Shown here piece after piece: positions 1 through 62,886 of a stretch of DNA of 62,886 bases. A program made the translations under genes and the position numbers. The notes beneath the pieces were generated by a model that did not search any database, was not told where the DNA came from, and worked only from the letters and a program-made list of their open reading frames with translations. The stretch lies in NCBI GenBank assembly GCA_021647785.1, contig JAKIUC010000023.1:1-62886 (forward strand), written 5' to 3'. Every line of letters starts with the position of its first letter. Within the stretch, counting starts at the first letter, position 1. The stretch comes from Melioribacteraceae bacterium. GTDB lineage: Bacteria > Bacteroidota > Ignavibacteria > Ignavibacteriales > Melioribacteraceae.

Positions 1-336
1 ATTATTATTCTCTGCTCCACTGTATTCCCATGTTATTGTTTTTGTACTCCCTTCTGCAACATTGAGTCCAATATCTCCGGTTGTGGCACCATAATCAAAA
101 TTCCAAGTGGCACCGCCATCTTCAGAGACTTCCATATATATTGTAAATGTGCTTTCTTCTGCATCTGCAACATCGTAAGTTACGTTTACTGTTGTGCCAT
201 CAATTGTAAATGCCACATTTTCAACTACTGGGTTTGTGTTTTGTGCAAATACTTCTTCTGGGCTAAGCACAAGTAGTTGTGTTGTTACAAAAGCAAGTAT
301 TGTTAAATGTAATAGTATATTTTTAATCTTCATCAT
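1..336 (-). CDS. Secreted Ig/Fn3-like beta-sandwich protein, N-terminal part (cut by window edge)
   Basis: The reading frame is open from the ATG at 336 (or the adjacent ATG at 333) to base 1, giving 112 residues with no stop, so the C-terminal part lies outside the window. GGAG stands a few bases upstream. The N-terminus is a typical signal peptide: a short basic start, a hydrophobic stretch of about 20 residues and an A-Q junction near residue 32 (EEVFAQNTN). What follows looks like an all-beta domain with VTYDV, VSEDGGATW and GDIGLNV...KTITWEY. This pattern is known in front of formylglycine-generating-enzyme-like (SUMF1) domains in related bacteria, but that domain is not visible here. 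Function is therefore inferred only as an exported surface or periplasmic protein. Confidence 0.6.
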   Translation of the reverse strand, partial: MMKIKNILLHLTILAFVTTQLLVLSPEEVFAQNTNPVVENVAFTIDGTTVNVTYDVADAEESTFTIYMEVSEDGGATWNFDYGATTGDIGLNVAEGSTKTITWEYSGAENNN

Positions 337-356
337 AAACTCCATTTTTTTCATGA

Positions 357-385
357 GATTCCCGATGAAAGCATTCGGGAATGAC
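357..385. repeat. 29-nt stem-loop repeat, copy 1
   Basis: A short imperfect hairpin (ATTCCCGA...TTCGGGAAT) followed by GAC. Two similar 29-nt units occur at 10400-10428 and 45709-45737. All are intergenic; this one lies directly upstream of the gene starting at 336. Confidence 0.5.
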
Positions 386-474
386 ATTGTCTTTATCTTT
401 TGTGTGTTTCATTTTAAAAGCAACCCCGCAAATTGTGGGACTCTCCTAAAATAAATATCTCGCTATGCGAGACT

Positions 475-1176
475 TTATTTCAGCAAGAGCATTTTCTTAA
501 TATCTGTAAAACCTTGATTCGTTGTTAGTTTGTAGAAGTAAACTCCATTACTCAAGTTTGTGGCGTCAAAGTTTAGCTTATAACTACCTTCATTTTGAGT
601 TTTACTTACTAATGTTGAAATTACATTGCCCAACACATCGTAAACTTTAATTGTTACAAAAGATGCTTTTGGTATTGAATAAGAAATTACTGTCGTAGGA
701 TTAAATGGATTTGGATAGTTTTGTCTTAAAACATATTCTTTAGTTAAATTACTTTTTAATTCTATTATCTGAGAATACTCAAACTTGCCATCAGTATCTA
801 TTTGCTTTAAGCGGTATGAAGTATTGCCACTTAATAGATTTGGGTCAACATACGAATAATCTTTGGGCGAATTACTATTTCCATGCCCATTCACAAAACC
901 TATTGTCTCAAAACCTTCGAGGTTTGCCAAACCTCGAAGGTTTGTTCTCCGTTGAATTTCAAAACCATAATTGTTTACTTCTGTTGCTGTTGTCCAACTT
1001 AACAAAACAACATTTGTTGCTGAGCCAGTCGAAGTACTTTTTACTATTGCACTAAAAGATGTTAACTCTACTGGTAATGGTCCCACAGTTGATTGCCCTT
1101 CTCCAATTCCAGCTTGCACGTTAGGTGTTAATGCTAATAGCATAATTGTAAAAATAATTAATAATAGCTTGCTCAT
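475..1176 (-). CDS. Secreted protein with type IX secretion C-terminal sorting domain
   Basis: A 233-residue exported protein. The chosen start is the ATG at 1176, preceded by AAGGA about 8 nt upstream and followed by a signal peptide (MSKLLLIIFTIMLLALTPN, cut after VQA); the longer frame to 1293 only adds residues in front of it. Residues about 30-145 form one beta-sandwich domain (LPVELTSFSA...VLLSWTTATEVNNYGFEIQ...YRLKQIDTDG) typical of Ignavibacteria surface proteins. The last 75 residues, from NYPNPFNPTTVISY to the KKMLLLK end, match the type A sorting domain of the type IX secretion system. A paralogue sits at 61484-62230. A 33-bp perfect palindrome is embedded in the coding region, making the protein a few residues longer than the paralogue there. 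Binding partner or substrate is unknown. Confidence 0.85.
   Translation of the reverse strand: MSKLLLIIFTIMLLALTPNVQAGIGEGQSTVGPLPVELTSFSAIVKSTSTGSATNVVLLSWTTATEVNNYGFEIQRRTNLRGLANLEGFETIGFVNGHGNSNSPKDYSYVDPNLLSGNTSYRLKQIDTDGKFEYSQIIELKSNLTKEYVLRQNYPNPFNPTTVISYSIPKASFVTIKVYDVLGNVISTLVSKTQNEGSYKLNFDATNLSNGVYFYKLTTNQGFTDIKKMLLLK
911..943. repeat. Perfect 15-bp-arm palindrome inside a coding sequence
   Basis: Arms AAACCTTCGAGGTTT and AAACCTCGAAGGTTT are separated by only GCC. The unit is 33 bp, a multiple of three, and is read in frame as part of the T9SS-sorted protein (residues around NLRGLANLEG). The paralogue at 61484 has a shorter, unrelated stretch at this point. Confidence 0.8.
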
Positions 1177-1338
1177 TTTGTTATCCTTAAAATTTTGTGG
1201 TTGGCTAAAGAGATATGTTGAGTTCAAAAAATAAATCCTTGAGATAAGTATTAATTGTATTATTAAGTATCCACACTTTTTATACCAACTCATTTATGCT
1301 TTAATAATAGAATATTTACTTATTTCATGTTTCAAAAG

Positions 1339-1378
1339 TGCAACATTTTGGCATTGCTATGTTGCATTTTTGAATCAT
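1339..1378. repeat. TGCAACAT / ATGTTGCAT palindromic element, copy 1
   Basis: An inverted repeat (TGCAACAT, 12-nt spacer, ATGTTGCA) followed by TTTTGAATCAT. The 20-nt right half (1359-1378) is identical to 5641-5660 in front of the sensor kinase. It lies upstream of the minus-strand T9SS gene. It could be a transcription factor operator or simply a dispersed repeat. The rest of the 1177-1472 gap holds no gene that I can see. Confidence 0.45.
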
Positions 1379-1472
1379 AAAAGATATTTGGTGTAATTAA
1401 AAAGATGATTTGTTGTTTTAATCTGTAGTAATTCTGAGGGTTAAATTTTGGAGGGTTTTGGGTTCTTAAAAT

Positions 1473-1889
1473 TTATACTATTTCTTTTGACCAATTTTCG
1501 ACTTTTAATCCTGGGATTCTGTTAAAATGACTTTCATTATTTGTAACCATAATCATTTCATTATCAATGGCAATTCCAGCTATTAATAAATCAATATCAT
1601 CTACAGTCCTACCACTCTTTTTAAGTAATGAGTATAATTCTGCTGAAATTTTTGCCGATTTTTCAGTCATTGGAATAATTAAATTTTCAATAACAAAATC
1701 TTCAAATATTTTCAATTGTTTAGTAGCATTCTTAGCTAACAGACCACCAACAATTTCGTAGTAAGTAATTAAACTGATTTCAATCAAATCATAATTCTGC
1801 AAATACTTCTGAAAATTATTAATTACAATTTTATTGCCTTTAAAATGGTAGGAAAGTATATCAGTATCTATAAGAACTCTATTCATCAA
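1473..1889 (-). CDS. vapC: VapC-family PIN-domain toxin (ribonuclease)
   Basis: A 138-residue single PIN domain, the usual size for VapC toxins, which cleave RNA with a Mg-dependent acidic site. The expected acidic residues are in place: Asp in LIDTDILSYH near the N-terminus, Glu in YYEIVGGL around residue 45, the DDIDLLIAG stretch near residue 98, and the VTNNESHF...GLKVENW ending typical of the family. The ATG at 1889 (or 1886) lies inside the 3' end of the upstream antitoxin gene, an 8-11 nt overlap that implies translational coupling. The pair is complete and looks functional. The RNA target cannot be predicted from sequence. Confidence 0.9.
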   Translation of the reverse strand: MMNRVLIDTDILSYHFKGNKIVINNFQKYLQNYDLIEISLITYYEIVGGLLAKNATKQLKIFEDFVIENLIIPMTEKSAKISAELYSLLKKSGRTVDDIDLLIAGIAIDNEMIMVTNNESHFNRIPGLKVENWSKEIV

Positions 1890-2115
1890 TTCTTATTCTG
1901 TTTTTTTTACGATTATTAATTAAATCTTTTGTAAAACCATCAAATATAGTATCATCAATATCATGCCAAGCACCAGCAAAAGATAGAGCATTGGAATTTT
2001 TCCTTACCCCAATCTCAAGTTTTGAGACGTATTCATCTAATTCTTTAAGTTTTTCTTTAGGAATTAGATTTACACGTCTGAGAATTTGATTTCGTCTTTG
2101 CTTTTCAGTAATCAT
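1879..2115 (-). CDS. vapB: VapB-like antitoxin
   Basis: A 78-residue basic/acidic protein directly upstream of and overlapping vapC. The N-terminal part (EKQRRNQILRRVNLIPKEKL) is helical and could bind DNA. The middle ALSFAGAWHDIDDTIFDGFT followed by an Arg/Lys-rich tail (NNRKKNRIRIDE) is the toxin-binding pattern seen in antitoxins paired with PIN toxins in Bacteroidota. Its role would be to mask the VapC active site and autoregulate the operon. The identification rests on gene order, size and this tail; the DNA-binding fold type is not certain. Confidence 0.8.
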   Translation of the reverse strand: MITEKQRRNQILRRVNLIPKEKLKELDEYVSKLEIGVRKNSNALSFAGAWHDIDDTIFDGFTKDLINNRKKNRIRIDE

Positions 2116-2567
2116 AATTATAAATCTTTATTTAAAATATAATTCATAATACAATAGAATCGAATAATTGTCAATATTTTTATGTGTTAGTTCATATGGC
2201 GGCAAAGCCGCAAACGACAAAAATCAAATTATAAATAACAAATTGAGAACCAAGAAATTAAATTTTGAAATTTGATTTTTGTCGTTTATTTGTTATTTGT
2301 TTTTGATCATTTGAAATTTCTTAACATAAAAAAACACCTGTCCCGCCTGTCTCGAGTTTTTTTGGGGAGTATTTTCCGAATGTCTCGGACTCCCTCGGAG
2401 GATGCCTATGGCAAGGTTCTAATACTAAAAATGATTCCCTTTCTCCATTATTTTTGGGAAACAATACTTAAACAATTTAAGTTTTTTACAATTAAGAAAT
2501 TCGACTATTACTCACCACTTTGATTTTTGGTCTTGACTATTCCCCATTCTATTGATACTTTTACGTT
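2116..2567. other. Gene-free stretch with inverted repeats
   Basis: No convincing gene. It holds a 19-bp perfect inverted repeat (arms 2212-2230 and 2269-2287, starting AAACGACAAAAATC) and, near 2330-2355, a run resembling part of the repeat found intact at 5376-5417 and 58444-58485. A short open frame at 2272-2523 lies across these repeats and is not credible as a gene. Confidence 0.5.
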
Positions 2568-3716
2568 ATGAAACGATATCTTTATGCAAATATTTTGAAT
2601 GACCTATCAAACAAAATGGTTTTTATTACAGGACCAAGACAGGTTGGAAAAACTTATCTTGCAAAAGAGATTATGACTGAGTTTCAAAATCCACAATATT
2701 TAAATTACGATAATGTTCTTGACCAAAAAATAATAGCAGAACAAAGCTGGAAAAGAAATGCCGATTTAATTGTGTTTGATGAACTACACAAAATGAAGAA
2801 TTGGAAAATATATTTAAAAGGAATTTTCGACACACGAAAAAATAATGAATCGATACTTGTTACAGGTAGTGCCAGACTCGATACTTTCAGACAAACCGGG
2901 GAGTCTCTTGCGGGCAGGTATCACCATCTGCGTCTTAATCCATTTTCTGTAAAGGAGGTTAGTGAATCAATTTCAGCATACAATGCAGTTGAAGCTTTTC
3001 ATCAATTTAGTGGATTTCCTGAACCATTTTTAAATAGTCTAAACAAAAATAATATCACAGCAGTTGAGTTTTCAAATAGATGGCGTAACCAATATTATAC
3101 AGATTTAGTCCGTGAAGATATTTTGGAGTTTGGTAAGTTACAAGAGTTACGGGCAATTAAGAACCTTTTAGAAATGTTACGTTATAAAGTTGGTTCTCCA
3201 ATTTCGTATAAAGGGTTAGCTGAAGACCTTCAAATTTCGCCAACAACTGTGAAAAAATATATTGAAATTTTAGAAAGTCTCTATATTGTTTTTCTTATAA
3301 AACCATTTCACAAAAACATAGCACGTTCTATTTTAAAAGAACCTAAACTATATTTTTTCGATTCATCATATATTGTTGGAGATGAGGGTATAAAATTAGA
3401 AAATACCGTTGCACTTCACTTATTAAAGCACACACAATATTTATACGATACAAAAGGAGAGGCAATTTCTCTTGCTTACGTTAAGACAAAAGAGAAAAAG
3501 GAAGTAGATTTCGTTATTGTAAAAGAAGGAAAACCAACCGACTTTATTGAGGTTAAATTAACTAACAAAACCATCTCACCAAACCTCTACTATTTTGCAA
3601 ACAGATTTGAAAATGCTAATTTTATTCAATTAGTCCATAATTTGGATAATGCCCAACACAAAAATGGTATTGATTTGTTAAATGCAAGTAATTGGTTAAT
3701 TAGTTTATCTGCTTAA
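2568..3716 (+). CDS. AAA_14/DUF4143-type ATPase
   Basis: A 382-residue protein of the large family of ATPases with an N-terminal AAA domain and a C-terminal DUF4143 domain. Visible motifs are Walker A GPRQVGKT at about residues 22-29, Walker B LIVFDELHKM near residue 68, and the sensor-like TGSARLD near residue 100. The middle contains a winged-helix-like segment (SYKGLAEDLQISPTTVKKYIEIL). The C-terminal part has EVDFVIV...DFIEVKL, an arrangement resembling a PD-(D/E)XK nuclease core. The physiological role of the family is not established; members are frequent in genomic islands. It is convergent with a second member at 3788-5017. An ATG with a weak ribosome site was used as start. Confidence 0.85.
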   Translation: MKRYLYANILNDLSNKMVFITGPRQVGKTYLAKEIMTEFQNPQYLNYDNVLDQKIIAEQSWKRNADLIVFDELHKMKNWKIYLKGIFDTRKNNESILVTGSARLDTFRQTGESLAGRYHHLRLNPFSVKEVSESISAYNAVEAFHQFSGFPEPFLNSLNKNNITAVEFSNRWRNQYYTDLVREDILEFGKLQELRAIKNLLEMLRYKVGSPISYKGLAEDLQISPTTVKKYIEILESLYIVFLIKPFHKNIARSILKEPKLYFFDSSYIVGDEGIKLENTVALHLLKHTQYLYDTKGEAISLAYVKTKEKKEVDFVIVKEGKPTDFIEVKLTNKTISPNLYYFANRFENANFIQLVHNLDNAQHKNGIDLLNASNWLISLSA

Positions 3717-3740
3717 TCTGATTTTTACATTTATTACATT

Positions 3741-3767
3741 AAATAATATTTTTCCATGATATTATTT
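3741..3767. terminator. Possible bidirectional terminator
   Basis: A 9-bp AT-only hairpin (AAATAATAT / ATATTATTT) between the 3' ends of two convergent ATPase genes. The stem is weak, so this is only a candidate. Confidence 0.3.
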
Positions 3768-3787
3768 ACAAAAACAATCAATTATTC

Positions 3788-5017
3788 TTACCCATTCTTC
3801 ATCCAATTAATAGCACTTATTAGTCTAATCTTTTTTTCATTGCCGTACCAGTTAAAGGTATCTATTGATGTTTGGTTTTCCGTTATAATAGTTAGATTAT
3901 CACAATCAAGTTCCTTAGAAGCCTCAAGTAATGATCGTTTTTCTCGGTTCAATGTTTTTGGATTTTCAATATTAACTGATACTTGGATTAATTCTTCTAT
4001 TGAATTTCCACTCTGAATTACAAAATCTACTTCATAATTCTTTTTCCAATAAAACACTTTTTTATTTTCGGAAGATATTTTTCGGAGAATTTCAATTGCT
4101 ACAATATTTTCGAGCCTCTTTCCTCTATTCTGCGAAACATTAAATGCAATACTATTAATAAATCCATTATCAATTAAATAAGTTTTTTTATAGGAACTCA
4201 ATTGCTCTTTTAACTTGAAAGAAAATTTTGGTATTTGAAAAAACATCATAGTATTAAGTAAGTATAAAAGATATTTTGAAACGGTGCGTTCATTATATTT
4301 TACAATTTTTGATAGATTCCTAATTGAAGTTTCGCTGCAAGAATTTGAAACCATCATAGTAGCTAATTTTTCAACCATTACTGGGTCGCGTGGTTTATAC
4401 CTTATAACTATGTCTTTATAAATTGTGTCTCTAAAAAGCATTTTTAGATAATCTATAGATTCAATTCCTTTAGTTATTATTTCAGGGTAACCTCCGGTAT
4501 TCAGTAATGTGTAAAAAATATCTTTCTGAGTAGTTTCATCACTCAATTCTGAAGCGTTTAATAGTTCGTTAAATGAAAAAGGGAAAATATTTACTACAGA
4601 ATTTCTTCCAGTTAAATGAGTTGATAATTCCCCCGAAAGTAGATTTGAATTACTCCCGGTAATAACAATTTTTTTTCCATTCCGAGCAAGTCTATTAACA
4701 AAAAGCTCCCATCCTTCTAAATTTTGAATTTCATCAAAAAAAAGTATTTCGGGGTTCGAATAAACACTATTTATGTTTGAAATTATCTCATCGTAGTTCG
4801 AAAGATTAACCAGTCTTTCATCATCAAAGTTAATATACCCAAAATTATTATTCTTCAAATAATGTAAACCAAAAAACGATTTTCCGGCTCTTCTCGGTCC
4901 AATAATTACATTTATCAATCCAGAAGTAATATCTAACTTTTGATGGCGTGGTAAATAATTAGCGGAGAGTAGTTTATCTCGTTCATTCTTTTGATATTGT
5001 ATTATTTCTCTTAACAT
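3788..5017 (-). CDS. AAA_14/DUF4143-type ATPase
   Basis: A 409-residue ATPase of the same family as its convergent neighbour but only distantly similar. It has Walker A GPRRAGKS near residues 40-47, Walker B EILFFDEIQN near residue 93 and ITGSNSNLLSGEL as the sensor region with HLTGR following, all classic for this family. The C-terminal domain ends with YEVDFVIQ...LIQVSVNI, where the EVK seen in the neighbour is replaced by QVS, so any nuclease-like function is less likely here. Cellular role unknown. Start at the ATG giving MLREIIQYQKNER; no strong ribosome site is visible. Confidence 0.85.
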   Translation of the reverse strand: MLREIIQYQKNERDKLLSANYLPRHQKLDITSGLINVIIGPRRAGKSFFGLHYLKNNNFGYINFDDERLVNLSNYDEIISNINSVYSNPEILFFDEIQNLEGWELFVNRLARNGKKIVITGSNSNLLSGELSTHLTGRNSVVNIFPFSFNELLNASELSDETTQKDIFYTLLNTGGYPEIITKGIESIDYLKMLFRDTIYKDIVIRYKPRDPVMVEKLATMMVSNSCSETSIRNLSKIVKYNERTVSKYLLYLLNTMMFFQIPKFSFKLKEQLSSYKKTYLIDNGFINSIAFNVSQNRGKRLENIVAIEILRKISSENKKVFYWKKNYEVDFVIQSGNSIEELIQVSVNIENPKTLNREKRSLLEASKELDCDNLTIITENQTSIDTFNWYGNEKKIRLISAINWMKNG

Positions 5018-5160
5018 ACGTCAATTCTTTGTATAAGTGCTGTATTATAGCAACAACAATACGTAAATATTGCAAACTTTGCAAGAAATATTATTGAATG
5101 GTTTCAGTAACTTTCTTTTTAGTTAAAAAAAGAATTAATTAAGGAACTTCATTTCTAAAT

Positions 5161-5600
5161 AGTGTTTGGTCGGATACTTACACGCTTTGCGGTACAGGTG
5201 TAACAGATTTAATACAAATGAGTTATACGGTTTTTGTAATGAACAAAATTGTTCTATTGTTATCACAAGCTATCACCAACAATTTAGCAATGGAGCAATC
5301 CGCCACGGCGAATAGAATATTCATTCCTTCTAATAGATGTAAGTCTTTTGTTTCTATTGTATTATAGTATTACCACCTAAATCCTTCCCGCAAAAAGAGC
5401 GGGACAAGTTGTTTTTTTTTGTAAAGAAATAAAACACCAAAAACAATGACCAAACAACAAATAAATCTCAATACTCAAACACAAAACAACAAACAATAAG
5501 TTTTGAATTTAGGCGTTGGAATTTGGAATTTGTTTGTTTTTTAGGAATTGTGTTTTGGAATTTGCACCGTAGGAGCGATATGAATAACCGACCAAACACT
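5161..5600. repeat. 440-bp segment bounded by 13-bp inverted repeats
   Basis: AGTGTTTGGTCGG at 5161-5173 and its exact complement CCGACCAAACACT at 5588-5600. The segment contains the 42-bp dispersed repeat and a GCACCGTAGGAGCGATATG-like piece. It could be a non-autonomous element or a decayed insertion. Confidence 0.4.
5376..5417 (-). repeat. 42-bp dispersed repeat, copy 1
   Basis: Identical, in inverse orientation, to 58444-58485. It includes a CCCGCAAAAAGAGCGGG hairpin. Confidence 0.85.
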
Positions 5601-5620
5601 AATTAGTAAAATGTAAAAAA

Positions 5621-5660
5621 TGCAACATTTAATAATTTTCATGTTGCATTTTTGAATCAT
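5621..5660. repeat. TGCAACAT / ATGTTGCAT palindromic element, copy 2
   Basis: An inverted repeat (TGCAACAT, 12-nt spacer, ATGTTGCA) extended by TTTTGAATCAT, about 105 nt upstream of the sensor kinase start. Its right 20 nt are identical to 1359-1378. Possible operator. Confidence 0.45.
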
Positions 5661-5764
5661 TTAGTATATTAGAATGTTAGCTTTTAATGTTAAATCCTTT
5701 TTGGATTGATTTTTGTAGCTTTAAACATTGCAATCTTTTTAATTTTTTATTTTTGTAATCTTTT

Positions 5765-8206
5765 TTGACACCAAAACAAAAAACATATAGCTTATTATTT
5801 TTAATTGCACTACTTGTTAGTACTGTGCTTTATAATTTTGTTTTATTAAAGCAATTACCGAAGTTAAGTTTTTCTGTTACTAAAAACCAGCCGTTCCGCT
5901 CACCCGAGGAGAAACAAACATATTTGTTTCGTGATTTAAATAAAGATGGTATAGATGAAAAAGTGAAATTAAAAACGAGATACGAAGATAAATCAACTTT
6001 TTCTATTGTTGTTTATACACTACCAGAAAACCCAATTGTACAATTTAATTTTAAATGTTCCAATATGACAATTGATTGGATTGCATTTGCTGATGTTGTG
6101 GGTGATTCTACTGAAGAGATAATACCATTTTATGAAAAAAATGATACAATATTTTGTGCAATAGCTGATATTTCTGAATCGAAATTTGTTGAAAAAGATA
6201 TTTTTGTTCTTGCGAAACCAGAGACAATATATTCAGATACTTGGAATCCACTAATACACATTTTAGGAGTTAAACAAAACAAACTGAGTGAGCAAGAAGT
6301 TATTATTGCTATTCAAACAGATTATGCACAAGTGCCAAGAGGTCTATTTGCATTTAACTTAACTACAATGGAGGTAACAAAATCATTTTTTATTGGTGCT
6401 TCTGTAAGCTATGGATGTACATCTTTTTTCGATTTAAATGGTGATGGAATTGATGAAATAGTATTATCAACAAGTGCAACTATGAACAATGGAAGTTTAC
6501 CAAAATTACCACACTTTAACGATCTAAAATCGTGGCTAATTGTTTTAGATAATAATTTTGATACACTTTTTACAAAGAGTATAAACAAACCTTTTTCATC
6601 CATTGTTAGTGATTATTTAATTGGAGAAAAGGAAAATTTTCTAATAAGTAAATTTTGGGATGGAGAAGAGAGTCATATTTTAAAAATTAGTTCAAATGGG
6701 GAGATAGTAAAGAAGTATTCCATTAAGGAAAGGAATATTTCTTTTATTCAAAACTTCCATTATAAGAATTCTAAAAATATTTTAATTAAAGGTAAGGATG
6801 CATTATATAAATTTGATTTTGACTTAAATTTACTCAGTAAAGTTGAATTTAAGGGTAGAATAATAGAATGCTATTCAGTAAACATAGATTCTGATAAAGA
6901 GAATGAGTTTATACTCTGGCAAGAAAATGTAATTGAAATATTAGATGACGATTTATCATTAATTTTAACTTTAGATAACAAGGTTAGCTATAACCCTTCA
7001 TTGATGAAAATAGTACATACTAAAACAAACAATGGATTTGTATTTTACTTAAATTCATCCGAGAGAGTTTTTCAATTTATTTTAGTACCAAATCCACTTT
7101 ATGATTTTAGATACTTATTCTTTATCGGAATTTTAATTGCCACATATCTGTTAGGACTAATTCTTCATTTTATTCTAAACCAAATTTTCGTGTTCATCCA
7201 TTTGTTAGATAATTCTACACAAGAATCACGAATTGGAATAATTATTTTAAATCCTAATAAACAAGTTAGTTTTGGAAATAAAAGTGTGAAATATTTGTTA
7301 AGTTCAACTGATATTAAAATATCAAAAAAGAGCGATTTAGTAAAAGCAATAAAAAAAGAGGTAGTATTTACCAACACAATTACAAAAGCGTTAAAAGAAA
7401 AAATTGATTTGAAGGAAGAGTTTATTTTAACAAACGGTAAAATTGTTGCTGTAAATATTATTCCTATTAAAACACCACTTAACTTACTACTTGCTTTATA
7501 TATTCAAATTGACGACTTAACAGATTCTCTCTTAAACGATAGAGCAAAAACTTTAGCTCACTCAATTCAGAAAGTTGCACACGAAATTAAAACTCCACTA
7601 TCATCTGTATTATTAAGTTTAGATTCTTTGGAACAAAATTTGAGTAGCTCTGATAATAAACAATCCACAGATGATGATTTTACAGTTGCAAGAAAAGAGA
7701 TTGACCGAATAAAAAAATTCATAAATGGTTTCTTAAAATTTGCAAATATGTCTGGAATTCAATTACAAGAATGCAATCTTAAAGAGATAATTGAAAACTC
7801 GTTATTGCGATTCTCTACATATTTATCCAGCGGAATTGAGATTGTTATTAACGTTGATGAAAAAATAGTTGTAACTGTTGACTCTTATCAAATTGAAGAG
7901 GTCTTTCAAGTATTTATTGAAAATAGTATTGACGCCATGCACGGCAAAGGAAAAATTGAAATAATTGCAATTAAAAATGAAAACGAGAATATAAATATTT
8001 CAATTAAAGATTATGGAAACGGAATAAGTGATGAAAAACTGCCAACAATATTTCAGCCATACATGACAACAAAAAAAGATGGAACTGGAATGGGATTAGC
8101 AATTGCTAAGAAAATTTTGGAAGACCACGGAAGTAAGCTTAAGGTAAAATCTAAATTGGGGAAAGGAACAGAGTTTAGATTTGAGCTAAATAAATCCCTC
8201 TCTTAA
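5765..8206 (+). CDS. Membrane sensor histidine kinase with FG-GAP-like extracytoplasmic domain
   Basis: An 813-residue kinase. TM helix at about 8-28, then a ~415-residue extracytoplasmic region carrying FG-GAP-type calcium-loop motifs (DLNKDGIDE near 57, DLNGDGIDE near 222, NIDSDKENEF near 375), suggesting a beta-propeller sensor. A second TM segment spans about 445-475, followed by a PAS-like region. The catalytic core has the H-box AHEIKTPL with the phosphorylated His near residue 606, N-box FIENSIDAM near 716, G1 DYGNGIS and G2 GTGMGLAIAKK. The start is TTG at 5765; a stop lies just upstream and no ATG occurs before the first TM. No ribosome site is visible. The partner is the regulator at 8594. 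The stop codon lies in a CT-rich palindrome. The ligand is unknown. Confidence 0.85.
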   Translation: MTPKQKTYSLLFLIALLVSTVLYNFVLLKQLPKLSFSVTKNQPFRSPEEKQTYLFRDLNKDGIDEKVKLKTRYEDKSTFSIVVYTLPENPIVQFNFKCSNMTIDWIAFADVVGDSTEEIIPFYEKNDTIFCAIADISESKFVEKDIFVLAKPETIYSDTWNPLIHILGVKQNKLSEQEVIIAIQTDYAQVPRGLFAFNLTTMEVTKSFFIGASVSYGCTSFFDLNGDGIDEIVLSTSATMNNGSLPKLPHFNDLKSWLIVLDNNFDTLFTKSINKPFSSIVSDYLIGEKENFLISKFWDGEESHILKISSNGEIVKKYSIKERNISFIQNFHYKNSKNILIKGKDALYKFDFDLNLLSKVEFKGRIIECYSVNIDSDKENEFILWQENVIEILDDDLSLILTLDNKVSYNPSLMKIVHTKTNNGFVFYLNSSERVFQFILVPNPLYDFRYLFFIGILIATYLLGLILHFILNQIFVFIHLLDNSTQESRIGIIILNPNKQVSFGNKSVKYLLSSTDIKISKKSDLVKAIKKEVVFTNTITKALKEKIDLKEEFILTNGKIVAVNIIPIKTPLNLLLALYIQIDDLTDSLLNDRAKTLAHSIQKVAHEIKTPLSSVLLSLDSLEQNLSSSDNKQSTDDDFTVARKEIDRIKKFINGFLKFANMSGIQLQECNLKEIIENSLLRFSTYLSSGIEIVINVDEKIVVTVDSYQIEEVFQVFIENSIDAMHGKGKIEIIAIKNENENINISIKDYGNGISDEKLPTIFQPYMTTKKDGTGMGLAIAKKILEDHGSKLKVKSKLGKGTEFRFELNKSLS

Positions 8207-8220
8207 AAAGAGAGGGATTT
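8192..8220. repeat. CT-rich palindrome at kinase 3' end
   Basis: AAATCCCTCTCTT / AAGAGAGGGATTT, 13-bp arms with a 3-nt loop. It covers the stop codon of the kinase and supplies its last residues. Related units are at 8473-8564 and within 45797-45928. It may also end transcription, although no T-run follows. Confidence 0.7.
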
Positions 8221-8251
8221 AGGGGGTGAGGTTAAATAATTAGAGGTAAAA

Positions 8252-8452
8252 GTGAGCTTAAATAAAAAATCAAGATTAAGAATTGTTGCAAAACAATTAT
8301 GTCGTGATTTACGAAAAAATGCTACTCATTCTGAAATGATTGTCTGGGAAGTTGTAAGGAATCGAAAATTAAATGGCAAAAAGATTTATCGTCAACATCC
8401 AATCTTTTACGATTTAAATAGTGTAGAAAGTATCTTAGAGAAATTACAATGA
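8252..8452 (+). pseudogene. DUF559 (Vsr-like endonuclease fold) remnant, internally deleted
   Basis: A 66-codon frame opening with GTG after GAGG. The N-terminal half (LRKNATHSEMIVWEVVRNRKL, then NGKKIYRQHPI) is the well-conserved start of DUF559 proteins, which are normally about 115-125 residues. It then jumps straight to the usual C-terminal end (SVESILEKLQ). The central part that holds the acidic/Lys nuclease residues (the usual DFYC...EIDG region) is missing, so the product cannot be an active nuclease. It sits between two CT-rich palindromes and splits a kinase-regulator pair, which points to insertion followed by decay. Confidence 0.75.
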
Positions 8453-8472
8453 AGATGCTATTGTTCAATAAA

Positions 8473-8564
8473 ACATCCCCTCAACCCCTCTCCCAAAGGG
8501 AAAGGACTGCTCCCCTCTCTTTTTAAGAGAGGGGTTGTCCGAGGGACTCCTTTGGAGGGGTGAG
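8473..8564. repeat. CT-rich palindromic repeat next to DUF559 remnant
   Basis: Nested complementary pieces: CCCCTCTCTT (8512-8521) with AAGAGAGGGG (8525-8534), flanked by CCCCTCAACCCCTCTC on one side and a GGAGGGGTGAG end on the other. The same family occurs at 8192-8220 and 45829-45897. Confidence 0.7.
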
Positions 8565-8593
8565 TTTATAAACCAATAAATTTAGGGAAACCC

Positions 8594-9955
8594 ATGAACT
8601 TAAAAAAAATACTTGCGGTAGATGACGATGTAACATTTCTTAATTCTCTCGAAAAGGTTCTAATAAGTCTTGGTTTTATAGTTGAAAAAGAAAATGTATC
8701 TACTAATGTTCTTGATAGGGTTAAGGCAAACGGATTTGATGTTGTATTGCTGGATATAAAAATGCCAGGATTAAACGGAATTGAATTACTGGAACAAATT
8801 CTTTCTCACAATCCAATTTTGCCAGTTATAATTATTTCAGGGCAAAGCACAATAAACATTGCAGTTGAAGCAATGAAACTTGGAGCTTTCGATTTTATTG
8901 AAAAACCTATTGATAAAAAAAGAATTGAAGCTGTTTTAAAAAACGCAGTAAATTTTAGAAAGTTATCCAAAGAAAACTTATTGCTTACAGAAGAGATTGC
9001 AGCAAATTATGAAATGATTGGCAAATCGAACTCAATGCTAAGAATTTTTAATAAAATAAATATAACAGCAAAAACTGATGCAAAAGTTCTTATTACCGGA
9101 GAAACTGGCACCGGAAAAGAGTTGGTGGCACGTGCTATTCACATGCACAGTAACCGATCAAACCAACCATACATTAAAGTTAATTGTGCAGCAATTCCTC
9201 GCGATCTATTAGAAAGCGAACTCTTTGGGCATAAAAAAGGTTCATTTACAGGTGCATTTAATGATAAAATGGGGAAATTTAAAGCAGCAAATGGAGGCAC
9301 ACTTTTTCTTGATGAAATTGGCGATTTAGACTTTAATATGCAAGCAAAAATTTTACGTATTTTGGAAGAAGGCGAAATTGAAATTATTGGCGAAAACACT
9401 CCGCAAAATGTTGATGTTAGAGTAATTGCAGCAACAAATAAAATTCTTTCAGAAGAAATAAATGCAGGAAATTTTAGAGATGATTTATTTCACAGGTTAA
9501 ATGTTGTTGAAATTCATATTCCTCCACTTAGAGAAAGAAAAGATGATATCAAACCTCTTGTGCATCATTTTCTAAAACACTTTAATTCTGTTTATAATAA
9601 AAGTATTGTTGGGATAAGTGATAGAGCAATTTCAATTTTATTAAATTTAGACTGGCAAGGAAATATTCGCGAATTACGTAACTTGGTTGAAAAACTTGTT
9701 ATTTATTCAAAAAAAGATTTCTTAGAAGTTAATAATGTTTCGGAATTATTTGAATACAACCCAACAGATATTAACAACAATAAATTATTGGAGTTAAAGG
9801 TAGCAAAATCAAATTTTGAAAAAGAATATATTGCTAACGCTCTTATTTCAAACGATGGTGAAATATTAAAAACTGCAAAAATACTTGGACTTGATAGGTC
9901 GCATCTTTTTAAGAAAATGAAATCTTTGGGTATTGATAAAGCAGATTTAAAATAA
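8594..9955 (+). CDS. NtrC-family sigma-54-dependent response regulator
   Basis: A 453-residue three-domain regulator. Receiver domain 1-120 with phospho-acceptor Asp54 (VVLLDIKMPG) and the conserved Lys in IEKPID. The AAA+ domain has Walker A GETGTGKE near 169-176, the sigma-54 contact loop GSFTGA near 216-221 (a common variant of GAFTGA) and Walker B GGTLFLDEIGD near 234. The C-terminal Fis-type helix-turn-helix (ILKTAKILGLDRSHLFKKMK) binds enhancers. AGGGA stands just before the ATG. It is the evident partner of the kinase at 5765. It would activate sigma-54 promoters after phosphorylation; the targets are unknown, with the TGCAACAT palindromes a speculative candidate site. Confidence 0.93.
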   Translation: MNLKKILAVDDDVTFLNSLEKVLISLGFIVEKENVSTNVLDRVKANGFDVVLLDIKMPGLNGIELLEQILSHNPILPVIIISGQSTINIAVEAMKLGAFDFIEKPIDKKRIEAVLKNAVNFRKLSKENLLLTEEIAANYEMIGKSNSMLRIFNKINITAKTDAKVLITGETGTGKELVARAIHMHSNRSNQPYIKVNCAAIPRDLLESELFGHKKGSFTGAFNDKMGKFKAANGGTLFLDEIGDLDFNMQAKILRILEEGEIEIIGENTPQNVDVRVIAATNKILSEEINAGNFRDDLFHRLNVVEIHIPPLRERKDDIKPLVHHFLKHFNSVYNKSIVGISDRAISILLNLDWQGNIRELRNLVEKLVIYSKKDFLEVNNVSELFEYNPTDINNNKLLELKVAKSNFEKEYIANALISNDGEILKTAKILGLDRSHLFKKMKSLGIDKADLK

Positions 9956-9972
9956 TTTTGTAAAAATGGTTC

Positions 9973-10380
9973 TCACTCAAAAATAACCGAATCCAACAGC
10001 ATAAATTTTCTCTCTTTTTTTATTTTGATATTATCCATCCCTTCAATATGTTCTAGCGATATCTCAGCACGTTCAGCATAAATTTCTTTTATGAAATTTT
10101 TAATTGCTGTCGATTTTTGAAATCCGAGTCATGCAACTTTAATCTCTTTTTCAATTGTTGTACGCCGTACTTTTAATAATTCTTCCCAAGATTTGTATTT
10201 TAATTTTAATTTTTGAAATGCTTTGTGTGAGTTGGTATCGTTTGTGTTTTGCGAAAGAATTGTAGCAATAATCATATCTACAGAATCTGGTAGTTCTTTT
10301 TTACTAGGAGGTATTCCAAATTGTTTTACTAGTAATTTGTTTACTTTTTTTATTTTATTCTGTTTAGTAGTTGATTTCAT
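9973..10380 (-). pseudogene. Endonuclease III-like (HhH-GPD) pseudogene with in-frame TGA
   Basis: From the ATG at 10380 the frame reads like the N-terminus of an endonuclease III-type DNA glycosylase (FGIPPSKKELPDSVDMIIAT, then ILSQNTNDTNSHKAFQKL), then meets TGA at 10129-10131. The same frame continues after the stop with LGFQKSTAIKNFIKEI, exactly what follows in the family where a Gly is expected, so GGA to TGA is a plausible change. It ends at 9973 before the helix-hairpin-helix, the catalytic Lys/Asp and the Fe-S cysteines. The gene therefore has both a nonsense codon and a missing 3' half. Confidence 0.75.
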
Positions 10381-10399
10381 TCTGGTACCTTTTGGAAAG

Positions 10400-10428
10400 G
10401 GTTCCCACTAGAAACATGTGGGAATGAC
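10400..10428. repeat. 29-nt stem-loop repeat, copy 2
   Basis: GGTTCCCACTAG...CATGTGGGAATGAC, same length and plan as 357-385 and 45709-45737. It lies 20 nt upstream of the endonuclease III pseudogene start. Confidence 0.55.
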
Positions 10429-10504
10429 TAACTTCATATATATACAAAGAGAGAAGCAAAATACTTCTCTCTCTACAAAGTACAAATAATAAATTAAATT
10501 TTAT

Positions 10505-10712
10505 GGCTGAGTTCTAATGATTACAGCTTTTAATAGATAGTAATGTCGTGCCTATGGCACTTGGTTTTTATTATCATTTACTTTTACCATAATATCGTAC
10601 CTACGGTACTAAAAGCTCCATAGGTGCGATACTATGGTAAGCATCTACAATAAAACTATCCTTTAAGTGCCATAGGCACGACATTATTTGCTGTAATAAA
10701 TAGAACTCAGCC
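10505..10712. repeat. 208-bp palindromic MITE-like element, copy 1
   Basis: Three nested inverted repeats: ends GGCTGAGTTCT / AGAACTCAGCC; an inner 22-bp perfect pair beginning TAATGTCGTGCCTATGG; and a central imperfect pair (ACCATAATATCGTACC versus GGTGCGATACTATGGT). Almost the whole unit can fold into a branched hairpin. It encodes nothing. A second copy in the same orientation is at 18677-18921, on the other side of the three-gene surface module. Confidence 0.85.
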
Positions 10713-10724
10713 AATTTTATTAAC

Positions 10725-11759
10725 CTACAACTCTAAACTTACATCAAAAAAGTGAACATCTAACAAACGTCCATAGTTAGCAAATGCATAGTTAATTGCA
10801 ATACCAAGATTATCACTAATTCGGTATTTTAATCCAGCACCCAAAGTTAATCCACCTTCCACATTATTCATAAATAACTGACGAAAACCGGCACGTATCA
10901 TGAACATTTCATCATAAGCAAACTCTGTACCGATATTCAGATAGGGTGAATTATCATTTGGTTGAACAGCATCAGTTGCAACACTTAAACGTAAGTATCT
11001 TGTTTTTACTGCATCCATTGCAAGACCAAATCGGAACATCATTGGTATTGGATATGCATCTGTGTCATAATTTGCTGGGATATTATTTGGTCCAGTATCA
11101 ATATTATTATTTGGGTCACTATTAAACTGAATATCTCTTCCATCCAATGTTAAATCGGAACCAAAGTTAAAAATGGCGGCTGATATTGTTAAATCGTTAA
11201 ATGGAGTGCGATATAATGTACCAACATCAACTGCAAAACCTGAAGAAGAAGAATTCCAGATGCTCTCTCTAATGTACTTTGCAGTAACACCAATTGAAAA
11301 TCTATCAGTCAACATTTTTGAATAAGTTAATCCAACAGCTATGGCACCAGCATCCCACATTCTACCATCACCTTCCGGATTGGCAAAGGTTCTTACCTTT
11401 TCTTCCGGTGTTCCAAAAGATGTAAAACTGGCTGCAAGCGTTCCCATATTGCCAAGTTTAAAAGAAGCTGCGGCAAAATCATAGCTCATATCAGCAATCC
11501 AATTTGCATGATTAAATGTAACCTCAGTTGAGTTTCTGCTTGTTGACAATCCAGCAGGATTCCAATAAACAGAATAGATATCGTTACTCATTGCAGAGTA
11601 CGCACCACCCATTCCAACAGCTCTTGCACCAGCCCCAATCTTTAGAAACTGGGCAGAAGTAGTACCAACTTTTGTTGTTGTTCCACCATCTGGTTGAGCT
11701 AACGATTGTGATAACAATCCAAAGACCATAAATAAAATTATCAAACTATATTTTTTCAT
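10725..11759 (-). CDS. PorV/PorQ-family outer membrane protein
   Basis: A 344-residue protein with signal peptide (cleavage after SQSLA) and the family hallmark start of the mature protein: FLKIGAGARAVGMGGAYSAM...YSVYWNPAGL. PorV-type proteins are outer membrane barrels; PorV is the shuttle that delivers type IX cargo to the attachment complex. It lies last in a minus-strand group, 54 nt after the 1211-residue sorted protein and behind the TonB receptor, so it may serve that cargo specifically. Several PorV-like paralogues per genome are usual in this group, so a general T9SS role cannot be assumed. The palindromic element just downstream may mark the end of the transcript. Confidence 0.85.
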   Translation of the reverse strand: MKKYSLIILFMVFGLLSQSLAQPDGGTTTKVGTTSAQFLKIGAGARAVGMGGAYSAMSNDIYSVYWNPAGLSTSRNSTEVTFNHANWIADMSYDFAAASFKLGNMGTLAASFTSFGTPEEKVRTFANPEGDGRMWDAGAIAVGLTYSKMLTDRFSIGVTAKYIRESIWNSSSSGFAVDVGTLYRTPFNDLTISAAIFNFGSDLTLDGRDIQFNSDPNNNIDTGPNNIPANYDTDAYPIPMMFRFGLAMDAVKTRYLRLSVATDAVQPNDNSPYLNIGTEFAYDEMFMIRAGFRQLFMNNVEGGLTLGAGLKYRISDNLGIAINYAFANYGRLLDVHFFDVSLEL

Positions 11760-11813
11760 TATTAATTTTCTCCTGTTATAAAATTTAAAGTTTCGTTTTT
11801 CACTATTCTCATT

Positions 11814-14800
11814 TTATTTTATAACTCCAATTCTGCCAATAGTTTCACCAACATCAGGTACCTCAATATGATACACATAAACACCGTAAGCAATTCTATG
11901 TCCTTCATAGCTTAGTAAATCCCAAGTTGCCATACTTGTTAAATCATTTTTATATATCTCTGTAACTAACTCACCTGTTATTGTGTAAATTCTAATAGTG
12001 CACTCTTTTGGTAAATTCCTGAACTGTATTTCTCGTTCACCTCGTTTCTCTGGTAAGCGTCCAGGTTCTTCAGCCAAACTGTATGCAACATAAGGATTAG
12101 GAACAACAAAAATATCATCCAATGATGCTTTAACATTAGCCTTATCTATTTCAGCAGCTTTACTTTCATATCTATATTTATCACCAGCTGCAAAAGGTTT
12201 ATTTGTTTTCACATAATATCTATCCCCTTTTTTAGGAAGTATTGGTTCGTATTTAGTAACTGTTGTGTCAATACTAATAACTGAATCTGGAGGTTGAACA
12301 GCAAAAGTAGTATCAAAATGTAATGTGTCAGGTCGTAAACTGAACATCATTAAATAGGATACTTCTGCTGGACCACCTGGAACTGTTGCACGTAAAATTA
12401 ATCCTTCGCCCCAATCCCACTTTCCATTTGCAGTTGCCGGGTTTTTAGTTTCATCCAACATATAATTACCTTTAACGTAATTACCGAGTGAATCAACTTC
12501 TGAAGTATTTATTACATTAAAAGGAACAGAACCTAACTGCATTGAAGGAACAGTTAAAACTGAATCTCCATCAACCCACGAGCCATCAGCATTAGTATCT
12601 GCAAGATCAACCCAAGTTACTTCCCAATCAGCTCTGTATTGAACGTGAGGCGAGCCAATGTAATCGGCATTTGAAGTACTCCAAAGAACTGAATCGATAA
12701 TATTTGTATTTACCGCATCATCCCATTTCGATTTTTCTTGACTTAAATCGAGCTGATCATTTTGTACAAATAATCTCATTCCATCAAAGACTGGGTTCGA
12801 GTCAGAACTATCTACTGCACTACTTGCAGCAATCGGATAGTAATTATAAGTAGCATTAAATACTTCTCCTTCAGCCAAATCTCCAGGTAGAGTGCCACGT
12901 ATTTTTCCAAAGCCTTCATTAACAATATATTTTGATGGGTCAATTACATTGCCACCTTCATCAGTAACCACAACTGTTGATGCCTTTACATTACTCATTT
13001 TAAGATCTGTAAAAACCGTATCCTTACCAACAAATTGATCATCAACACCAGTTGCATCATAAACGCTGTAAGTTACTTCATCAATAAAATCAATTTCAAA
13101 TGTCTTATCTTTTACTTCAAGTTCATCTAAAATTGTTATATTCATTGTACCGGTAGAGTTACCAATAATTTGATCTGGACGACCACCAATACCCGCTTCC
13201 GCTTCACCAAACCCCACACTTGGAGAACCAGGAGTAACTTCAACAGTATTCGATTCAAATGTTAAAACACTTGTAACCGGGTCTCTGCGAATAATTGCTT
13301 TATTTTCTGTAGGAGGAATTTCATTAGTTCCACCATCAAAAGCCACAACTGCATAATAATATTTAATACCATTTGTAATTGTTGAATCAACAAATTGGTG
13401 AACTAAGCCAGTATTGTTACCAATATAAAATTTAACAGCTCTTCCCGGATACTCTACTGGATGAAATCCGCTTAGAGAGTCATCAAGATCCCATTGTGCT
13501 AAACCTTTTCCAAGAAATGGATTTCCTTGCCCATCAGTAATTGTAAATACATCAGCAAAAGTAAAATCTCTACTTCTGTAAACCTTGTAACCTTGGAAAT
13601 CTTTTTCACCAGTTAATGGGTCAACAGATTCTTCCGATTTTGTATCCCAATAAAGGGTTACCCTTCCATCTTCAGCAACTGCTGTAACGGTAGGTTTTGT
13701 AGGAGGCTGTGCAAATCTGTAATCAGCTTCAAGAATTTTAGTTGAAGTTTCAGCATTTAATATCAATTCATCAAGGTCGTTTCCAAAAAGAATTGCCATC
13801 GAGAATCTTTGAGACTCTCCAACATCAAGGGATAGCGGACCAGTACCAAAGTTAAAAATATTATCACCTGGTTCCAATAATAATTCTTGCGATGTGTCAA
13901 TAGTATCAGCAGAGAGCCATTGCCACATCAAAGGATCGTTACGAGGCACATTAGGATCTGAGTTTGTATAAACAGCAGCGTGGAAACTTGAAAGCCCAAT
14001 TTGATCTGATTCTGAAATATCTCTAAGACCAAAGTTCAATTCTGACCCAGCCCATTTATAACCAGGTAATCTATCATCACTAATTGGTTCACCATTAGTA
14101 TAATCACCATCACCATCAATATCGTCATACCAAGCTTGAGATGGAACACCATCACCTTCGCCATAATCTGCACCAGGGTAGTTTTCAGAATCTGGACCGA
14201 TACCATCAATTCCAACATCATCTTTATCTATATTCCAATCACCATCTTCATCACCAGCCCATCTTGGTTTAGGAGTGCCAAATATTTCGGTATATTTTTC
14301 AACATCACTAATGCCAGTTTCAACCGGTATTGTATTTCCATCTATAAAGATACCTTTACTGTTATCAGGAGACTCATCTGTGATACCATCATCATCATTA
14401 TCCATTAGATCAATAGCATTAGATGGAGATTCAAGAAATTTCCAGCCAAAGTAACCTGTTGGTCGTCCACCATCACCAATGCCATCATCATCCCATGCGT
14501 AAACCATATTTCTTGCTCTTTGCGGAACATTTGTAAGTTGTAAAGAATTTCCAAATGGGTCTATAAAACCAGCCATATCATCACCATAATCTGCAGGACC
14601 ACCAACGTGAGGATCGCCGTGCATTCCAAAATATGCTCTATCTAATTTTTTCTCACTTGCATTTGTAATTTGGTAAACAAGAAACATAATGTCATCTGCA
14701 AGTGGATTACTAAACTGAATTACCCTTACTTCCATATCCAAACCAAGACCTCTCATCTCTGGTTTGGATGGAGAAGGAGTATATGGAAATTCTGCATTAG

Positions 14801-15449
14801 TCCAGTCATCAACTACATAGTAAACTTCTTCATCAGGAGCAGAGGCTTCATCACCAAGAAATGCTGGCCAAACATATTTTCCTATTTCAGGGCTATACCA
14901 TCTTTCGGGCCACGAGTCTGGCTTACCATCTCCATTTAAATCGCCAATACCAAGGCGAGCAATTTCATTTTGCCCTTCAGTAATATCAACATATCCACTC
15001 TTTGGCAACCAGCCCCATTTAAGTGTGTTATCTGAATTATAATCACCTTGAAAATCTCTTACAAAAGAATCAGATACAATTTGAACAACTGCCCCGGAAT
15101 CTCCCATAACTTCTGCAGCAGCAAGTGGTCCAAATTCAAATCCATATCCAAGCCCTTTCCAAACAAGATCAGCAATATTACCAAGTCTATTAGGAGCACA
15201 AATTGAACCATAATTAAATAAAATAGTAGTAATATTATTTCCATTAATAATTGATTCTTTTACTATGCTTTTTTCTCCACTTGTTTTAAAGAATTTCGGA
15301 GAATATTGATCTCCAAAAATTCTCATAGCATCTTCTTCCGATAACTCCTTTAACATTGGGTTACCATCAGCATCTACACTCTGAGCAAAAGAGGCAACAG
15401 AAAAGAGAAACATAAATGCTAACAAGAATATTTTTATTTTAATTTTCAT
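11814..15449 (-). CDS. Large secreted protein with FlgD-like C-terminal sorting domain
   Basis: A 1211-residue exported protein. Signal peptide 1-22 (ending SVASFAQ). The first half is a beta-rich domain of a kind common in Ignavibacteria. Residues about 340-470 are strikingly Asp-rich with EF-hand/dockerin-like loops (DNDDDGITDE, DEDGDWNIDKDDVG, DDIDGDGDYTNGE), pointing to Ca binding. A fibronectin-type III-like domain follows at about 580-700 (PTVTAVAEDGRVTLYWD). The last ~90 residues, from DDIFVVPNPYVAYS to the IGRIGVIK end, form the FlgD-like domain used as an export or anchoring signal. It lies between TonB receptor and PorV-like genes with 26 and 54 nt gaps, suggesting one transcript. 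No enzymatic motif was recognised. Confidence 0.8.
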   Translation of the reverse strand: MKIKIKIFLLAFMFLFSVASFAQSVDADGNPMLKELSEEDAMRIFGDQYSPKFFKTSGEKSIVKESIINGNNITTILFNYGSICAPNRLGNIADLVWKGLGYGFEFGPLAAAEVMGDSGAVVQIVSDSFVRDFQGDYNSDNTLKWGWLPKSGYVDITEGQNEIARLGIGDLNGDGKPDSWPERWYSPEIGKYVWPAFLGDEASAPDEEVYYVVDDWTNAEFPYTPSPSKPEMRGLGLDMEVRVIQFSNPLADDIMFLVYQITNASEKKLDRAYFGMHGDPHVGGPADYGDDMAGFIDPFGNSLQLTNVPQRARNMVYAWDDDGIGDGGRPTGYFGWKFLESPSNAIDLMDNDDDGITDESPDNSKGIFIDGNTIPVETGISDVEKYTEIFGTPKPRWAGDEDGDWNIDKDDVGIDGIGPDSENYPGADYGEGDGVPSQAWYDDIDGDGDYTNGEPISDDRLPGYKWAGSELNFGLRDISESDQIGLSSFHAAVYTNSDPNVPRNDPLMWQWLSADTIDTSQELLLEPGDNIFNFGTGPLSLDVGESQRFSMAILFGNDLDELILNAETSTKILEADYRFAQPPTKPTVTAVAEDGRVTLYWDTKSEESVDPLTGEKDFQGYKVYRSRDFTFADVFTITDGQGNPFLGKGLAQWDLDDSLSGFHPVEYPGRAVKFYIGNNTGLVHQFVDSTITNGIKYYYAVVAFDGGTNEIPPTENKAIIRRDPVTSVLTFESNTVEVTPGSPSVGFGEAEAGIGGRPDQIIGNSTGTMNITILDELEVKDKTFEIDFIDEVTYSVYDATGVDDQFVGKDTVFTDLKMSNVKASTVVVTDEGGNVIDPSKYIVNEGFGKIRGTLPGDLAEGEVFNATYNYYPIAASSAVDSSDSNPVFDGMRLFVQNDQLDLSQEKSKWDDAVNTNIIDSVLWSTSNADYIGSPHVQYRADWEVTWVDLADTNADGSWVDGDSVLTVPSMQLGSVPFNVINTSEVDSLGNYVKGNYMLDETKNPATANGKWDWGEGLILRATVPGGPAEVSYLMMFSLRPDTLHFDTTFAVQPPDSVISIDTTVTKYEPILPKKGDRYYVKTNKPFAAGDKYRYESKAAEIDKANVKASLDDIFVVPNPYVAYSLAEEPGRLPEKRGEREIQFRNLPKECTIRIYTITGELVTEIYKNDLTSMATWDLLSYEGHRIAYGVYVYHIEVPDVGETIGRIGVIK

Positions 15450-15474
15450 ATTTATTAATCCTGTAAATTTATTC

Positions 15475-18324
15475 TCAATTAAAGTTTAGTGAAAAACCAA
15501 GTCTTACCTCTCTTGGACGATTAACTCTTTCTGGTCTTCCAGTATAATAATTATCTATTTCACTTATATCAAATAGACCTTTCTCTCCTCCTTCAATTCT
15601 ATTTCTAATATTATTAAATTGAGTAGGATTGTTGGTCTCTTCTATTGTTGACAATGCCCTTCCCGTACTTGGATAAACAGTAAGTTCGTTTTGATTATCA
15701 AGAACATTACTTATCCACAAGAAAACTGACCACTCAAAATCACCAGTTGTAAAGAATTTCTCTAACTTAAAATCTAAGTTTTGTTGAATTAATTGATAAT
15801 CAGAATTTTGATTAAATGTAATAGGAACAACACTTGGCGGATAAGCAGGAGTATATGGAGTACCAGTTTGTAAATTATAGATTAAACCGAAACTCCAATT
15901 ATTTGAATCATACAAACCAAATGTAATATTCAAAACATGAGTTCTATCAAAACTCAACGGAACGAGATAAGTTTCTGATAATTTGCCGGAAGCTTCACTA
16001 AAGAATATTTCATCCACAGGTTCAGTTCTGTTAGCTTCAGCTATTTGGAATGTATAATCTAATGTACCATAAAACAAATCTTCCTTATTACGTCTTCTTT
16101 CCAAACGAAACGAAGCACCACGCACATTAGAGTATGCTAAGTTTGTAAGAACTCTATATTCACGACCTGCACCTGTAAAGACTGTCTGATAATAGATATA
16201 ATCACGAACATCTTTGTAGTACCCTGTAAGTTCCACTTTTAGATTCTCTGTTAATTGCTGCTGCAAACCCATTTCATATTGAATTGAGCGCTGCATATCA
16301 ACATTTGCATTACCAAAAGTAGGTGTTGAACCAACATTTGTTACGAAAAATTTGTCATTTCTATAGAGTGACGACAAACTACCGTTTTGAAAGAAATGAC
16401 CATAAGAGAATCTGATTACAGATTCTGCTGTTATTGGATATGAAATGGAGAGTCTTGGAGAGAGATAATGTTTCGCCTCTGTGGGAGCCAAACTTCTATA
16501 CATCGAACTATCTTTCAAATCTTCTAAATCAGAAGTTAAATTATTATTATACTTCGATTTTGCATCAAAATATTCGTAACGTAAACCAACATTAAGAATA
16601 AAGTTATTTGCTAATTCCATTTTATCAACTACATAAATAGCTGCATCAACCGGTTCTTTTTTATATTCAGTAAGTAAAGGCTCTTCTGATGGTCTTTGTT
16701 GAATAAAGCCATTATCTCTATCATATAACAAATATTCATTCGATATTTTAGATGAATCTGCTGTTAACAATTCTACATTAAATCTTTCATATTCTAACTT
16801 ATGCTGCCGAGCTTCAAACCCAAACTTTAATTCATGATTTCCCATTTGAGCAACCATATCACCCTTAAAAGTCATAGTTCTTGTTGACCTATCAATTCTT
16901 TCTAAATCAGTTCCACCTGCTCTAAAACCAGTATTACTAATTCCCAACTGATATTGTGATGGTAAATATCTTGGGTCATTAATATCTTCATAAAGATAAT
17001 ACTGATAAGCATTGTATCCATATGAAGCTTTCAAAGTATAAAACATATTTTGGTTTACTGCATGAGTTAAATCTAAAGTTTGTATTAAACCATTAGAGTA
17101 ATTTGTTCCAACACCATCAGGGTTGAATTTCCATCTTCTACCACTATTACTTCGTGTAGGAGAATAGTTCTTCCAATCACCTTTGTCATATACTGCCTCA
17201 TAGCGTAATTTAATTAAAGAGCTAATATTAAAAATTAAATTACCTTGTAAATTTATATTTGTTGATGGATTCATTTGTACGAATGCTCCATCACCAGTAG
17301 GTAAGCCTGTTGTATCATTACTATAAGGATTAAACCAATAAGGTTCAGTAGAAGTATCAAACCTTGGATCATCTGCACCTGTGAATGATTCTCGACTCAA
17401 ATACGAATCTGTTGTATTGTATATTCGAGTACCTTCGTAAAGTCCATCAAATTTTTCATAAATTCCAGATACGAAGAACTTAACGCTATTCGAAACAATT
17501 GGTCCGCCGAGTGTAGCCTCCATTCTTGCTCGGTTAAGAGGATTTACATCATCAATATTAGGAAAGAGTGCCGTTCGGTTAGTAATATAATCACCGGCAT
17601 ATCCACGCAAACTAAATGAGAACTTATTACCACCTTCTCGCGTAACATAATTTACAAGCCCCGAAAGAGCATTACCATACTCTGCACTAAAAGTACCGCT
17701 TGAAATAGAAACCTCTTGTACAGCGTTAGTTGCAAGCCCTATCGAACTTTTATTATTGTACGGGTCATTAAGTGAAACACCATTTAAAGTGTAAGCAGTT
17801 TCATTACCAAAACCACCACGCATATGAATTTGACCATCATCACCAACAGTAACACCAGATTGCAATTTAATTAAATCGCTAATTTGATCAACAGGTAATT
17901 CAGCAATAGTTTCAGCATTAATTGCTACGGTAGGGTTTGTTAAATCTTGTCTGATTAATGGGTCTCTTATTCCTTCCACAACAACAGCATCCATTTCTAC
18001 AGAGCCGCTGCTAAGTTCAAATTCGAGACGAGTTGTAAAATCGACGTTAACACGGACGTCAGTAATAGTTACTTTTTGAAATCCGACAACAGATGCGGTA
18101 ATATTGTATAACCCAGGTGCTACATTAAGGATTACAAAATTACCATCTATATCAGTAGCAGCACCCATTGTTGTTCCATCAACAAAAACATTTGCAAATG
18201 GAAGGGGTTCACCAGTCTCTTTATCTATCACCGTACCTGCAAGTTTTCCTGAACTGCCAGCGAACAACATTGTGGATGCAAATATTAGTGAAAAGAAAAG
18301 TGACAAAAGTAGATGTTTTTTCAT
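15475..18324 (-). CDS. TonB-dependent outer membrane receptor with carboxypeptidase-regulatory-like domain
   Basis: A 949-residue receptor. Signal peptide 1-22, then a CarboxypepD_reg-like beta-sandwich at about 25-115 (GKLAGTVIDKETGEPLPFAN, later DIDGNFVILNVAPGLYNI), as in SusC-type transporters. The plug domain follows (SDLIKLQSGVTVGDDGQIHM, RGGFGNETAYTLNGVSLNDP) and then a long beta-barrel ending VRLGFSLNFN with the terminal aromatic. It would import a substrate across the outer membrane using TonB energy; the substrate is not evident and no SusD partner is adjacent. It is the first gene of the three-gene module ending in the PorV-like protein. The upstream 900 nt are repeats. Confidence 0.88.
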   Translation of the reverse strand: MKKHLLLSLFFSLIFASTMLFAGSSGKLAGTVIDKETGEPLPFANVFVDGTTMGAATDIDGNFVILNVAPGLYNITASVVGFQKVTITDVRVNVDFTTRLEFELSSGSVEMDAVVVEGIRDPLIRQDLTNPTVAINAETIAELPVDQISDLIKLQSGVTVGDDGQIHMRGGFGNETAYTLNGVSLNDPYNNKSSIGLATNAVQEVSISSGTFSAEYGNALSGLVNYVTREGGNKFSFSLRGYAGDYITNRTALFPNIDDVNPLNRARMEATLGGPIVSNSVKFFVSGIYEKFDGLYEGTRIYNTTDSYLSRESFTGADDPRFDTSTEPYWFNPYSNDTTGLPTGDGAFVQMNPSTNINLQGNLIFNISSLIKLRYEAVYDKGDWKNYSPTRSNSGRRWKFNPDGVGTNYSNGLIQTLDLTHAVNQNMFYTLKASYGYNAYQYYLYEDINDPRYLPSQYQLGISNTGFRAGGTDLERIDRSTRTMTFKGDMVAQMGNHELKFGFEARQHKLEYERFNVELLTADSSKISNEYLLYDRDNGFIQQRPSEEPLLTEYKKEPVDAAIYVVDKMELANNFILNVGLRYEYFDAKSKYNNNLTSDLEDLKDSSMYRSLAPTEAKHYLSPRLSISYPITAESVIRFSYGHFFQNGSLSSLYRNDKFFVTNVGSTPTFGNANVDMQRSIQYEMGLQQQLTENLKVELTGYYKDVRDYIYYQTVFTGAGREYRVLTNLAYSNVRGASFRLERRRNKEDLFYGTLDYTFQIAEANRTEPVDEIFFSEASGKLSETYLVPLSFDRTHVLNITFGLYDSNNWSFGLIYNLQTGTPYTPAYPPSVVPITFNQNSDYQLIQQNLDFKLEKFFTTGDFEWSVFLWISNVLDNQNELTVYPSTGRALSTIEETNNPTQFNNIRNRIEGGEKGLFDISEIDNYYTGRPERVNRPREVRLGFSLNFN

Positions 18325-18491
18325 AAAAAAAACCTCTCGAATAATTTAATTGGTAGTTAATAGTATAATTATAATATCCTAAAAATATAATATGTTTAAG
18401 ATACTATAACATATTCTTTTTTGCAATTGTATAAAGTAATTTTTCAGTAAAAAATTAATATATATACATTTCTTGTAGGATAATTTCACTA

Positions 18492-18996
18492 CTAGTGTCG
18501 TGTCAATTCTGTAAAGACGTACCATTGCTTAATAATTGTCTGTGAGACTCCTACAGAGAACTACTACGTAGTTCCAACAAAATTTGTTTTATGCTCTCTA
18601 CAAATATTCAACCCCTCTGGGGTTGTTTTTTATAGACCGCAGCGGTCGAATGTTTGCAGAAAATATTATTAATGATGGTTGAGTTCTAATGATTACAGCT
18701 TTTAATAGATAGTAATGTCGTGCCTACCTGTTCCGTTTCTTTTTGCGAAATGTCACTTGGTTTTTATTATCATTTACATTTACCATAATCCGCTGCGGCG
18801 GATTGTACCTACGGTATTAATAAGCTCCATAGGAGCGATACTATGGTAAGCATCTACAATAAAACTATACTTTAAGTGCCATAGGCACGACATTATTTGC
18901 CGTAATAAATAGAACTCAGCCTTAATGATAAACAACAACCACGTAATGGTTTAATGTAAAACAGCATACGATATGGCATAGATGATACGACACTAG
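18492..18996. repeat. Outer inverted repeat enclosing the MITE-like copy 2
   Basis: CTAGTGTCGTGTCA (18492-18505) faces TGATACGACACTAG (18983-18996), 13 of 14 matching. The GTGTCGTGTTA type end also occurs at the element 45797-45928. Confidence 0.45.
18677..18921. repeat. 245-bp palindromic MITE-like element, copy 2
   Basis: Closely matches 10505-10712 but carries two extra pieces totalling about 37 bp: a CTGTTCCGTTTCTTTTTGCG-like piece in the left arm and CCGCTGCGGCGGA near the centre. Both extra pieces resemble other small repeats, so this is a repeat with repeats inserted into it. Confidence 0.85.
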
Positions 18997-19264
18997 GGTC
19001 TATCAATAATGGAATGTAAAAGATATAAGTTTTGAGTTTCCTTAAATAACAAGGAACAAATTATAAAAATCAAATAATATCCAAAATTCAAGTTCTAAAC
19101 CTAATCTGTCATATTAAAATGACAGTTTATATTTTGATTTTTTGTGTTTGTTTCTTATTTGTATTTTCTCTTTTGATATTTGCAATTTTTCCACTTAAAA
19201 CGAAATCTGCTTAATTGTATTGTTTTATTTATTTTTGTGTATATAAAAAATGGAGTTAAATTTT

Positions 19265-20602
19265 ATGTCAACATTAATGGTATCTGTTTCCGGAATTAGA
19301 GGAATTGTTGGGGATGGATTAGACCCTAACACTCTTATAAAATATGTATCTGCTTATGCCGATTATTGCGGCGGTAAAATTGTTGTTGGCAGAGATGCAC
19401 GAATTACTGGCGAAATGGTTTATCATCTTGTTGTTGGCACCCTTCTTTCAAAAGGAATTGATGTAATTGATATTGGAATTACTCCCACTCCCACAGTACT
19501 GCTTACAGTAAACCAGCAAGGGGCATCCGGTGGAATTGCAATCTCTGCAAGTCATAACCCTAATGAATGGAATGCTCTAAAATTGCTGAACAACAAAGGT
19601 GAGTTTATGTTTCCGGAGGAGCATAAAGATTATCTCGCACTATTGAATAACAGTAGCAATTATGTAAGTTGGGATAAACTTGGCAAACTTACCGTTGATG
19701 ATTCTGCACTGCAAAGACATATTAGTGCAGTTCTTAAAATGAAATATATTAATGTTGATGCAATTCGTAAAAGAAAATTCCGAGTACTTTTAGATTGTGT
19801 AAATGGTGCTGGCGTTTATGTTATGCCTGAACTACTTAAAGAATTTGGATGTGAAGTAATTGAATATGATTGTGAAAAAACTGGAATTTTCACACGCAAA
19901 CCTGAACCAATTCCGGAAAATTTAACTGGAACAATGGAAGCAGTTAAAACCAACAATGTTGATCTTGGAATTGTTGTTGACCCCGATGTGGATAGAATTG
20001 TTTTTATAACAGAAAAAGGTGAACCTTTCAGTGAAGAAAATTCTGTTGCCCAAGCCATTAAATTTGTTCTCTCAAAAGAGAAAGGTAATTCTGTTGTAAA
20101 TCTCTCAACAACACGTGCTGTTGATGATATAGCCAAAGCAGAAGGATGCAAAGTATTCCGTTCTCCTGTTGGCGAAGCAAACGTTGTAAAAATGATGAAG
20201 GAAGTAAATGCTGTAATTGGCGGCGAAGGTAGTGGCGGTATTATCTTTCCGGCATTACATTATGGACGAGATGCACTTGTTGGAACCGCAATTATACTCC
20301 AGCATTTATTAGAGTTTGGCGGTACTATCAGCGAACTAAAAGCAGAATTACCAGAATATCACATTACAAAATCTAAAATTGAAGTTGGTGATAAAAACCC
20401 TGACAAAGTAATAAAGAAACTGGAAGAAAAATATTCTAATTTTAATATAAATACTGATGATGGATTAAGAATTGACTTTGATGACCACTGGGTACATTTC
20501 AGAAAATCGAATACTGAACCAATTATTAGATGTATTGTTGAAGCTAAAACTGAAGTTGAAGCTAATGAGTTTATTGTGAAGTATTTTGCGGAATTGGAAT
20601 AA
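19265..20602 (+). CDS. glmM: Phosphoglucosamine mutase / phosphomannomutase family
   Basis: A 445-residue alpha-D-phosphohexomutase. The ATG at 19265 is preferred because GGAG lies 11 nt before it and overlaps the alternative ATG at 19250. All four family motifs are present: the phosphoserine loop SASHNPNEWN near residue 97, metal loop DPDVDR near 240, sugar loop GEGSGGIIFPALHYGRDA near 320 and the phosphate-binding RKSNTEPIIR near the C-terminus. The likely reaction is glucosamine-6-phosphate to glucosamine-1-phosphate for peptidoglycan precursors, feeding the alternative GlmU at 39621. Phosphomannomutase activity cannot be excluded from sequence. Confidence 0.85.
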   Translation: MSTLMVSVSGIRGIVGDGLDPNTLIKYVSAYADYCGGKIVVGRDARITGEMVYHLVVGTLLSKGIDVIDIGITPTPTVLLTVNQQGASGGIAISASHNPNEWNALKLLNNKGEFMFPEEHKDYLALLNNSSNYVSWDKLGKLTVDDSALQRHISAVLKMKYINVDAIRKRKFRVLLDCVNGAGVYVMPELLKEFGCEVIEYDCEKTGIFTRKPEPIPENLTGTMEAVKTNNVDLGIVVDPDVDRIVFITEKGEPFSEENSVAQAIKFVLSKEKGNSVVNLSTTRAVDDIAKAEGCKVFRSPVGEANVVKMMKEVNAVIGGEGSGGIIFPALHYGRDALVGTAIILQHLLEFGGTISELKAELPEYHITKSKIEVGDKNPDKVIKKLEEKYSNFNINTDDGLRIDFDDHWVHFRKSNTEPIIRCIVEAKTEVEANEFIVKYFAELE

Positions 20603-20659
20603 AATATTCCTTACTAAAAAGTGGGCATTGAATAAAACTACAACTTTCTACTAATGTAT

Positions 20660-20704
20660 TTAATCATATCTGTCCCAAAATGATTTGCTTGCATAGTGAT
20701 TCAT
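20660..20704 (-). pseudogene. RelE-type toxin remnant (14 codons)
   Basis: The ATG overlaps the TGA of the antitoxin gene (ATGA), as in a working toxin-antitoxin operon. The 14 codons MNHYASKSFWDRYD match the usual N-terminus of the toxin paired with this antitoxin family, then TAA ends the frame and no further homology is seen. The toxin is therefore lost. Confidence 0.65.
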
Positions 20705-20940
20705 AATCTTTTCGACTTACCCACTTTATACTCTGAGATTGCTTCTTTTACTAAGAAATCAAGTTTCCCATCATTTAGGTCATTTTCAATTTGCTTATCC
20801 CAAATTTCAGAATCAAATTTATAAAACCAATCACGAAATTTTCTAAATTGTTCTTTTGGTAATTGCGTTACTACTTTTTCTATTTCTTCTATTGATGCTT
20901 CCATTCTATACTTTAATCCCATCTTCTTCGAGAACTTCAA
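20701..20940 (-). CDS. Orphan antitoxin of a RelE-type toxin-antitoxin pair
   Basis: A 79-codon frame; the ATG at 20904 (67 residues, EASIEEIEKVVTQLPKEQF) is an equally good start and fits the family length better. The sequence RKFRDWFYKFDSEIWDKQIE followed by DGKLDFLVKEAISEYKVGK is the well-known pattern of small antitoxins that precede RelE-type toxins. Its toxin is reduced to 14 codons immediately downstream, so the antitoxin is orphaned and could act only as an anti-addiction factor or be on its way to loss. The upstream boundary is the repeat at 20941. Confidence 0.7.
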   Translation of the reverse strand: MKFSKKMGLKYRMEASIEEIEKVVTQLPKEQFRKFRDWFYKFDSEIWDKQIENDLNDGKLDFLVKEAISEYKVGKSKRL

Positions 20941-21048
20941 TATATATACACAACCAAAATTGGTTCTCGGAGCGAAGTTTCGATTTGGTTGTTATATACC
21001 GACAACTTTCAACTTTAAAAATCCGAAAACCATTTCATTGTCGGTATA
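20941..21048 (-). repeat. TACCGACAA-ended dispersed repeat, copy 1
   Basis: Ends in TTGTCGGTATA (21038-21048) with its complement at 20995-21005, plus a second hairpin ACAACCAAA / TTTGGTTGT (20950-20992). The conserved frame matches 37707-37816 in inverse orientation; the inner parts differ. It truncates a HicB-like gene. Confidence 0.7.
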
Positions 21049-21178
21049 AATCAATTGCCTCTTTAATATTTAATATTGCATCTTCTTTTGTAGTACCCTG
21101 GCTTATGCAGCCTGGTAAACTCGGGCATTCAGCAACCCAGAAATTATTTTCACCACTATATATAATTACTTCTCTCAT
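21035..21178 (-). CDS. HicB-like antitoxin, truncated by a repeat
   Basis: A 47-residue frame with a strong ribosome site (AGGGGAGAAAATG). MREVIIYSGENNFWVAECPS followed by LPGCISQGTTKEDAILNIKE is the HicB fold, normally 65-75 residues or longer. The reading frame runs into the arm of the repeat at 20941-21048, where TACCGACAATGA supplies the stop, removing the C-terminal part. No HicA toxin is visible nearby. It may be an inactive remnant or a minimal single-domain protein. Confidence 0.65.
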   Translation of the reverse strand: MREVIIYSGENNFWVAECPSLPGCISQGTTKEDAILNIKEAIDLYRQ

Positions 21179-21195
21179 TTTCTCCCCTTATTTAA

Positions 21196-21969
21196 CTAAA
21201 ATATTGGAGCAATAAACTCAACGAACAATGCTCTATCTGCACTAAAAGTATTAATTTTTTGATTACTCAAAACATCTCGCAAATCGAGACCAACTGTAAA
21301 GCCTTCTGCTATTGACCAACGAACACCAAAGTTTAAATATCCTTTCCCTTCACCAAGAGAGAGTGGATTATTATCATTCAATGCAAAATCGTATTCTCCA
21401 TAAAGTGATACTTTTCCGCCAACTGTTTTTTCAACACCAAGAACAAGATTTGCATCTTTATCACTATCGTCTCGTTCAAGTGTATAATTAAGCATTGCGT
21501 GAATTGAGAAATACCCAAGCAGTTCAAAGTTTTTTGAAGTAGTTATAAAGAAGCCAGGAGATTTAATTTGATACCGATTTAATTCAGAATGGAACTCCCC
21601 TTTCCCTTGAGAATCAAACCCTATAGCAATGGCGGGCATCATTTCAGCTTCATCAAAAATGCGACCCTTTGCATAAACACCAGGTAGCGGGTAAAAATCT
21701 ATCTCTCCAGCTCCAATTATATTTGCACCACCGTATGATATTCCAAAACTAAAATTGTTGAATACCCCAACTTCAATTTGAGTTATAACAACACCCTTTG
21801 GCATAACATCAATACCAACTCCAACATAACCTTTTTCAAGAATTCCAGCAGTCTGCATATCTATAAGTGAGCGGTATTCAAACTTTGCATTAGTACCAGC
21901 ACTGCCCTGAGCAAAAGCAAAAGTTGATAAGATTGTTAAGACTAAAAATAGCTTCAATATTCTATTCAT
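21196..21969 (-). CDS. Predicted outer membrane beta-barrel protein
   Basis: A 257-residue exported protein with a clear signal peptide (MNRILKLFLVLTILSTFAFA-QG). The mature part is built of alternating hydrophobic strands with Gly/aromatic turns (GYVGVGIDV, FNNFSFGISYGGANIIGAG, YLNFGVRWSIAEGFTVGLDL) and ends on a hydrophobic strand (ALFVEFIAPIF), as expected for a small barrel of 10-12 strands. I do not recognise a specific family. It is 142 nt after the FadL-like gene on the same strand and might share its transcript. Substrate unknown. Confidence 0.7.
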   Translation of the reverse strand: MNRILKLFLVLTILSTFAFAQGSAGTNAKFEYRSLIDMQTAGILEKGYVGVGIDVMPKGVVITQIEVGVFNNFSFGISYGGANIIGAGEIDFYPLPGVYAKGRIFDEAEMMPAIAIGFDSQGKGEFHSELNRYQIKSPGFFITTSKNFELLGYFSIHAMLNYTLERDDSDKDANLVLGVEKTVGGKVSLYGEYDFALNDNNPLSLGEGKGYLNFGVRWSIAEGFTVGLDLRDVLSNQKINTFSADRALFVEFIAPIF

Positions 21970-22111
21970 AAATTACACTAATGATGTTTTACGATTTTAT
22001 AAATATACGGTAAAAAAGAACTAATTAAAAATTACATATCGCTCTTGGGCAAATCATTAATTGTACGGACATTGCTCGCAACGTCTCTGCCGATTATTTT
22101 AATTCTGTTTT

Positions 22112-23587
22112 TTATAATCTGAATGATGTTGTAAAAATTACATTATGAATTTGAATATCATTTGTAACTGTCGATAATCCTTCACCATAATTTTCATTTA
22201 TCACCGTCCACCAGCCATAAGTATAGGTAATATCAAATTCTAAATTATCCCCTGAGCGGAAACCTATACCAGCATTAAGATATTTTTTATCATAACTGAA
22301 ATCAATTTTCCCATCCTCTGTTTTTTGGTCGGAATGACTTGGGGTCATAATCAGCATAGCACCCGCACGTGCTGAAAGCCCGGTAAACGGTAGTCTAAAC
22401 TCTGCTCCGCCATTCAGTCTTAATAATGGGTCAAAGTTTGTATTTAAATATTTATTAACAATAGCTTGGTCTTTATAATCCAAACCACCTTCATAGGCAA
22501 TCTGGCTGTAGTCTGTGTAAGTACCTTCTACTGCTGCAGTAATTATCCAAAGATTTACCATTGCTCCTACCGTTAATTCATACGGAGTTGATATTTTATA
22601 ATTTTTCTCCAATTCTTCTTTATCATAATTTCTTGTGTAACCCATTGCAAATTGACTTTCTGCAGAATATGAATAATTTTCAATAATATTGTAATTAGTA
22701 GGAGTTTTGAATGAAATTCCAACTCCAATAAAATTCCATAATTTGTAGAGAATTCCAATGCGGAAATCATATCCATTTATTGCCCACTCTCTAGTTTCTC
22801 TTTTCGATAATTGAGAAAACCCAACAGTGTTTGCATCTGTTGGGTCAGCCTGTATGCTATAATTATTGTTAATATCTGTTTCATAAAATTCACTATCACC
22901 AAGATAACTACCTACCGAGTAGTTTGCACTTGCACCAAGAAAAATATTATTAGCAAACTCATACGATAAACCAAATGACCAAACATTTAAACCACCACTT
23001 TCAAGGTCAAATCCATTTTGCTGAAGATTACCATTAATAATAGTTTCATCGTGTAGGTAGTTATTTGTTGTACGGTCATTTATCGGATAACTTAAACCGA
23101 GTTGACGTGAAATTTCAACATTATTAGAAGTGTAATTTTCTATCAGAGAATTATTAGAATTGAACCCGCTAAACTCTCTTGCTCTGTTGAAATCCTTTGT
23201 GTGAGTATAACCAATTGCTAAAGCGAAACTATTTAATGTATCTGCTTTTAGCTGAACAACAATCCCGAATTGAGAGAATGTGGTTGTGTTATTTACATAT
23301 TTAGTTTGAGTGTTGAAAAAATTTGAATTGTTTGCATAAAAATCATAATTGATTGACCCAGTAAATTCAGTACTTTCCGTTAACCCTAATGTAGCTGGGT
23401 TAAATAGCACCGCAGAATAATCATTACCAATAACAGAATATGCATTACCCATTGCCATTGCTCGTGCATTTGTGTAAAGCCCAGGTTGCGATAACCTAAT
23501 AGCATCGCCAACAGTTTGTGAGAAAAGAGTTCCCGTCATTAAAAATATGAGAACAACTTTAAATATTTTATCAGTAAATAACCGCAT
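22112..23587 (-). CDS. OmpP1/FadL/TodX-family outer membrane transport protein
   Basis: A 491-residue barrel. The ATG at 23587 is chosen over the upstream TTG because GGAG lies about 10 nt before it. Signal peptide of about 24 residues (MTGTLFSQ), then the hallmark opening of this superfamily: GDAIRLSQPGLYTNARAMAM, GNAYSVIGNDYSAVLFNPAT and LGL. The rest is repeating amphipathic strands. FadL-type proteins let hydrophobic molecules cross the outer membrane. The start also resembles PorV-type proteins, but the length and absence of the PorV-specific pattern favour FadL-like. Substrate unknown. Confidence 0.75.
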   Translation of the reverse strand: MRLFTDKIFKVVLIFLMTGTLFSQTVGDAIRLSQPGLYTNARAMAMGNAYSVIGNDYSAVLFNPATLGLTESTEFTGSINYDFYANNSNFFNTQTKYVNNTTTFSQFGIVVQLKADTLNSFALAIGYTHTKDFNRAREFSGFNSNNSLIENYTSNNVEISRQLGLSYPINDRTTNNYLHDETIINGNLQQNGFDLESGGLNVWSFGLSYEFANNIFLGASANYSVGSYLGDSEFYETDINNNYSIQADPTDANTVGFSQLSKRETREWAINGYDFRIGILYKLWNFIGVGISFKTPTNYNIIENYSYSAESQFAMGYTRNYDKEELEKNYKISTPYELTVGAMVNLWIITAAVEGTYTDYSQIAYEGGLDYKDQAIVNKYLNTNFDPLLRLNGGAEFRLPFTGLSARAGAMLIMTPSHSDQKTEDGKIDFSYDKKYLNAGIGFRSGDNLEFDITYTYGWWTVINENYGEGLSTVTNDIQIHNVIFTTSFRL

Positions 23588-23733
23588 ATAAATAAACTCC
23601 AAATTTTAGATAACCGCTATATAATTAAAAATACCAATAAATAATATCCAAAAAAGGATACACGCTTTTTAGTTCAAACCAATTATGCACCCCAAATAGT
23701 TGGAATGCATAATCTCTGTTCAACCCAATTCTA

Positions 23734-25242
23734 CTAAGCAATATTATTTTTCTCTCTATTGTTTTTCTCTCTTTCTTTTGGTTTAATTACCAAATTGTCG
23801 AATAAAAATAATGCGCATATTGTTACAATGCCAATACCAACAATTACGTACCAAATTTTATTCGGTTGGTAAGTATCCCAAATAAACTGGGTCATCTGTA
23901 TTTGCGTCATTTCAAGTTTTTCTGATGCAAGAGCAAAGTAATTGTTCTTAGTAAAAGTTTCTGAAATTTTGGGCATTACAAATCCTCTACTAACCATTTC
24001 AGTTTGCAGTAAACTTAATTTATCCGACCAAGCTTGGTAAAGATTTCCGGATACAAAAGTGGTTAATAAATTTCCTACAAATACAGGCACAAAGTAAGTT
24101 CCCATATATAAAGCCTCTTTTCCTTTTGGAGAAATAAGAGCTATAAATGATGAGAAAGTTGGATTCGTCATCATCTCTCCAACAGCAAAAATAACAATTC
24201 CAAGAATTGTATAAAGCCCATTACCAGTATAGAAAGTAATTCCAATACCAATGGATGCAACAATGAATCCACTAATCATAGCACTAACATGCCGTATTTT
24301 TAATACAAAGTAAGAGACAACCAATTGCAATAGTACTATTGCACCAGCATCAATATTGATAAGCATTTCAGGGTTTATCGATTTTCCGCCACCACTCATA
24401 AAACTTGCTAACCAAGGTGATAGCTCTGCAATAGAATTATGTAATGCAACTGTATCAATCCAATCTTCTATAAAGGTTGGCAATGTATAAAAAAGCTGAT
24501 TAAACATTGTCCAGAATCCAACCATTATAACAAGTAATACCGAGAGACGACTATCCTTAATAGCCTCCCAAATATTTTTCACAGAACTCAATAATGCTTC
24601 TGCAATTGTTTCATTGTTTTTAACTCTTTCAGGTTCTTTAAAGAAAAATAGAACAATCAATAAATTGATAAATATAACAACCGCTGCTTGAATAAAAACA
24701 ATTTGCCATCCAAATTGTGTTCGTAGTGTAGATGAAAAAGCTGGTCCTATGAAACCACCAACATTTACCATCATATAAAAAATACCAAAACCAAGTGTCG
24801 AGTTTGACTTGTTAGTTGACTTTGTAATAATAGCCGAAGCAACTGGCTTGAATATTGCAGCACCAACAGCAACATATAAAAAGACTAAAAATACAGATGT
24901 AAAAGTTGATACTTCACCCATAAAATAATACCCGGTCATTAGCATTACATAAGCAATAATAAGTGAAAGTTTATAACCAATTTTATCTGAAATAACACCA
25001 GTAAATAGAGGGAGCAAATAAAGGATTGCAGTTACAAAACCCATTATCTGTCCTTTCTCTATGTGTGAAAACCCTAAAGCTCCTTCATCTGTAGAGCCTG
25101 TTAAATAGAGTGCCAGAACAGCAAATAAACCATACCATGCCCAGCGTTCAAAAAGTTCCATTATACTGGCAATCCAAAATGGTTTTGTAAATGATCCCAT
25201 CAACTGTGGGAAACTTAGTTTCTTCTCATTTTCTTTCTTCAT
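23734..25242 (-). CDS. POT/PTR2-family proton-coupled peptide transporter
   Basis: A 502-residue polytopic membrane protein with about 12-14 hydrophobic helices. The proton-coupling signature is present as ELFERWAWYGLFAVLALYL (the ExxER motif) at residues 24-42, followed by GFVTAILYLLPLFTGVISDKIGYK, given here in two parts as GFVTAILYLLP and LFTGVISDKIGYK. The C-terminus is cytoplasmic and rich in Lys/Glu. Likely substrates are di- or tripeptides. It lies 82 nt downstream of murB on the same strand. A second, only distantly similar POT transporter is at 37915. Confidence 0.88.
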   Translation of the reverse strand: MKKENEKKLSFPQLMGSFTKPFWIASIMELFERWAWYGLFAVLALYLTGSTDEGALGFSHIEKGQIMGFVTAILYLLPLFTGVISDKIGYKLSLIIAYVMLMTGYYFMGEVSTFTSVFLVFLYVAVGAAIFKPVASAIITKSTNKSNSTLGFGIFYMMVNVGGFIGPAFSSTLRTQFGWQIVFIQAAVVIFINLLIVLFFFKEPERVKNNETIAEALLSSVKNIWEAIKDSRLSVLLVIMVGFWTMFNQLFYTLPTFIEDWIDTVALHNSIAELSPWLASFMSGGGKSINPEMLINIDAGAIVLLQLVVSYFVLKIRHVSAMISGFIVASIGIGITFYTGNGLYTILGIVIFAVGEMMTNPTFSSFIALISPKGKEALYMGTYFVPVFVGNLLTTFVSGNLYQAWSDKLSLLQTEMVSRGFVMPKISETFTKNNYFALASEKLEMTQIQMTQFIWDTYQPNKIWYVIVGIGIVTICALFLFDNLVIKPKEREKNNREKNNIA

Positions 25243-25324
25243 AATAAACTATTGTTTGTTTTAAAATTTGAGCTATTAGCTCATTTAGTTATAGTGTTCT
25301 CTTCAATTTTAGATGAATATTTTA

Positions 25325-26341
25325 TTATACAATATTAACTTCATTAATTATTTTTATATTAAATTTATTTTCAACTTTGCTCTTAATCATCTCTGCAAAC
25401 TCAACAATTTCAGAACCAGTTGCGTTTCCATAATTTACAATTACTAATGCTTGCTTATCATAAACTCCAACATCACCAATACGCTTACCTTTAAATCCAC
25501 ATTTTTCAATTAGCCAACCTGCTGATATTTTTATATTTAAATCGCTTTCCGAGAAACCGAATAAATCAGAATATTCGGTTTTCAATTTATCATATTTTTC
25601 TTTAGAAATAATTGGATTCTTAAAGAAACTTCCAGCACTTCCAATCTCATTTGGGTTGGGTAACTTACTCTCTCTTATTGATATTACAGCATCTCTAATA
25701 TTTCGTGATGTAATTTCACCTTCATTCTTTTCAGCAAAATAATTTTTGAGAGGTGCATACTCAAGATTAATAGAATTTCGTTTAGAAAACTTAAAGAGAA
25801 CAGATGTAATAATAATTTTATTTTTAAACTCATTTTTGAAAATACTACTACGATATCCAAAACTACAATCTCCATTTAATATAGTTTTTTCTTCATGGTT
25901 CTCTAACATAATTATATTTACACTTTCAATTAAATCTTTAACTTCAACTCCATAAGCACCAATGTTCTGAATTGGAGCTGCACCAACATTCCCAGGAATT
26001 AAAGAAAGATTTTCAAGCCCGCTTAAACCTTTATCAATACTATACTTTACAAAGCTATCCCACTCAACACCAGCATCTACTTCAATAAATACGCTATCAT
26101 CAGTTTCTGATATTAATTTAATTTTTGAGTTATTTAATTTTAATACAATACCATCAAAATCTTTTGTGAATAAAATATTACTCCCTGCACCGAGGATTAA
26201 TCTCTTTTCATTCTTAAATAGTGGAGTCTCAAGAAAGGTTTTTAAATCAGAAACATTATTTACTTCAGCAAAATATTTTGCTTTAGCATTAACATTGAAA
26301 GTGTTATATGGTTTTAGCGAAATGTTATTTTTTTCAATCAT
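25325..26341 (-). CDS. murB: UDP-N-acetylenolpyruvoylglucosamine reductase
   Basis: A 338-residue FAD enzyme that reduces UDP-GlcNAc-enolpyruvate to UDP-MurNAc with NADPH in peptidoglycan synthesis. FAD-binding motifs are LGAGSNILFTKDFDGIVL near residue 52 and GLSGLENLSLIPGNVGAAPI near 115 with QNIGAYGVE following. The catalytic region has YRSSIFK and SAGSFFKNP (active-site Ser near residue 230), and the C-terminal INEVNIV holds the conserved Glu. Length and layout match the E. coli-like type I enzyme. It is 56 nt downstream of comEC. Confidence 0.95.
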   Translation of the reverse strand: MIEKNNISLKPYNTFNVNAKAKYFAEVNNVSDLKTFLETPLFKNEKRLILGAGSNILFTKDFDGIVLKLNNSKIKLISETDDSVFIEVDAGVEWDSFVKYSIDKGLSGLENLSLIPGNVGAAPIQNIGAYGVEVKDLIESVNIIMLENHEEKTILNGDCSFGYRSSIFKNEFKNKIIITSVLFKFSKRNSINLEYAPLKNYFAEKNEGEITSRNIRDAVISIRESKLPNPNEIGSAGSFFKNPIISKEKYDKLKTEYSDLFGFSESDLNIKISAGWLIEKCGFKGKRIGDVGVYDKQALVIVNYGNATGSEIVEFAEMIKSKVENKFNIKIINEVNIV

Positions 26342-26397
26342 ATATTTCGATTTTTATTAAAGGGTAAAGTTAAAAGTATGAGTCGATAAAAACAAAG

Positions 26398-28776
26398 TTA
26401 AAATTCTCTCCAATTTACTTTCTTAACTGACTCTCCATCCGATTGCAGAATTATTGCTCCCTCAATATCTGTGCGGTATAGCTCCACATTATTAATCTGA
26501 AACCGATCAAGTATCAGCTTTACCGGATGCCCGAAGCCATTATCCAATCCAGCACTGATGATACCAACATCTGGAGTAACAGCATTAATAAATAGTTGCG
26601 ATGAACTCGACTTGCTTCCGTGATGACCTACTTTTAGAATATCTGAATCAAGGAACTCTCCATACGTTTTTACCAATGTTTTTTCTGCAGGATACTCTGC
26701 ATCACCAACAAATAGAAATGAATTATTTCCGTGAACAATTTTATAGACCCCACTTTTATTATTAGCACTAAAACTTTTGTATCTACTATTTGTTGTATCA
26801 TTCAAAGTATAAAATGCAACATTCCCAAACATCATTTTTGATTTCGAATAATATTTTAATTTAACATCATTTTCGTTTATTACTTCTTCTAATCTGATAT
26901 CTTTCTTAAGTGTTGTATCTATGCGGGGTTTATAGATTTTTTTTATCCATCCATTTTTTATTAGTGAAAGAAATCCTTTGTAATGGTCGCTATCAACGTG
27001 AGATATAAAACCATAATCGATTTGCTTTATTGAGAGTCTTCGCAATAGCGGAGCAATTATGCGTTCGCCATTATCGAATGTGGGCGTAGCATTACCAGCA
27101 TCCACTAAAGCTGTTTCACCATTTGGGAACTTTAACAATATCCCATCCCCTTGCCCAATATCTATCATAACTATCGAGAATTTTCCATCAGGCAAAAGTT
27201 CTTTATTGTCCAATTGAAGAAAGAAGAATAAATTTAAGCCTATCAGAAATAAAAGGAGAACTAAAGAATAAGTGTTTGAAAATTGTTTAACCGAATAGAT
27301 AATAATTATGAGAAACAAATAAAATATAAACCCATCTATTAAGGAAAAGTTTGGAATATAAAAATATGAGAATTGCTGAGTGCCAGTAATATCAACGATA
27401 CCCATTAAAATATCTGTGAATAGCATATTGGCAGAAGCAAAAAAGAGACTAAACAGAGTGGAGAATGTTGAAACAAATATTGTTAAAACTCCAAGTCCAA
27501 CAATAATACCAATAATAGGAATTACAAGTAAATTTGCAAAGAGTGAAATGATTGAAAGTTTTTGAAAATATATTAATGTAAATGGAAGCGTTCCCAGTTG
27601 GGCAGAAAATGAGACAGCACTAAAGAGAAGCAAGTAACGCAGCACTCTCTTTTTTGTTGTAATCTTTTCACTAAGAATTGGATAAACAATTAAGATGGAA
27701 AGAACAGCAGAAAATGATAATTGAAATCCAGGGTTGAATATCTCTGATGGATCAATAAGAAGTAATATTAGCGCAGCTATTGAAAGTCCATTTACAGAAT
27801 TATAGGTTCGGTTCGATAAATAAATTATCAGCACAACAACAACCATAATTGTTGCACGGAAAACAGATGCAGGAGAACCCGTTAAAAGTAAAAATGCAGT
27901 CAACCCAATAACCGTCAATATTGTTCGCGGATAAATGGATATTCTGCTCGTTAGAAATATAAAAATTAAAACTATAAAACCAACGTGAAGCCCAGATACA
28001 GCAAGGACGTGAATAACTCCAGAATTAATAAAACTCTCTTTTGTTCTGTAATCTATTTCGCTTCTATCTGCAAGTAGTAACCCCTTTAATAATGAAGCAG
28101 TTCGTTTATTGTGTGATGTTTCAAGTCTCTTTGCAACCCATTTGCGTGCTTCAAATATTGTGTTTCTAAAATGGTTTATTGATGGCTCAACAATTGTAAC
28201 ATCTTTCATCTTTTTGATGTAAACAATTCCTGCAACTTCTATTGACTGCAAGTATTTATAGTAATCAAACTCACCAGGGTTTCGCTTGCCTCTTCCTTTT
28301 CTTAATACACCAGTAACTTTTAATTTATTTCCAATCTTTAATAAGTTGTATAATTGTAGAGTTCCCTTTTTGCTTGTGAAAGAAATGTTGCATTGAAAAT
28401 TATTCTCAAGAGTTATAGTTGAATCATTTATCCGAACAGAATCGGAATGAAGAATAATTTTAAATTTATCCGAATGGATTAATGTAATCTCCTTTATCTC
28501 ACCATAAATAATTGTGTTTGATATTTTTGTTTCCGCAAATGGATAAACAACTTGTGATTCATTTCTGAATGATGAATATAACATACCCCCAAAGACCACC
28601 ATCATTAATAACAATAGAGTGATTGGTTTCTTCTGTTTTGTAAAATGGAAAATTACCGCAAACAAAAGAAGTGTGATAATTAGAAGCAAACTATATTTGA
28701 AGGGTAGATTGAAATAATGAGTTGAAATTATTCCAACAACAAATGCAACTACATATTTTGGTAAAGGATAATGCAT
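26398..28776 (-). CDS. comEC: ComEC/Rec2 DNA-uptake channel protein
   Basis: A 792-residue membrane protein. N-terminal hydrophobic segments and an OB-like DUF4131 region (residues 50-190), then the Competence domain with multiple TM helices beginning SGVIHVLAVSGLHVGFIVLI near 245. The C-terminal third is a metallo-beta-lactamase-like domain: MIDIGQGDGILLKFPNG, DAGN, SHVDSDHYKG and LKVGHHGSKSSSS give a near-complete metal site. In naturally competent bacteria this protein carries single-stranded DNA across the inner membrane and the C-terminal domain may degrade the other strand. All three domains are present, so the gene looks functional. Start 13 nt after the preceding gene on the same strand. 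Confidence 0.92.
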   Translation of the reverse strand: MHYPLPKYVVAFVVGIISTHYFNLPFKYSLLLIITLLLFAVIFHFTKQKKPITLLLLMMVVFGGMLYSSFRNESQVVYPFAETKISNTIIYGEIKEITLIHSDKFKIILHSDSVRINDSTITLENNFQCNISFTSKKGTLQLYNLLKIGNKLKVTGVLRKGRGKRNPGEFDYYKYLQSIEVAGIVYIKKMKDVTIVEPSINHFRNTIFEARKWVAKRLETSHNKRTASLLKGLLLADRSEIDYRTKESFINSGVIHVLAVSGLHVGFIVLIFIFLTSRISIYPRTILTVIGLTAFLLLTGSPASVFRATIMVVVVLIIYLSNRTYNSVNGLSIAALILLLIDPSEIFNPGFQLSFSAVLSILIVYPILSEKITTKKRVLRYLLLFSAVSFSAQLGTLPFTLIYFQKLSIISLFANLLVIPIIGIIVGLGVLTIFVSTFSTLFSLFFASANMLFTDILMGIVDITGTQQFSYFYIPNFSLIDGFIFYLFLIIIIYSVKQFSNTYSLVLLLFLIGLNLFFFLQLDNKELLPDGKFSIVMIDIGQGDGILLKFPNGETALVDAGNATPTFDNGERIIAPLLRRLSIKQIDYGFISHVDSDHYKGFLSLIKNGWIKKIYKPRIDTTLKKDIRLEEVINENDVKLKYYSKSKMMFGNVAFYTLNDTTNSRYKSFSANNKSGVYKIVHGNNSFLFVGDAEYPAEKTLVKTYGEFLDSDILKVGHHGSKSSSSQLFINAVTPDVGIISAGLDNGFGHPVKLILDRFQINNVELYRTDIEGAIILQSDGESVKKVNWREF

Positions 28777-28789
28777 TATTTTTTTATTT

Positions 28790-29686
28790 TTACAAATCCA
28801 AAATAGCTGATTTAATTTGACTCAAATCTTTTATTTTGTTCTTTAACTCCAAAGCTCCATATCCAGCAGTAATGGCGAGGGTTGGATTGTTTGTATGTCC
28901 TTTAACCTCAATGTTTTCAAGGTTACCGTGGTCAGAGCATATTATGAGTGTCGTTTCTTTGTCAACTTCTGAAATTATTTTAAATAGGAAGCGGTCCAAA
29001 TCATCGAGTAGAATTTCAAATTCATTTTTATTTCTGCCATGCCCAAGATGGTCAGTAAAAAAATATTCGAAAAGCGTATAATTATTTTTTGATGAAATAT
29101 TAAGTAACCTATTTGCAGCTTCTTCCGGAGTTATTATGGGAATATCATATTTCAGTTTTGTGTTCCATCTGCGGTTTGTTAAATCAGACGATACTCCAAT
29201 GCCAGCGAGCATATCATCAACATCAAATAATTTTACTTCGCTATATAAAGCCATCAGCGTTGTAACATTTAAGCGTTTTCGTCCGGAATTAATATAATCG
29301 AAAAAAACTTTTGGAAACGCATTTGCAAAACTCACTTTCATTCCTTGTTCAAGAAACGAGTTGAAAATATTTTCTTTTTCAATAATTGGTTTTAATGTTG
29401 AATATGGGAAAGGTCCAAAATGCTTCCCTACAATTTTAGGTCCATTTACACCGCAGAATATTGACGTTTGTCCAGTGCCACTCTGTGGTAATCCATCAAC
29501 ATCCATATTTGCATCAACAGGAAAGAGGTATTTACCTTTGTTTGATATTTCTTGATTTTCAAGATGTGGGGTTTCGCCAAATATTTCTTCTAAAAATTGG
29601 AATGGCTTTTTTATAAATGGATTTACCGCAGTATTGTTTTCTCCAATCCCTACCCCATCAAGAAATATTTGAAGTATCCTCTTCAT
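28790..29686 (-). CDS. Alkaline phosphatase superfamily metalloenzyme, phosphoglycerate-mutase-like
   Basis: A 298-residue protein. The metal-binding pattern of the superfamily is clear: LDGVGIGEN at the N-terminus, GLPQSGTGQTSIFCGVNGPK near residue 65 (nucleophile region), TDHLGHG near 213, IICSDHGNLE near 250 and GHTNNP near 264. SDHGN and HTxxP are the features shared with cofactor-independent phosphoglycerate mutase, but the protein is much shorter than the ~510-residue enzyme and lacks its inserted transferase domain. It probably acts on a small phosphate compound; the substrate is unknown. It forms an apparent operon with comEC (13 nt) and the zinc-ribbon membrane protein (3 nt). Confidence 0.75.
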   Translation of the reverse strand: MKRILQIFLDGVGIGENNTAVNPFIKKPFQFLEEIFGETPHLENQEISNKGKYLFPVDANMDVDGLPQSGTGQTSIFCGVNGPKIVGKHFGPFPYSTLKPIIEKENIFNSFLEQGMKVSFANAFPKVFFDYINSGRKRLNVTTLMALYSEVKLFDVDDMLAGIGVSSDLTNRRWNTKLKYDIPIITPEEAANRLLNISSKNNYTLFEYFFTDHLGHGRNKNEFEILLDDLDRFLFKIISEVDKETTLIICSDHGNLENIEVKGHTNNPTLAITAGYGALELKNKIKDLSQIKSAILDL

Positions 29687-29689
29687 TAA

Positions 29690-30391
29690 TTACACAAAAT
29701 ATGGAATAAAGAAAAAGAATCCGAAAAGAATAAATAGATATAACAGTGTAAATATAATTGAGAATACTTTGCTATTAGATTGAATTTTAAGAGCAATACC
29801 AAACAATAGTATAGAGCCAATAAATGCTAACATTTCCATAAATGAAAACGCATAAGCAGCTATCTCTTTAATCATAAATGGTGATGGATTTGAGAAAAGC
29901 CAATACTTTCCGAAGATGGCAAATTCGATTGGTAAGATTAAAATGAGAAAAAGAATTAATGGGGTTTGCGAATATACAAGTAGTGCAAGGTTATCTTTAT
30001 AGCATGTTGATACAGAATAATTTATTAATATTAGTTTAATTATTAGTGGATAGAGTAAAATTAGAATAATAAATCCAGCAAATCCAATTCCATAATTTAC
30101 GCTTAGATAATTTTGATAATCAACTGGTTTACAAAAAGCTGATTGTAAAAAGAAAGAAGTAAAGAGTAATTTTAAGATTAATAATACTAATAGAAATGTT
30201 AAATAGTTTTTATGTTCTGCATATATTATTTTTTTGAGAGTATTGGTAGGAGTTTCAATTAGATGCCAGATTGTTGAAAACAAATCGATGTTCGGAAATT
30301 TATCTCGCTGTAACGCACCACAACTTTTACAATTTAAATTATAAAAGTCATTATCAGAATTACAATTTTCACAGTTTATTTTATTTCTCAT
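29690..30391 (-). CDS. Zinc-ribbon plus Yip1-like integral membrane protein
   Basis: A 233-residue protein. Four cysteines in CENCNSD...LNCKSCGAL at residues 7-25 make a zinc ribbon. The rest has five hydrophobic segments (FLLVLLILKLLFTSFFL, GFAGFIILILLYPLI, LILFLILILPIEFAI, AYAFSFMEMLAFIGSIL, VFSIIFTLLYLFILFGFFFF), the layout of bacterial YIP1-family proteins. Function of the family in bacteria is not known. Only 3 nt separate its stop region from the next gene on the strand. Confidence 0.7.
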   Translation of the reverse strand: MRNKINCENCNSDNDFYNLNCKSCGALQRDKFPNIDLFSTIWHLIETPTNTLKKIIYAEHKNYLTFLLVLLILKLLFTSFFLQSAFCKPVDYQNYLSVNYGIGFAGFIILILLYPLIIKLILINYSVSTCYKDNLALLVYSQTPLILFLILILPIEFAIFGKYWLFSNPSPFMIKEIAAYAFSFMEMLAFIGSILLFGIALKIQSNSKVFSIIFTLLYLFILFGFFFFIPYFV

Positions 30392-30486
30392 CTGTTAATA
30401 GGTTTTTAGCTTATAAAATATATATGGTTTTGTGACTTAATAAATTTAATGTTGCTTATTTAATCAATTATTTTTTTTAACTTAAA

Positions 30487-30576
30487 AACCTTGAAGGTCA
30501 ACAATAATCTGCACTACTAAATTCTATATCAATTTTATAATCTTATAATTAACATGTTTATCTGACCTTCAAGGTT
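30487..30576. repeat. AACCTTGAAGGTCA inverted repeat pair
   Basis: AACCTTGAAGGTCA (30487-30500) and its exact complement TGACCTTCAAGGTT (30563-30576), 62 nt apart, in the 250-nt gap between two minus-strand genes. The core resembles the coding palindrome at 911-943. Confidence 0.75.
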
Positions 30577-30641
30577 GCTCAACAGCATTAACCAAACAAA
30601 TCATTATATGAAGTACGAAAGATTTTACAGAAACATATTCC

Positions 30642-31151
30642 TTAGAACCTAAATCTAATCCCCAATTCGGGCTGATGAGTAATGGGGTTTTCAGTAACAT
30701 CAAAGTCAAATAGATGTGCATCAACATAAGCATCAACTAAATTAAGAAGATACGATAGACCCAGAACTAAGGCATATTTATCCCTCTCATTTCTGTATGT
30801 ATCTCGTGCTCTTCTATAATACGAATCTCCAACTCCATCTTCTAAACTCTCTAAATACAAATTGCGAAACTCGTTATATAATTTATTATTCTCGACATAA
30901 AGATAAGTGAACCAGCCAAGAACACCCCAAACTACTGGTATTTTCCAATATGCCTCATTGTAGTATTGACCCCATCCTGGAATGATTGCACTTCTGCCAA
31001 CAGCACCCCACGGAGATTTTGTCATGATAAAACCTGAATCTGTTTCTTCAACCACATTTGAAGAATCTACAACGTCTTGCCCATTGATAGTAATGCTAAG
31101 CATCAATAGCAGCAACAATATTTTAAGACTATTGATTTTCAATGCTATCAA
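30642..31151 (-). CDS. DUF5683 family exported/membrane protein
   Basis: About 169 residues. The first codon is TTG (31151); another TTG at 31142 is also possible, and both lie inside the end of parB, so translation is probably coupled to it. A hydrophobic N-terminal stretch (SLKILLLLLMLSITINGQ) is a signal peptide. The hallmark of the family is SPWGAVGRSAIIPGWGQYYN, then a hydrophobic segment (IPVVWGVLGWFTYLYVENN) and the C-terminal NLVDAYVDAHLFDFDV. DUF5683 genes sit behind parAB in many Bacteroidota; the function is unknown. Confidence 0.8.
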   Translation of the reverse strand: MIALKINSLKILLLLLMLSITINGQDVVDSSNVVEETDSGFIMTKSPWGAVGRSAIIPGWGQYYNEAYWKIPVVWGVLGWFTYLYVENNKLYNEFRNLYLESLEDGVGDSYYRRARDTYRNERDKYALVLGLSYLLNLVDAYVDAHLFDFDVTENPITHQPELGIRFRF

Positions 31152-32064
31152 AGAGTTCTATTAATCTTTCTAATTCATCTTCAGAATAAAAGTCGATTGA
31201 TATACTTCCTGCACCATCTTTTTTTTGTCTACAAATAACTTTTGTGCCAAATATTCCACGAAGTCTGCTTTCAATACTTGCGTTTGAAATATAATCAAGA
31301 GAGTTTTTATCTATCTTCCCTTTTTTTGCTTTAGCTTTTGGAGTACCTTCTTTTACTAATTTTTCAACATCCCTAACTGAAAGTTTCTCCTTAATTATTC
31401 TATCAAAAATAGTTAGTTGAGAGTTTTCATCTATCAAACTTAAGATAGCCCTTGCATGTCCTGCAGAAATAGTTCCCTCAATTAATGCTTGCTTAATTTT
31501 ATTTGGAAGTTTCAATAACCGCATTAAGTTAGTTACTGTAGAACGTTCCTTACCAACTTTGGTAGCAATCTCCTCTTGCGATAAATTACACTCAACCATT
31601 AATTTTCGGTAAGTAGTTGCAATTTCAATTGGGTTTAAATCTTCACGCTGTACATTTTCAATTAAGGAGAGTGCAAGCATCCCCTCTTTAGTATCTACTT
31701 TTATTACGTATGCGGGAATCTCTTTTAATCCAATTTCTTTAGATGCACGCAACCGCCGTTCGCCAGAGACTAATTCAAAATGCTTATCAACACGCCTTAC
31801 AGTAATGGGTTGTATTAATCCATTTTCGAGTATCGAGTTTTTTAATTCATCCAAAGCACCCTGTTCAAAATTTATACGTGGTTGATATGGGTTTGGCATA
31901 ATATTGCTTGTAGGAATTTTTGCTAATATATCAATAGATTCACCATCATCGCGTTTAATTTCCGCTTCATTAACAGTTACTTTTTCTGTTAATACTCCTC
32001 TATCAAAATTTGGATTAATTAATGCTCCAAGCCCTCTACCTAAACCAGTTTTTATTTTACTCAT
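31129..32064 (-). CDS. parB: Chromosome partitioning protein ParB
   Basis: A 311-residue ParB/Spo0J: a parS-binding CTPase clamp that loads at the origin region. Motifs are IMPNPYQPRINF near residue 55, LVSGERRLRASKEIG near 100 (CTP-binding GERRxRA), ENVQREDLNPIEIATTYR near 130, and the helix-turn-helix SQEEIATKVGKERSTVTNLM near 150. The C-terminal 60 residues are the dimerisation domain. It overlaps parA by 8 nt and the DUF5683 gene by 23 nt. No parS-like sequence was found in this window. Confidence 0.95.
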   Translation of the reverse strand: MSKIKTGLGRGLGALINPNFDRGVLTEKVTVNEAEIKRDDGESIDILAKIPTSNIMPNPYQPRINFEQGALDELKNSILENGLIQPITVRRVDKHFELVSGERRLRASKEIGLKEIPAYVIKVDTKEGMLALSLIENVQREDLNPIEIATTYRKLMVECNLSQEEIATKVGKERSTVTNLMRLLKLPNKIKQALIEGTISAGHARAILSLIDENSQLTIFDRIIKEKLSVRDVEKLVKEGTPKAKAKKGKIDKNSLDYISNASIESRLRGIFGTKVICRQKKDGAGSISIDFYSEDELERLIELFDSIENQ

Positions 32065-32830
32065 CTATTTTCTTTTCTTGTGTTCGTTCAATTAATTCTG
32101 AAGCCAATTCCATATAATTTTTAGCACCCGTTGATATGGAATCATACAGCAATACTGGTTTGGCATGACTTGGTGCTTCCGATATTCTAACATTTCTATG
32201 AATTACAGCTTTAAATACTTTTTCACCAAAATATTTTTGTACCTCATCCCTCACTTGCTGCGATAACCTTAACCTCTTATCAAACATAGTAAGAAGTACA
32301 CCTTCAATTGATAAATCTCTATTTAAACTTTTTCTAACTAAATTTATTGTGTTTAATAATTGCCCTAAACCTTCCAATGCAAAGTACTCACACTGTACTG
32401 GAATTAGTACCGAATCGGAAGCAGTTAATGCGTTTAAAGTTAGCAACCCCAGTGAAGGCGGACAGTCGATAAAAATATAATCGTACTTTTCTTTTAAATT
32501 CTTTATGGGTCCTTTTAATTGGTGTTCTCTATTTTCAACAGAAACTAATTCTACCTCTGCCCCAACAAGATCAATTGTGGCGGGAAGAATATCCAGAAAA
32601 GGCATATAAGTTGGTTGGATTGAATTTTCCGCACTCTCAAGCCCCATAAGAACATCGTAAATTGAAGGTTCGTTTTTCTCAACTCCAAGACCAGATGATG
32701 AATTTGCTTGTGGGTCAATATCCACGAGTAATGTTTTGTATTCAGCAACAGCAACAGATGCCGATAGATTTATGGCGGTAGAAGTTTTTCCTACTCCACC
32801 TTTTTGATTTGCAATTGAAATTATTGGCAT
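32057..32830 (-). CDS. parA: Chromosome partitioning ATPase ParA/Soj
   Basis: A 257-residue Walker-type ATPase with the deviant Walker A IANQKGGVGKTSTAINLSAS at residues 5-24 (signature Lys present), Walker A' LLVDIDPQANSSSGLG and Walker B FIDCPPSLGLLTLNAL. It has no N-terminal helix-turn-helix, as in chromosomal Soj proteins. With ParB it segregates the origin region by cycling on the nucleoid. First gene of the parA-parB-DUF5683 group; a terminator-like hairpin stands between it and the upstream hydrolase gene. Confidence 0.95.
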   Translation of the reverse strand: MPIISIANQKGGVGKTSTAINLSASVAVAEYKTLLVDIDPQANSSSGLGVEKNEPSIYDVLMGLESAENSIQPTYMPFLDILPATIDLVGAEVELVSVENREHQLKGPIKNLKEKYDYIFIDCPPSLGLLTLNALTASDSVLIPVQCEYFALEGLGQLLNTINLVRKSLNRDLSIEGVLLTMFDKRLRLSQQVRDEVQKYFGEKVFKAVIHRNVRISEAPSHAKPVLLYDSISTGAKNYMELASELIERTQEKKIDE

Positions 32831-32848
32831 ATTTTTTATCAGTCTTTA

Positions 32849-32908
32849 AAGAAGCCCAACTTCTCAAATAGTTTAAACAAATTATTGCAAAAGAAGTTGG
32901 GTTTCTTT
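32849..32908 (-). terminator. Terminator-like hairpin before parA
   Basis: 17-nt arms with one mismatch (AGAAGTTGGG region 32892-32908 and 32849-32865) about 26 nt apart, just after the hydrolase gene on the minus strand. Read on that strand it is followed by a short TTT. The loop is long, so confidence is moderate. Confidence 0.5.
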
Positions 32909-32918
32909 TGAATTATTA

Positions 32919-33596
32919 TTATAGATTAATCTCTTGACCATATTCCAAAATAATTGATTTCTTTCCTAACGCCTCAACCTTCGCTTTAAATTCATTAGGG
33001 CTTGCTTCAATTACCGGGAAAGTATTGTAATGCATAGGAATTGAAATATCTGCATTCAAAAACTCTACTGCTTTTACTGCATCATCCACTCCCATTGTAA
33101 AATTATCACCAATAGGTAGTAGTGCATAATCAATTTTGTTCATCTCACCTATTAGTTTCATATCAATAAATAATCCAGTATCGCCAGCGTGGTAAAGGGT
33201 TTTATCATCAGCAGTTATTAAAACACCAGCAGGCTCACCGCCATAATGATTATCTGGAGATAACGACCCATGATGAGCAATTGTAAATTTCACTCTTCCA
33301 AAATCGAAATTATAACCACCGCCAATATGCATATTGTGTGCATTCAATCCATTTGCAGCAGTATAATCTGCTAATTCATTTACAGCAATAATTGTTGCGT
33401 TACTCTCTTTTGCAATTTTAAAAGTATCGCCAAGATGATCGCCATGAGCGTGTGTTAAAATAATATAATCAGCTTTCACATCATCCGATTTTACTGGGGA
33501 TGTAGGATTTCCATCCAAAAAAGGATCAATTAAAATAACAGTTCCGCTATCGGTAGTTACTTGAAACGCAGAATGTGAAAAGTATCTAAGTCTCAT
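32919..33596 (-). CDS. UPF0173-type metallo-beta-lactamase fold hydrolase
   Basis: A 225-residue metal-dependent hydrolase. The metal ligands are seen in THAHGDHLGDT near residue 52, AHHGSLSPDN near 110, HAGDTGLF near 138 and the final PMHYNTFP near 192. The overall pattern (YFSHSAFQVTTDSGTVILID at the start) is that of the UPF0173/YtkL family, similar to UlaG-like lactonases and RNase Z-like proteins. Substrate not known. It stands alone on the minus strand, with a terminator-like hairpin behind it and 85 nt to the next gene upstream. Confidence 0.88.
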   Translation of the reverse strand: MRLRYFSHSAFQVTTDSGTVILIDPFLDGNPTSPVKSDDVKADYIILTHAHGDHLGDTFKIAKESNATIIAVNELADYTAANGLNAHNMHIGGGYNFDFGRVKFTIAHHGSLSPDNHYGGEPAGVLITADDKTLYHAGDTGLFIDMKLIGEMNKIDYALLPIGDNFTMGVDDAVKAVEFLNADISIPMHYNTFPVIEASPNEFKAKVEALGKKSIILEYGQEINL

Positions 33597-33681
33597 TTTT
33601 TGTTCCTATTTTTAAGTTTATAAATCAACTAATTCTATTTGTTCAATTTAATTATTTTTCAAATAAATAAATTATAAATGT

Positions 33682-34356
33682 TTAGTCTCTTTTTAATAAA
33701 ACCTTTATAAATCCGAAGATTGCTGCTATTGGCTTCATCTTACTCTTATTATCATTATAGATTGTTGGTATATCAACAAATCCTATTTTAAGATTATTAG
33801 AAGCAGCTTTTATTAACATTTCTGTTTCAGCTTCAAACCCAGTCTCAATGGGGAGTATATCTATAATCATATCTCTTTTAAAAGCACGATATCCACTTTG
33901 GCTATCCTTAATTTTTTCACCTATTTTTTTTGATAACAGCCAACTTGTTAATTTGTTACTAACAATTCGCTGAAAAGGCATTCCTTTCAATGTATGAAGT
34001 CTATTCCCCACAACAACATCATATTTTTTTAGTAATTTAATAAATTCCGGAATTTGCTCTGGAGTATGTTGTAAATCGCCATCCATAGTTACAATAAAAT
34101 CACAATCAGTTTCATTAGCTTTTAGGAGACCAACACGAAGTGAATAACCTTTACCATAATTTTTTGAATTTGTTATTAGTTCAACTTCAGCTTTTGCATC
34201 AAGCAACTCATAGCTTCCATCAGTTGAACCATCATCAACACAAATAATTTTCGAAACGTATGGTGAGACTTTCTCTATCAATTCATCTAAAAAATCTACT
34301 TCATTATAAACTGGAATGACTACGCAAATTCTACTTTGCTCTATTGAAGAGTTCAA
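33682..34356 (-). CDS. Family 2 glycosyltransferase, dolichyl-phosphate mannose synthase-like
   Basis: A 224-residue GT-A fold transferase: CVVIPVYNEVDFLDELIEKV at the N-terminus, nucleotide-binding CVDDGSTDGS near residue 38, and the catalytic TMDGDLQHTPEQIPEF near 88 (the DxD-like motif). QSGYRAFKRDM near 150 is typical of polyprenyl-phosphate sugar synthases of the DPM1 type. No C-terminal membrane helices, so it works as a soluble or peripheral enzyme at the inner membrane. It overlaps cdaA by 26 nt. Sugar donor and acceptor cannot be told from sequence. Confidence 0.85.
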   Translation of the reverse strand: MNSSIEQSRICVVIPVYNEVDFLDELIEKVSPYVSKIICVDDGSTDGSYELLDAKAEVELITNSKNYGKGYSLRVGLLKANETDCDFIVTMDGDLQHTPEQIPEFIKLLKKYDVVVGNRLHTLKGMPFQRIVSNKLTSWLLSKKIGEKIKDSQSGYRAFKRDMIIDILPIETGFEAETEMLIKAASNNLKIGFVDIPTIYNDNKSKMKPIAAIFGFIKVLLKRD

Positions 34357-35155
34357 ATATTCCTTTTACTCCCTTTTTTTGTGTGGGTTCAATTCTTTTG
34401 GATAAGTATTTTCTAACTGATTCCTTTGCCAATCCACGATAGAGTTTACCATCTTCGGCAATTGATATAGAACCAGTCTCTTCAGAAACAATTAAACAAA
34501 TTACATCTGCTTGCTCCGTTATTCCCAGTCCTGCTCTGTGCCTCATACCAAGTGGTAGTTTATCAAACGTTGTTGATTGTGATAATGGGAGAGTGCAGCG
34601 AGCAGCAAGAACAATGTTGTTCTTCATAATAACTGCACCATCGTGTAGAGGTGCACGTGGGAAGAATATAGAGCGGAGTAAGTTTGTGCTAACTTCTGCG
34701 TTTATTGGCTCTCCAGTATCAATAAAACTTTTAATTCCAACAGTTCTCTCTATAACTATTAAAGCTCCATGCTGATGCTGCGACATTTCAAATGCTGCCT
34801 GTGTTAAAATATCTGCAACACCATCCTCTGCAGTTTCTCCTCTAAAGAATTTTGAACCAAATGGTTTTTTCCCAAGTAGTAATAAAAATCTACGAATTTC
34901 TGGTTGGAATAAAATTATAAATGCAATTACCCAAATATCCGTTACTAATTTCAGCAACCATCCAAGTGCTTTAAGATTACCTGCTTGTGCAATAAAAGAG
35001 AAAAGTAGAACAACTATTAAACCAAGAAATATTTGGGAAGCAATAGTACCCTTAATAATTGTATAGATTTTATAGATTATAAATGTTACCAATGCAATAT
35101 CAATAAGATCGAGCATAGTAAATGACATAAAACCTATTTTAAATATCTCAAACAT
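34331..35155 (-). CDS. cdaA: Diadenylate cyclase CdaA (c-di-AMP synthase)
   Basis: A 274-residue membrane cyclase making c-di-AMP from two ATP. Three N-terminal hydrophobic helices (LIDIALVTFIIYKIYTII, SQIFLGLIVVLLFSFIA, LLKLVTDIWVIAFIILF) precede the DAC domain at about 110-230, which has the two catalytic motifs: PLHDGAVIMKNN near 178 and GMRHRAGLGITE near 208. The layout is that of CdaA/YbbP. It lies 6 nt downstream of folP and overlaps the glycosyltransferase, an operon arrangement common in Bacteroidota. c-di-AMP usually controls K+ and osmotic balance. Confidence 0.93.
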   Translation of the reverse strand: MFEIFKIGFMSFTMLDLIDIALVTFIIYKIYTIIKGTIASQIFLGLIVVLLFSFIAQAGNLKALGWLLKLVTDIWVIAFIILFQPEIRRFLLLLGKKPFGSKFFRGETAEDGVADILTQAAFEMSQHQHGALIVIERTVGIKSFIDTGEPINAEVSTNLLRSIFFPRAPLHDGAVIMKNNIVLAARCTLPLSQSTTFDKLPLGMRHRAGLGITEQADVICLIVSEETGSISIAEDGKLYRGLAKESVRKYLSKRIEPTQKKGVKGIFELFNRAK

Positions 35156-35161
35156 TCTATC

Positions 35162-36013
35162 CTAATTTAGTAAGTGTTTCAATTTTTTAAGCTGCACACC
35201 ATTTTTCACATTATGAGTACGAATAATTTTTACACCTTTATTTACTGCATCTGTTTCAAGAATAATTGTTGCAATATCTCTTTCATCAACTTCTAAATTT
35301 AATGATTTCCCTATGAGAGATTTTCTTGAAACACCAATCAACAAAGGAGTTTCTAAGTTTTGAAAATTAGTTAAATTTCTTAGCAATTCATAATTATGAT
35401 TTGTACTTTTCCCAAAGCCAATGCCAGGGTCAACAATTATAGAAGTTACACCATAACTTTTTGCAAATTTTATCTTCATTTCAAGATAGTTGTAAACTTC
35501 ATTAACAACATCTTTATAAGTTGGGTGTTGCTGCATTGTTCTCGGATTGCCTTGCATATGCATTATAACTACAGATGCACTATGCTCTTTTATCACTTCC
35601 AACATTTTGATATTCGAGAGTCCGGAAATATCATTAATTATTTTTGCACCACTCTCTAATGCAGTTTCGGCTACTTCTAATTTTGTTGTATCTATTGATA
35701 TTACTGTACTTGGTTTATATTTTATAATTTTTTCTATTGTTGGAATTGTATGTTTTATCTCTTCATCTATTGAAACTTCCTTTGCACCAGGGCGAGATGA
35801 TTCCCCACCAACATCAATAATATCAGCACCATCTTCAATCATTTCCAATGCGTGTTCTGTAGCAGAATTTATATTATTGTACTTCCCTCCGTCAGAAAAA
35901 GAATCTGGAGTAACATTAAGTATGCCCATCACGTAAAGTTGGTTATCTATTAAAAGTTTTTGATAGAAATTATTTGTCAATTTAGTTTCCAAATGAAAAG
36001 GGCTTAACAGCAA
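35162..36013 (-). CDS. folP: Dihydropteroate synthase
   Basis: A 283-residue TIM-barrel enzyme that joins p-aminobenzoate to 6-hydroxymethyl-7,8-dihydropterin diphosphate in folate synthesis. Motifs: MGILNVTPDSFSDGGKYN near residue 30, DVGGESSRPGAKEVS near 66, IVDPGIGFGKS near 195 and GVSRKSLIG near 228 with the terminal RTHNV for the last strand. The N-terminal ~25 residues are not conserved and could be shorter. Directly upstream of cdaA (6 nt). Confidence 0.95.
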   Translation of the reverse strand: MLLSPFHLETKLTNNFYQKLLIDNQLYVMGILNVTPDSFSDGGKYNNINSATEHALEMIEDGADIIDVGGESSRPGAKEVSIDEEIKHTIPTIEKIIKYKPSTVISIDTTKLEVAETALESGAKIINDISGLSNIKMLEVIKEHSASVVIMHMQGNPRTMQQHPTYKDVVNEVYNYLEMKIKFAKSYGVTSIIVDPGIGFGKSTNHNYELLRNLTNFQNLETPLLIGVSRKSLIGKSLNLEVDERDIATIILETDAVNKGVKIIRTHNVKNGVQLKKLKHLLN

Positions 36014-36101
36014 AGATAGAATACTGTCCTGTGTTATATTTATTTTTAATTCGTGAATTCTACCATATATATCACTTTGTGAGTGGCTTTCTTTTTTTAC
36101 A

Positions 36102-36755
36102 TTACGAAATCAATTTTTTCAATTCTGTCGAAGCTGCAGAAATATTATCTTCACCAAAAATAGATGAACCGGCAACAAAAATGTCGCATCCGGCTTTTGA
36201 GATTTTTTCAATATTTTTGGATGTAACACCACCATCAATTTCTATTTCGTAATTTAGATTTTTATCTTCTCTTATTTTTTTTAGTTCTTCAATTTTTTTG
36301 AGGGAAGATTCAATAAAACTCTGTCCTCCAAAACCCGGATTTACAGACATGACCAAAATATAATCGACAAATTCTAAAATATCATCTAATGTATTTACAG
36401 GGGTTGCTGGGTTTAGTACCACTCCAGCCTTTGCCCCAAGTTCTTTAATTCTTGAAATTGTTCTGTGCAGATGAACAACCTCCTCTTGATGGACGGAAAT
36501 ATAATCGGCACCAGCTTTTATAAAATCCTCAATAAAATTATCAGGGTCTTTAATCATTAAATGAACATCAATTGGTAATTTTGTAATTTTTCTAACAGCT
36601 TTTACAACAATAGGTCCAAATGTAATATTGGGTACAAATTTCCCATCCATAATATCGCAATGTATTATATCGGCACCCCCAATTTCTACTAACCTAATTT
36701 GCTCTGCAAGATAGGAAAAATCTGCTGCTAATATTGATGGAGCTATTTTTTTCAT
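36102..36755 (-). CDS. rpe: Ribulose-phosphate 3-epimerase
   Basis: A 217-residue TIM barrel interconverting ribulose-5-phosphate and xylulose-5-phosphate in the pentose phosphate pathway. Conserved elements: APSILAADFSYL at the start, HCDIMDGKFVPNITFGP near residue 33 (catalytic Asp and metal His), DVHLMIKDPDNF near 64, VMSVNPGFGGQSF near 138 and EIDGGVTSKN near 172 with the second catalytic Asp. It follows the PASTA protein by 4 nt on the same strand, so both are probably transcribed together. Confidence 0.95.
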   Translation of the reverse strand: MKKIAPSILAADFSYLAEQIRLVEIGGADIIHCDIMDGKFVPNITFGPIVVKAVRKITKLPIDVHLMIKDPDNFIEDFIKAGADYISVHQEEVVHLHRTISRIKELGAKAGVVLNPATPVNTLDDILEFVDYILVMSVNPGFGGQSFIESSLKKIEELKKIREDKNLNYEIEIDGGVTSKNIEKISKAGCDIFVAGSSIFGEDNISAASTELKKLIS

Positions 36756-36759
36756 TCAC

Positions 36760-37491
36760 TTACCTTTTACTTTTAGAAATTACAATATCAACACTTTCAC
36801 CAATGTTTAGTAGAAAATCTTGACTTGGAGTTTGACTTACAATTGTATTTGGCAGCAATGATGGAGAAGATATATACGATTTTTCACCTAATTTTAAATT
36901 AGAGTGTTGCAAAATTCTAACTGCTGCCTTTACCGATTTTCCAATTAAATTTGGTACACGTACCATTCCTGATTGTGGACCAATACTAATTTTTAAATCA
37001 ACAGAATCCCCTTTCTCCAATTTATGTTCCAAAAGATATTCTTGTTCAACAACTATTCCCATCGGCATTTCAGAAAGTATTTCCTCTACTTTACCAACAA
37101 AAAGACCAAGCCTCTCTATATTTACACGTGCATCTCTTAAAGTTTTATTTACTACCTGTGGCATCTTAACCAATGGTTCGCCACCACTAATATGAATATA
37201 AACTCTCCTATTTTCCTTAACCATAGTACCTGAATATGGTTTCTGAAATATTACTTCATCCGTTTCATATCTGCTATCATATCTCGGACCCACTTCTACC
37301 GGTGTTAAATTTAATGCTTCTAATCTTCTAATTGCATCCATTTTATTTAACCCAACTACATTTGGTAACTCTACTTCATTAGATTCAACAATTGAGGGCA
37401 TTAAATAATTGTTTACTCCAAAAAATGCACCTACAAAAATTACTGTTAGAATAAAGCCTATAATAATGAGTTTTTTTATTATTTTTTTCAT
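36760..37491 (-). CDS. Membrane-anchored PASTA-domain protein
   Basis: A 243-residue protein with one N-terminal TM helix (KLIIIGFILTVIFVGAFFGV) and three PASTA domains at about 40-105, 108-172 and 177-241. Each starts with the usual P.V.G......A...L pattern (LPNVVGLNKMDAIRRLEAL; MPQVVNKTLRDARVNIERLG; VPNLIGKSVKAAVRILQHSN). PASTA domains bind peptidoglycan fragments in kinases and penicillin-binding proteins. No kinase or transpeptidase domain is attached, so it is a stand-alone cell-wall sensor or scaffold of unknown partner. Gene order PASTA-rpe is usual in related bacteria. Confidence 0.88.
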   Translation of the reverse strand: MKKIIKKLIIIGFILTVIFVGAFFGVNNYLMPSIVESNEVELPNVVGLNKMDAIRRLEALNLTPVEVGPRYDSRYETDEVIFQKPYSGTMVKENRRVYIHISGGEPLVKMPQVVNKTLRDARVNIERLGLFVGKVEEILSEMPMGIVVEQEYLLEHKLEKGDSVDLKISIGPQSGMVRVPNLIGKSVKAAVRILQHSNLKLGEKSYISSPSLLPNTIVSQTPSQDFLLNIGESVDIVISKSKR

Positions 37492-37914
37492 TTTTAAATC
37501 AATACTTTTCTGAAACTACTGAATCCCAATTAAATGGTAGTTTTATTTTTTAAATATATTAAATGATGTTTTCTTAGACAAACTGATAATATTTTTACAC
37601 AAACTATTTTAATATTTGAAAACTTATTCCTATTTTATTAAGATGTGTTTTAAAAGGAAAGTACATACAAAATAATTGTTACGTTTACTTGATTCAATTT
37701 GAATGTTATACCGACAATGAAATGGTTTTCGTCTGTGAGACTTCTTTGGAGGATTTTGAAAGTAAATGTTGTCGGTATATAACAATCCCGCTATGCGGGA
37801 TGTTGTATATATATACAGCCAAGATTAGTATTAATTCTTGGAACTATTTTTTATCAGTATGCCTCTAATTTACTTTTCTTTAAAAGCTAAACTTAATTCA
37901 AATTAGGAGATACT
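37492..37914. other. Divergent intergenic region with dispersed repeat
   Basis: 423 nt between the PASTA protein and a POT transporter. The middle is the repeat 37707-37816; the last bases contain TAGGAGATACT just before the transporter ATG, a good ribosome site. No gene seen. Confidence 0.6.
37707..37816 (+). repeat. TACCGACAA-ended dispersed repeat, copy 2
   Basis: TATACCGACAA (37707-37717) and TTGTCGGTATA (37769-37779) form one hairpin; AACAATCCCGC / GCGGGATGTT forms a second. Same frame as 20941-21048 in inverse orientation, with different inner sequences. Confidence 0.7.
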
Positions 37915-39417
37915 ATGTTTAAAAATCATCCGAAGGGACTCTCTGTTCTCTTCTTTACAGAAATGTGGGAAAGATTTGGCTTCTACACAATGCTTTCAAT
38001 TTTTGTATTTTATTTACAGGAAAGTTTTGGTTGGGACCAAGCCGAAGTAACAAATATTTATGGGATATTTCTTGCTGGTGTTTACTTTACACCAATAGTT
38101 GGGGGCTGGTTAGCCGATAATGTACTTGGCTACGGTAAAACAATTACACTTGGTGCAATAACTATGGGTCTTGGATATGCCATGATGGCAATACCTACCG
38201 ACCAACCCTATTTACTATTTGTGGCTCTTGCAGTTGTTGCAATAGGCAATGGATTATTCAAAGCAAATATTTCTGTGTTAGTTGGTAATTTATATAACCA
38301 TTCACAATCATCTTTAAAAGATTCTGGATTTAATATATTTTATATGGGAATTAACATTGGTGCATTCTATGCTCCATTTGCTGCTGTTGGCATTAAAAAT
38401 TTCTTTGTGGATAATTATGGTGCAACAATGGCTCAAGGTTATAACGCTGGTTTCGCTGTTGCTGCTGCCGGAATGGTAATTTCAATAATAATTTTTACAC
38501 TATTTAGAAACTATTATGCTGATGCAGATTATCAATCAAAAAATGTTACAAATAATGAAAAAGATGTTGTGCTTACTAAGGAACAAGAGAAAAGCAGAAT
38601 TTATGCTCTACTAACAATTTTTGGAATTGTAATATTTTTCTGGATGGCTTTCCATCAAAATGGTGCAGCTCTTTCTCTTTTTGCTAGAGATTACACTCAC
38701 CCGGAAGTTGGTAAATATGTTTTCCTACTTTTTGATATCATTGGGCTGCATGCACTTCTCTTTATAATACTCGGTGGGGCTGCGGCATTAAAGAAAACTG
38801 CAACATCAAAAACAAAATTGATAGGTACCGGTTTTGCTGTAGTTGGCTTGGCTACTTTGCTTTATAAAATAAATACTTTACCTGAAACTGGTTCAATATC
38901 CCCTGAGCAATTCCAAGCCTTTAATCCTATGTTCATTGTTTTAATGACTCCGGTAGTGCTTGGGATATTTGCAATACTAAACAGACGTGGAAAAGAACCA
39001 TCAGCACCTGCTAAAATTGGTATTGGTATGTTAATTACTGCCTTTGCGTATGTTATTATGCTTGTTGCTTCAATCGGGTTAGCTCCAGTTTATTCATTAG
39101 ATGGCGGAACTTCTGCAATTACAGTTTCACCGTTTTTCTTAATCGGAACATATTTTACACTCACAATTGCTGAACTTCACTTAAGCCCTATGGGACTTTC
39201 GTTTGTATCCAAAGTTGCTCCTCCTAAAATGAAAGGATTACTAATGGGCGGTTGGTTTGGTGCAACTGCAATTGGTAACTACCTTGCAGGATTTGTTGGA
39301 AGGTTTTATCAAGAATGGGAAATGTGGCAATTCTTCTTACTCCTTATTTTCTTTGCATCACTTGCAGCTTTAATGGTTGTTGCAACCTTAAAGCGATTGA
39401 AAAAAGCTACAGAATAA
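37915..39417 (+). CDS. POT/PTR2-family proton-coupled oligopeptide transporter
   Basis: A 500-residue transporter with about 14 hydrophobic segments. The N-terminus carries the family motif FFTEMWERFGFYTMLSIFVF (ExxERFxYY-type) at residues 14-33, followed by GIFLAGVYFTPIVGGWLADN and the conserved FNIFYMGINIGAFYAP. It lacks close similarity to the POT member at 23734 and belongs to the more classical peptide-transporter group. TAGGAG lies 5 nt before the ATG, and a strong intrinsic terminator follows 22 nt after the stop, so it is a single-gene transcript. Confidence 0.92.
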   Translation: MFKNHPKGLSVLFFTEMWERFGFYTMLSIFVFYLQESFGWDQAEVTNIYGIFLAGVYFTPIVGGWLADNVLGYGKTITLGAITMGLGYAMMAIPTDQPYLLFVALAVVAIGNGLFKANISVLVGNLYNHSQSSLKDSGFNIFYMGINIGAFYAPFAAVGIKNFFVDNYGATMAQGYNAGFAVAAAGMVISIIIFTLFRNYYADADYQSKNVTNNEKDVVLTKEQEKSRIYALLTIFGIVIFFWMAFHQNGAALSLFARDYTHPEVGKYVFLLFDIIGLHALLFIILGGAAALKKTATSKTKLIGTGFAVVGLATLLYKINTLPETGSISPEQFQAFNPMFIVLMTPVVLGIFAILNRRGKEPSAPAKIGIGMLITAFAYVIMLVASIGLAPVYSLDGGTSAITVSPFFLIGTYFTLTIAELHLSPMGLSFVSKVAPPKMKGLLMGGWFGATAIGNYLAGFVGRFYQEWEMWQFFLLLIFFASLAALMVVATLKRLKKATE

Positions 39418-39438
39418 AATTGATATTAAAGCTATAAT

Positions 39439-39470
39439 AAAAGACCCAACTTCTATAAGTTGGGTCTTTT
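39439..39470 (+). terminator. Intrinsic terminator of POT transporter
   Basis: Perfect 14-bp stem AAAAGACCCAACTT / AAGTTGGGTCTTTT with a 4-nt loop, ending in a run of T. Clear rho-independent terminator. Confidence 0.92.
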
Positions 39471-39620
39471 TTGAATCAATAGAGATTATCCCCCCACCTT
39501 CTTTGCAATAATTTTTTATGATTTTGCAAGTTCCATAACTGTATCAATCGATAATGAAATATTAAATTTAAAATGATTTCATTATATTTAAATATGTAAT
39601 AAAATTTAAGGAGTATCCCT

Positions 39621-40886
39621 ATGTTAGATTCCATCTGCATCTTTGAGGATAAAGGTTATTCTAATTTGCAGCCTCTTGTTTACTTTCGCCCTCCTTGCGA
39701 ATTGTTAAACGGAATTTTAACTTTACGAGAAAAAATCACACACTACATACCAACAGAATCTGTTACAATTCACACAAGAAAATATTTAGAGAAGTTAGTT
39801 CAAAAAGATAATCCAACCATACTTGTAAACTCGTTAAATCAAAAATCAAATAGTTCTCTTTTTATTAATGGTAGAGTTGTTGCCGATAAAAACTTGGCAG
39901 AGATATTGAATTTCATCGATAGAGATACTCTTTTTACAAACGGTAGTGAAATTGTAGCTGCAAAAGTAAGTGGCAATAATTTGGATAAATTTAAGAAGGA
40001 TTTACCAGAGTTTTTTTCAACTTCTGATTTTGAAAATCTTGAAACAAAACATATTGAAGCAAAGATTATTAAATATCCTTGGGATATGGTATTAAAAAAC
40101 AGCGACGAAATTATCAAAGATTTTGAATTGCTTGTTAATAGAAATGCAGAAATGATTTTAGGTGAAATTTATGAGAACGTAACTTTTATAAATAAACAAG
40201 ATATTTTTATTGATGAAGGTAGCAAAATAAAACCCGGTGTTGTAATTGATGCAGAAGAAGGTCCAATATATATTGGAAAAAATGTAACAATTATGCCTAA
40301 TGCAGTTGTTGAAGGACCTTGTTATATTGGAGATAATTCTAAAATAAAAGTTATGGCAAAGATTTATGAGGGTACAAGTATCGGTCCAGTTTGTAAAGTT
40401 GGTGGTGAAGTTGAAGAATCAATCATTCACTCTTATTCCAACAAGCAGCACGATGGATTTTTAGGGCATGCTTACCTTGGGCAATGGGTTAATCTTGGTG
40501 CAGACACAAATAATAGTGATTTAAAAAACAATTACGGAAATGTAAAAGTTATTATAAACGATGGTGAACCTATTGATAGTGGTTCTATGTTTGTTGGGCT
40601 TACTATGGGTGATCATTCAAAGACCTCAATAAATACAATGATTAATACTGGAACTGTAATCGGTATATCAACTAATATTTTTGGAGTTGGTTTCCCCGAA
40701 AAATATGTTCCCTCGTTCGGATGGGGTGGTTCAGATTCATTAACTACTTTTCAATTAGAGAAAAGTATGGAAGTTGCTAAAAAAGTTATGGAACGAAGAG
40801 ATAAAGAATTCACCTCAATAGAGGAAGATGTCTTTAAAAAAGTATTTCAATTAACCTTAGATGAAAGAGTTCGTAAAAATATGTAA
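39621..40886 (+). CDS. Alternative Bacteroidetes-type GlmU-like sugar nucleotidyltransferase/acetyltransferase
   Basis: A 421-residue protein. The N-terminal half (CIFEDKGYSNLQPLVYFRPP, CELLNGILTLREKI) is a degenerate nucleotidyltransferase domain. From about residue 195 it becomes a left-handed beta-helix of hexapeptide repeats (IDEGSKIKPGVVIDAEEGPI, IYIGKNVTIMPNAVVEGPCY, IGDNSKIKVMAKIYEGTSIG). A GlmU family of this type replaces classical GlmU in Bacteroidetes/Chlorobi, making UDP-GlcNAc from glucosamine-1-phosphate. Start at ATG after AGGAG. NagB follows, which acts in the opposite, degradative direction on amino sugars. The role is inferred from family resemblance. Confidence 0.75.
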   Translation: MLDSICIFEDKGYSNLQPLVYFRPPCELLNGILTLREKITHYIPTESVTIHTRKYLEKLVQKDNPTILVNSLNQKSNSSLFINGRVVADKNLAEILNFIDRDTLFTNGSEIVAAKVSGNNLDKFKKDLPEFFSTSDFENLETKHIEAKIIKYPWDMVLKNSDEIIKDFELLVNRNAEMILGEIYENVTFINKQDIFIDEGSKIKPGVVIDAEEGPIYIGKNVTIMPNAVVEGPCYIGDNSKIKVMAKIYEGTSIGPVCKVGGEVEESIIHSYSNKQHDGFLGHAYLGQWVNLGADTNNSDLKNNYGNVKVIINDGEPIDSGSMFVGLTMGDHSKTSINTMINTGTVIGISTNIFGVGFPEKYVPSFGWGGSDSLTTFQLEKSMEVAKKVMERRDKEFTSIEEDVFKKVFQLTLDERVRKNM

Positions 40887-41073
40887 TGCCTTGTATAATA
40901 TTTGCAGCATTTTTTATTATAAAAGTTATGTTTTATTTTATATCTAATAATTTAGAAAATTGCTCTATTGTTTCATTGCTTCATTGTTAAAAGATTGTAA
41001 ACCAACTATTGAGCAAAGTAAGCATAGTGAAATATTAATATCCCTAATCTATAACTTAATTTACGAGGAAAAT

Positions 41074-41886
41074 ATGAGATTAATTATTCAGCCAAATTAC
41101 GAAAAAGTTTCTAAATGGGTAGCAAATTATGTGGCAAAAAGAATTATCGATTTCAAACCAACAGTTAGAAAACCATTTGTACTCGGCTTGCCTACTGGCT
41201 CTTCTCCAATTGGAATGTACAAAGAACTAATAAAATTGTACGAGAAAGATATTGTCTCATTCAAAAATGTTGTAACATTTAATATGGATGAATATGTGGG
41301 TATAGCTGAAAATCACCCTGAAAGTTATCATTCTTTTATGTGGAATAATTTTTTCAACCATGTCAATATTTTAAAGAAAAATATAAATATCTTAAATGGA
41401 AATGCACGAAATCTGGAAAAAGAGTGCGAAAATTATGAGAAGAAAATTAGAAAATATGGAGGAATACATCTCTTTATTGGGGGAATTGGACCCGATGGAC
41501 ATATTGCTTTTAATGAACCAGGCTCTTCCCTTTCATCTCTAACCCGTGTTAAAACATTAACTCAGGATACAATTATTGCAAACTCTCGGTTCTTCGATAA
41601 TGATTTATCAAAAGTTCCAAAAACTGCACTCACTGTTGGTGTAAAAACTGTTCTCGATTCTGATGAAGTTTTAATTATTATAACCGGACACAACAAAGCT
41701 CGTGCATTAGATAAAGTGGTTGAAGAGGGTGTAAATCATATGTGGACTGTTAGCTCACTTCAAACACATCCAAAAGGAATTATTGTATGTGATGATTATG
41801 CAACATGGGAAATTAAGGTTGGTACTGCTGCCTATTTTAAAGATATTGAATCGGATAATTTAGACCCAAGTTCACTACTTAAATAG
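41074..41886 (+). CDS. nagB: Glucosamine-6-phosphate deaminase
   Basis: A 270-residue enzyme converting glucosamine-6-phosphate to fructose-6-phosphate and ammonia. The ATG at 41074, preceded by CGAGGAAAAT, gives the usual family length (about 266) and the usual start [17 protein letters not shown]; a longer frame to 40960 adds unconserved residues. Motifs: [16 protein letters not shown] near 35, FNMDEYVGI near 69, the [18 protein letters not shown] loop near 134 with the catalytic Asp/His, and [10 protein letters not shown] near 205. It follows the GlmU-like gene by about 190 nt. Confidence 0.95.
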
Positions 41887-41910
41887 CAAATTTTACTATT
41901 TGTCTAATTC

Positions 41911-41943
41911 AGATATAGCATTTATTGAAAAAATGCTATATCT
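41911..41943 (+). terminator. Terminator-like hairpin after nagB
   Basis: 13-bp perfect stem AGATATAGCATTT / AAATGCTATATCT with a 7-nt loop, 25 nt after the stop. The T-run is short, so termination is probable but not certain. Confidence 0.6.
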
Positions 41944-42012
41944 TTAAAATGTTATATAAATCGACTTTATTCAATCTGATTTCAATTTTCTCTCAATTTT
42001 TAAGGAGTAAAT

Positions 42013-42480
42013 ATGTTTACCGCAGAAAATATTATTAATGAAAAGAGCCATGATATAATTTCAACCTCGCCAGATTCGACTGTAGCTGATGCATTAAAAA
42101 TTATGCTTGAGAAAAAAATTGGTGCAATTGCCATCAAAGATGGAGATAAATTTGTAGGAATTTGGACTGAGAGAGATTTAATGCTTAATGTTGTAACTGA
42201 AGGATTTTTCTCAAAAACTTCTAAAATAAAAGATTTTATGTCAAAAGATTTAAAAACTGCACAATTTGATGAATCGGTTTTTGCATTGCAGGATAAAATG
42301 CTCGGTGAAAGAATTAGGCATTTATTTATTGTAAAAGAAGATAAAATAATTGGTATTCTTTCAACTGGTGATATTATTAAAACCATCTTAAATGATAAAA
42401 ATAAAGAGTTGAAAGACTTAAATGCAATTGTAAATTTTGATTATTACGAAAATTGGAAATTTAATAAAAAGAAGAAATAA
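42013..42480 (+). CDS. Two-CBS-domain protein
   Basis: A 155-residue protein made only of a tandem CBS pair (Bateman module): first CBS at about 8-62 (DIISTSPDSTVADALKIMLE, ending GIWTERDLMLNVV) and second at about 75-130 (DLKTAQFDESVFALQDKML, ending GILSTGDIIKTIL). Such modules bind adenine nucleotides such as AMP, ATP or c-di-AMP and regulate a partner. Here the partner is not attached and the neighbours give no hint. The CBS TERD and STGD ends are nucleotide-ribose contacts. AAGGAG precedes the ATG. A hairpin with T-run follows. Confidence 0.88.
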   Translation: MFTAENIINEKSHDIISTSPDSTVADALKIMLEKKIGAIAIKDGDKFVGIWTERDLMLNVVTEGFFSKTSKIKDFMSKDLKTAQFDESVFALQDKMLGERIRHLFIVKEDKIIGILSTGDIIKTILNDKNKELKDLNAIVNFDYYENWKFNKKKK

Positions 42481-42534
42481 ATAGGAAGTATGCTTTAAGT
42501 ATTACTCTTTCTTCACAACAAGTATTTAACAATT

Positions 42535-42600
42535 TCTCATTTTTTCATCCTCTTGTTTTTACAGATGTTCCTAAATGGATGAAGAAATGAGATTTTTTTA
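42535..42600 (+). terminator. Intrinsic terminator after CBS gene
   Basis: 16-bp arms (TCTCATTTTTTCATCC, 42535-42550, and GGATGAAGAAATGAGA, 42577-42592) with one mismatch and a following run of seven T. Plausible rho-independent terminator with a 26-nt loop. Confidence 0.7.
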
Positions 42601-42652
42601 TGTAACAGAAACACTATTAATCTGAATATTTAACTTTAAGGTACCTATCTAA

Positions 42653-43846
42653 ATGGAAAACATACCCTCTACGGAAACTCAATATTCTTCCGATGTTCAC
42701 AACATAAAAATTAATGGAAAAGAGTTTTTTATAATTGGAACAGCACACATTTCGCAAAACTCTGCCGATTTAGTTCGAGAAGTTATTTCTAATGAAAAAC
42801 CAGACGTAGTTTGTGTTGAGTTAGATAAACAACGCTATAAAGCTTTATCAGAAAGAAAACGTTGGGAAGAACTCGACTTAAAACAACTTATTAAAGAGAA
42901 GCAGCTAAGTACTTTATTTATAAGCATCTTACTTGCTTCATATCAAAAAAAACTTGGTGAAAAACTTGGTGTAAAACCTGGTGTTGAATTGCTTGAGGCA
43001 ACTAAAGTAGCTAAAGAATTTGATATCCCTATTGAACTAATAGATAGAGATGTTAGAATAACATTAAAGCGCTCTTTGAATTCGATGGGATTGTGGCAAA
43101 AAATGAAATTAATGACTGTGGGATTAGCTTCTATTTTTGAGGAAGAAGAGATAAGTGAGGAGAAACTTGACGAAATTAAACAGAAAGACGTTTTAAATGA
43201 AATGATGTCTGAACTGGGTAAAGAAATGCCTGTCCTCAAAAAAGTTTTAATTGATGAACGTGATATCTATTTAATGGAAAAAATGAAAGAAGTTGATGGT
43301 GTTAAAATTGTTGCGGTTGTGGGTGCAGGTCATGTAAATGGAATTATTGAATTGTTAAAATCTGATAAAAAACAAGATTTAAAAGAACTTGAAGTAATTC
43401 CTCCAACATCAAAAATGGTTAAAATTATCGGTTATGGAGTTCCTACAATAATTATTGCTTCTCTTTTTTACATAGGATACACTAAGGGAGCAGATGTTGC
43501 AGGAGATAATGCTCTATTTTGGATTTTGGCAAATGGAATACCAAGTGCATTGGGTACAATTTTTGCTCTTGCACATCCGCTTACAATTATTTCCGCATTC
43601 CTTGCTGCTCCTATTACGAGTTTAACTCCAGTTATTGGTGCAGGGTACGTTGCTGCATTTGTTCAAGTCTATTTTCAACCCCCTAAAGTAAAAGAGTTTG
43701 AATCTGTTACAGAAGATGTTTCTAATTGGAAAATGTGGTGGCAAAACAGATTACTAAAAATATTATTAGTATTTATACTTAGCGGTCTCGGTAGCGCCCT
43801 TGGAACCTACGTGGGAGCATATAGAATAATTACTGATTTATTTTAA
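42653..43846 (+). CDS. TraB/PrgY-family membrane protein
   Basis: A 397-residue protein. The N-terminal two thirds is a TraB domain: IIGTAHISQNSADLVREVIS near residue 28 (GTAH motif), VVCVELDKQRYKAL near 60 and VVGAGHVNGI near 222 (GxGH motif), the conserved features of the putative TIKI-type metal-dependent hydrolase fold. The C-terminal 130 residues hold four hydrophobic helices (IIGYGVPTIIIASLFYIGYT, FALAHPLTIISAFLAAPI, PVIGAGYVAAFVQVYF, LLKILLVFILSGLGSALGTY). Related proteins shut down peptide pheromones in Gram-positives; the role here is unknown. Confidence 0.88.
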   Translation: MENIPSTETQYSSDVHNIKINGKEFFIIGTAHISQNSADLVREVISNEKPDVVCVELDKQRYKALSERKRWEELDLKQLIKEKQLSTLFISILLASYQKKLGEKLGVKPGVELLEATKVAKEFDIPIELIDRDVRITLKRSLNSMGLWQKMKLMTVGLASIFEEEEISEEKLDEIKQKDVLNEMMSELGKEMPVLKKVLIDERDIYLMEKMKEVDGVKIVAVVGAGHVNGIIELLKSDKKQDLKELEVIPPTSKMVKIIGYGVPTIIIASLFYIGYTKGADVAGDNALFWILANGIPSALGTIFALAHPLTIISAFLAAPITSLTPVIGAGYVAAFVQVYFQPPKVKEFESVTEDVSNWKMWWQNRLLKILLVFILSGLGSALGTYVGAYRIITDLF

Positions 43847-44009
43847 TGAAACTTAGTTGTAGAGATTAATCAGCTATTTTGCAAAATTTAAACCAAATGA
43901 TTAACTTTATATTTTCTATAAACAAAATAAGTAATAACTGAATGAATTTGAATAAACGCAATCTGTATATTGGAAATAAGAGTAATAATAATAATTTAAG
44001 GTAGGAATA

Positions 44010-44486
44010 ATGAAAAAAACAATTTTAACAGGAGTAATGATTTTAGCAATAGGTTTAACCTATTCTTGTGGTAACCAAGCAGATGAGAAACACGACAGCA
44101 AACAAACTGAAAAAACCGAAAAAACAGTAAAAACAGATGAACATCATTCTACTGAAAGCGAGGTTGTGTTGGATAACGGAAAACTTTGGACTGCAAATGC
44201 TGAAACGACAACAGGCATAAATAATATGATTAAACTAATGAACTCTTTTACAGAAAAAGAAAATGTAGAAGCATACGCCAAACTAACTGAAAAATTGAAG
44301 GAAGAGTTTGTAATGATAATCCAAAAATGCTCAATGACTGGAGAAGCACATAATCAATTACATAACTATGTGTTACCAATAAAAGACCTATTTAAAACTT
44401 TATCTTCATCAGATTTAAAGAAATGTCAAGAAAGTTATGACAAATTAAACAAACATTTAAAGGAATATAAAAGGTATTTTAAATAA
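44010..44486 (+). CDS. Hypothetical lipoprotein
   Basis: A 158-residue protein. Signal peptide with lipobox LTYSC (Cys near residue 20), then a low-complexity hydrophilic stretch rich in Lys/Thr/Glu/His (residues 25-50), then a helical domain of about 100 residues with Met/His/Cys (MIKLMNSFTEKENVEAYAKL, IIQKCSMTGEAHNQLHNYVL). The Met/His/Cys pattern resembles small periplasmic metal-handling proteins, but that is only a suggestion. Its TAA overlaps the ATG of the cupin gene by one base (TAATG), so the two are coupled. Confidence 0.65.
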   Translation: MKKTILTGVMILAIGLTYSCGNQADEKHDSKQTEKTEKTVKTDEHHSTESEVVLDNGKLWTANAETTTGINNMIKLMNSFTEKENVEAYAKLTEKLKEEFVMIIQKCSMTGEAHNQLHNYVLPIKDLFKTLSSSDLKKCQESYDKLNKHLKEYKRYFK

Positions 44487-44824
44487 TGAAAACAGCATCT
44501 TTAAGAAAAGAACTTATCTACAATGAAGATAAAGTTTCTATCAAAATAATGATGGAAACTGAAACAACGAAGGAAATTAGAATTTTGTTCAAAAAAGGAC
44601 AAATAATGAAAGAACATAAAGCAGGTTATCCAATTACAGTAGAAATTCATCAAGGAACTATTACTTTTGGTGTAAATGGTAAACAAATTATTTTAAACTC
44701 TGGTGATTTAATTAATTTAGATGCAAATGTTCCTCACGATTTATTAGCAAACGAAGATAGCATAGTAAGACTGACATTATCGAAGTTTGACAAAGTTGAA
44801 AGAGTGAAACGTGTAATAGAATAA
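44486..44824 (+). CDS. Small cupin-domain protein
   Basis: A 112-residue single-domain cupin: FKKGQIMKEHKAGYPITVEI is the first metal-ligand region (EH.A), followed by HQGTITFGVNGKQIILNSGD and the second part LDANVPHDLLANEDSIVRLT with the last His. Cupins of this size often bind a metal and act as sensors or enzymes; the substrate is unknown. It is coupled to the preceding lipoprotein gene. Its stop is 4 nt from that of convergent pdxJ. Confidence 0.8.
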   Translation: MKTASLRKELIYNEDKVSIKIMMETETTKEIRILFKKGQIMKEHKAGYPITVEIHQGTITFGVNGKQIILNSGDLINLDANVPHDLLANEDSIVRLTLSKFDKVERVKRVIE

Positions 44825-44828
44825 TATC

Positions 44829-45539
44829 TTACTTAATCAAATCTCTCATTTCTGTAATTGCTTTTTCGAGACCAACAAAAATTGAACGTGCAATAACTGC
44901 TTGCCCAATGCTGACTTCATCAATTCCTTCTACTTCGAGGAAGTCAGTGATATTGCTGTAGTTTAATCCATGCCCAGCATTAACACCAAGACCAAGTTTT
45001 TTAGCATGTGCAGCAGCAAGTTTTATTCTATCTAACTCAGCAAACATACCATCTTCTGTTTCTGCATTTGCATAATTGCCGGTGTGTATTTCAATTAGGT
45101 CAGCATCAATTCCGTGAGCTGCATCAATTTGTTCAATATCTGGTTCAACAAAAATTGAAACAAGAATATCTTTTTCGTGCAGCCTAACTATAGCAGATTT
45201 AATCTGTTCAATGTTATCAATTACATTTAAGCCGCCCTCTGTAGTTAGTTCTTCTCGTTTCTCTGGTACAAGTGTAGCAAGTTCTGGTTGGATGTCGCAA
45301 GCAATTTCAATTATTTCATCCACTGCTGCCATTTCAAGGTCTAACTTTGTTGTTATCAATTCACGTAATAACCTTACGTCCCGTTCATTTACGTGTCGTC
45401 TATCTTCTCTAAGATGTACTACAATCCCATCAATTCCGTATTGCTCAGCCATAACTGCATAGGTTACTGGGTCTGGCTGCTGCTCCCCTCTTGCATTTCG
45501 TAGTGTGCCAACGTGGTCAACATTTAATGTAAATTTCAT
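44829..45539 (-). CDS. pdxJ: Pyridoxine 5'-phosphate synthase
   Basis: A 236-residue TIM-barrel enzyme that condenses 1-deoxyxylulose-5-phosphate with 3-amino-2-oxopropyl phosphate to make vitamin B6. Conserved segments: LNVDHVGTLRNARGEQQPDP at the N-terminus, DGIVVHLREDRRHVNERDVR near residue 35, TLVPEKREELTTEGGLNV near 90, and VNAGHGLNYSNI near 190. Size and pattern are normal. It stands alone on the minus strand, convergent with the cupin gene. Confidence 0.96.
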   Translation of the reverse strand: MKFTLNVDHVGTLRNARGEQQPDPVTYAVMAEQYGIDGIVVHLREDRRHVNERDVRLLRELITTKLDLEMAAVDEIIEIACDIQPELATLVPEKREELTTEGGLNVIDNIEQIKSAIVRLHEKDILVSIFVEPDIEQIDAAHGIDADLIEIHTGNYANAETEDGMFAELDRIKLAAAHAKKLGLGVNAGHGLNYSNITDFLEVEGIDEVSIGQAVIARSIFVGLEKAITEMRDLIK

Positions 45540-45708
45540 TTTATCCTCAAAGAATTTATTTAATTAATTAAATTTAAGATAATGTATGCCGTATGTCAAA
45601 AGTGTAGAATGAATATTTTTGATGTGAATTATTCTAATTGACCTTTCGAAATGTACTCAGTATAAAAATATCATGGAACAGGCTTATGGGAGTTATAGAA
45701 ATATAATA

Positions 45709-45737
45709 GATTCTCACTAAGAGCATGTGGGAATGAC
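45709..45737. repeat. 29-nt stem-loop repeat, copy 3
   Basis: GATTCTCACTAAGAGCATGT then GGGAATGAC; same length and plan as 357-385 and 10400-10428, and followed by a partial echo (ATGTGGGAATGAGAG). It lies in the 395-nt gene-free stretch 45540-45934. Confidence 0.5.
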
Positions 45738-45796
45738 AGTTAAAAGAATGTGGGAATGAGAGCATAATCCTAAATAAGTATTGATACTATTGTTTC

Positions 45797-45928
45797 GTTA
45801 AGTATGTAATAACGTGCAAAAATCCCTCACCCCAACCCTCTCCCAAAGGGAGAGAGAGCAAAAGCCCCTCTCTTTTCAAGAGAGGGGTTGGGGTGAGTTC
45901 AGAAGACATACGACATTACATACTTAAC
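45797..45928. repeat. GTTAAGTATGTAA inverted-repeat element with nested CT-rich palindrome
   Basis: Perfect 13-bp ends (45797-45809 and 45916-45928). Inside, 45824-45897, is a CT-rich palindrome of the same type as 8192-8220 and 8473-8564: CTCACCCCAACC...CCCCTCTCTT (45865-45874) / AAGAGAGGGG (45878-45887) ... GGTTGGGGTGAG. One repeat has inserted in another. Confidence 0.75.
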
Positions 45929-45934
45929 ACGACA

Positions 45935-46528
45935 CTACAATAGTTTAATTGATTTAATTGAAGCATCAATTGATGCTTTAAGTTTTGAAATATTTTTGTT
46001 AGTGATAGAAAAATCTAATTGAATTATCTCTTGCACTCTATTATGGAAAATAATTTTGAAAGAGGTTAGATTCCCTTTTTCTATTTTCATTTCAAATGCT
46101 TTAAATTGATTAAACTGAATCTCGGTTCTTTCAATTTTTAATTTGGAATTATATTTTTCAAAGAGTTCAATATATTTTTCTAATGTTAATAATTCAGAAA
46201 TTGATTTATCTTTTAAGCTCACTCTCCCAACTCTTAACAACGAGGATGAATTATCATCATAGAAAAACGATTTTGGTGAATAGACAATTAAATTGTTCTT
46301 ATCCTTTCCGCTTAGGCGAGCTACGAATTTTTCTGATAAAGATGCAGGCATTTCGTTCCAATTAAAAGGGGTTTGGTATGTAATTCCTAATTCTTCATCT
46401 ATCACTATTTTATCATTTAAAATATTTTCTAACTTAGGAAGTTCTTTTTTTGTTTCACTTTTTTCAGTGCATGAAATAAAGAGAGTTGTAAGCAGCATGA
46501 ATGATATGTATAGAAAAATATTTTTCAT
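45935..46528 (-). CDS. Hypothetical lipoprotein at the end of the branched-chain operon
   Basis: A 197-residue protein with signal peptide and lipobox LLTTLFISC (Cys near 20). The mature part starts with a Glu/Lys-rich linker and continues as a mixed alpha/beta domain (DEELGITYQTPFNWNEMPAS; GNLTSFKIIFHNRVQEIIQL; NISKLKASIDASIKSIKLL) resembling the PsbP/LpoB-like domains that measure about 150 residues and look like cell-surface stress or assembly factors. No family is assigned with certainty. It lies 17 nt downstream of cimA and ends inside a repeat-rich area. Confidence 0.6.
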   Translation of the reverse strand: MKNIFLYISFMLLTTLFISCTEKSETKKELPKLENILNDKIVIDEELGITYQTPFNWNEMPASLSEKFVARLSGKDKNNLIVYSPKSFFYDDNSSSLLRVGRVSLKDKSISELLTLEKYIELFEKYNSKLKIERTEIQFNQFKAFEMKIEKGNLTSFKIIFHNRVQEIIQLDFSITNKNISKLKASIDASIKSIKLL

Positions 46529-46545
46529 CGAAATAATAAATTTAG

Positions 46546-48105
46546 TTATTTCTTGAATAGTTTGTAATTGATACTATCTGTAAGTGCTTGCAGCGAGGCT
46601 TTAATAATATTTCCGGAAACACCAACTGTTGACCATGTACTATTATTATCACCAGATTCAATAAGTACACGAACCTTGGCTGCTGTTCCATCACCTTCAC
46701 CCAGTACACGCACTTTATAATCAATCAAATGTACATCATCCAATTCAGGATAGAATCTTCTTAGAGCTTTATGGAGAGCTTTATCAAGGGCATTTACAGG
46801 TCCTTCTCCATCTGCTGCTGTATGTTCAGTAATTCCATCAACTTCAACTTTTAAAACTGCTTCAGTATATTCCATTCCATTATCATCAAACATTACATTC
46901 ACTTTTGTGTAAACAACTTTGAAGAATGTCTTTAACTCATTAAGTTCATTTCTTAGCAGCATTTCAAATGACGCTTCTGCTCCATCAAACTGAAAGCCTT
47001 TATATTCAAGGTCTTTGAGGAATAGCACAAACTTTTTATTGAACTCTTTATCATCAGGTAATTCAATTCCAAGTTTTGCTGCTTTGTAACGGATGTTACT
47101 TTGACCAGATAAATCTGAAACAATAACTCTTTGTATATTTCCAACTATGGTTGGGTCGAGATGCTCATACATTCTACTATCTTTTAGAACAGAGCTAACA
47201 TGAATACCACCCTTATGAGCAAAGGCAGATTTACCCACAAATGGAGCACGAGTGTTTGGAGAAACATTCATCATTTCATAAACAAAATTAGAGAGTGATG
47301 TTAAGTTTGATAAATCGATATCTGTAAGAGTCTCTCTATTCATCTTTAATTTAAGATTTGGAATAATTGCACAAAGGTCAGCATTACCGCACCTTTCCCC
47401 CACTCCATTTGTTGTTCCTTGAACATGCGTTGCTCCTGCTTGCACTGCTGCAATGGTGTTTGCAATAGCCATACCGCCATCATTGTGTGCATGAATTCCA
47501 AGAGGTACAGTTAAATGTTTTGAAGTATCTTCTGTAATATCAAATATTTCATGCGGCAGTGTACCGCCATTTGTATCGCACAGAGTAACAGTATCGGCTC
47601 CACCTTTAACTGCTGCTTTGCACATAGTGAGTGCAAATTGAGGGTCATCCTTATATCCATCATAATAATGTTCAGCATCAAATATTACTCTACGTCCACT
47701 ATCCACAAGGTATTTAACAGATTTGTAAATTAATTCTTCATTTTGTTCATCTGTTAATCCAAGAGTTTTCTCAGAATGGAATCTCCAAGTCTTACCAAAT
47801 ATTGTGATAATTGGTGCCTCTGATGCGAGAAGTTTTTGTAAATTATTATCACTTTCAATTCTATCCGGATAACGTGCTGTTGAACCAAATGCACAAATCA
47901 ATGAGTTTTTTAATTTCAGATTTCTAACCTTATCGAAATATTCTTCATCTTTAGGATTACTACCTGGCCAGCCTCCTTCAATTATATCAATTCCAAATTC
48001 ATCTAATCTTTTTGTGATTTCCAACTTGTCATGTATTGATATATTTACACCTTCGCCTTGTGTACCATCGCGAAGTGTTGTATCGAATAATTCTATTTTT
48101 TTCAT
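46546..48105 (-). CDS. cimA: (R)-citramalate synthase
   Basis: A 519-residue enzyme joining acetyl-CoA and pyruvate to citramalate, the first step of the threonine-independent route to isoleucine. The ATG at 48105 gives the usual start KKIELFDTTLRDGTQGEGVN. Features: catalytic R/D in TTLRDGTQGEG, DIIEGGWPGSNPKDEEYF (characteristic of CimA, versus EAGFP in LeuA), the metal site in LGIHAHNDGGMAIANTIAAV, GTTNGVGERCGNADL, and a C-terminal allosteric LeuA-dimer domain (residues 400-519). It follows leuD by about 220 nt on the same strand. Confidence 0.92.
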   Translation of the reverse strand: MKKIELFDTTLRDGTQGEGVNISIHDKLEITKRLDEFGIDIIEGGWPGSNPKDEEYFDKVRNLKLKNSLICAFGSTARYPDRIESDNNLQKLLASEAPIITIFGKTWRFHSEKTLGLTDEQNEELIYKSVKYLVDSGRRVIFDAEHYYDGYKDDPQFALTMCKAAVKGGADTVTLCDTNGGTLPHEIFDITEDTSKHLTVPLGIHAHNDGGMAIANTIAAVQAGATHVQGTTNGVGERCGNADLCAIIPNLKLKMNRETLTDIDLSNLTSLSNFVYEMMNVSPNTRAPFVGKSAFAHKGGIHVSSVLKDSRMYEHLDPTIVGNIQRVIVSDLSGQSNIRYKAAKLGIELPDDKEFNKKFVLFLKDLEYKGFQFDGAEASFEMLLRNELNELKTFFKVVYTKVNVMFDDNGMEYTEAVLKVEVDGITEHTAADGEGPVNALDKALHKALRRFYPELDDVHLIDYKVRVLGEGDGTAAKVRVLIESGDNNSTWSTVGVSGNIIKASLQALTDSINYKLFKK

Positions 48106-48324
48106 TTTGTTTTTAAGATGTGAGCAATAAGATGTGAGACACAAGATTTGTAAACTAACTTACGCCTCATTCTTACTCTTAATCTTACTCCTAATCTTTT
48201 TTCTAAAATTATACTTTTATTTGTTGCTATGTTATTTCTAATCTTGCAAAGCAGGAAGATATCTTGTTTTTTTTGAAATATTTCTCATCCGCAAAACGGG
48301 TTCGAGATTACATACTTTCTAAAA

Positions 48325-48885
48325 CTATTCAATCATTCCAGTTTTTCTTGCATACTCAAAAAGTCCGCCAGCAGAGACAATGGGCAAAACATCACCAAGC
48401 GGATTGAGTTCAAATGTAACACCAGATGTTAAATTACTGATAGTATTATTTTCAATATCTATTTTTAATTCATCACCAGTTTTTATTTTATCGTTTAACT
48501 TACTTTGGCTTTCGTATGGTATAACAAAACCTCCATCAACCGAATTGCGATAGAATATTCTTGCATACGATTCTGCAACAATTACTTCTGCACCAGCTTT
48601 CATAAGGGCATACGGTGCATGTTCACGCGATGAACCACACCCATAATTTGAACCGCCAATAATTATTTTATATTCAGATTTAAACTCATCATCTTCAACA
48701 AAAGGTATATTCCCATTTGGCAAACCAGACTGTTCACTTGGCACACTTGATAGTGCAAACTTCCCATACATTTTTGCTTCGTTCTCATCATCCATACTAT
48801 ATACAAGGTGTTCAGCAGGTATAATTTGATCAGTATCAATATTATCCCCGAGAACAAAGGCTTTCCCTACAATTATACTTTCCAT
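48325..48885 (-). CDS. leuD: 3-isopropylmalate dehydratase small subunit
   Basis: A 186-residue swivel domain of isopropylmalate isomerase. Visible: LGDNIDTDQIIPAEHLVYSM near residue 12 and GGSNYGCGSSREHAPYALMK near 78, the substrate-recognition loop. The ~165-190 residue size, together with the 431-residue LeuC, points to the LeuC2/LeuD2-type (aconitase-homologue) isomerase, a group whose members can also act on citramalate, which fits the presence of CimA. It is 33 nt behind leuC on the same strand. Confidence 0.93.
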   Translation of the reverse strand: MESIIVGKAFVLGDNIDTDQIIPAEHLVYSMDDENEAKMYGKFALSSVPSEQSGLPNGNIPFVEDDEFKSEYKIIIGGSNYGCGSSREHAPYALMKAGAEVIVAESYARIFYRNSVDGGFVIPYESQSKLNDKIKTGDELKIDIENNTISNLTSGVTFELNPLGDVLPIVSAGGLFEYARKTGMIE

Positions 48886-48918
48886 TTTAATTCCATTCTA
48901 AATTTTATTTTATCGGTA

Positions 48919-50214
48919 CTACATCACATCACGTGGATCGGTGATTACTCCTTTAATAGCTGAAGCAGCAACAGTAAGTGGTGAAGCGAGATATACTTCT
49001 GCTTCTTTACTCCCCATTCTGCCAGGGAAGTTTCTATTTGTAGTGGAGATTGTAACATCCTTACCAACAGTTCTTCCAATTGTATCATCTGGTCCGCCAA
49101 GGCATGCTGCACATGATGATTTTGCAATAACAGCACCGGCATTCTCAAATATCTCTTGTAACGACTGACCTTTGTACATCTCGGTTGATAATTGCTTTGC
49201 TACTTCTGTACTTGCTGGTACAATGAATGTAGTAACTGCAACTTTCTTTCCAAAAAGAATTTTTGCAGCAAATTGGAAGTCTGCAATTTTCCCACCAGTA
49301 CATGAGCCGATGTATGCTTTTGTAATTGGTGTACCTTCAACTTCACGTACTGTAGCTTTATTATCAGGGCTATGCGGTTTTGCTACTACTGGTACTAGGT
49401 CTTCTGCATTATATACATATTCACTGTGATACTTTGCATCAGCATCACTGTAGAATTTATCAAAAGATTTGTTCGTTCTTTCGGCAAGATATTTTTCAGT
49501 AACTTCATCAACAGGTATTATCCCGCTCATACCGCCACCTTCAATAGCCATATTGCAAAGGGTCATTCTCTCATTCATTGAAAGTTCAAATACTGCTTCG
49601 CCATCAAATTCCATTGCACGGTAAGTTGCTCCATCAGTAGTAATATCACCCAATATTTGTAATATCATATCTTTAGCAGTTATATATTCCGGAAGCTTTC
49701 CGCTAAAAGTAAACTTTATTGTTTCCGGAACTTTTTCCCAAATTTTTCCTGTTCCAAGAATAAATGCTGCATCTGTATTGCCAACCCCTGTAGAAAACAT
49801 TCCAAATGCTCCCGAAGTACAAGTGTGTGAGTCAGTTCCAATTAAAACTGTTCCAGGAATATTATATCCTTCTTCAGCCAGAGCAAGGTGACAAACTCCT
49901 TTATACCGTTCAGTTCCAACATCGTAATAATTATCAATTTTATATTCTTCAGCAAAATCACGTAGTATATCAATATTTCTATTCGCATGTTTATTTGCAG
50001 TAAAGATATAGTGATCAGGAAATATTACTAGCTTCTCCTTATCCCATACTTTTGCATTTTTTCCAAATTCGTTTTTCCAAATTCCAATTGTGGGAGGTCC
50101 GCAAACATCGTGTGTCATAAGAACATCAACATTAAGCCAAATATTATCTCCAGGCTTAACACTCTCTTTATCAGCAGATTTTGCAAGAATTTTTTCAGTA
50201 ATTGTCATTCCCAT
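48919..50214 (-). CDS. leuC: 3-isopropylmalate dehydratase large subunit
   Basis: A 431-residue [4Fe-4S] enzyme. The cluster ligands are in GTDSHTCTSGAFGMFSTGVG near residue 123, AYIGSCTGGKIADFQFAA near 307 and SSCAACLGGPDDTIG near 367. The 420-430 residue length is that of the archaeal-type LeuC2 subfamily, not the ~470-residue E. coli-type. Start MGMTITEKILAKSADKES follows leuA by 12 nt. Fe-S dependence means the enzyme is sensitive to oxygen. It is expected to isomerise both isopropylmalate and citramalate. Confidence 0.95.
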   Translation of the reverse strand: MGMTITEKILAKSADKESVKPGDNIWLNVDVLMTHDVCGPPTIGIWKNEFGKNAKVWDKEKLVIFPDHYIFTANKHANRNIDILRDFAEEYKIDNYYDVGTERYKGVCHLALAEEGYNIPGTVLIGTDSHTCTSGAFGMFSTGVGNTDAAFILGTGKIWEKVPETIKFTFSGKLPEYITAKDMILQILGDITTDGATYRAMEFDGEAVFELSMNERMTLCNMAIEGGGMSGIIPVDEVTEKYLAERTNKSFDKFYSDADAKYHSEYVYNAEDLVPVVAKPHSPDNKATVREVEGTPITKAYIGSCTGGKIADFQFAAKILFGKKVAVTTFIVPASTEVAKQLSTEMYKGQSLQEIFENAGAVIAKSSCAACLGGPDDTIGRTVGKDVTISTTNRNFPGRMGSKEAEVYLASPLTVAASAIKGVITDPRDVM

Positions 50215-50226
50215 TAATACTTCTCC

Positions 50227-51804
50227 TTAAATACCACCGTTAACTTTTTCAACTTCTACCTCTTTTTTACTTCTCTCAAAGCGTTCTTTTTTATTTATTG
50301 CTTGAATATATGCTTTAGCACTCGCTTCAATAGTATCAGTTGATACACCAACACCAGTATATGAGCGGTTGTTCTTTCTAATTCTAACTGCTACCTCGCC
50401 AAGTGCATCTCTACCAGCAGTAACAGAGCGGACACGATAAGATTCCACTGTTGGTTTTTTATCGAGTGCCCTATCTATAGCATTAAACAAAGCATCTACA
50501 GGACCATCACCAGTAGCAGAGTCTTCAACTATTTCACCATCTCTTTTTATTCTTACAGTAGCAGTCGGAATTGTTGATGAACCACCAAAGACGTGCATAT
50601 ACTCTAAATTAAATATTTCATCATTTCTATTTTTTGAATCCCCCATTAGAATTCGTAAATCATCATCATAGACTTCTTTCTTTTTATCAGCCAATTTCGT
50701 AAAAGCATCATAAACTTTAATTAATTCGTCACCTTCCAATGTATAACCAAGTTCCTGTAGCCTTGCCTTCAAACCATGGCGTCCGGAATGTCTTCCAAGA
50801 ACAATTTTTGTTTTCTGAAGACCAACAGTTTCCGGAGTCATTATTTCATAGGTTTCACGGTTCTTCAACATACCATCTTGATGAATTCCGGATTCGTGAG
50901 CAAAGGCATTTTCACCAACAATAGCTTTGTTTGGCTGAATAATAATTCCAGTATAACCAGAGACTAATTTTGAAGTGTTTATAATCTCTTTCGTATTAAT
51001 TTTGCTTTCAATATCAAAAATATCTTTGCGAACTTTAAGAGCCATTACAATCTCTTCAAGTGAAGCATTACCAGCACGCTCACCAATTCCATTTACTGTA
51101 CACTCAATTTGACGTGCACCATTTTCAATTCCTGAAATAGAATTTGCTACTGCAAGACCAAGATCGTTGTGGCAATGTACACTAATAATTATATTATTAA
51201 TATTCTTTACATTATTTTTAAGATAAGCAATCTTCTCTCCAAATTCTTTTGGCATAGTGTAACCAGTAGTATCAGGAATATTAATTGTAGTTGCACCAGC
51301 TTCTATTGCTGCTTCCACAACTTCTACGAGATAGTTTAAATCGGTACGACCAGCATCTTCAGCAGAGAATTCAACATCATCAACAAATGTCTTTGCATAC
51401 TTTACCATATCGTAAGACATTTTAATTACTGTTTCTCTTTTATCTGCAAGAGTTTTACCATATCGGTCATCACCAAATTTTCCGAGAATGTGGTAATCTG
51501 AAGTACTGGAGAACGTATGAATTCTTTTTTTCTCTCCATTCTTAATTGCATTGTATGCAGCTTTTATATCTATCTCTTTTGAACGAGCAAGTGCTGCAAC
51601 TGTAACACCTACTTCGTTTGATATCCTTTCAACTGCATCAAACTGCTCGGGTGATGATACGGGAAATCCAGCTTCAATTATATCAACCTTAAGTTTTTCA
51701 AGTTGTTTAGCAATTTCTACTTTTTCAGAAACACTTAGTGATGCACCGGGCGATTGCTCACCATCGCGCAATGTTGTATCAAATATTATTAACTGATTAT
51801 TCAT
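50227..51804 (-). CDS. leuA: 2-isopropylmalate synthase
   Basis: A 525-residue enzyme condensing acetyl-CoA with 2-oxoisovalerate, the committed step of leucine synthesis. Features: IFDTTLRDGEQSPGASLSVS near residue 6, DIIEAGFPVSSPEQFDAVER near 39 (LeuA-type, versus EGGWP in CimA), metal site VHCHNDLGLAVANSISGIEN near 207, CTVNGIGERAGNASLEE near 232, and the C-terminal leucine-binding regulatory domain at about 390-510, so feedback inhibition is likely. 16 nt behind leuB. Confidence 0.96.
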   Translation of the reverse strand: MNNQLIIFDTTLRDGEQSPGASLSVSEKVEIAKQLEKLKVDIIEAGFPVSSPEQFDAVERISNEVGVTVAALARSKEIDIKAAYNAIKNGEKKRIHTFSSTSDYHILGKFGDDRYGKTLADKRETVIKMSYDMVKYAKTFVDDVEFSAEDAGRTDLNYLVEVVEAAIEAGATTINIPDTTGYTMPKEFGEKIAYLKNNVKNINNIIISVHCHNDLGLAVANSISGIENGARQIECTVNGIGERAGNASLEEIVMALKVRKDIFDIESKINTKEIINTSKLVSGYTGIIIQPNKAIVGENAFAHESGIHQDGMLKNRETYEIMTPETVGLQKTKIVLGRHSGRHGLKARLQELGYTLEGDELIKVYDAFTKLADKKKEVYDDDLRILMGDSKNRNDEIFNLEYMHVFGGSSTIPTATVRIKRDGEIVEDSATGDGPVDALFNAIDRALDKKPTVESYRVRSVTAGRDALGEVAVRIRKNNRSYTGVGVSTDTIEASAKAYIQAINKKERFERSKKEVEVEKVNGGI

Positions 51805-51820
51805 AAAAGTACCTCAAACA

Positions 51821-52918
51821 CTATAGAGTGAATACACTCTCTCTGTTTTCATTGTAGATTATATCAAAGTTTTTAATTATCATATCTGCCATTCTATCTG
51901 TAGTAACAACATTGCCATCATCAAGATTTATATCGGCAGTTCTGTAACCATGGTCAAGAGTTTTCTCAATAGCTTTATCAATTAGAATTGCAGCCTCCTG
52001 TAATCCGAATGATAAGTCAAACATCATCCCAACAGAAGCTATCATTGCAATTGGGTTAGCTTTGTTCTCGCCAGCTATATCTGGGGCACTTCCATGCACA
52101 GGCTCGTAAAGTGCATACTTATCTCCAAGACTTGCTGATGGTAGCATACCAAGGCTGCCGGTAATCATTCCAGCAATATCACTAATAATATCACCAAATA
52201 AGTTTGATGTAACAATCACATCAAATTGTTTTGGGTCTCGTACAACTTGCATTGCGGTATTGTCAACATACATATTACTTAGTTCAACATCCGGATATTC
52301 TTTGCTGACTTCTTCAACAACCTTTCTCCAAAACTGAGATACTTCAAGCACATTTGCCTTATCAACAGAAGTTAATATTTTCTTCCTTTTCTGGGCTACC
52401 TTAAAGGCTTGATGAGCAATACGTTCAATTTCATATTTCTCATAAACCATAGTATTGTAGCCTTTATTCTCATCATATCCGCGTGGTTCACCGAAATAAA
52501 TTCCTCCGGTAAGTTCACGAAATACTACAAAGTCAGTTCCAATAATAGCACTCTCTTTTAAAGAAGAAGAATTAACAAATGATGGATATACCTTTGCTGG
52601 ACGGATGTTTGTAAAAAGTCCTAAAGATTTTCGCAATTTCAAAAGTGCTGCTTCTGGTTTTAAATGATGTTCAAGGTCTTCCCATTTATAGCCGCCAACC
52701 GCACCAAGAAGAACAGCATCCGATGAATAACAAAGTTCAATTGTTTCATCTGTTAGTGGAGTTCCGTGTGCATCGTATGAGCAACCACCCATTAAACTCT
52801 CAGAAGTTTCAATAGTTAAATCATATTTAGCAGCAACATGATGCATTAACTTTACTGCTGCATTCATAACTTCAACGCCTATACCATCGCCGGGTAATAG
52901 AGCAACTTTCTTTTCCAT
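51821..52918 (-). CDS. leuB: 3-isopropylmalate dehydrogenase
   Basis: A 365-residue NAD-dependent beta-decarboxylating dehydrogenase. Motifs: LLPGDGIGVEVMNAAVKLM at the N-terminus, SDAVLLGAVGG near 70, the R-rich substrate loop LRKSLGLFTNIRPAKV near 95, and the signature NMYVDNTAMQVVRDPKQFDV, then TSNLFGDIISDIAGMITGSL near residues 217-250, and GSAPDIAGENKANPIAM near 278. It can also handle erythro-methylmalate from citramalate. 5 nt from ilvC. Confidence 0.96.
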   Translation of the reverse strand: MEKKVALLPGDGIGVEVMNAAVKLMHHVAAKYDLTIETSESLMGGCSYDAHGTPLTDETIELCYSSDAVLLGAVGGYKWEDLEHHLKPEAALLKLRKSLGLFTNIRPAKVYPSFVNSSSLKESAIIGTDFVVFRELTGGIYFGEPRGYDENKGYNTMVYEKYEIERIAHQAFKVAQKRKKILTSVDKANVLEVSQFWRKVVEEVSKEYPDVELSNMYVDNTAMQVVRDPKQFDVIVTSNLFGDIISDIAGMITGSLGMLPSASLGDKYALYEPVHGSAPDIAGENKANPIAMIASVGMMFDLSFGLQEAAILIDKAIEKTLDHGYRTADINLDDGNVVTTDRMADMIIKNFDIIYNENRESVFTL

Positions 52919-52923
52919 TTTAC

Positions 52924-53928
52924 TTAATCCTCATCATTTTTATTTTTAACCCAACTCATCATACTACGTAACTTTTTACCAATAACTTCAATTGGATGTT
53001 CACTATTCTCTTTACGAAGTCTGTTCATATTTACTTTATCGCCATTAACTTCGTCAACAAATTCCTTAGCAAAACTTCCATCTTGCACCCTTTTTAATGC
53101 TGCTCTCATTGCTTCTTTCGATTCTGCATTAATAACCTTTGGACCAACAACATAGCCGCCATACTCAGCAGTATCACTAACAGAATAATTCATGCGTGAT
53201 AATCCACCTTCGTAATAGAGGTCAACAATCAATTTCATTTCGTGCATCACTTCAAAGTAAGCAAGTTCTTCAGGATACCCGGCTTCAGTAAGTACTTCAA
53301 AGCCGGCTTTAATTAAATCGGCAGAACCGCCACAAAGAACGGCTTGTTCACCGAATAAATCTGTTTCAGTTTCATTTTTAAAATTAGTTTCAATTACACC
53401 AGCTTTAGTACCACCAATACCTTTTGCCCATGCAAGAGCCATCTCTTTAGTGTTGCCAGAGTAATCGTTATGAATTGCAATTAAACATGGAACTCCATTC
53501 CCTTCTCGATAAGTTCTGCGTACTAAATGTCCAGGACTTTTAGGTGCAATCATCATCACATTAATTTTATCTGAAGGGACTATTTGTTTGTAGTGAATAT
53601 TGAAACCATGAGCAAATACAAGTGTATTCCCATCTTTTAGATTTGATGATATCTGTTCGTCGTAAACTCTTTTTTGATCTTGATCAGGAAGTAAAACCAT
53701 AACAACATCAGCCCACTTAGATGCTTCAGCAATTTCCATCACATTCATTCCTAAGTCAGTAGCTTTCTTCCACGAGTTGCCATCTTTTCTTAAGCCAACA
53801 ACTACATTCATTCCACTCTCTTTTAAGTTTAGTGAATGTGCATGCCCTTGGCTGCCAAACCCAAGTACCGCAATTTTTTTATCTTTTAATACATCCAACG
53901 ATGCATCACTATCATAATACGCTTTCAT
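52924..53928 (-). CDS. ilvC: Ketol-acid reductoisomerase
   Basis: A 334-residue class I enzyme converting acetolactate and acetohydroxybutyrate to dihydroxy acids. The Rossmann loop is [20 protein letters not shown] at 19-38, with [13 protein letters not shown] next, whose Arg and Ser suggest NADPH preference. Metal ligands are in [20 protein letters not shown] near 189. The single knotted domain (not duplicated as in class II) ends at residue 330. It lies 11 nt downstream of ilvN. Confidence 0.96.
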
Positions 53929-53939
53929 TTAATGCTTCC

Positions 53940-54452
53940 TTATTTTTTATTTACATATTCATTTTCAGGTCTAATTTGTTCACCTCGTTTTAGTGCAACA
54001 GTTCCGGAACGTGCCATCTCCTTTATTCCAAAGGGCATAAGCACATTTATTATTGCATCTATTTTATCCGGAGGTCCGGTAACTTCAAGCATTATGCTTC
54101 TGTTGTTTATATCAACAATTTTACCGCGAAAGATATCGTTTATATTTTTAATTTCTTCGATGCTACCCTTCTGAAAACTTACTGTAATTAAAGCTAATTC
54201 ACGCTCTGTTCTTGCCTGTCCAGTAAGTTCAGTAACTTTAAGAGTATCTATTAATCTATTTAATTGCTTTACAATTTGATCAACTAATTGTTTATCACCC
54301 GAAGTTACAATCGTCATTCTTGAAACCCCTCGCTGCTCTGTTTCACCAATTGCAATACTGTGGATGTTAAAACCTTTTGCACTAAACATTGTTGCTACTC
54401 TATCAAAAGCACCAAATTGATTTTCAACTAATATTGATATTGTATGTTTCAT
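53940..54452 (-). CDS. ilvN: Acetolactate synthase small (regulatory) subunit
   Basis: A 170-residue regulatory subunit. An N-terminal ACT domain (HTISILVENQFGAFDRVATM, FSAKGFNIHSIAIGETEQRG) that binds valine, then a C-terminal domain (ELALITVSFQKGSIEEIKNI, GPPDKIDAIINVLMPFGIKE) that activates the catalytic subunit. The long, two-domain form is like E. coli IlvH. Its ATG overlaps the TAA of ilvB (TAATG). Confidence 0.95.
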   Translation of the reverse strand: MKHTISILVENQFGAFDRVATMFSAKGFNIHSIAIGETEQRGVSRMTIVTSGDKQLVDQIVKQLNRLIDTLKVTELTGQARTERELALITVSFQKGSIEEIKNINDIFRGKIVDINNRSIMLEVTGPPDKIDAIINVLMPFGIKEMARSGTVALKRGEQIRPENEYVNKK

Positions 54453-56167
54453 TATTTATTCCCCTTCGGATTTTTTCTTTTATGAATCATATCTGAAATA
54501 GATGAACCAGCTGGTACCATTGGAAATACTAAGTCTTCTTTAGCAACTTTGAATTCAACCAATACTGGTCTATCATTTATAGCAAATACTTTATTAAGAA
54601 TGTCATCAACCTCATCCTGCTTCGATATTGAAAATGATTCAACTCCAAGTGCGGTTCCAATTTCAGTAAATACTGGATTACTATCATCCAAATCGGTGAA
54701 ACTATATTTCTCTGCATGGAAAAGTTCTTGCCATTGCCTTACCATTCCAAGAAAAGAATTATTCATAATAAAAAATTTAATAGGTAATTTATGATAAGCT
54801 GCAGTAACAAGCTCCTGCATATTCATCTGGAAACCACCATCACCACTAATTGAAATTATTGGTCTATCCTTAATTGCAAATGCAGCACCAAGTGCTGCCG
54901 GAACCGAGAATCCCATTGTGCCTAATCCACCACTACTAACATGGGAACGCGGATTATTAAATTTAATATATTGTGCTATCCACATTTGATGTTGACCCAC
55001 ATCAGAGACAATAATAGCTTCACCATTTATCTTTTCAGATATCTTTTCAAAAACAAATTGTGTACGTAATTGATTATCAGGTCTTTTATATTCAAGAGGA
55101 CACTCTGCTCTCCATTCATCAATTTTATTCCACCACTCATCTTCTCTTGGTTTATCAGAAAGTTCATCTAATAATCCACTCATTATTATTTTTGCATCAC
55201 CAACAATAGGTAAATCAACAAGTACATTTTTATCAATTGCAGTTGGGTCAATATCAATATGTATTTTATAAGCATCCTTTGCAAATGTATCTGTCTTCCC
55301 TGTTACTCTATCATCAAAGCGTGCACCAACGGCTATAAGCACATCGCAGTTGTTCACTGCCTGATTTGCATAATACGTTCCGTGCATTCCAAGCATACCA
55401 AGAAACTGCGGGTCTGTTCCTGGGAATGAACCCAAGCCCAACAAAGTGTTTGTTACTGGAATATTATTCTTATGTGCAAACTCTGTTAGCTCCTTTGCTG
55501 CATTGGACATTACAACACCACCACCAACATACAGCAATGGACGTTTAGCTTCTCTAATAATTTTTGCTGCTTTTTTTATCTGATTTTTATGACCCTTTAG
55601 TGTTGGCTTATACCCACGTATTTCAATTGTTTTAGGATATTCATATTCACATTCAGCAGCAATTACATCCTTTGGTAAATCAACAAGTACAGGACCTGGT
55701 CTCCCTGTAGAAGCAATGTAAAATGCTTTCTTTATTGTTGATGCCATATCTTTTACATCTTTTACTAAAAAATTATGCTTTGTAATTGGACGTGTAATTC
55801 CAACAATATCTGCTTCTTGAAATGCATCATTACCAATTAGTGGCGATGGAACCTGACCAGTAAATACAACCATTGGAATTGAATCCATATATGCATTTGC
55901 AATTCCGGTTACAGTATTTGTAGCACCAGGACCCGATGTAACTAATACAACGCCAACCTTTCCGGAAACACGTGCATAACCATCAGCTGCATGAGTTGCA
56001 CCTTGCTCGTGCCGAGTTAGAATATGCTCGAGAAAATCGACATCGTATAATTTTTCATAAAGCTTTATTGTAGCACCACCTGGATAACCAAATATTTTAT
56101 CTACACCTTCTTCTCGTAGTGATTCAAAAAATATATCTGCACCACTTAATGTTTTTTTCTTTGTCAT
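54452..56167 (-). CDS. ilvB: Acetolactate synthase large (catalytic) subunit
   Basis: A 571-residue thiamine-diphosphate enzyme making acetolactate and acetohydroxybutyrate. Seen: FGYPGGATIKLYEKLYDVDF near residue 25, the catalytic Glu in TRHEQGATHAADGYARVSGK near 55, FAD-binding middle domain, and the ThDP/Mg motif SISGDGGFQMNMQELVTAAY with NN after it at about 440-470. Full length for AHAS I/III. It is 22 nt downstream of ilvD and coupled to ilvN. Confidence 0.96.
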   Translation of the reverse strand: MTKKKTLSGADIFFESLREEGVDKIFGYPGGATIKLYEKLYDVDFLEHILTRHEQGATHAADGYARVSGKVGVVLVTSGPGATNTVTGIANAYMDSIPMVVFTGQVPSPLIGNDAFQEADIVGITRPITKHNFLVKDVKDMASTIKKAFYIASTGRPGPVLVDLPKDVIAAECEYEYPKTIEIRGYKPTLKGHKNQIKKAAKIIREAKRPLLYVGGGVVMSNAAKELTEFAHKNNIPVTNTLLGLGSFPGTDPQFLGMLGMHGTYYANQAVNNCDVLIAVGARFDDRVTGKTDTFAKDAYKIHIDIDPTAIDKNVLVDLPIVGDAKIIMSGLLDELSDKPREDEWWNKIDEWRAECPLEYKRPDNQLRTQFVFEKISEKINGEAIIVSDVGQHQMWIAQYIKFNNPRSHVSSGGLGTMGFSVPAALGAAFAIKDRPIISISGDGGFQMNMQELVTAAYHKLPIKFFIMNNSFLGMVRQWQELFHAEKYSFTDLDDSNPVFTEIGTALGVESFSISKQDEVDDILNKVFAINDRPVLVEFKVAKEDLVFPMVPAGSSISDMIHKRKNPKGNK

Positions 56168-56189
56168 AAATTATACCTTTTAGTTAAAT

Positions 56190-57869
56190 CTATTTAATTT
56201 TAAGAACTGCACCATTACTTGCAGATGTAACCATTCTTGAATATCTCGCTAAATAGCCTTTTTTGATTTTAGGTTCAAAGTCTGGAATAGACTTAAGCCT
56301 TTCACTTATTTCTTTATCTGTTAATTCAACTTCTAAAATTTTATTTGGAATATCAATAGAAATTATATCTCCATTTTTTAATGCTGCAATTGGTCCTTTT
56401 TCAGCGGCTTCAGGTGAAACATGACCAATACATGCTCCTCTTGTTGCACCCGAGAACCGACCATCTGTTAAAAGAGCAACTTTGTCTCCAAGTTTCATTC
56501 CCATAATTTCACTAGTTGGTGCAAGCATTTCCGGCATACCGGGTCCACCTTGCGGTCCTTCATATCTGATAACAATAACATCACCTTCATTAATTTCTTT
56601 ACCTCTAATTCCGGATAGAGCCTCATCTTGCGAGTTGTAAATTTTAGCAGGTCCCTTGTGAACCAACATCTTAGAATCAACCGCACCTGTTTTAACTATT
56701 GCACCTTCAGGTGCAAGATTACCAAAAAGAACCGCCAACCCACCTTTGTGTGAATATGGGTCTTCAATACTTTTGATAACATTAGCATCTTTTATTTCAG
56801 CATTTTTAATATTTTCGCCAAGAGTTTTTCCGGTAACAGTTAACCTATCTAAATAAAGAGTATTAGGCTTTTTTGAAATCTCATTTAATATTGCTGAAAT
56901 ACCACCTGCCCTATCAACATCCTCCATATGTACAAATGGTGTTGCCGGGCTAACTTTACAAATGTATGGAGTTCTATCAGCAATTTCATTTAATTCTTTT
57001 AAGTCAAATTCTACTCCAGCTTCAATAGCAATTGCAATTGTGTGAAGAATTGTATTTGTACTTCCACCCATTGCCATATCAAGTGTAAAGGCATTCATAA
57101 ATGTTTCGCGAGTTAAAATATCGGATGGTTTAATATCATCTTTTACAAGATTCATTAATTGTTTTGCAGCTACTATTGCAAGTTCTTTTCTTTTTGGGTC
57201 AACTGCTAAAGTTGTTCCATTGCCAGGCAAAGCTAAGCCAAGAGCTTCCATCAAGCAATTCATAGAATTTGCAGTAAACATTCCTGAACAAGAACCACAA
57301 CCCGGACAGCTTACAGTCTCTAATTCTAACAATTCATCTTCTGAAATTTCCCCATTGCTGAATTTCCCTACACCTTCAAAAACTGTAGATAGATCAGTTT
57401 TAGTTCCATCAGCAGTCTCCCCAGCTTCCATAGGTCCGCCGGAAATAAATATTGTTGGAATATTAATTCTGGCAGCAGCCATTAACATACCCGGAACAAT
57501 TTTATCGCAATTAGTAATGCAAATAATTCCATCTAAACGATGAGCTTCCACAACAGTTTCAACACTATCTGCAATTAATTCTCTACTTGGCAGAGAGTAA
57601 CGCATCCCGATGTGACCCATTGCAATTCCATCATCCACACCAATTGTGTTAAACTCAAACGGAACACCACCAGCCTCGCGAATGGTTTCTTTTACTAATT
57701 TTCCAAACTCCTGTAAATGGACATGCCCTGGAACTAAATCTATATATGAATTTACAACTCCAATAAATGGCTTGTTAAAATCATCATCATTTTTTATTGC
57801 ACCAGTTGCTCGTAGCAAACTTCTATGCGGAGCTTTTTCAAAACCTTTTTTAACTAAATCCGATCTCAT
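56190..57869 (-). CDS. ilvD: Dihydroxyacid dehydratase
   Basis: A 559-residue Fe-S enzyme dehydrating 2,3-dihydroxy acids to 2-oxo acids. Cluster cysteines are in [20 protein letters not shown] near 115 and [20 protein letters not shown] near 188; [20 protein letters not shown] near 465 is also conserved. GAGG is 5 nt before the ATG. It is the first gene of the operon, 111 nt behind the Leu/Ile/Val-rich leader ORF. No ilvA or ilvE is in the window, so isoleucine here probably comes through CimA and the last transamination is encoded elsewhere. Confidence 0.96.
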
Positions 57870-57912
57870 ATTATCCTCAGAATCCTATACTAAGATAAAT
57901 TTTACAGTTCAG

Positions 57913-58029
57913 GTTAATCCTGAAATCAATTATTTTAAAATATGAAAGTGTTTGAAATGATATCGGGATTAACTAATTATTTAGCCTACGAGTACGAGAC
58001 CCAGTAGGCTCAGAATAATAATACCGAGC
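57913..58029 (-). promoter_or_regulatory. Candidate attenuator hairpins before ilvD
   Basis: On the minus-strand RNA, GCUCGG (58029-58024) can pair with CUGAGC (58013-58008), or AGCCUAC (58010-58004) with GUAGGCU (57989-57983); the two share 58008-58010 and exclude each other. A further pair (57966-57973 with 57913-57920, GTTAATCC type) lies between them and ilvD. There is no U-run after any hairpin, so a classical intrinsic terminator is not shown; control of ribosome access or Rho-dependent termination is possible. Confidence 0.5.
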
Positions 58030-58142
58030 AGGTTAATAATATCTAAAGAAAGGAGACTTAATTTATTTTGCAAAGTAGTATAGTTTACAGCTACCCCAGT
58101 TGTTGTTGAACCATATTCCATATTTTTACTTCTATTTTGCAT
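57981..58142 (-). CDS. Leu/Ile/Val-rich leader peptide of the ilv-leu operon
   Basis: A 53-residue ORF from ATG 58142 (a second ATG at 58121 gives 46). Residues 28-53 contain 11 Leu, 5 Ile and 2 Val out of 26 (LSLLSLDIINLLGIIILSLL then GLVLVG). It ends 111 nt before ilvD and its last codons lie in the stems of mutually exclusive hairpins. Such peptides let ribosome stalling on scarce Leu/Ile/Val tRNA control the operon in Proteobacteria and Actinobacteria. The longer frame to 58214 would begin upstream of the proposed promoter. The alternative is a small one-helix membrane protein. The initiation site is weak. Confidence 0.6.
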   Translation of the reverse strand: MQNRSKNMEYGSTTTGVAVNYTTLQNKLSLLSLDIINLLGIIILSLLGLVLVG

Positions 58143-58164
58143 AATTTCTAAATTTGTTTTGCAA

Positions 58165-58194
58165 AATGTAGTTATTGAATAATTATTTGTCAAG
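58165..58194 (-). promoter_or_regulatory. Candidate promoter of the ilv-leu operon
   Basis: TTGACA (58194-58189) and TACATT (58170-58165) separated by 18 nt, about 22 nt before the leader ATG at 58142. Fits a sigma-70-type consensus (perfect -35, 4/6 at -10). In this phylum other promoter rules also apply, so moderate confidence. Confidence 0.45.
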
Positions 58195-58488
58195 ATATTT
58201 GTTGATATATCCATATTTGCATCAAAATACGTATGTTATATTTATTTTAACTGTATATATATACGGTACTCTTTTTAGATTTTGTGGAGATTATTTTTTA
58301 TAATAAAAAAAGAATAGAATAAAGGGACATAAAGAATTGTAAGAACTGATGATAACATATGGCGATAAATCGCAAATATTAGATTCAAGACATTAGATAC
58401 AAGACAAAAGCAAAAGATTTTATTGAAATAAAAATCTTAACATAAAAAACAACTTGTCCCGCTCTTTTTGCGGGAAGGATTTAGGTTA
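58195..58488. other. Spacer between ilv leader and IS element
   Basis: No gene. It contains GTATATATATAC near 58252, fragments of low complexity, and the dispersed repeat 58444-58485 ending exactly at the left flank of the IS. Confidence 0.6.
58444..58485 (+). repeat. 42-bp dispersed repeat, copy 2
   Basis: Exact reverse complement of 5376-5417, including the CCCGCTCTTTTTGCGGG hairpin. The IS left end follows 3 nt later. Confidence 0.85.
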
Positions 58489-58587
58489 TTAATTCCAATC
58501 TAAAACTGACCACTTTTCCAAGTGAAAACTGACCACTAAAAAATCAATAACTTAAACCTCGAGAATAAAAACTTGAGGAGGAACAAG

Positions 58588-60039
58588 GTGATCAGCATGG
58601 AAGATTGGGTAACCATTCAAACATTAAAGAAGCACAACAACTCGCTTAGTAACCGAGAGATAGGCAGGCTCTTGGGTCTAAGTCATAACACAGTAAAACG
58701 AGCCATAGAGAATGAGTCTCCACCAGAATATGAGCGTACAAAAAAGATAAGTGCCTCATTGCTGCCATTTGAAGAAGTAATCTTTAAGATGTTAAATGTG
58801 AATAAGTTCAAGGGTTCACGTATATTAGAAGAGATTGTTTCAAAAGGGTACAGTGGAAGCAAGAGTACATTTTATTACTATTATCAAAGAATAAAGCAAA
58901 AGCCACAGAAGCATTATAAACCATACGAGACTTCTCCCGGTGAGCAGTCTCAGTTTGATTGGTCTCCGTATACAGTAACTATAGATGGTAAACTAGCAAA
59001 GGTTATAATCTTTTCGTATATCAATGGTTTTAGTAGGTATGAAGTTTTAGAAGCATCTGTAACAGAAAATCAAGGTTCAGTCTTTGAGGCTCTTGAAAAA
59101 GGAATAATAGAAAGTCGTGGAGTTCCTTCTAGAATACAGACAGATAATGCAAAGGTATTCGTAAAGAACCCATCAAAGAATAATTTTCAGTGGAACGAAA
59201 GATATTTACATTTCTGTGGTCATTATGGTTTTGAACCGAGTCGTTCATTGCCAGTTCATCCATGGAGCAAGGGGAAGGTAGAGAAGCCTTTTCAATATGT
59301 AGAGAATCATTTTATAGCGGGTAGTTCATTTGAGAGTTTTGAGGATTTCTTGAGCAAATTGAAAAAATTTCAAAAGAAAGTTAATGCAAGAGTTCACTCT
59401 TCAACAAAAACAGCACCTATTGATTTAATATCAAGAGAGGAAGATTCTTTTACTGATTTACCCAACACAAGGTATGTAGGAATAAAGGAAGAGATAAGAA
59501 AAGTATCACTTGATTGTTTAATATCCTTTAATGGTAATCGTTATTCTGTTCCTTGGCATTTTGCTGGGAAACAAGTTTGGATAAGAATATCGAAAGGATA
59601 TTTTTTGGAAGTATATTCACAATCGAACAAACTTGTAGCTTCTCACCAACTACTACTTGAAAAAGGAAAAGTTGTAATTGAGAATGCACACTATAGAGGA
59701 AACAATCAAAGAGGTGGTAATTTTGAAAGATTAAAGCAAAAGTTCTTGGAATCATTCCCATCTGAAGAAGAGTTCGTAGAAAAGCTAAAAGCACAGAAAA
59801 GAATAAATGCCAATCATCAACTCTCCAAAATCATTGAGTTAATAGAGCTTTACCGGAAAGAAGATTTTTACGAAGCGATAAACAAAGCTCTGGTTTATAA
59901 TGTTTTCCACTCATCCTTTATTGCTGGATATCTTGAAAAAAACTTTAAGCAGACTTTTAAGGTTAGTGCAATTAAAATAGGGTGTAACTACAAGAAAGAA
60001 AACATTAAACGAGAGTTAAAAGAATATCAATTATTTTAA
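58588..60039 (+). CDS. istA: IS21-family transposase IstA
   Basis: A 483-residue DDE transposase. GTG at 58588 is chosen as start because AGGAGG lies 6 nt before it; an ATG follows 9 nt later. N-terminal helix-turn-helix (LSNREIGRLLGLSHNTVKRA) binds the ends; the integrase core starts near residue 115 (EQSQFDWSPYTVTIDGKLAK), with the second Asp in IQTDNAKVFV and the Glu in HPWSKGKVEKPFQYVENHF. A C-terminal Mu-type domain follows. No frameshift or stop is seen. It works with IstB, 20 nt downstream. Confidence 0.95.
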   Translation: MISMEDWVTIQTLKKHNNSLSNREIGRLLGLSHNTVKRAIENESPPEYERTKKISASLLPFEEVIFKMLNVNKFKGSRILEEIVSKGYSGSKSTFYYYYQRIKQKPQKHYKPYETSPGEQSQFDWSPYTVTIDGKLAKVIIFSYINGFSRYEVLEASVTENQGSVFEALEKGIIESRGVPSRIQTDNAKVFVKNPSKNNFQWNERYLHFCGHYGFEPSRSLPVHPWSKGKVEKPFQYVENHFIAGSSFESFEDFLSKLKKFQKKVNARVHSSTKTAPIDLISREEDSFTDLPNTRYVGIKEEIRKVSLDCLISFNGNRYSVPWHFAGKQVWIRISKGYFLEVYSQSNKLVASHQLLLEKGKVVIENAHYRGNNQRGGNFERLKQKFLESFPSEEEFVEKLKAQKRINANHQLSKIIELIELYRKEDFYEAINKALVYNVFHSSFIAGYLEKNFKQTFKVSAIKIGCNYKKENIKRELKEYQLF

Positions 60040-60059
60040 GCAAGCAAGGAGCATTTACA

Positions 60060-60821
60060 ATGAATAAAGAATTAAAGACTGACAATAATAGCAGAATAGA
60101 TGAATACTTAAAAATATTAACTCTTCATAAAATTGGAGAAATATATAAAGTAGAATCAGAAAAAGCAGCTAAAACTAAACTAGGTTATACAGAATATTTA
60201 CTAAAATTACTTGAAGAACAAGTACTAACTAAAATAGAACGCTCTATAAACCGCAAAATGCAAATAGCGGCTTTTCCTCAAATTAAACGTTTGGAAGAGT
60301 TTGATTTTTCTTTTCAACCTCAAATAGATGAGAAGATTATTAGAGAGTTAGCCAATCTTAACTTCTTGGAAGATGGGAAAAATGTGTTGTTCTTAGGTCC
60401 TCCTGGAGTTGGGAAAACTCATCTTGCTATTGCTCTTGGAATTAAAGCAATAGAACAGAGAAAACGTGTGCTTTTCTATTCTGCTGAAAAACTTACCGAA
60501 GAACTTGCTGCTGCTGAAGTTTCTGGAATACTAAACACAAAATTAGAATCTCTATCAAGGCTTGATTTGCTCATTATTGATGAACTTGGATACCTGTCTT
60601 TAACTAATCAAACGGCAAAACTCTTCTTCCAACTGGTATCTAAAAGATATGAAAGAGGTTCTATTATTATTACTTCTAATAAACCCTTTGAAGACTGGGG
60701 TGAAATATTTAATGATGAAGTTGTAGCATCTGCTATTCTTGATAGATTGCTTCATCACTCATATCCGTTTTTTATTAACGGGAAAAGTTTTAGGTTGAAA
60801 AATATGAGTAAATCTGACTAA
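60060..60821 (+). CDS. istB: IS21-family helper ATPase IstB
   Basis: A 253-residue DnaC-like AAA+ ATPase that assembles on target DNA and stimulates IstA. Walker A is FLGPPGVGKTHLAIALGIKA near residue 118, Walker B LDLLIIDELGYLSLTNQTAK near 178 and ITSNKPFEDWGEIFNDEVVA contains the sensor region. The N-terminal 80 residues are the helical targeting domain. Intact and full length (about 250). AAGGAG precedes the ATG. Confidence 0.96.
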   Translation: MNKELKTDNNSRIDEYLKILTLHKIGEIYKVESEKAAKTKLGYTEYLLKLLEEQVLTKIERSINRKMQIAAFPQIKRLEEFDFSFQPQIDEKIIRELANLNFLEDGKNVLFLGPPGVGKTHLAIALGIKAIEQRKRVLFYSAEKLTEELAAAEVSGILNTKLESLSRLDLLIIDELGYLSLTNQTAKLFFQLVSKRYERGSIIITSNKPFEDWGEIFNDEVVASAILDRLLHHSYPFFINGKSFRLKNMSKSD

Positions 60822-60876
60822 ATTGTCTGGTCAGTTTTAATTGGAAAACTGGTCAATTTTCGGTTGGAATTAACAG

Positions 60877-61487
60877 TAGGTTACCAAGCTTATGCGTCAT
60901 CTCCTTCGGCAACTAATGAAGTCACTCTTGGAAACAATACGGTTACAACACTACGTTGTAATACCCAAACCATTACTGGTCTGTCAGATGCTAGAGATAA
61001 AAAGAATATTAAAAATTTGACCTTAGGTATTAACTTTATAATGAAAATAAAACCACGCCAGTTTAATTGGGATAGAAGAGAGTGGTACAAAAACAATGTA
61101 TCGGACGGAAGCAAAACAAATGAAACACCTACAGCCGGATTTATAGCACAAGAACTTGACGAAGTACAAACCTCAGAGAAAGCAGAATGGCTTAACTTGG
61201 TGCTAAAAAGCAATAAGGAGAGATGGGAAGCCACTTATGGAAATTTACTCCCTGTGATGGTTAAAGCAATTCAAGACTTAAAAAATGAGAACGATGAATT
61301 GAAAACTGCGAATAGTAAACTGGCTGTTGTAACTTCTGAAGCAATTAAAAACATAAACAATGAAAACAAAGAGCTAAAAATAAAATTAGCAAACTACGAA
61401 CAGATCCAAAATATGTTAGTGGTAGAAATAGAAAAATTAAAATCAAGTAATACTAGAATAACAAAAGTAAACTTAGTTTTGAAATGA
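60877..61487 (+). pseudogene. 3' part of an S74 (endosialidase chaperone) gene cut by the IS
   Basis: Frame is open from the IS end: VGYQAYASSPSATNEVTLGN is the end of a repeat region, followed by the S74 intramolecular chaperone domain with the self-cleavage-type site SDARDKKNIKNLTLGINFIM (near residue 45) and GFIAQELDEV, LLPVMVKAIQDLKNEND, and a C-terminal coiled coil (ELKTANSKLAVVTSEAIKNI). Such domains end tail-fibre and adhesin-like proteins. The start of the gene is not on the left side of the IS, so the protein is 5'-truncated; any translation would begin in the IS. The stop overlaps the next ATG (ATGA). Confidence 0.8.
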
Positions 61488-62230
61488 AAAAAACAATAAT
61501 ATTTCTAACAATAATAACCATACCACTATTGCTTCAAGCTCAAAGCAGTGTGGTTTTTGATACCGGAACAATAATTGACGTAGGTACTGGTGCAGATATA
61601 TCTGCAGATGCAATAACAGTAAATGGAGCCTATTCAGGAGGCGGAACATTTAACTCAGGAGCTTTACCTGTAGAATTAGTTTCCTTTAGTGCAATACATT
61701 TGAACAACGGTGTAGAGTTAACTTGGCGAACGGCAACAGAAATAAACAACTATGGGTTTGATATTCAACGTACTGCTAACAACAACCTCGAAGATTATCA
61801 AAGCATAGGCTTTATACAAGGACATGGTAATAGCATTTCACCTAAGGAATATAGTTTTTTAGATAATACAGTATCGCACGGCAAATATTTTTACCGTCTA
61901 AAACAAATAGATATTGACGGTGCGTATGAATATAGCGAAGAAATTGAAATAGATTTAGGCACCCTAAATAAATTTGTATTAAATCAGAACTATCCTAATA
62001 CGTTTAATCCAGAAACCTCAATCAGTTACGAAATACCAATAAGTGGCAAGGTAGTGCTTAAGGTCTTTAATCTGTTGGGTAAAGAAGTTGCAACATTGGT
62101 AAACGAGGAAAAGGTTGCCGGCTCTTATAAGATTAACTTCTCTGGTGCAGCCTTAGCAAGCGGTACTTATTTTTATAGAATACAAATAGGCGGTTTTGTT
62201 AAGACTAAGAAATTTATTTTGCTTAAATAG
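61484..62230 (+). CDS. Secreted protein with type IX secretion C-terminal sorting domain
   Basis: A 248-residue exported protein with signal peptide (MKKTIIFLTIITIPLLLQAQ). A short N-terminal stretch (VFDTGTIIDVGTGADISADA) resembles the linker of S74-partnered proteins. Then the same domain as the protein at 475-1176 (LPVELVSFSAIHLNNGVELT, FDIQRTANNNLEDYQSIGFI) and the sorting domain NYPNTFNPETSISYEIPISG to FVKTKKFILLK. It overlaps the S74 fragment by 4 nt (ATGA), so the two were one transcript; whether it is still expressed after the IS insertion is uncertain. Confidence 0.85.
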   Translation: MKKTIIFLTIITIPLLLQAQSSVVFDTGTIIDVGTGADISADAITVNGAYSGGGTFNSGALPVELVSFSAIHLNNGVELTWRTATEINNYGFDIQRTANNNLEDYQSIGFIQGHGNSISPKEYSFLDNTVSHGKYFYRLKQIDIDGAYEYSEEIEIDLGTLNKFVLNQNYPNTFNPETSISYEIPISGKVVLKVFNLLGKEVATLVNEEKVAGSYKINFSGAALASGTYFYRIQIGGFVKTKKFILLK

Positions 62231-62326
62231 TATCAAATGACCATAGGAGCAGTTAAGTTGTTTAAGATGAACGACTTAACAGACTAAAGAAATAATAAAT
62301 AACAAACGAAATTAAGGAAAAGGATG

Positions 62327-62349
62327 CTGAGTTGTCTCAGTTTCTTTTT
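62327..62349 (+). terminator. Possible intrinsic terminator
   Basis: CTGAG / CTCAG stem with a 4-nt loop and a TTTCTTTTT tail, about 95 nt after the T9SS gene. Short stem, so only moderate support. Confidence 0.45.
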
Positions 62350-62408
62350 CACTATTCTTTTACATGCTGTTTTTCAATTTAGTTGGCAAAAGATCTACAT
62401 ATTGTTGA

Positions 62409-62886
62409 GCAAATGGTTGGGTTGAAAAACTAAAACAAGACCAAGCACTTTGCAAAGCAGAAATTGCAGTAATTGTAACCGAAGCATTACCTTCTGATAT
62501 GGATAGGTTTGGCGAGAAAAATGGCGTTTGGATTTGTACTTTTCAAGAAATAAAAAGTCTCTCATTTGTTCTTAGAGAAATGCTCATTAAAACTCACTCA
62601 GCTAAATCTGCCCAAGATAATAAAGGGGATAAAATGGAACTTCTCTATAATTACCTTACCAGTGCTGAGTTTGTGCAAAATGTTGAACGAGTTGTTGAAA
62701 ATTACGATAGTATCTTAAAGCAATTAAACTCCGAAAAGAAATCAATGAATAAAATATGGGCTCAACGCGAAAAACAGATTTGGGTTGTTCAAGAAAATAT
62801 CGCTTCTCTATTCGGTTCAATAAAAGGTATAGCAGGCAATGCTCTTGAAACCTCAAGTGTTTTTGAATTACCCGATGCCGAAATTG
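62409..62886 (+). pseudogene. DUF2130 protein, 5'-truncated, runs off the window
   Basis: A frame open from 62409 to the window end. WVEKLKQDQALCKAEIAVIV followed by TEALPSDMDRFGEKNGVWIC, then GDKMELLYNYLTSAEFVQNV and KSMNKIWAQREKQIWVVQEN match the C-terminal half of DUF2130 proteins, whose usual long coiled-coil N-terminus is absent: a TGA stands at 62406-62408 and the sequence before it is non-coding. It is therefore a broken gene or, less likely, an internally starting short form. The final residues lie outside the window. DUF2130 function is unknown. Confidence 0.75.

Follow-up and report, generated by a model that had tools for sequence, protein, structure and literature searches.

A conserved leader RNA before the ilv-leu operon of Melioribacteraceae and related bacteria, probably a ribosome-sensed folding switch

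Leader-peptide control has been described mainly for Proteobacteria, Firmicutes and Actinobacteria. In ilv, leu, his and trp attenuators of the Escherichia coli type, a codon-rich leader ORF lies before the first gene, and competing helices overlap its regulatory codons. The locus described here, in a 62,886-nucleotide stretch of DNA that we call the window (contig JAKIUC010000023.1 of the Melioribacteraceae assembly GCA_021647785.1), has the same product-codon-rich leader ORF, the same kind of competing, codon-overlapping helices and the same position before the first gene of its operon. It differs in lacking a local terminator and in having an extra helix, P1, whose 5′ side consists of leader codons and which encloses two hairpins, H1 and H2. 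The window element works like a leader-peptide attenuator, but we do not class it as a transcription attenuator, because the window was tested for an intrinsic terminator and none was found. Our sequence comparison suggests that the ribosome itself probably senses branched-chain amino acid shortage, apparently without the usual terminator.

By description, the locus can also be likened to the leucine-rich ilv-leu attenuator peptides of Staphylococcus and Listeria and to the Corynebacterium ilvBNC leaders, in which a branched-chain leader peptide or uORF precedes ilv genes (available text of PMC5794164, PMC5864092, PMC11857589 and PMC10272879). According to the available text of PMC8632094, the ilvD (WRC-18-2) motif is confined to Veillonella and ranks as a weak riboswitch candidate; as described there it too is a structured RNA before ilvD. 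Bacteroid-trp (RF01692), in the available text of PMC2864571 a candidate cis-regulatory RNA of Bacteroidetes whose name points to a trp operon, differs in that the window matches no Rfam family: a search with the 4227 families of Rfam 15, which include the T-box, riboswitches and known leaders, gave no match at gathering score. At 20 relatives' loci, the sole Rfam match was a SAM riboswitch (genome G076, L021 667-549) on the opposite strand, upstream of the ilvD region. The available text of PMC2864571, PMC7366714, PMC8632094, PMC2965389 and PMC4833913 describes no such leader switch, and a literature search mostly outside subscription journals gave no published account of such a leader in Ignavibacteria among the matches listed.

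The leader and its operon lie on the minus strand. The leader ORF has 53 codons plus a stop (58142-57981; ATG 58142-58140, TAA 57983-57981), and an alternative in-frame ATG at 58214 would lengthen it to 77 amino acids. Its last 26 residues are LSLLSLDIINLLGIIILSLLGLVLVG, of which 18 are Leu, Ile or Val (binomial P about 5e-6 with an assumed background of 26%), and 111 nt separate its stop from the ilvD ATG at 57869. These features are present as the preliminary description gave them, as is the complete operon that it placed downstream: ilvD (56190-57869) is followed by ilvB, ilvN, ilvC, leuB, leuA, leuC, leuD and cimA (46546-56167), where the gene names are our own reading of the translations. 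Among the 46 genes of the window, ilvD alone has an upstream ORF that passes a screen for at least 13 Leu/Ile/Val in the last 20 residues and an end 60-180 nt ahead of the gene. The best ilvD matches among named records, at 86-88% identity, come from two Ignavibacteriales metagenome-assembled genomes.

Upstream of the leader, a TTGACA hexamer resembling a -35 element (58188-58193) and a TACATT hexamer resembling a -10 element (58165-58170), both on the minus strand, match 10 of 12 promoter positions and form the best of 5 promoter-like sites in 501 bases, where 3.4 are expected. The preliminary description had proposed this site with an 18-nt spacer; the site is there, but our scan gives a spacer of 17 nt. 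A loose version of the pattern, TTGA[CT]-N(15-20)-TAnnnT, precedes the leader in all 53 relatives, compared to a mean of 5.3 and a maximum of 12 in mononucleotide shuffles. An in-frame ATG lies behind the -10 in 48 of the 53, at a median distance of 20 nt.

The leader is conserved across the order. Of 164 genomes searched, 60 have an ilvD match (E up to 1e-150), and in 57 of these the ilvD start is readable (G084, G225 and G237 have none). In 55 of the 57, ilvD is preceded by a leader ORF whose final 20 residues include at least 10 Leu/Ile/Val; the exceptions, G184 and G185, have no such leader upstream of ilvD. With the stricter threshold of at least 13 in 20, the leader is present in 53 of 58 genomes (the 57 plus G052) versus 0 of 34 trpE or hisG upstream regions. 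The set of 53 genomes that we analyzed further leaves out G052, which belongs to another family of the class and has a differing H2 sequence, G262 (11/20, H2 motif not seen) and G282 (early end of the leader frame). In this set the leader stop lies 96-138 nt before the ilvD start.

Codon usage in the leader tails, measured over the last 16 codons of the 53 leaders, departs from that of 10 window genes. The Leu codon CTA has a share of 0.50 versus about 0.04-0.10 (0.10 in the 10 window genes) and the Val codon GTG 0.41 versus 0.08, while the Leu codon TTA is reduced to 0.04 from 0.35 and the Ile codon ATA to 0.06 from 0.29. A share of this bias may stem from RNA pairing and not from tRNA charging.

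Comparison with relatives divides the leader RNA into pairing strands, all on the minus strand. Strand 1 (58023-58055) comprises leader codons that form the 5′ side of P1, and the stretch CGGTATTA at its 3′ end (58026-58019) has strand 2 as an alternative partner. The stop-codon hairpin H1, AGCCTAC/GTAGGCT (57983-58010), is seen in the swap test described below and in the predicted fold, which extends it by pairing the Ile ATT codons at 58019-58014 with AATAAT at 57981-57976, at and after the stop. H2 consists of strand 2 as its 5′ arm (AGTTAATCCCGATATCAT, 57957-57974), a loop (57930-57956) that has no G in the window copy, and strand 3 as its 3′ arm (TTGATTTCAGGATTAACC, 57912-57929); both arms are identified by the swap test and by column counts. 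Strand 4 (57882-57913), the 3′ side of P1 by the swap test, can alternatively form a local hairpin with strand 3 (3:4, TTCAGG-ATTAA-CCTGAA, 57908-57924), and beyond it lies TCTGAGGA (57874-57881) with the Shine-Dalgarno-like GAGG of ilvD. Pairing 1:2 competes with H2 and with one end of P1, whereas H1, H2 and P1 can coexist and are the strongest set by pairing energy in the ribosome-free state.

We examined these pairings by exchanging strands between genera (31 genera, 20 draws, 2000 permutations each, with genera taken as independent). Four helices had better energies with their own than with swapped partners, with 0 of 2000 permutations reaching the observed value in every draw: H2 (2:3; −17.5 versus −15.0 kcal/mol), P1 (1:4; −19.7 versus −15.3), H1 (−11.4 versus −8.0) and 1:2 (−9.2 versus −7.6). 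No clear excess was seen for 1:5, 1:3, 2:4, two combinations of H1 with strand 4, or 1:H1 (medians 305-1858 of 2000), and 3:4 and 4:5 were weak (medians 40 and 48). The 2:5 pairing, intended as a control, was also in excess (median 7, maximum 31). Against dinucleotide shuffles, p fell below 0.05 for H2 in 49 of the 53 genomes, P1 in 35, H1 in 28, 1:2 in 14 and 4:5 in 5.

Column counts agree for H2, in which 9 of 13 pairs have changes on both sides (score 0.232 versus 0.150 shuffled). For 1:2 the score is 0.132 versus 0.084 shuffled, with a one-column slide nearly equal (0.131), and pairs changed on both sides are not in excess (2 versus 1.9 in shuffles); by eye, 1:2 covaries in G258 (CGGTAT with ATACCG) and in G264, G269 and G272 (GGAATT with AATTCC). 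We also considered whether H2 might act as DNA, as an operator, and not as an RNA stem. This was rejected, as one pair is U-G in 22 of 53 genomes, a pairing compatible with an RNA helix. For P1 the swap test took the place of column alignment, in which codon insertions misalign strand 1.

The preliminary description had drawn two hairpins around the stop that share bases 58008-58010. GCTCGG (58029-58024) can indeed pair with CTGAGC (58013-58008), and AGCCTAC (58010-58004) with GTAGGCT (57989-57983); the overlap and the second hairpin, our H1, are real, but the first is weakly supported. Unguided RNAalifold on the 53-sequence alignment returned four elements: a helix joining leader codons to the region before ilvD, the hairpin at the stop, H2, and a hairpin where the first one had been drawn (58029-58008). 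We rejected the last of these as a main element: it is in the consensus, yet 17-185 of 1000 permutations reach its observed energy. The better-supported competing helices, from covariation in relatives, are 1:2 versus 2:3, plus 1:4, and they overlap the regulatory codons. Taken together, these comparisons indicate that environmental relatives have conserved the leader RNA as a folding switch, and the check across Ignavibacteria suggested at the outset finds both the leader (55 of 57) and covarying stems (31 genera).

P1 beats shuffles in 35 of 53 genomes and in 21 of 31 genera (median z −2.46), and its end lies 10-51 nt before the ilvD start codon. The window's own P1 does no better than shuffled sequence (p 0.22); of the five members of its genus, three fail at 0.05, G001 and G004 included. 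As a whole, the window region 58060-57867 has a better folding energy than 196 of 200 dinucleotide-shuffled versions (z −2.40), and in the relatives the stop-to-start stretch is strongly folded when free of ribosomes (median z −3.1). In the minimum-energy fold of the window, leader TCTTTAGA (58049-58042) pairs with TCTGAGGA (57881-57874), which contains the ilvD Shine-Dalgarno sequence. The 7 nt that follow the 3′ strand of P1 have a T fraction of 0.47-0.66, versus 0.29 over the whole stop-to-start stretch; where positions could be placed (32 of 53), it is 0.594 versus 0.446 at random positions (0 of 5000). By our count, 16 of 31 genera have on average at least 4 T in these 7 nt, and T-runs of at least 5 occur near the P1 end in 14 of 53 genomes, none of them in the window's genus.

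We hypothesize that the element is a switch in which the ribosome, by translating the leader peptide, senses branched-chain amino acids, and in which a stall prevents P1 and keeps the operon on; we give this reading a probability of about 0.55. RNA polymerase would start a few bases past the -10 site, near 58158, and a ribosome would then translate the 53-codon leader. On the nascent RNA, the shorter 1:2 helix would form first and may act as a pause or timing structure. With ample charged Leu-, Ile- and Val-tRNA, the ribosome would reach the stop and depart, H1 and H2 would fold and place strand 1 beside strand 4, and P1 would close the structure directly upstream of ilvD, turning expression off. 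Strand 1 corresponds to the leader codons just ahead of the Leu/Ile/Val run plus its start; because the run begins inside strand 1, a ribosome stalled for want of Leu, Ile or Val would cover the strand that both P1 and 1:2 need. In this stalled state H2 may form but P1 could not, and the operon would be expressed. Shut-off may occur by termination at the U-rich tract behind P1 where one is present, and in the window's copy by leader codons burying the ilvD Shine-Dalgarno sequence. What the comparison supports is the conserved leader, its codon bias and the covarying H1, H2, 1:2 and 1:4; we infer the direction, in which a stall blocks P1 and means on, from the logic of biosynthetic operons.

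One alternative is a classical transcription attenuator with 2:3 as antiterminator, a local 3:4 terminator and P1 as secondary, which we consider unlikely. The local 3:4 hairpin has p below 0.05 in 21 of 53 genomes (0.04 in the window), in several Chlorobia-like relatives it is terminator-like with a T-rich tail, and the trp and his leaders of the relatives do have strong local terminators. In these leaders, too, a short ORF carries a run of the cognate amino acid, and the genomes are in part the same: in a comparison set of 20 genomes that includes the window's own, Trp-rich ORFs precede trpE at all 17 loci that were read out of 18 supplied (L210 from the own genome, L200-L216 from relatives, with L217 not counted), and His-rich ORFs precede hisG in 17 of 17 (L225 from the own genome, L220-L236 from relatives, L223 being doubtful). 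With the same script, however, strong local terminators were found behind 17 of 17 trp and 16 of 17 his leaders but behind no more than 3 of the 53 ilv leaders (shuffled sequences give 0-1 of 53); in genomes common to the sets, our count is 13 of 13, 13 of 14 and 1 of 15. The window itself has none: a scan of 57800-58300 for a hairpin with a U-run gave 0 where 0.1 were expected, in agreement with the missing U-run noted earlier. Moreover, 3:4 is weaker than P1 (−8.7 versus −19.7 kcal/mol) and barely covaries.

A translational attenuator, in which P1 or the 4:5 hairpin would keep the ilvD ribosome-binding site covered as long as no ribosome is stalled on the leader, seems to us rather unlikely. 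The pairing of TCTTTAGA with the Shine-Dalgarno region in the window's predicted fold and the short distance from the P1 end to the start codon speak for it, and masking strand 1 in the window opens the site slightly, from 0.24 to 0.34. Across the 53 genomes, however, masking does not open the site on average (11 more open, 17 less), and on this ground we rejected a general burial of the ilvD start by P1. The 4:5 Shine-Dalgarno hairpin was rejected as a general output as well, with its 5 of 53 against shuffles, its weak swap result and a median z of −0.21 (15% below −2), and 1:5 shows no excess. The ribosome-access control suggested earlier thus has no general support, but it may apply to the window's own predicted fold. 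It is improbable that control depends on Rho or an RNase, with the G-poor H2 loop or the P1 duplex as an entry or cleavage site bared when the ribosome leaves: the loop in relatives is 53% A and 6% G, with no structure beyond shuffles, and the window lacks a U-run terminator, but loop C is just 14.5% and the ribosome-free stop-to-start stretch is strongly folded. The opposite sign, with P1 as an on state that frees the ilvD start and a stalled ribosome as repressor, appears very improbable. In some relatives (G166 and G222, as judged by eye), strand 4 could pair with the Shine-Dalgarno region when strand 1 leaves it free, but biosynthesis would then be repressed in shortage, and 4:5 has no general support.

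Returning to the stall-on switch, we looked for the element in more distant relatives. The same ilvD subfamily is preceded by leaders in further families of the phylum (f29, f31, f38, f45, f46), in f5 and f14, which are two more families of the class, and in some records whose titles name Calditrichia, KSB1, Marinimicrobia, Chlorobiaceae or Chloroflexi; the element is missing from three f31 loci (L083-L085). A record titled Stygiobacter electus strain 09-Me, a cultivable relative, has the leader as well (L142). P1 is also present in 11 hand-picked loci, nine of them titled Calditrichota-type (own −20.1 versus swapped −17.1, 17 of 5000 permutations), and is weak, at −11 to −13 kcal/mol, in four of the 11; this set was picked by eye and omits L141 (no upstream DNA) as well as L164 and L170, whose leaders are distant or of a different kind. 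Chlorobia-like ilvD leaders (L086-L099, L162) share the Val/Ile/Leu leader end and the 2:3 stem, but several have a terminator-like 3:4 and a T-rich tail: at least 5 T in 9 nt follow the strand-3 hairpin at 11 of 15 loci (L087 and L162 being identical in sequence), and L096, L098 and L099 clearly show a 3:4 form of 8 pairs, while others fold a different hairpin. In an ilvD subfamily of about 45% identity, nine of 11 judged loci have no such leader (L105-L109, L112, L116, L118 and L119, where the ilvD starts were extrapolated from weak matches), L117 has one, and L111 has a distant ORF only, which we take as chance; L110 and L113-L115, with no ilvD match, were excluded from the judged loci.

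A tentative reading, which we put a little below even odds, is that Ignavibacteria and Calditrichota-type bacteria share a family of switches in which the regulatory codons form the 5′ strand of a long-distance off-helix, P1, that encloses two further hairpins and is blocked by a stalled ribosome, with the sensor kept and the shut-off module exchanged between lineages. If so, the exchanged modules would be a U-tract behind P1, a hidden Shine-Dalgarno sequence and, in Chlorobia-like genomes, a local terminator. The order, known by name almost entirely from metagenome assemblies, appears to regulate ilv, trp and his alike through leader peptides. Its trp and his leaders have ordinary terminators and its ilv leader a different, conserved architecture, which offers a natural comparison of one kind of sensor with different outputs, and the ilv leader could serve as a marker for branched-chain regulation in these genomes.

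Several minor observations concern other leaders and copies. Five Marinimicrobia records (L140, L148, L149, L154, L176) carry another leader type, for example one ending in LLILVIIGLAVQIA, 139-146 nt before ilvD, and their downstream sequence also differs. In the Chloroflexi records L188, L189, L196 and L198, Leu/Ile/Val-rich ORFs (10-11 of 20) precede ilvD and are followed by plain T-run hairpins, as judged by eye. No leader copies were found in the plasmid collection that we searched. The window's own genome has a second copy of the stretch from leader stop to ilvD start (L009 2163-2278; G000:C48:11162-11277), 81% identical, which lacks the Leu/Ile/Val codons, is followed by ATG TAG and looks like a decayed duplicate. 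A second leader copy in L010 (2193-2327; G002:C40, contig end) ends in NLLGIIILSLLSILLIG, with no ilvD after it. Within the window, an IstA/IstB-like pair, of IS21 type by our reading, lies divergently on the plus strand at 58573-60821 and begins 380 bp upstream of the leader promoter. An identical hairpin, TCCCGCAAAAAGAGCGGGA, occurs at two distant sites of the window (5386-5404 and 58457-58475), and the short palindrome GTGCCATAGGCAC recurs with the same tail at 10667-10679 and 18876-18888.
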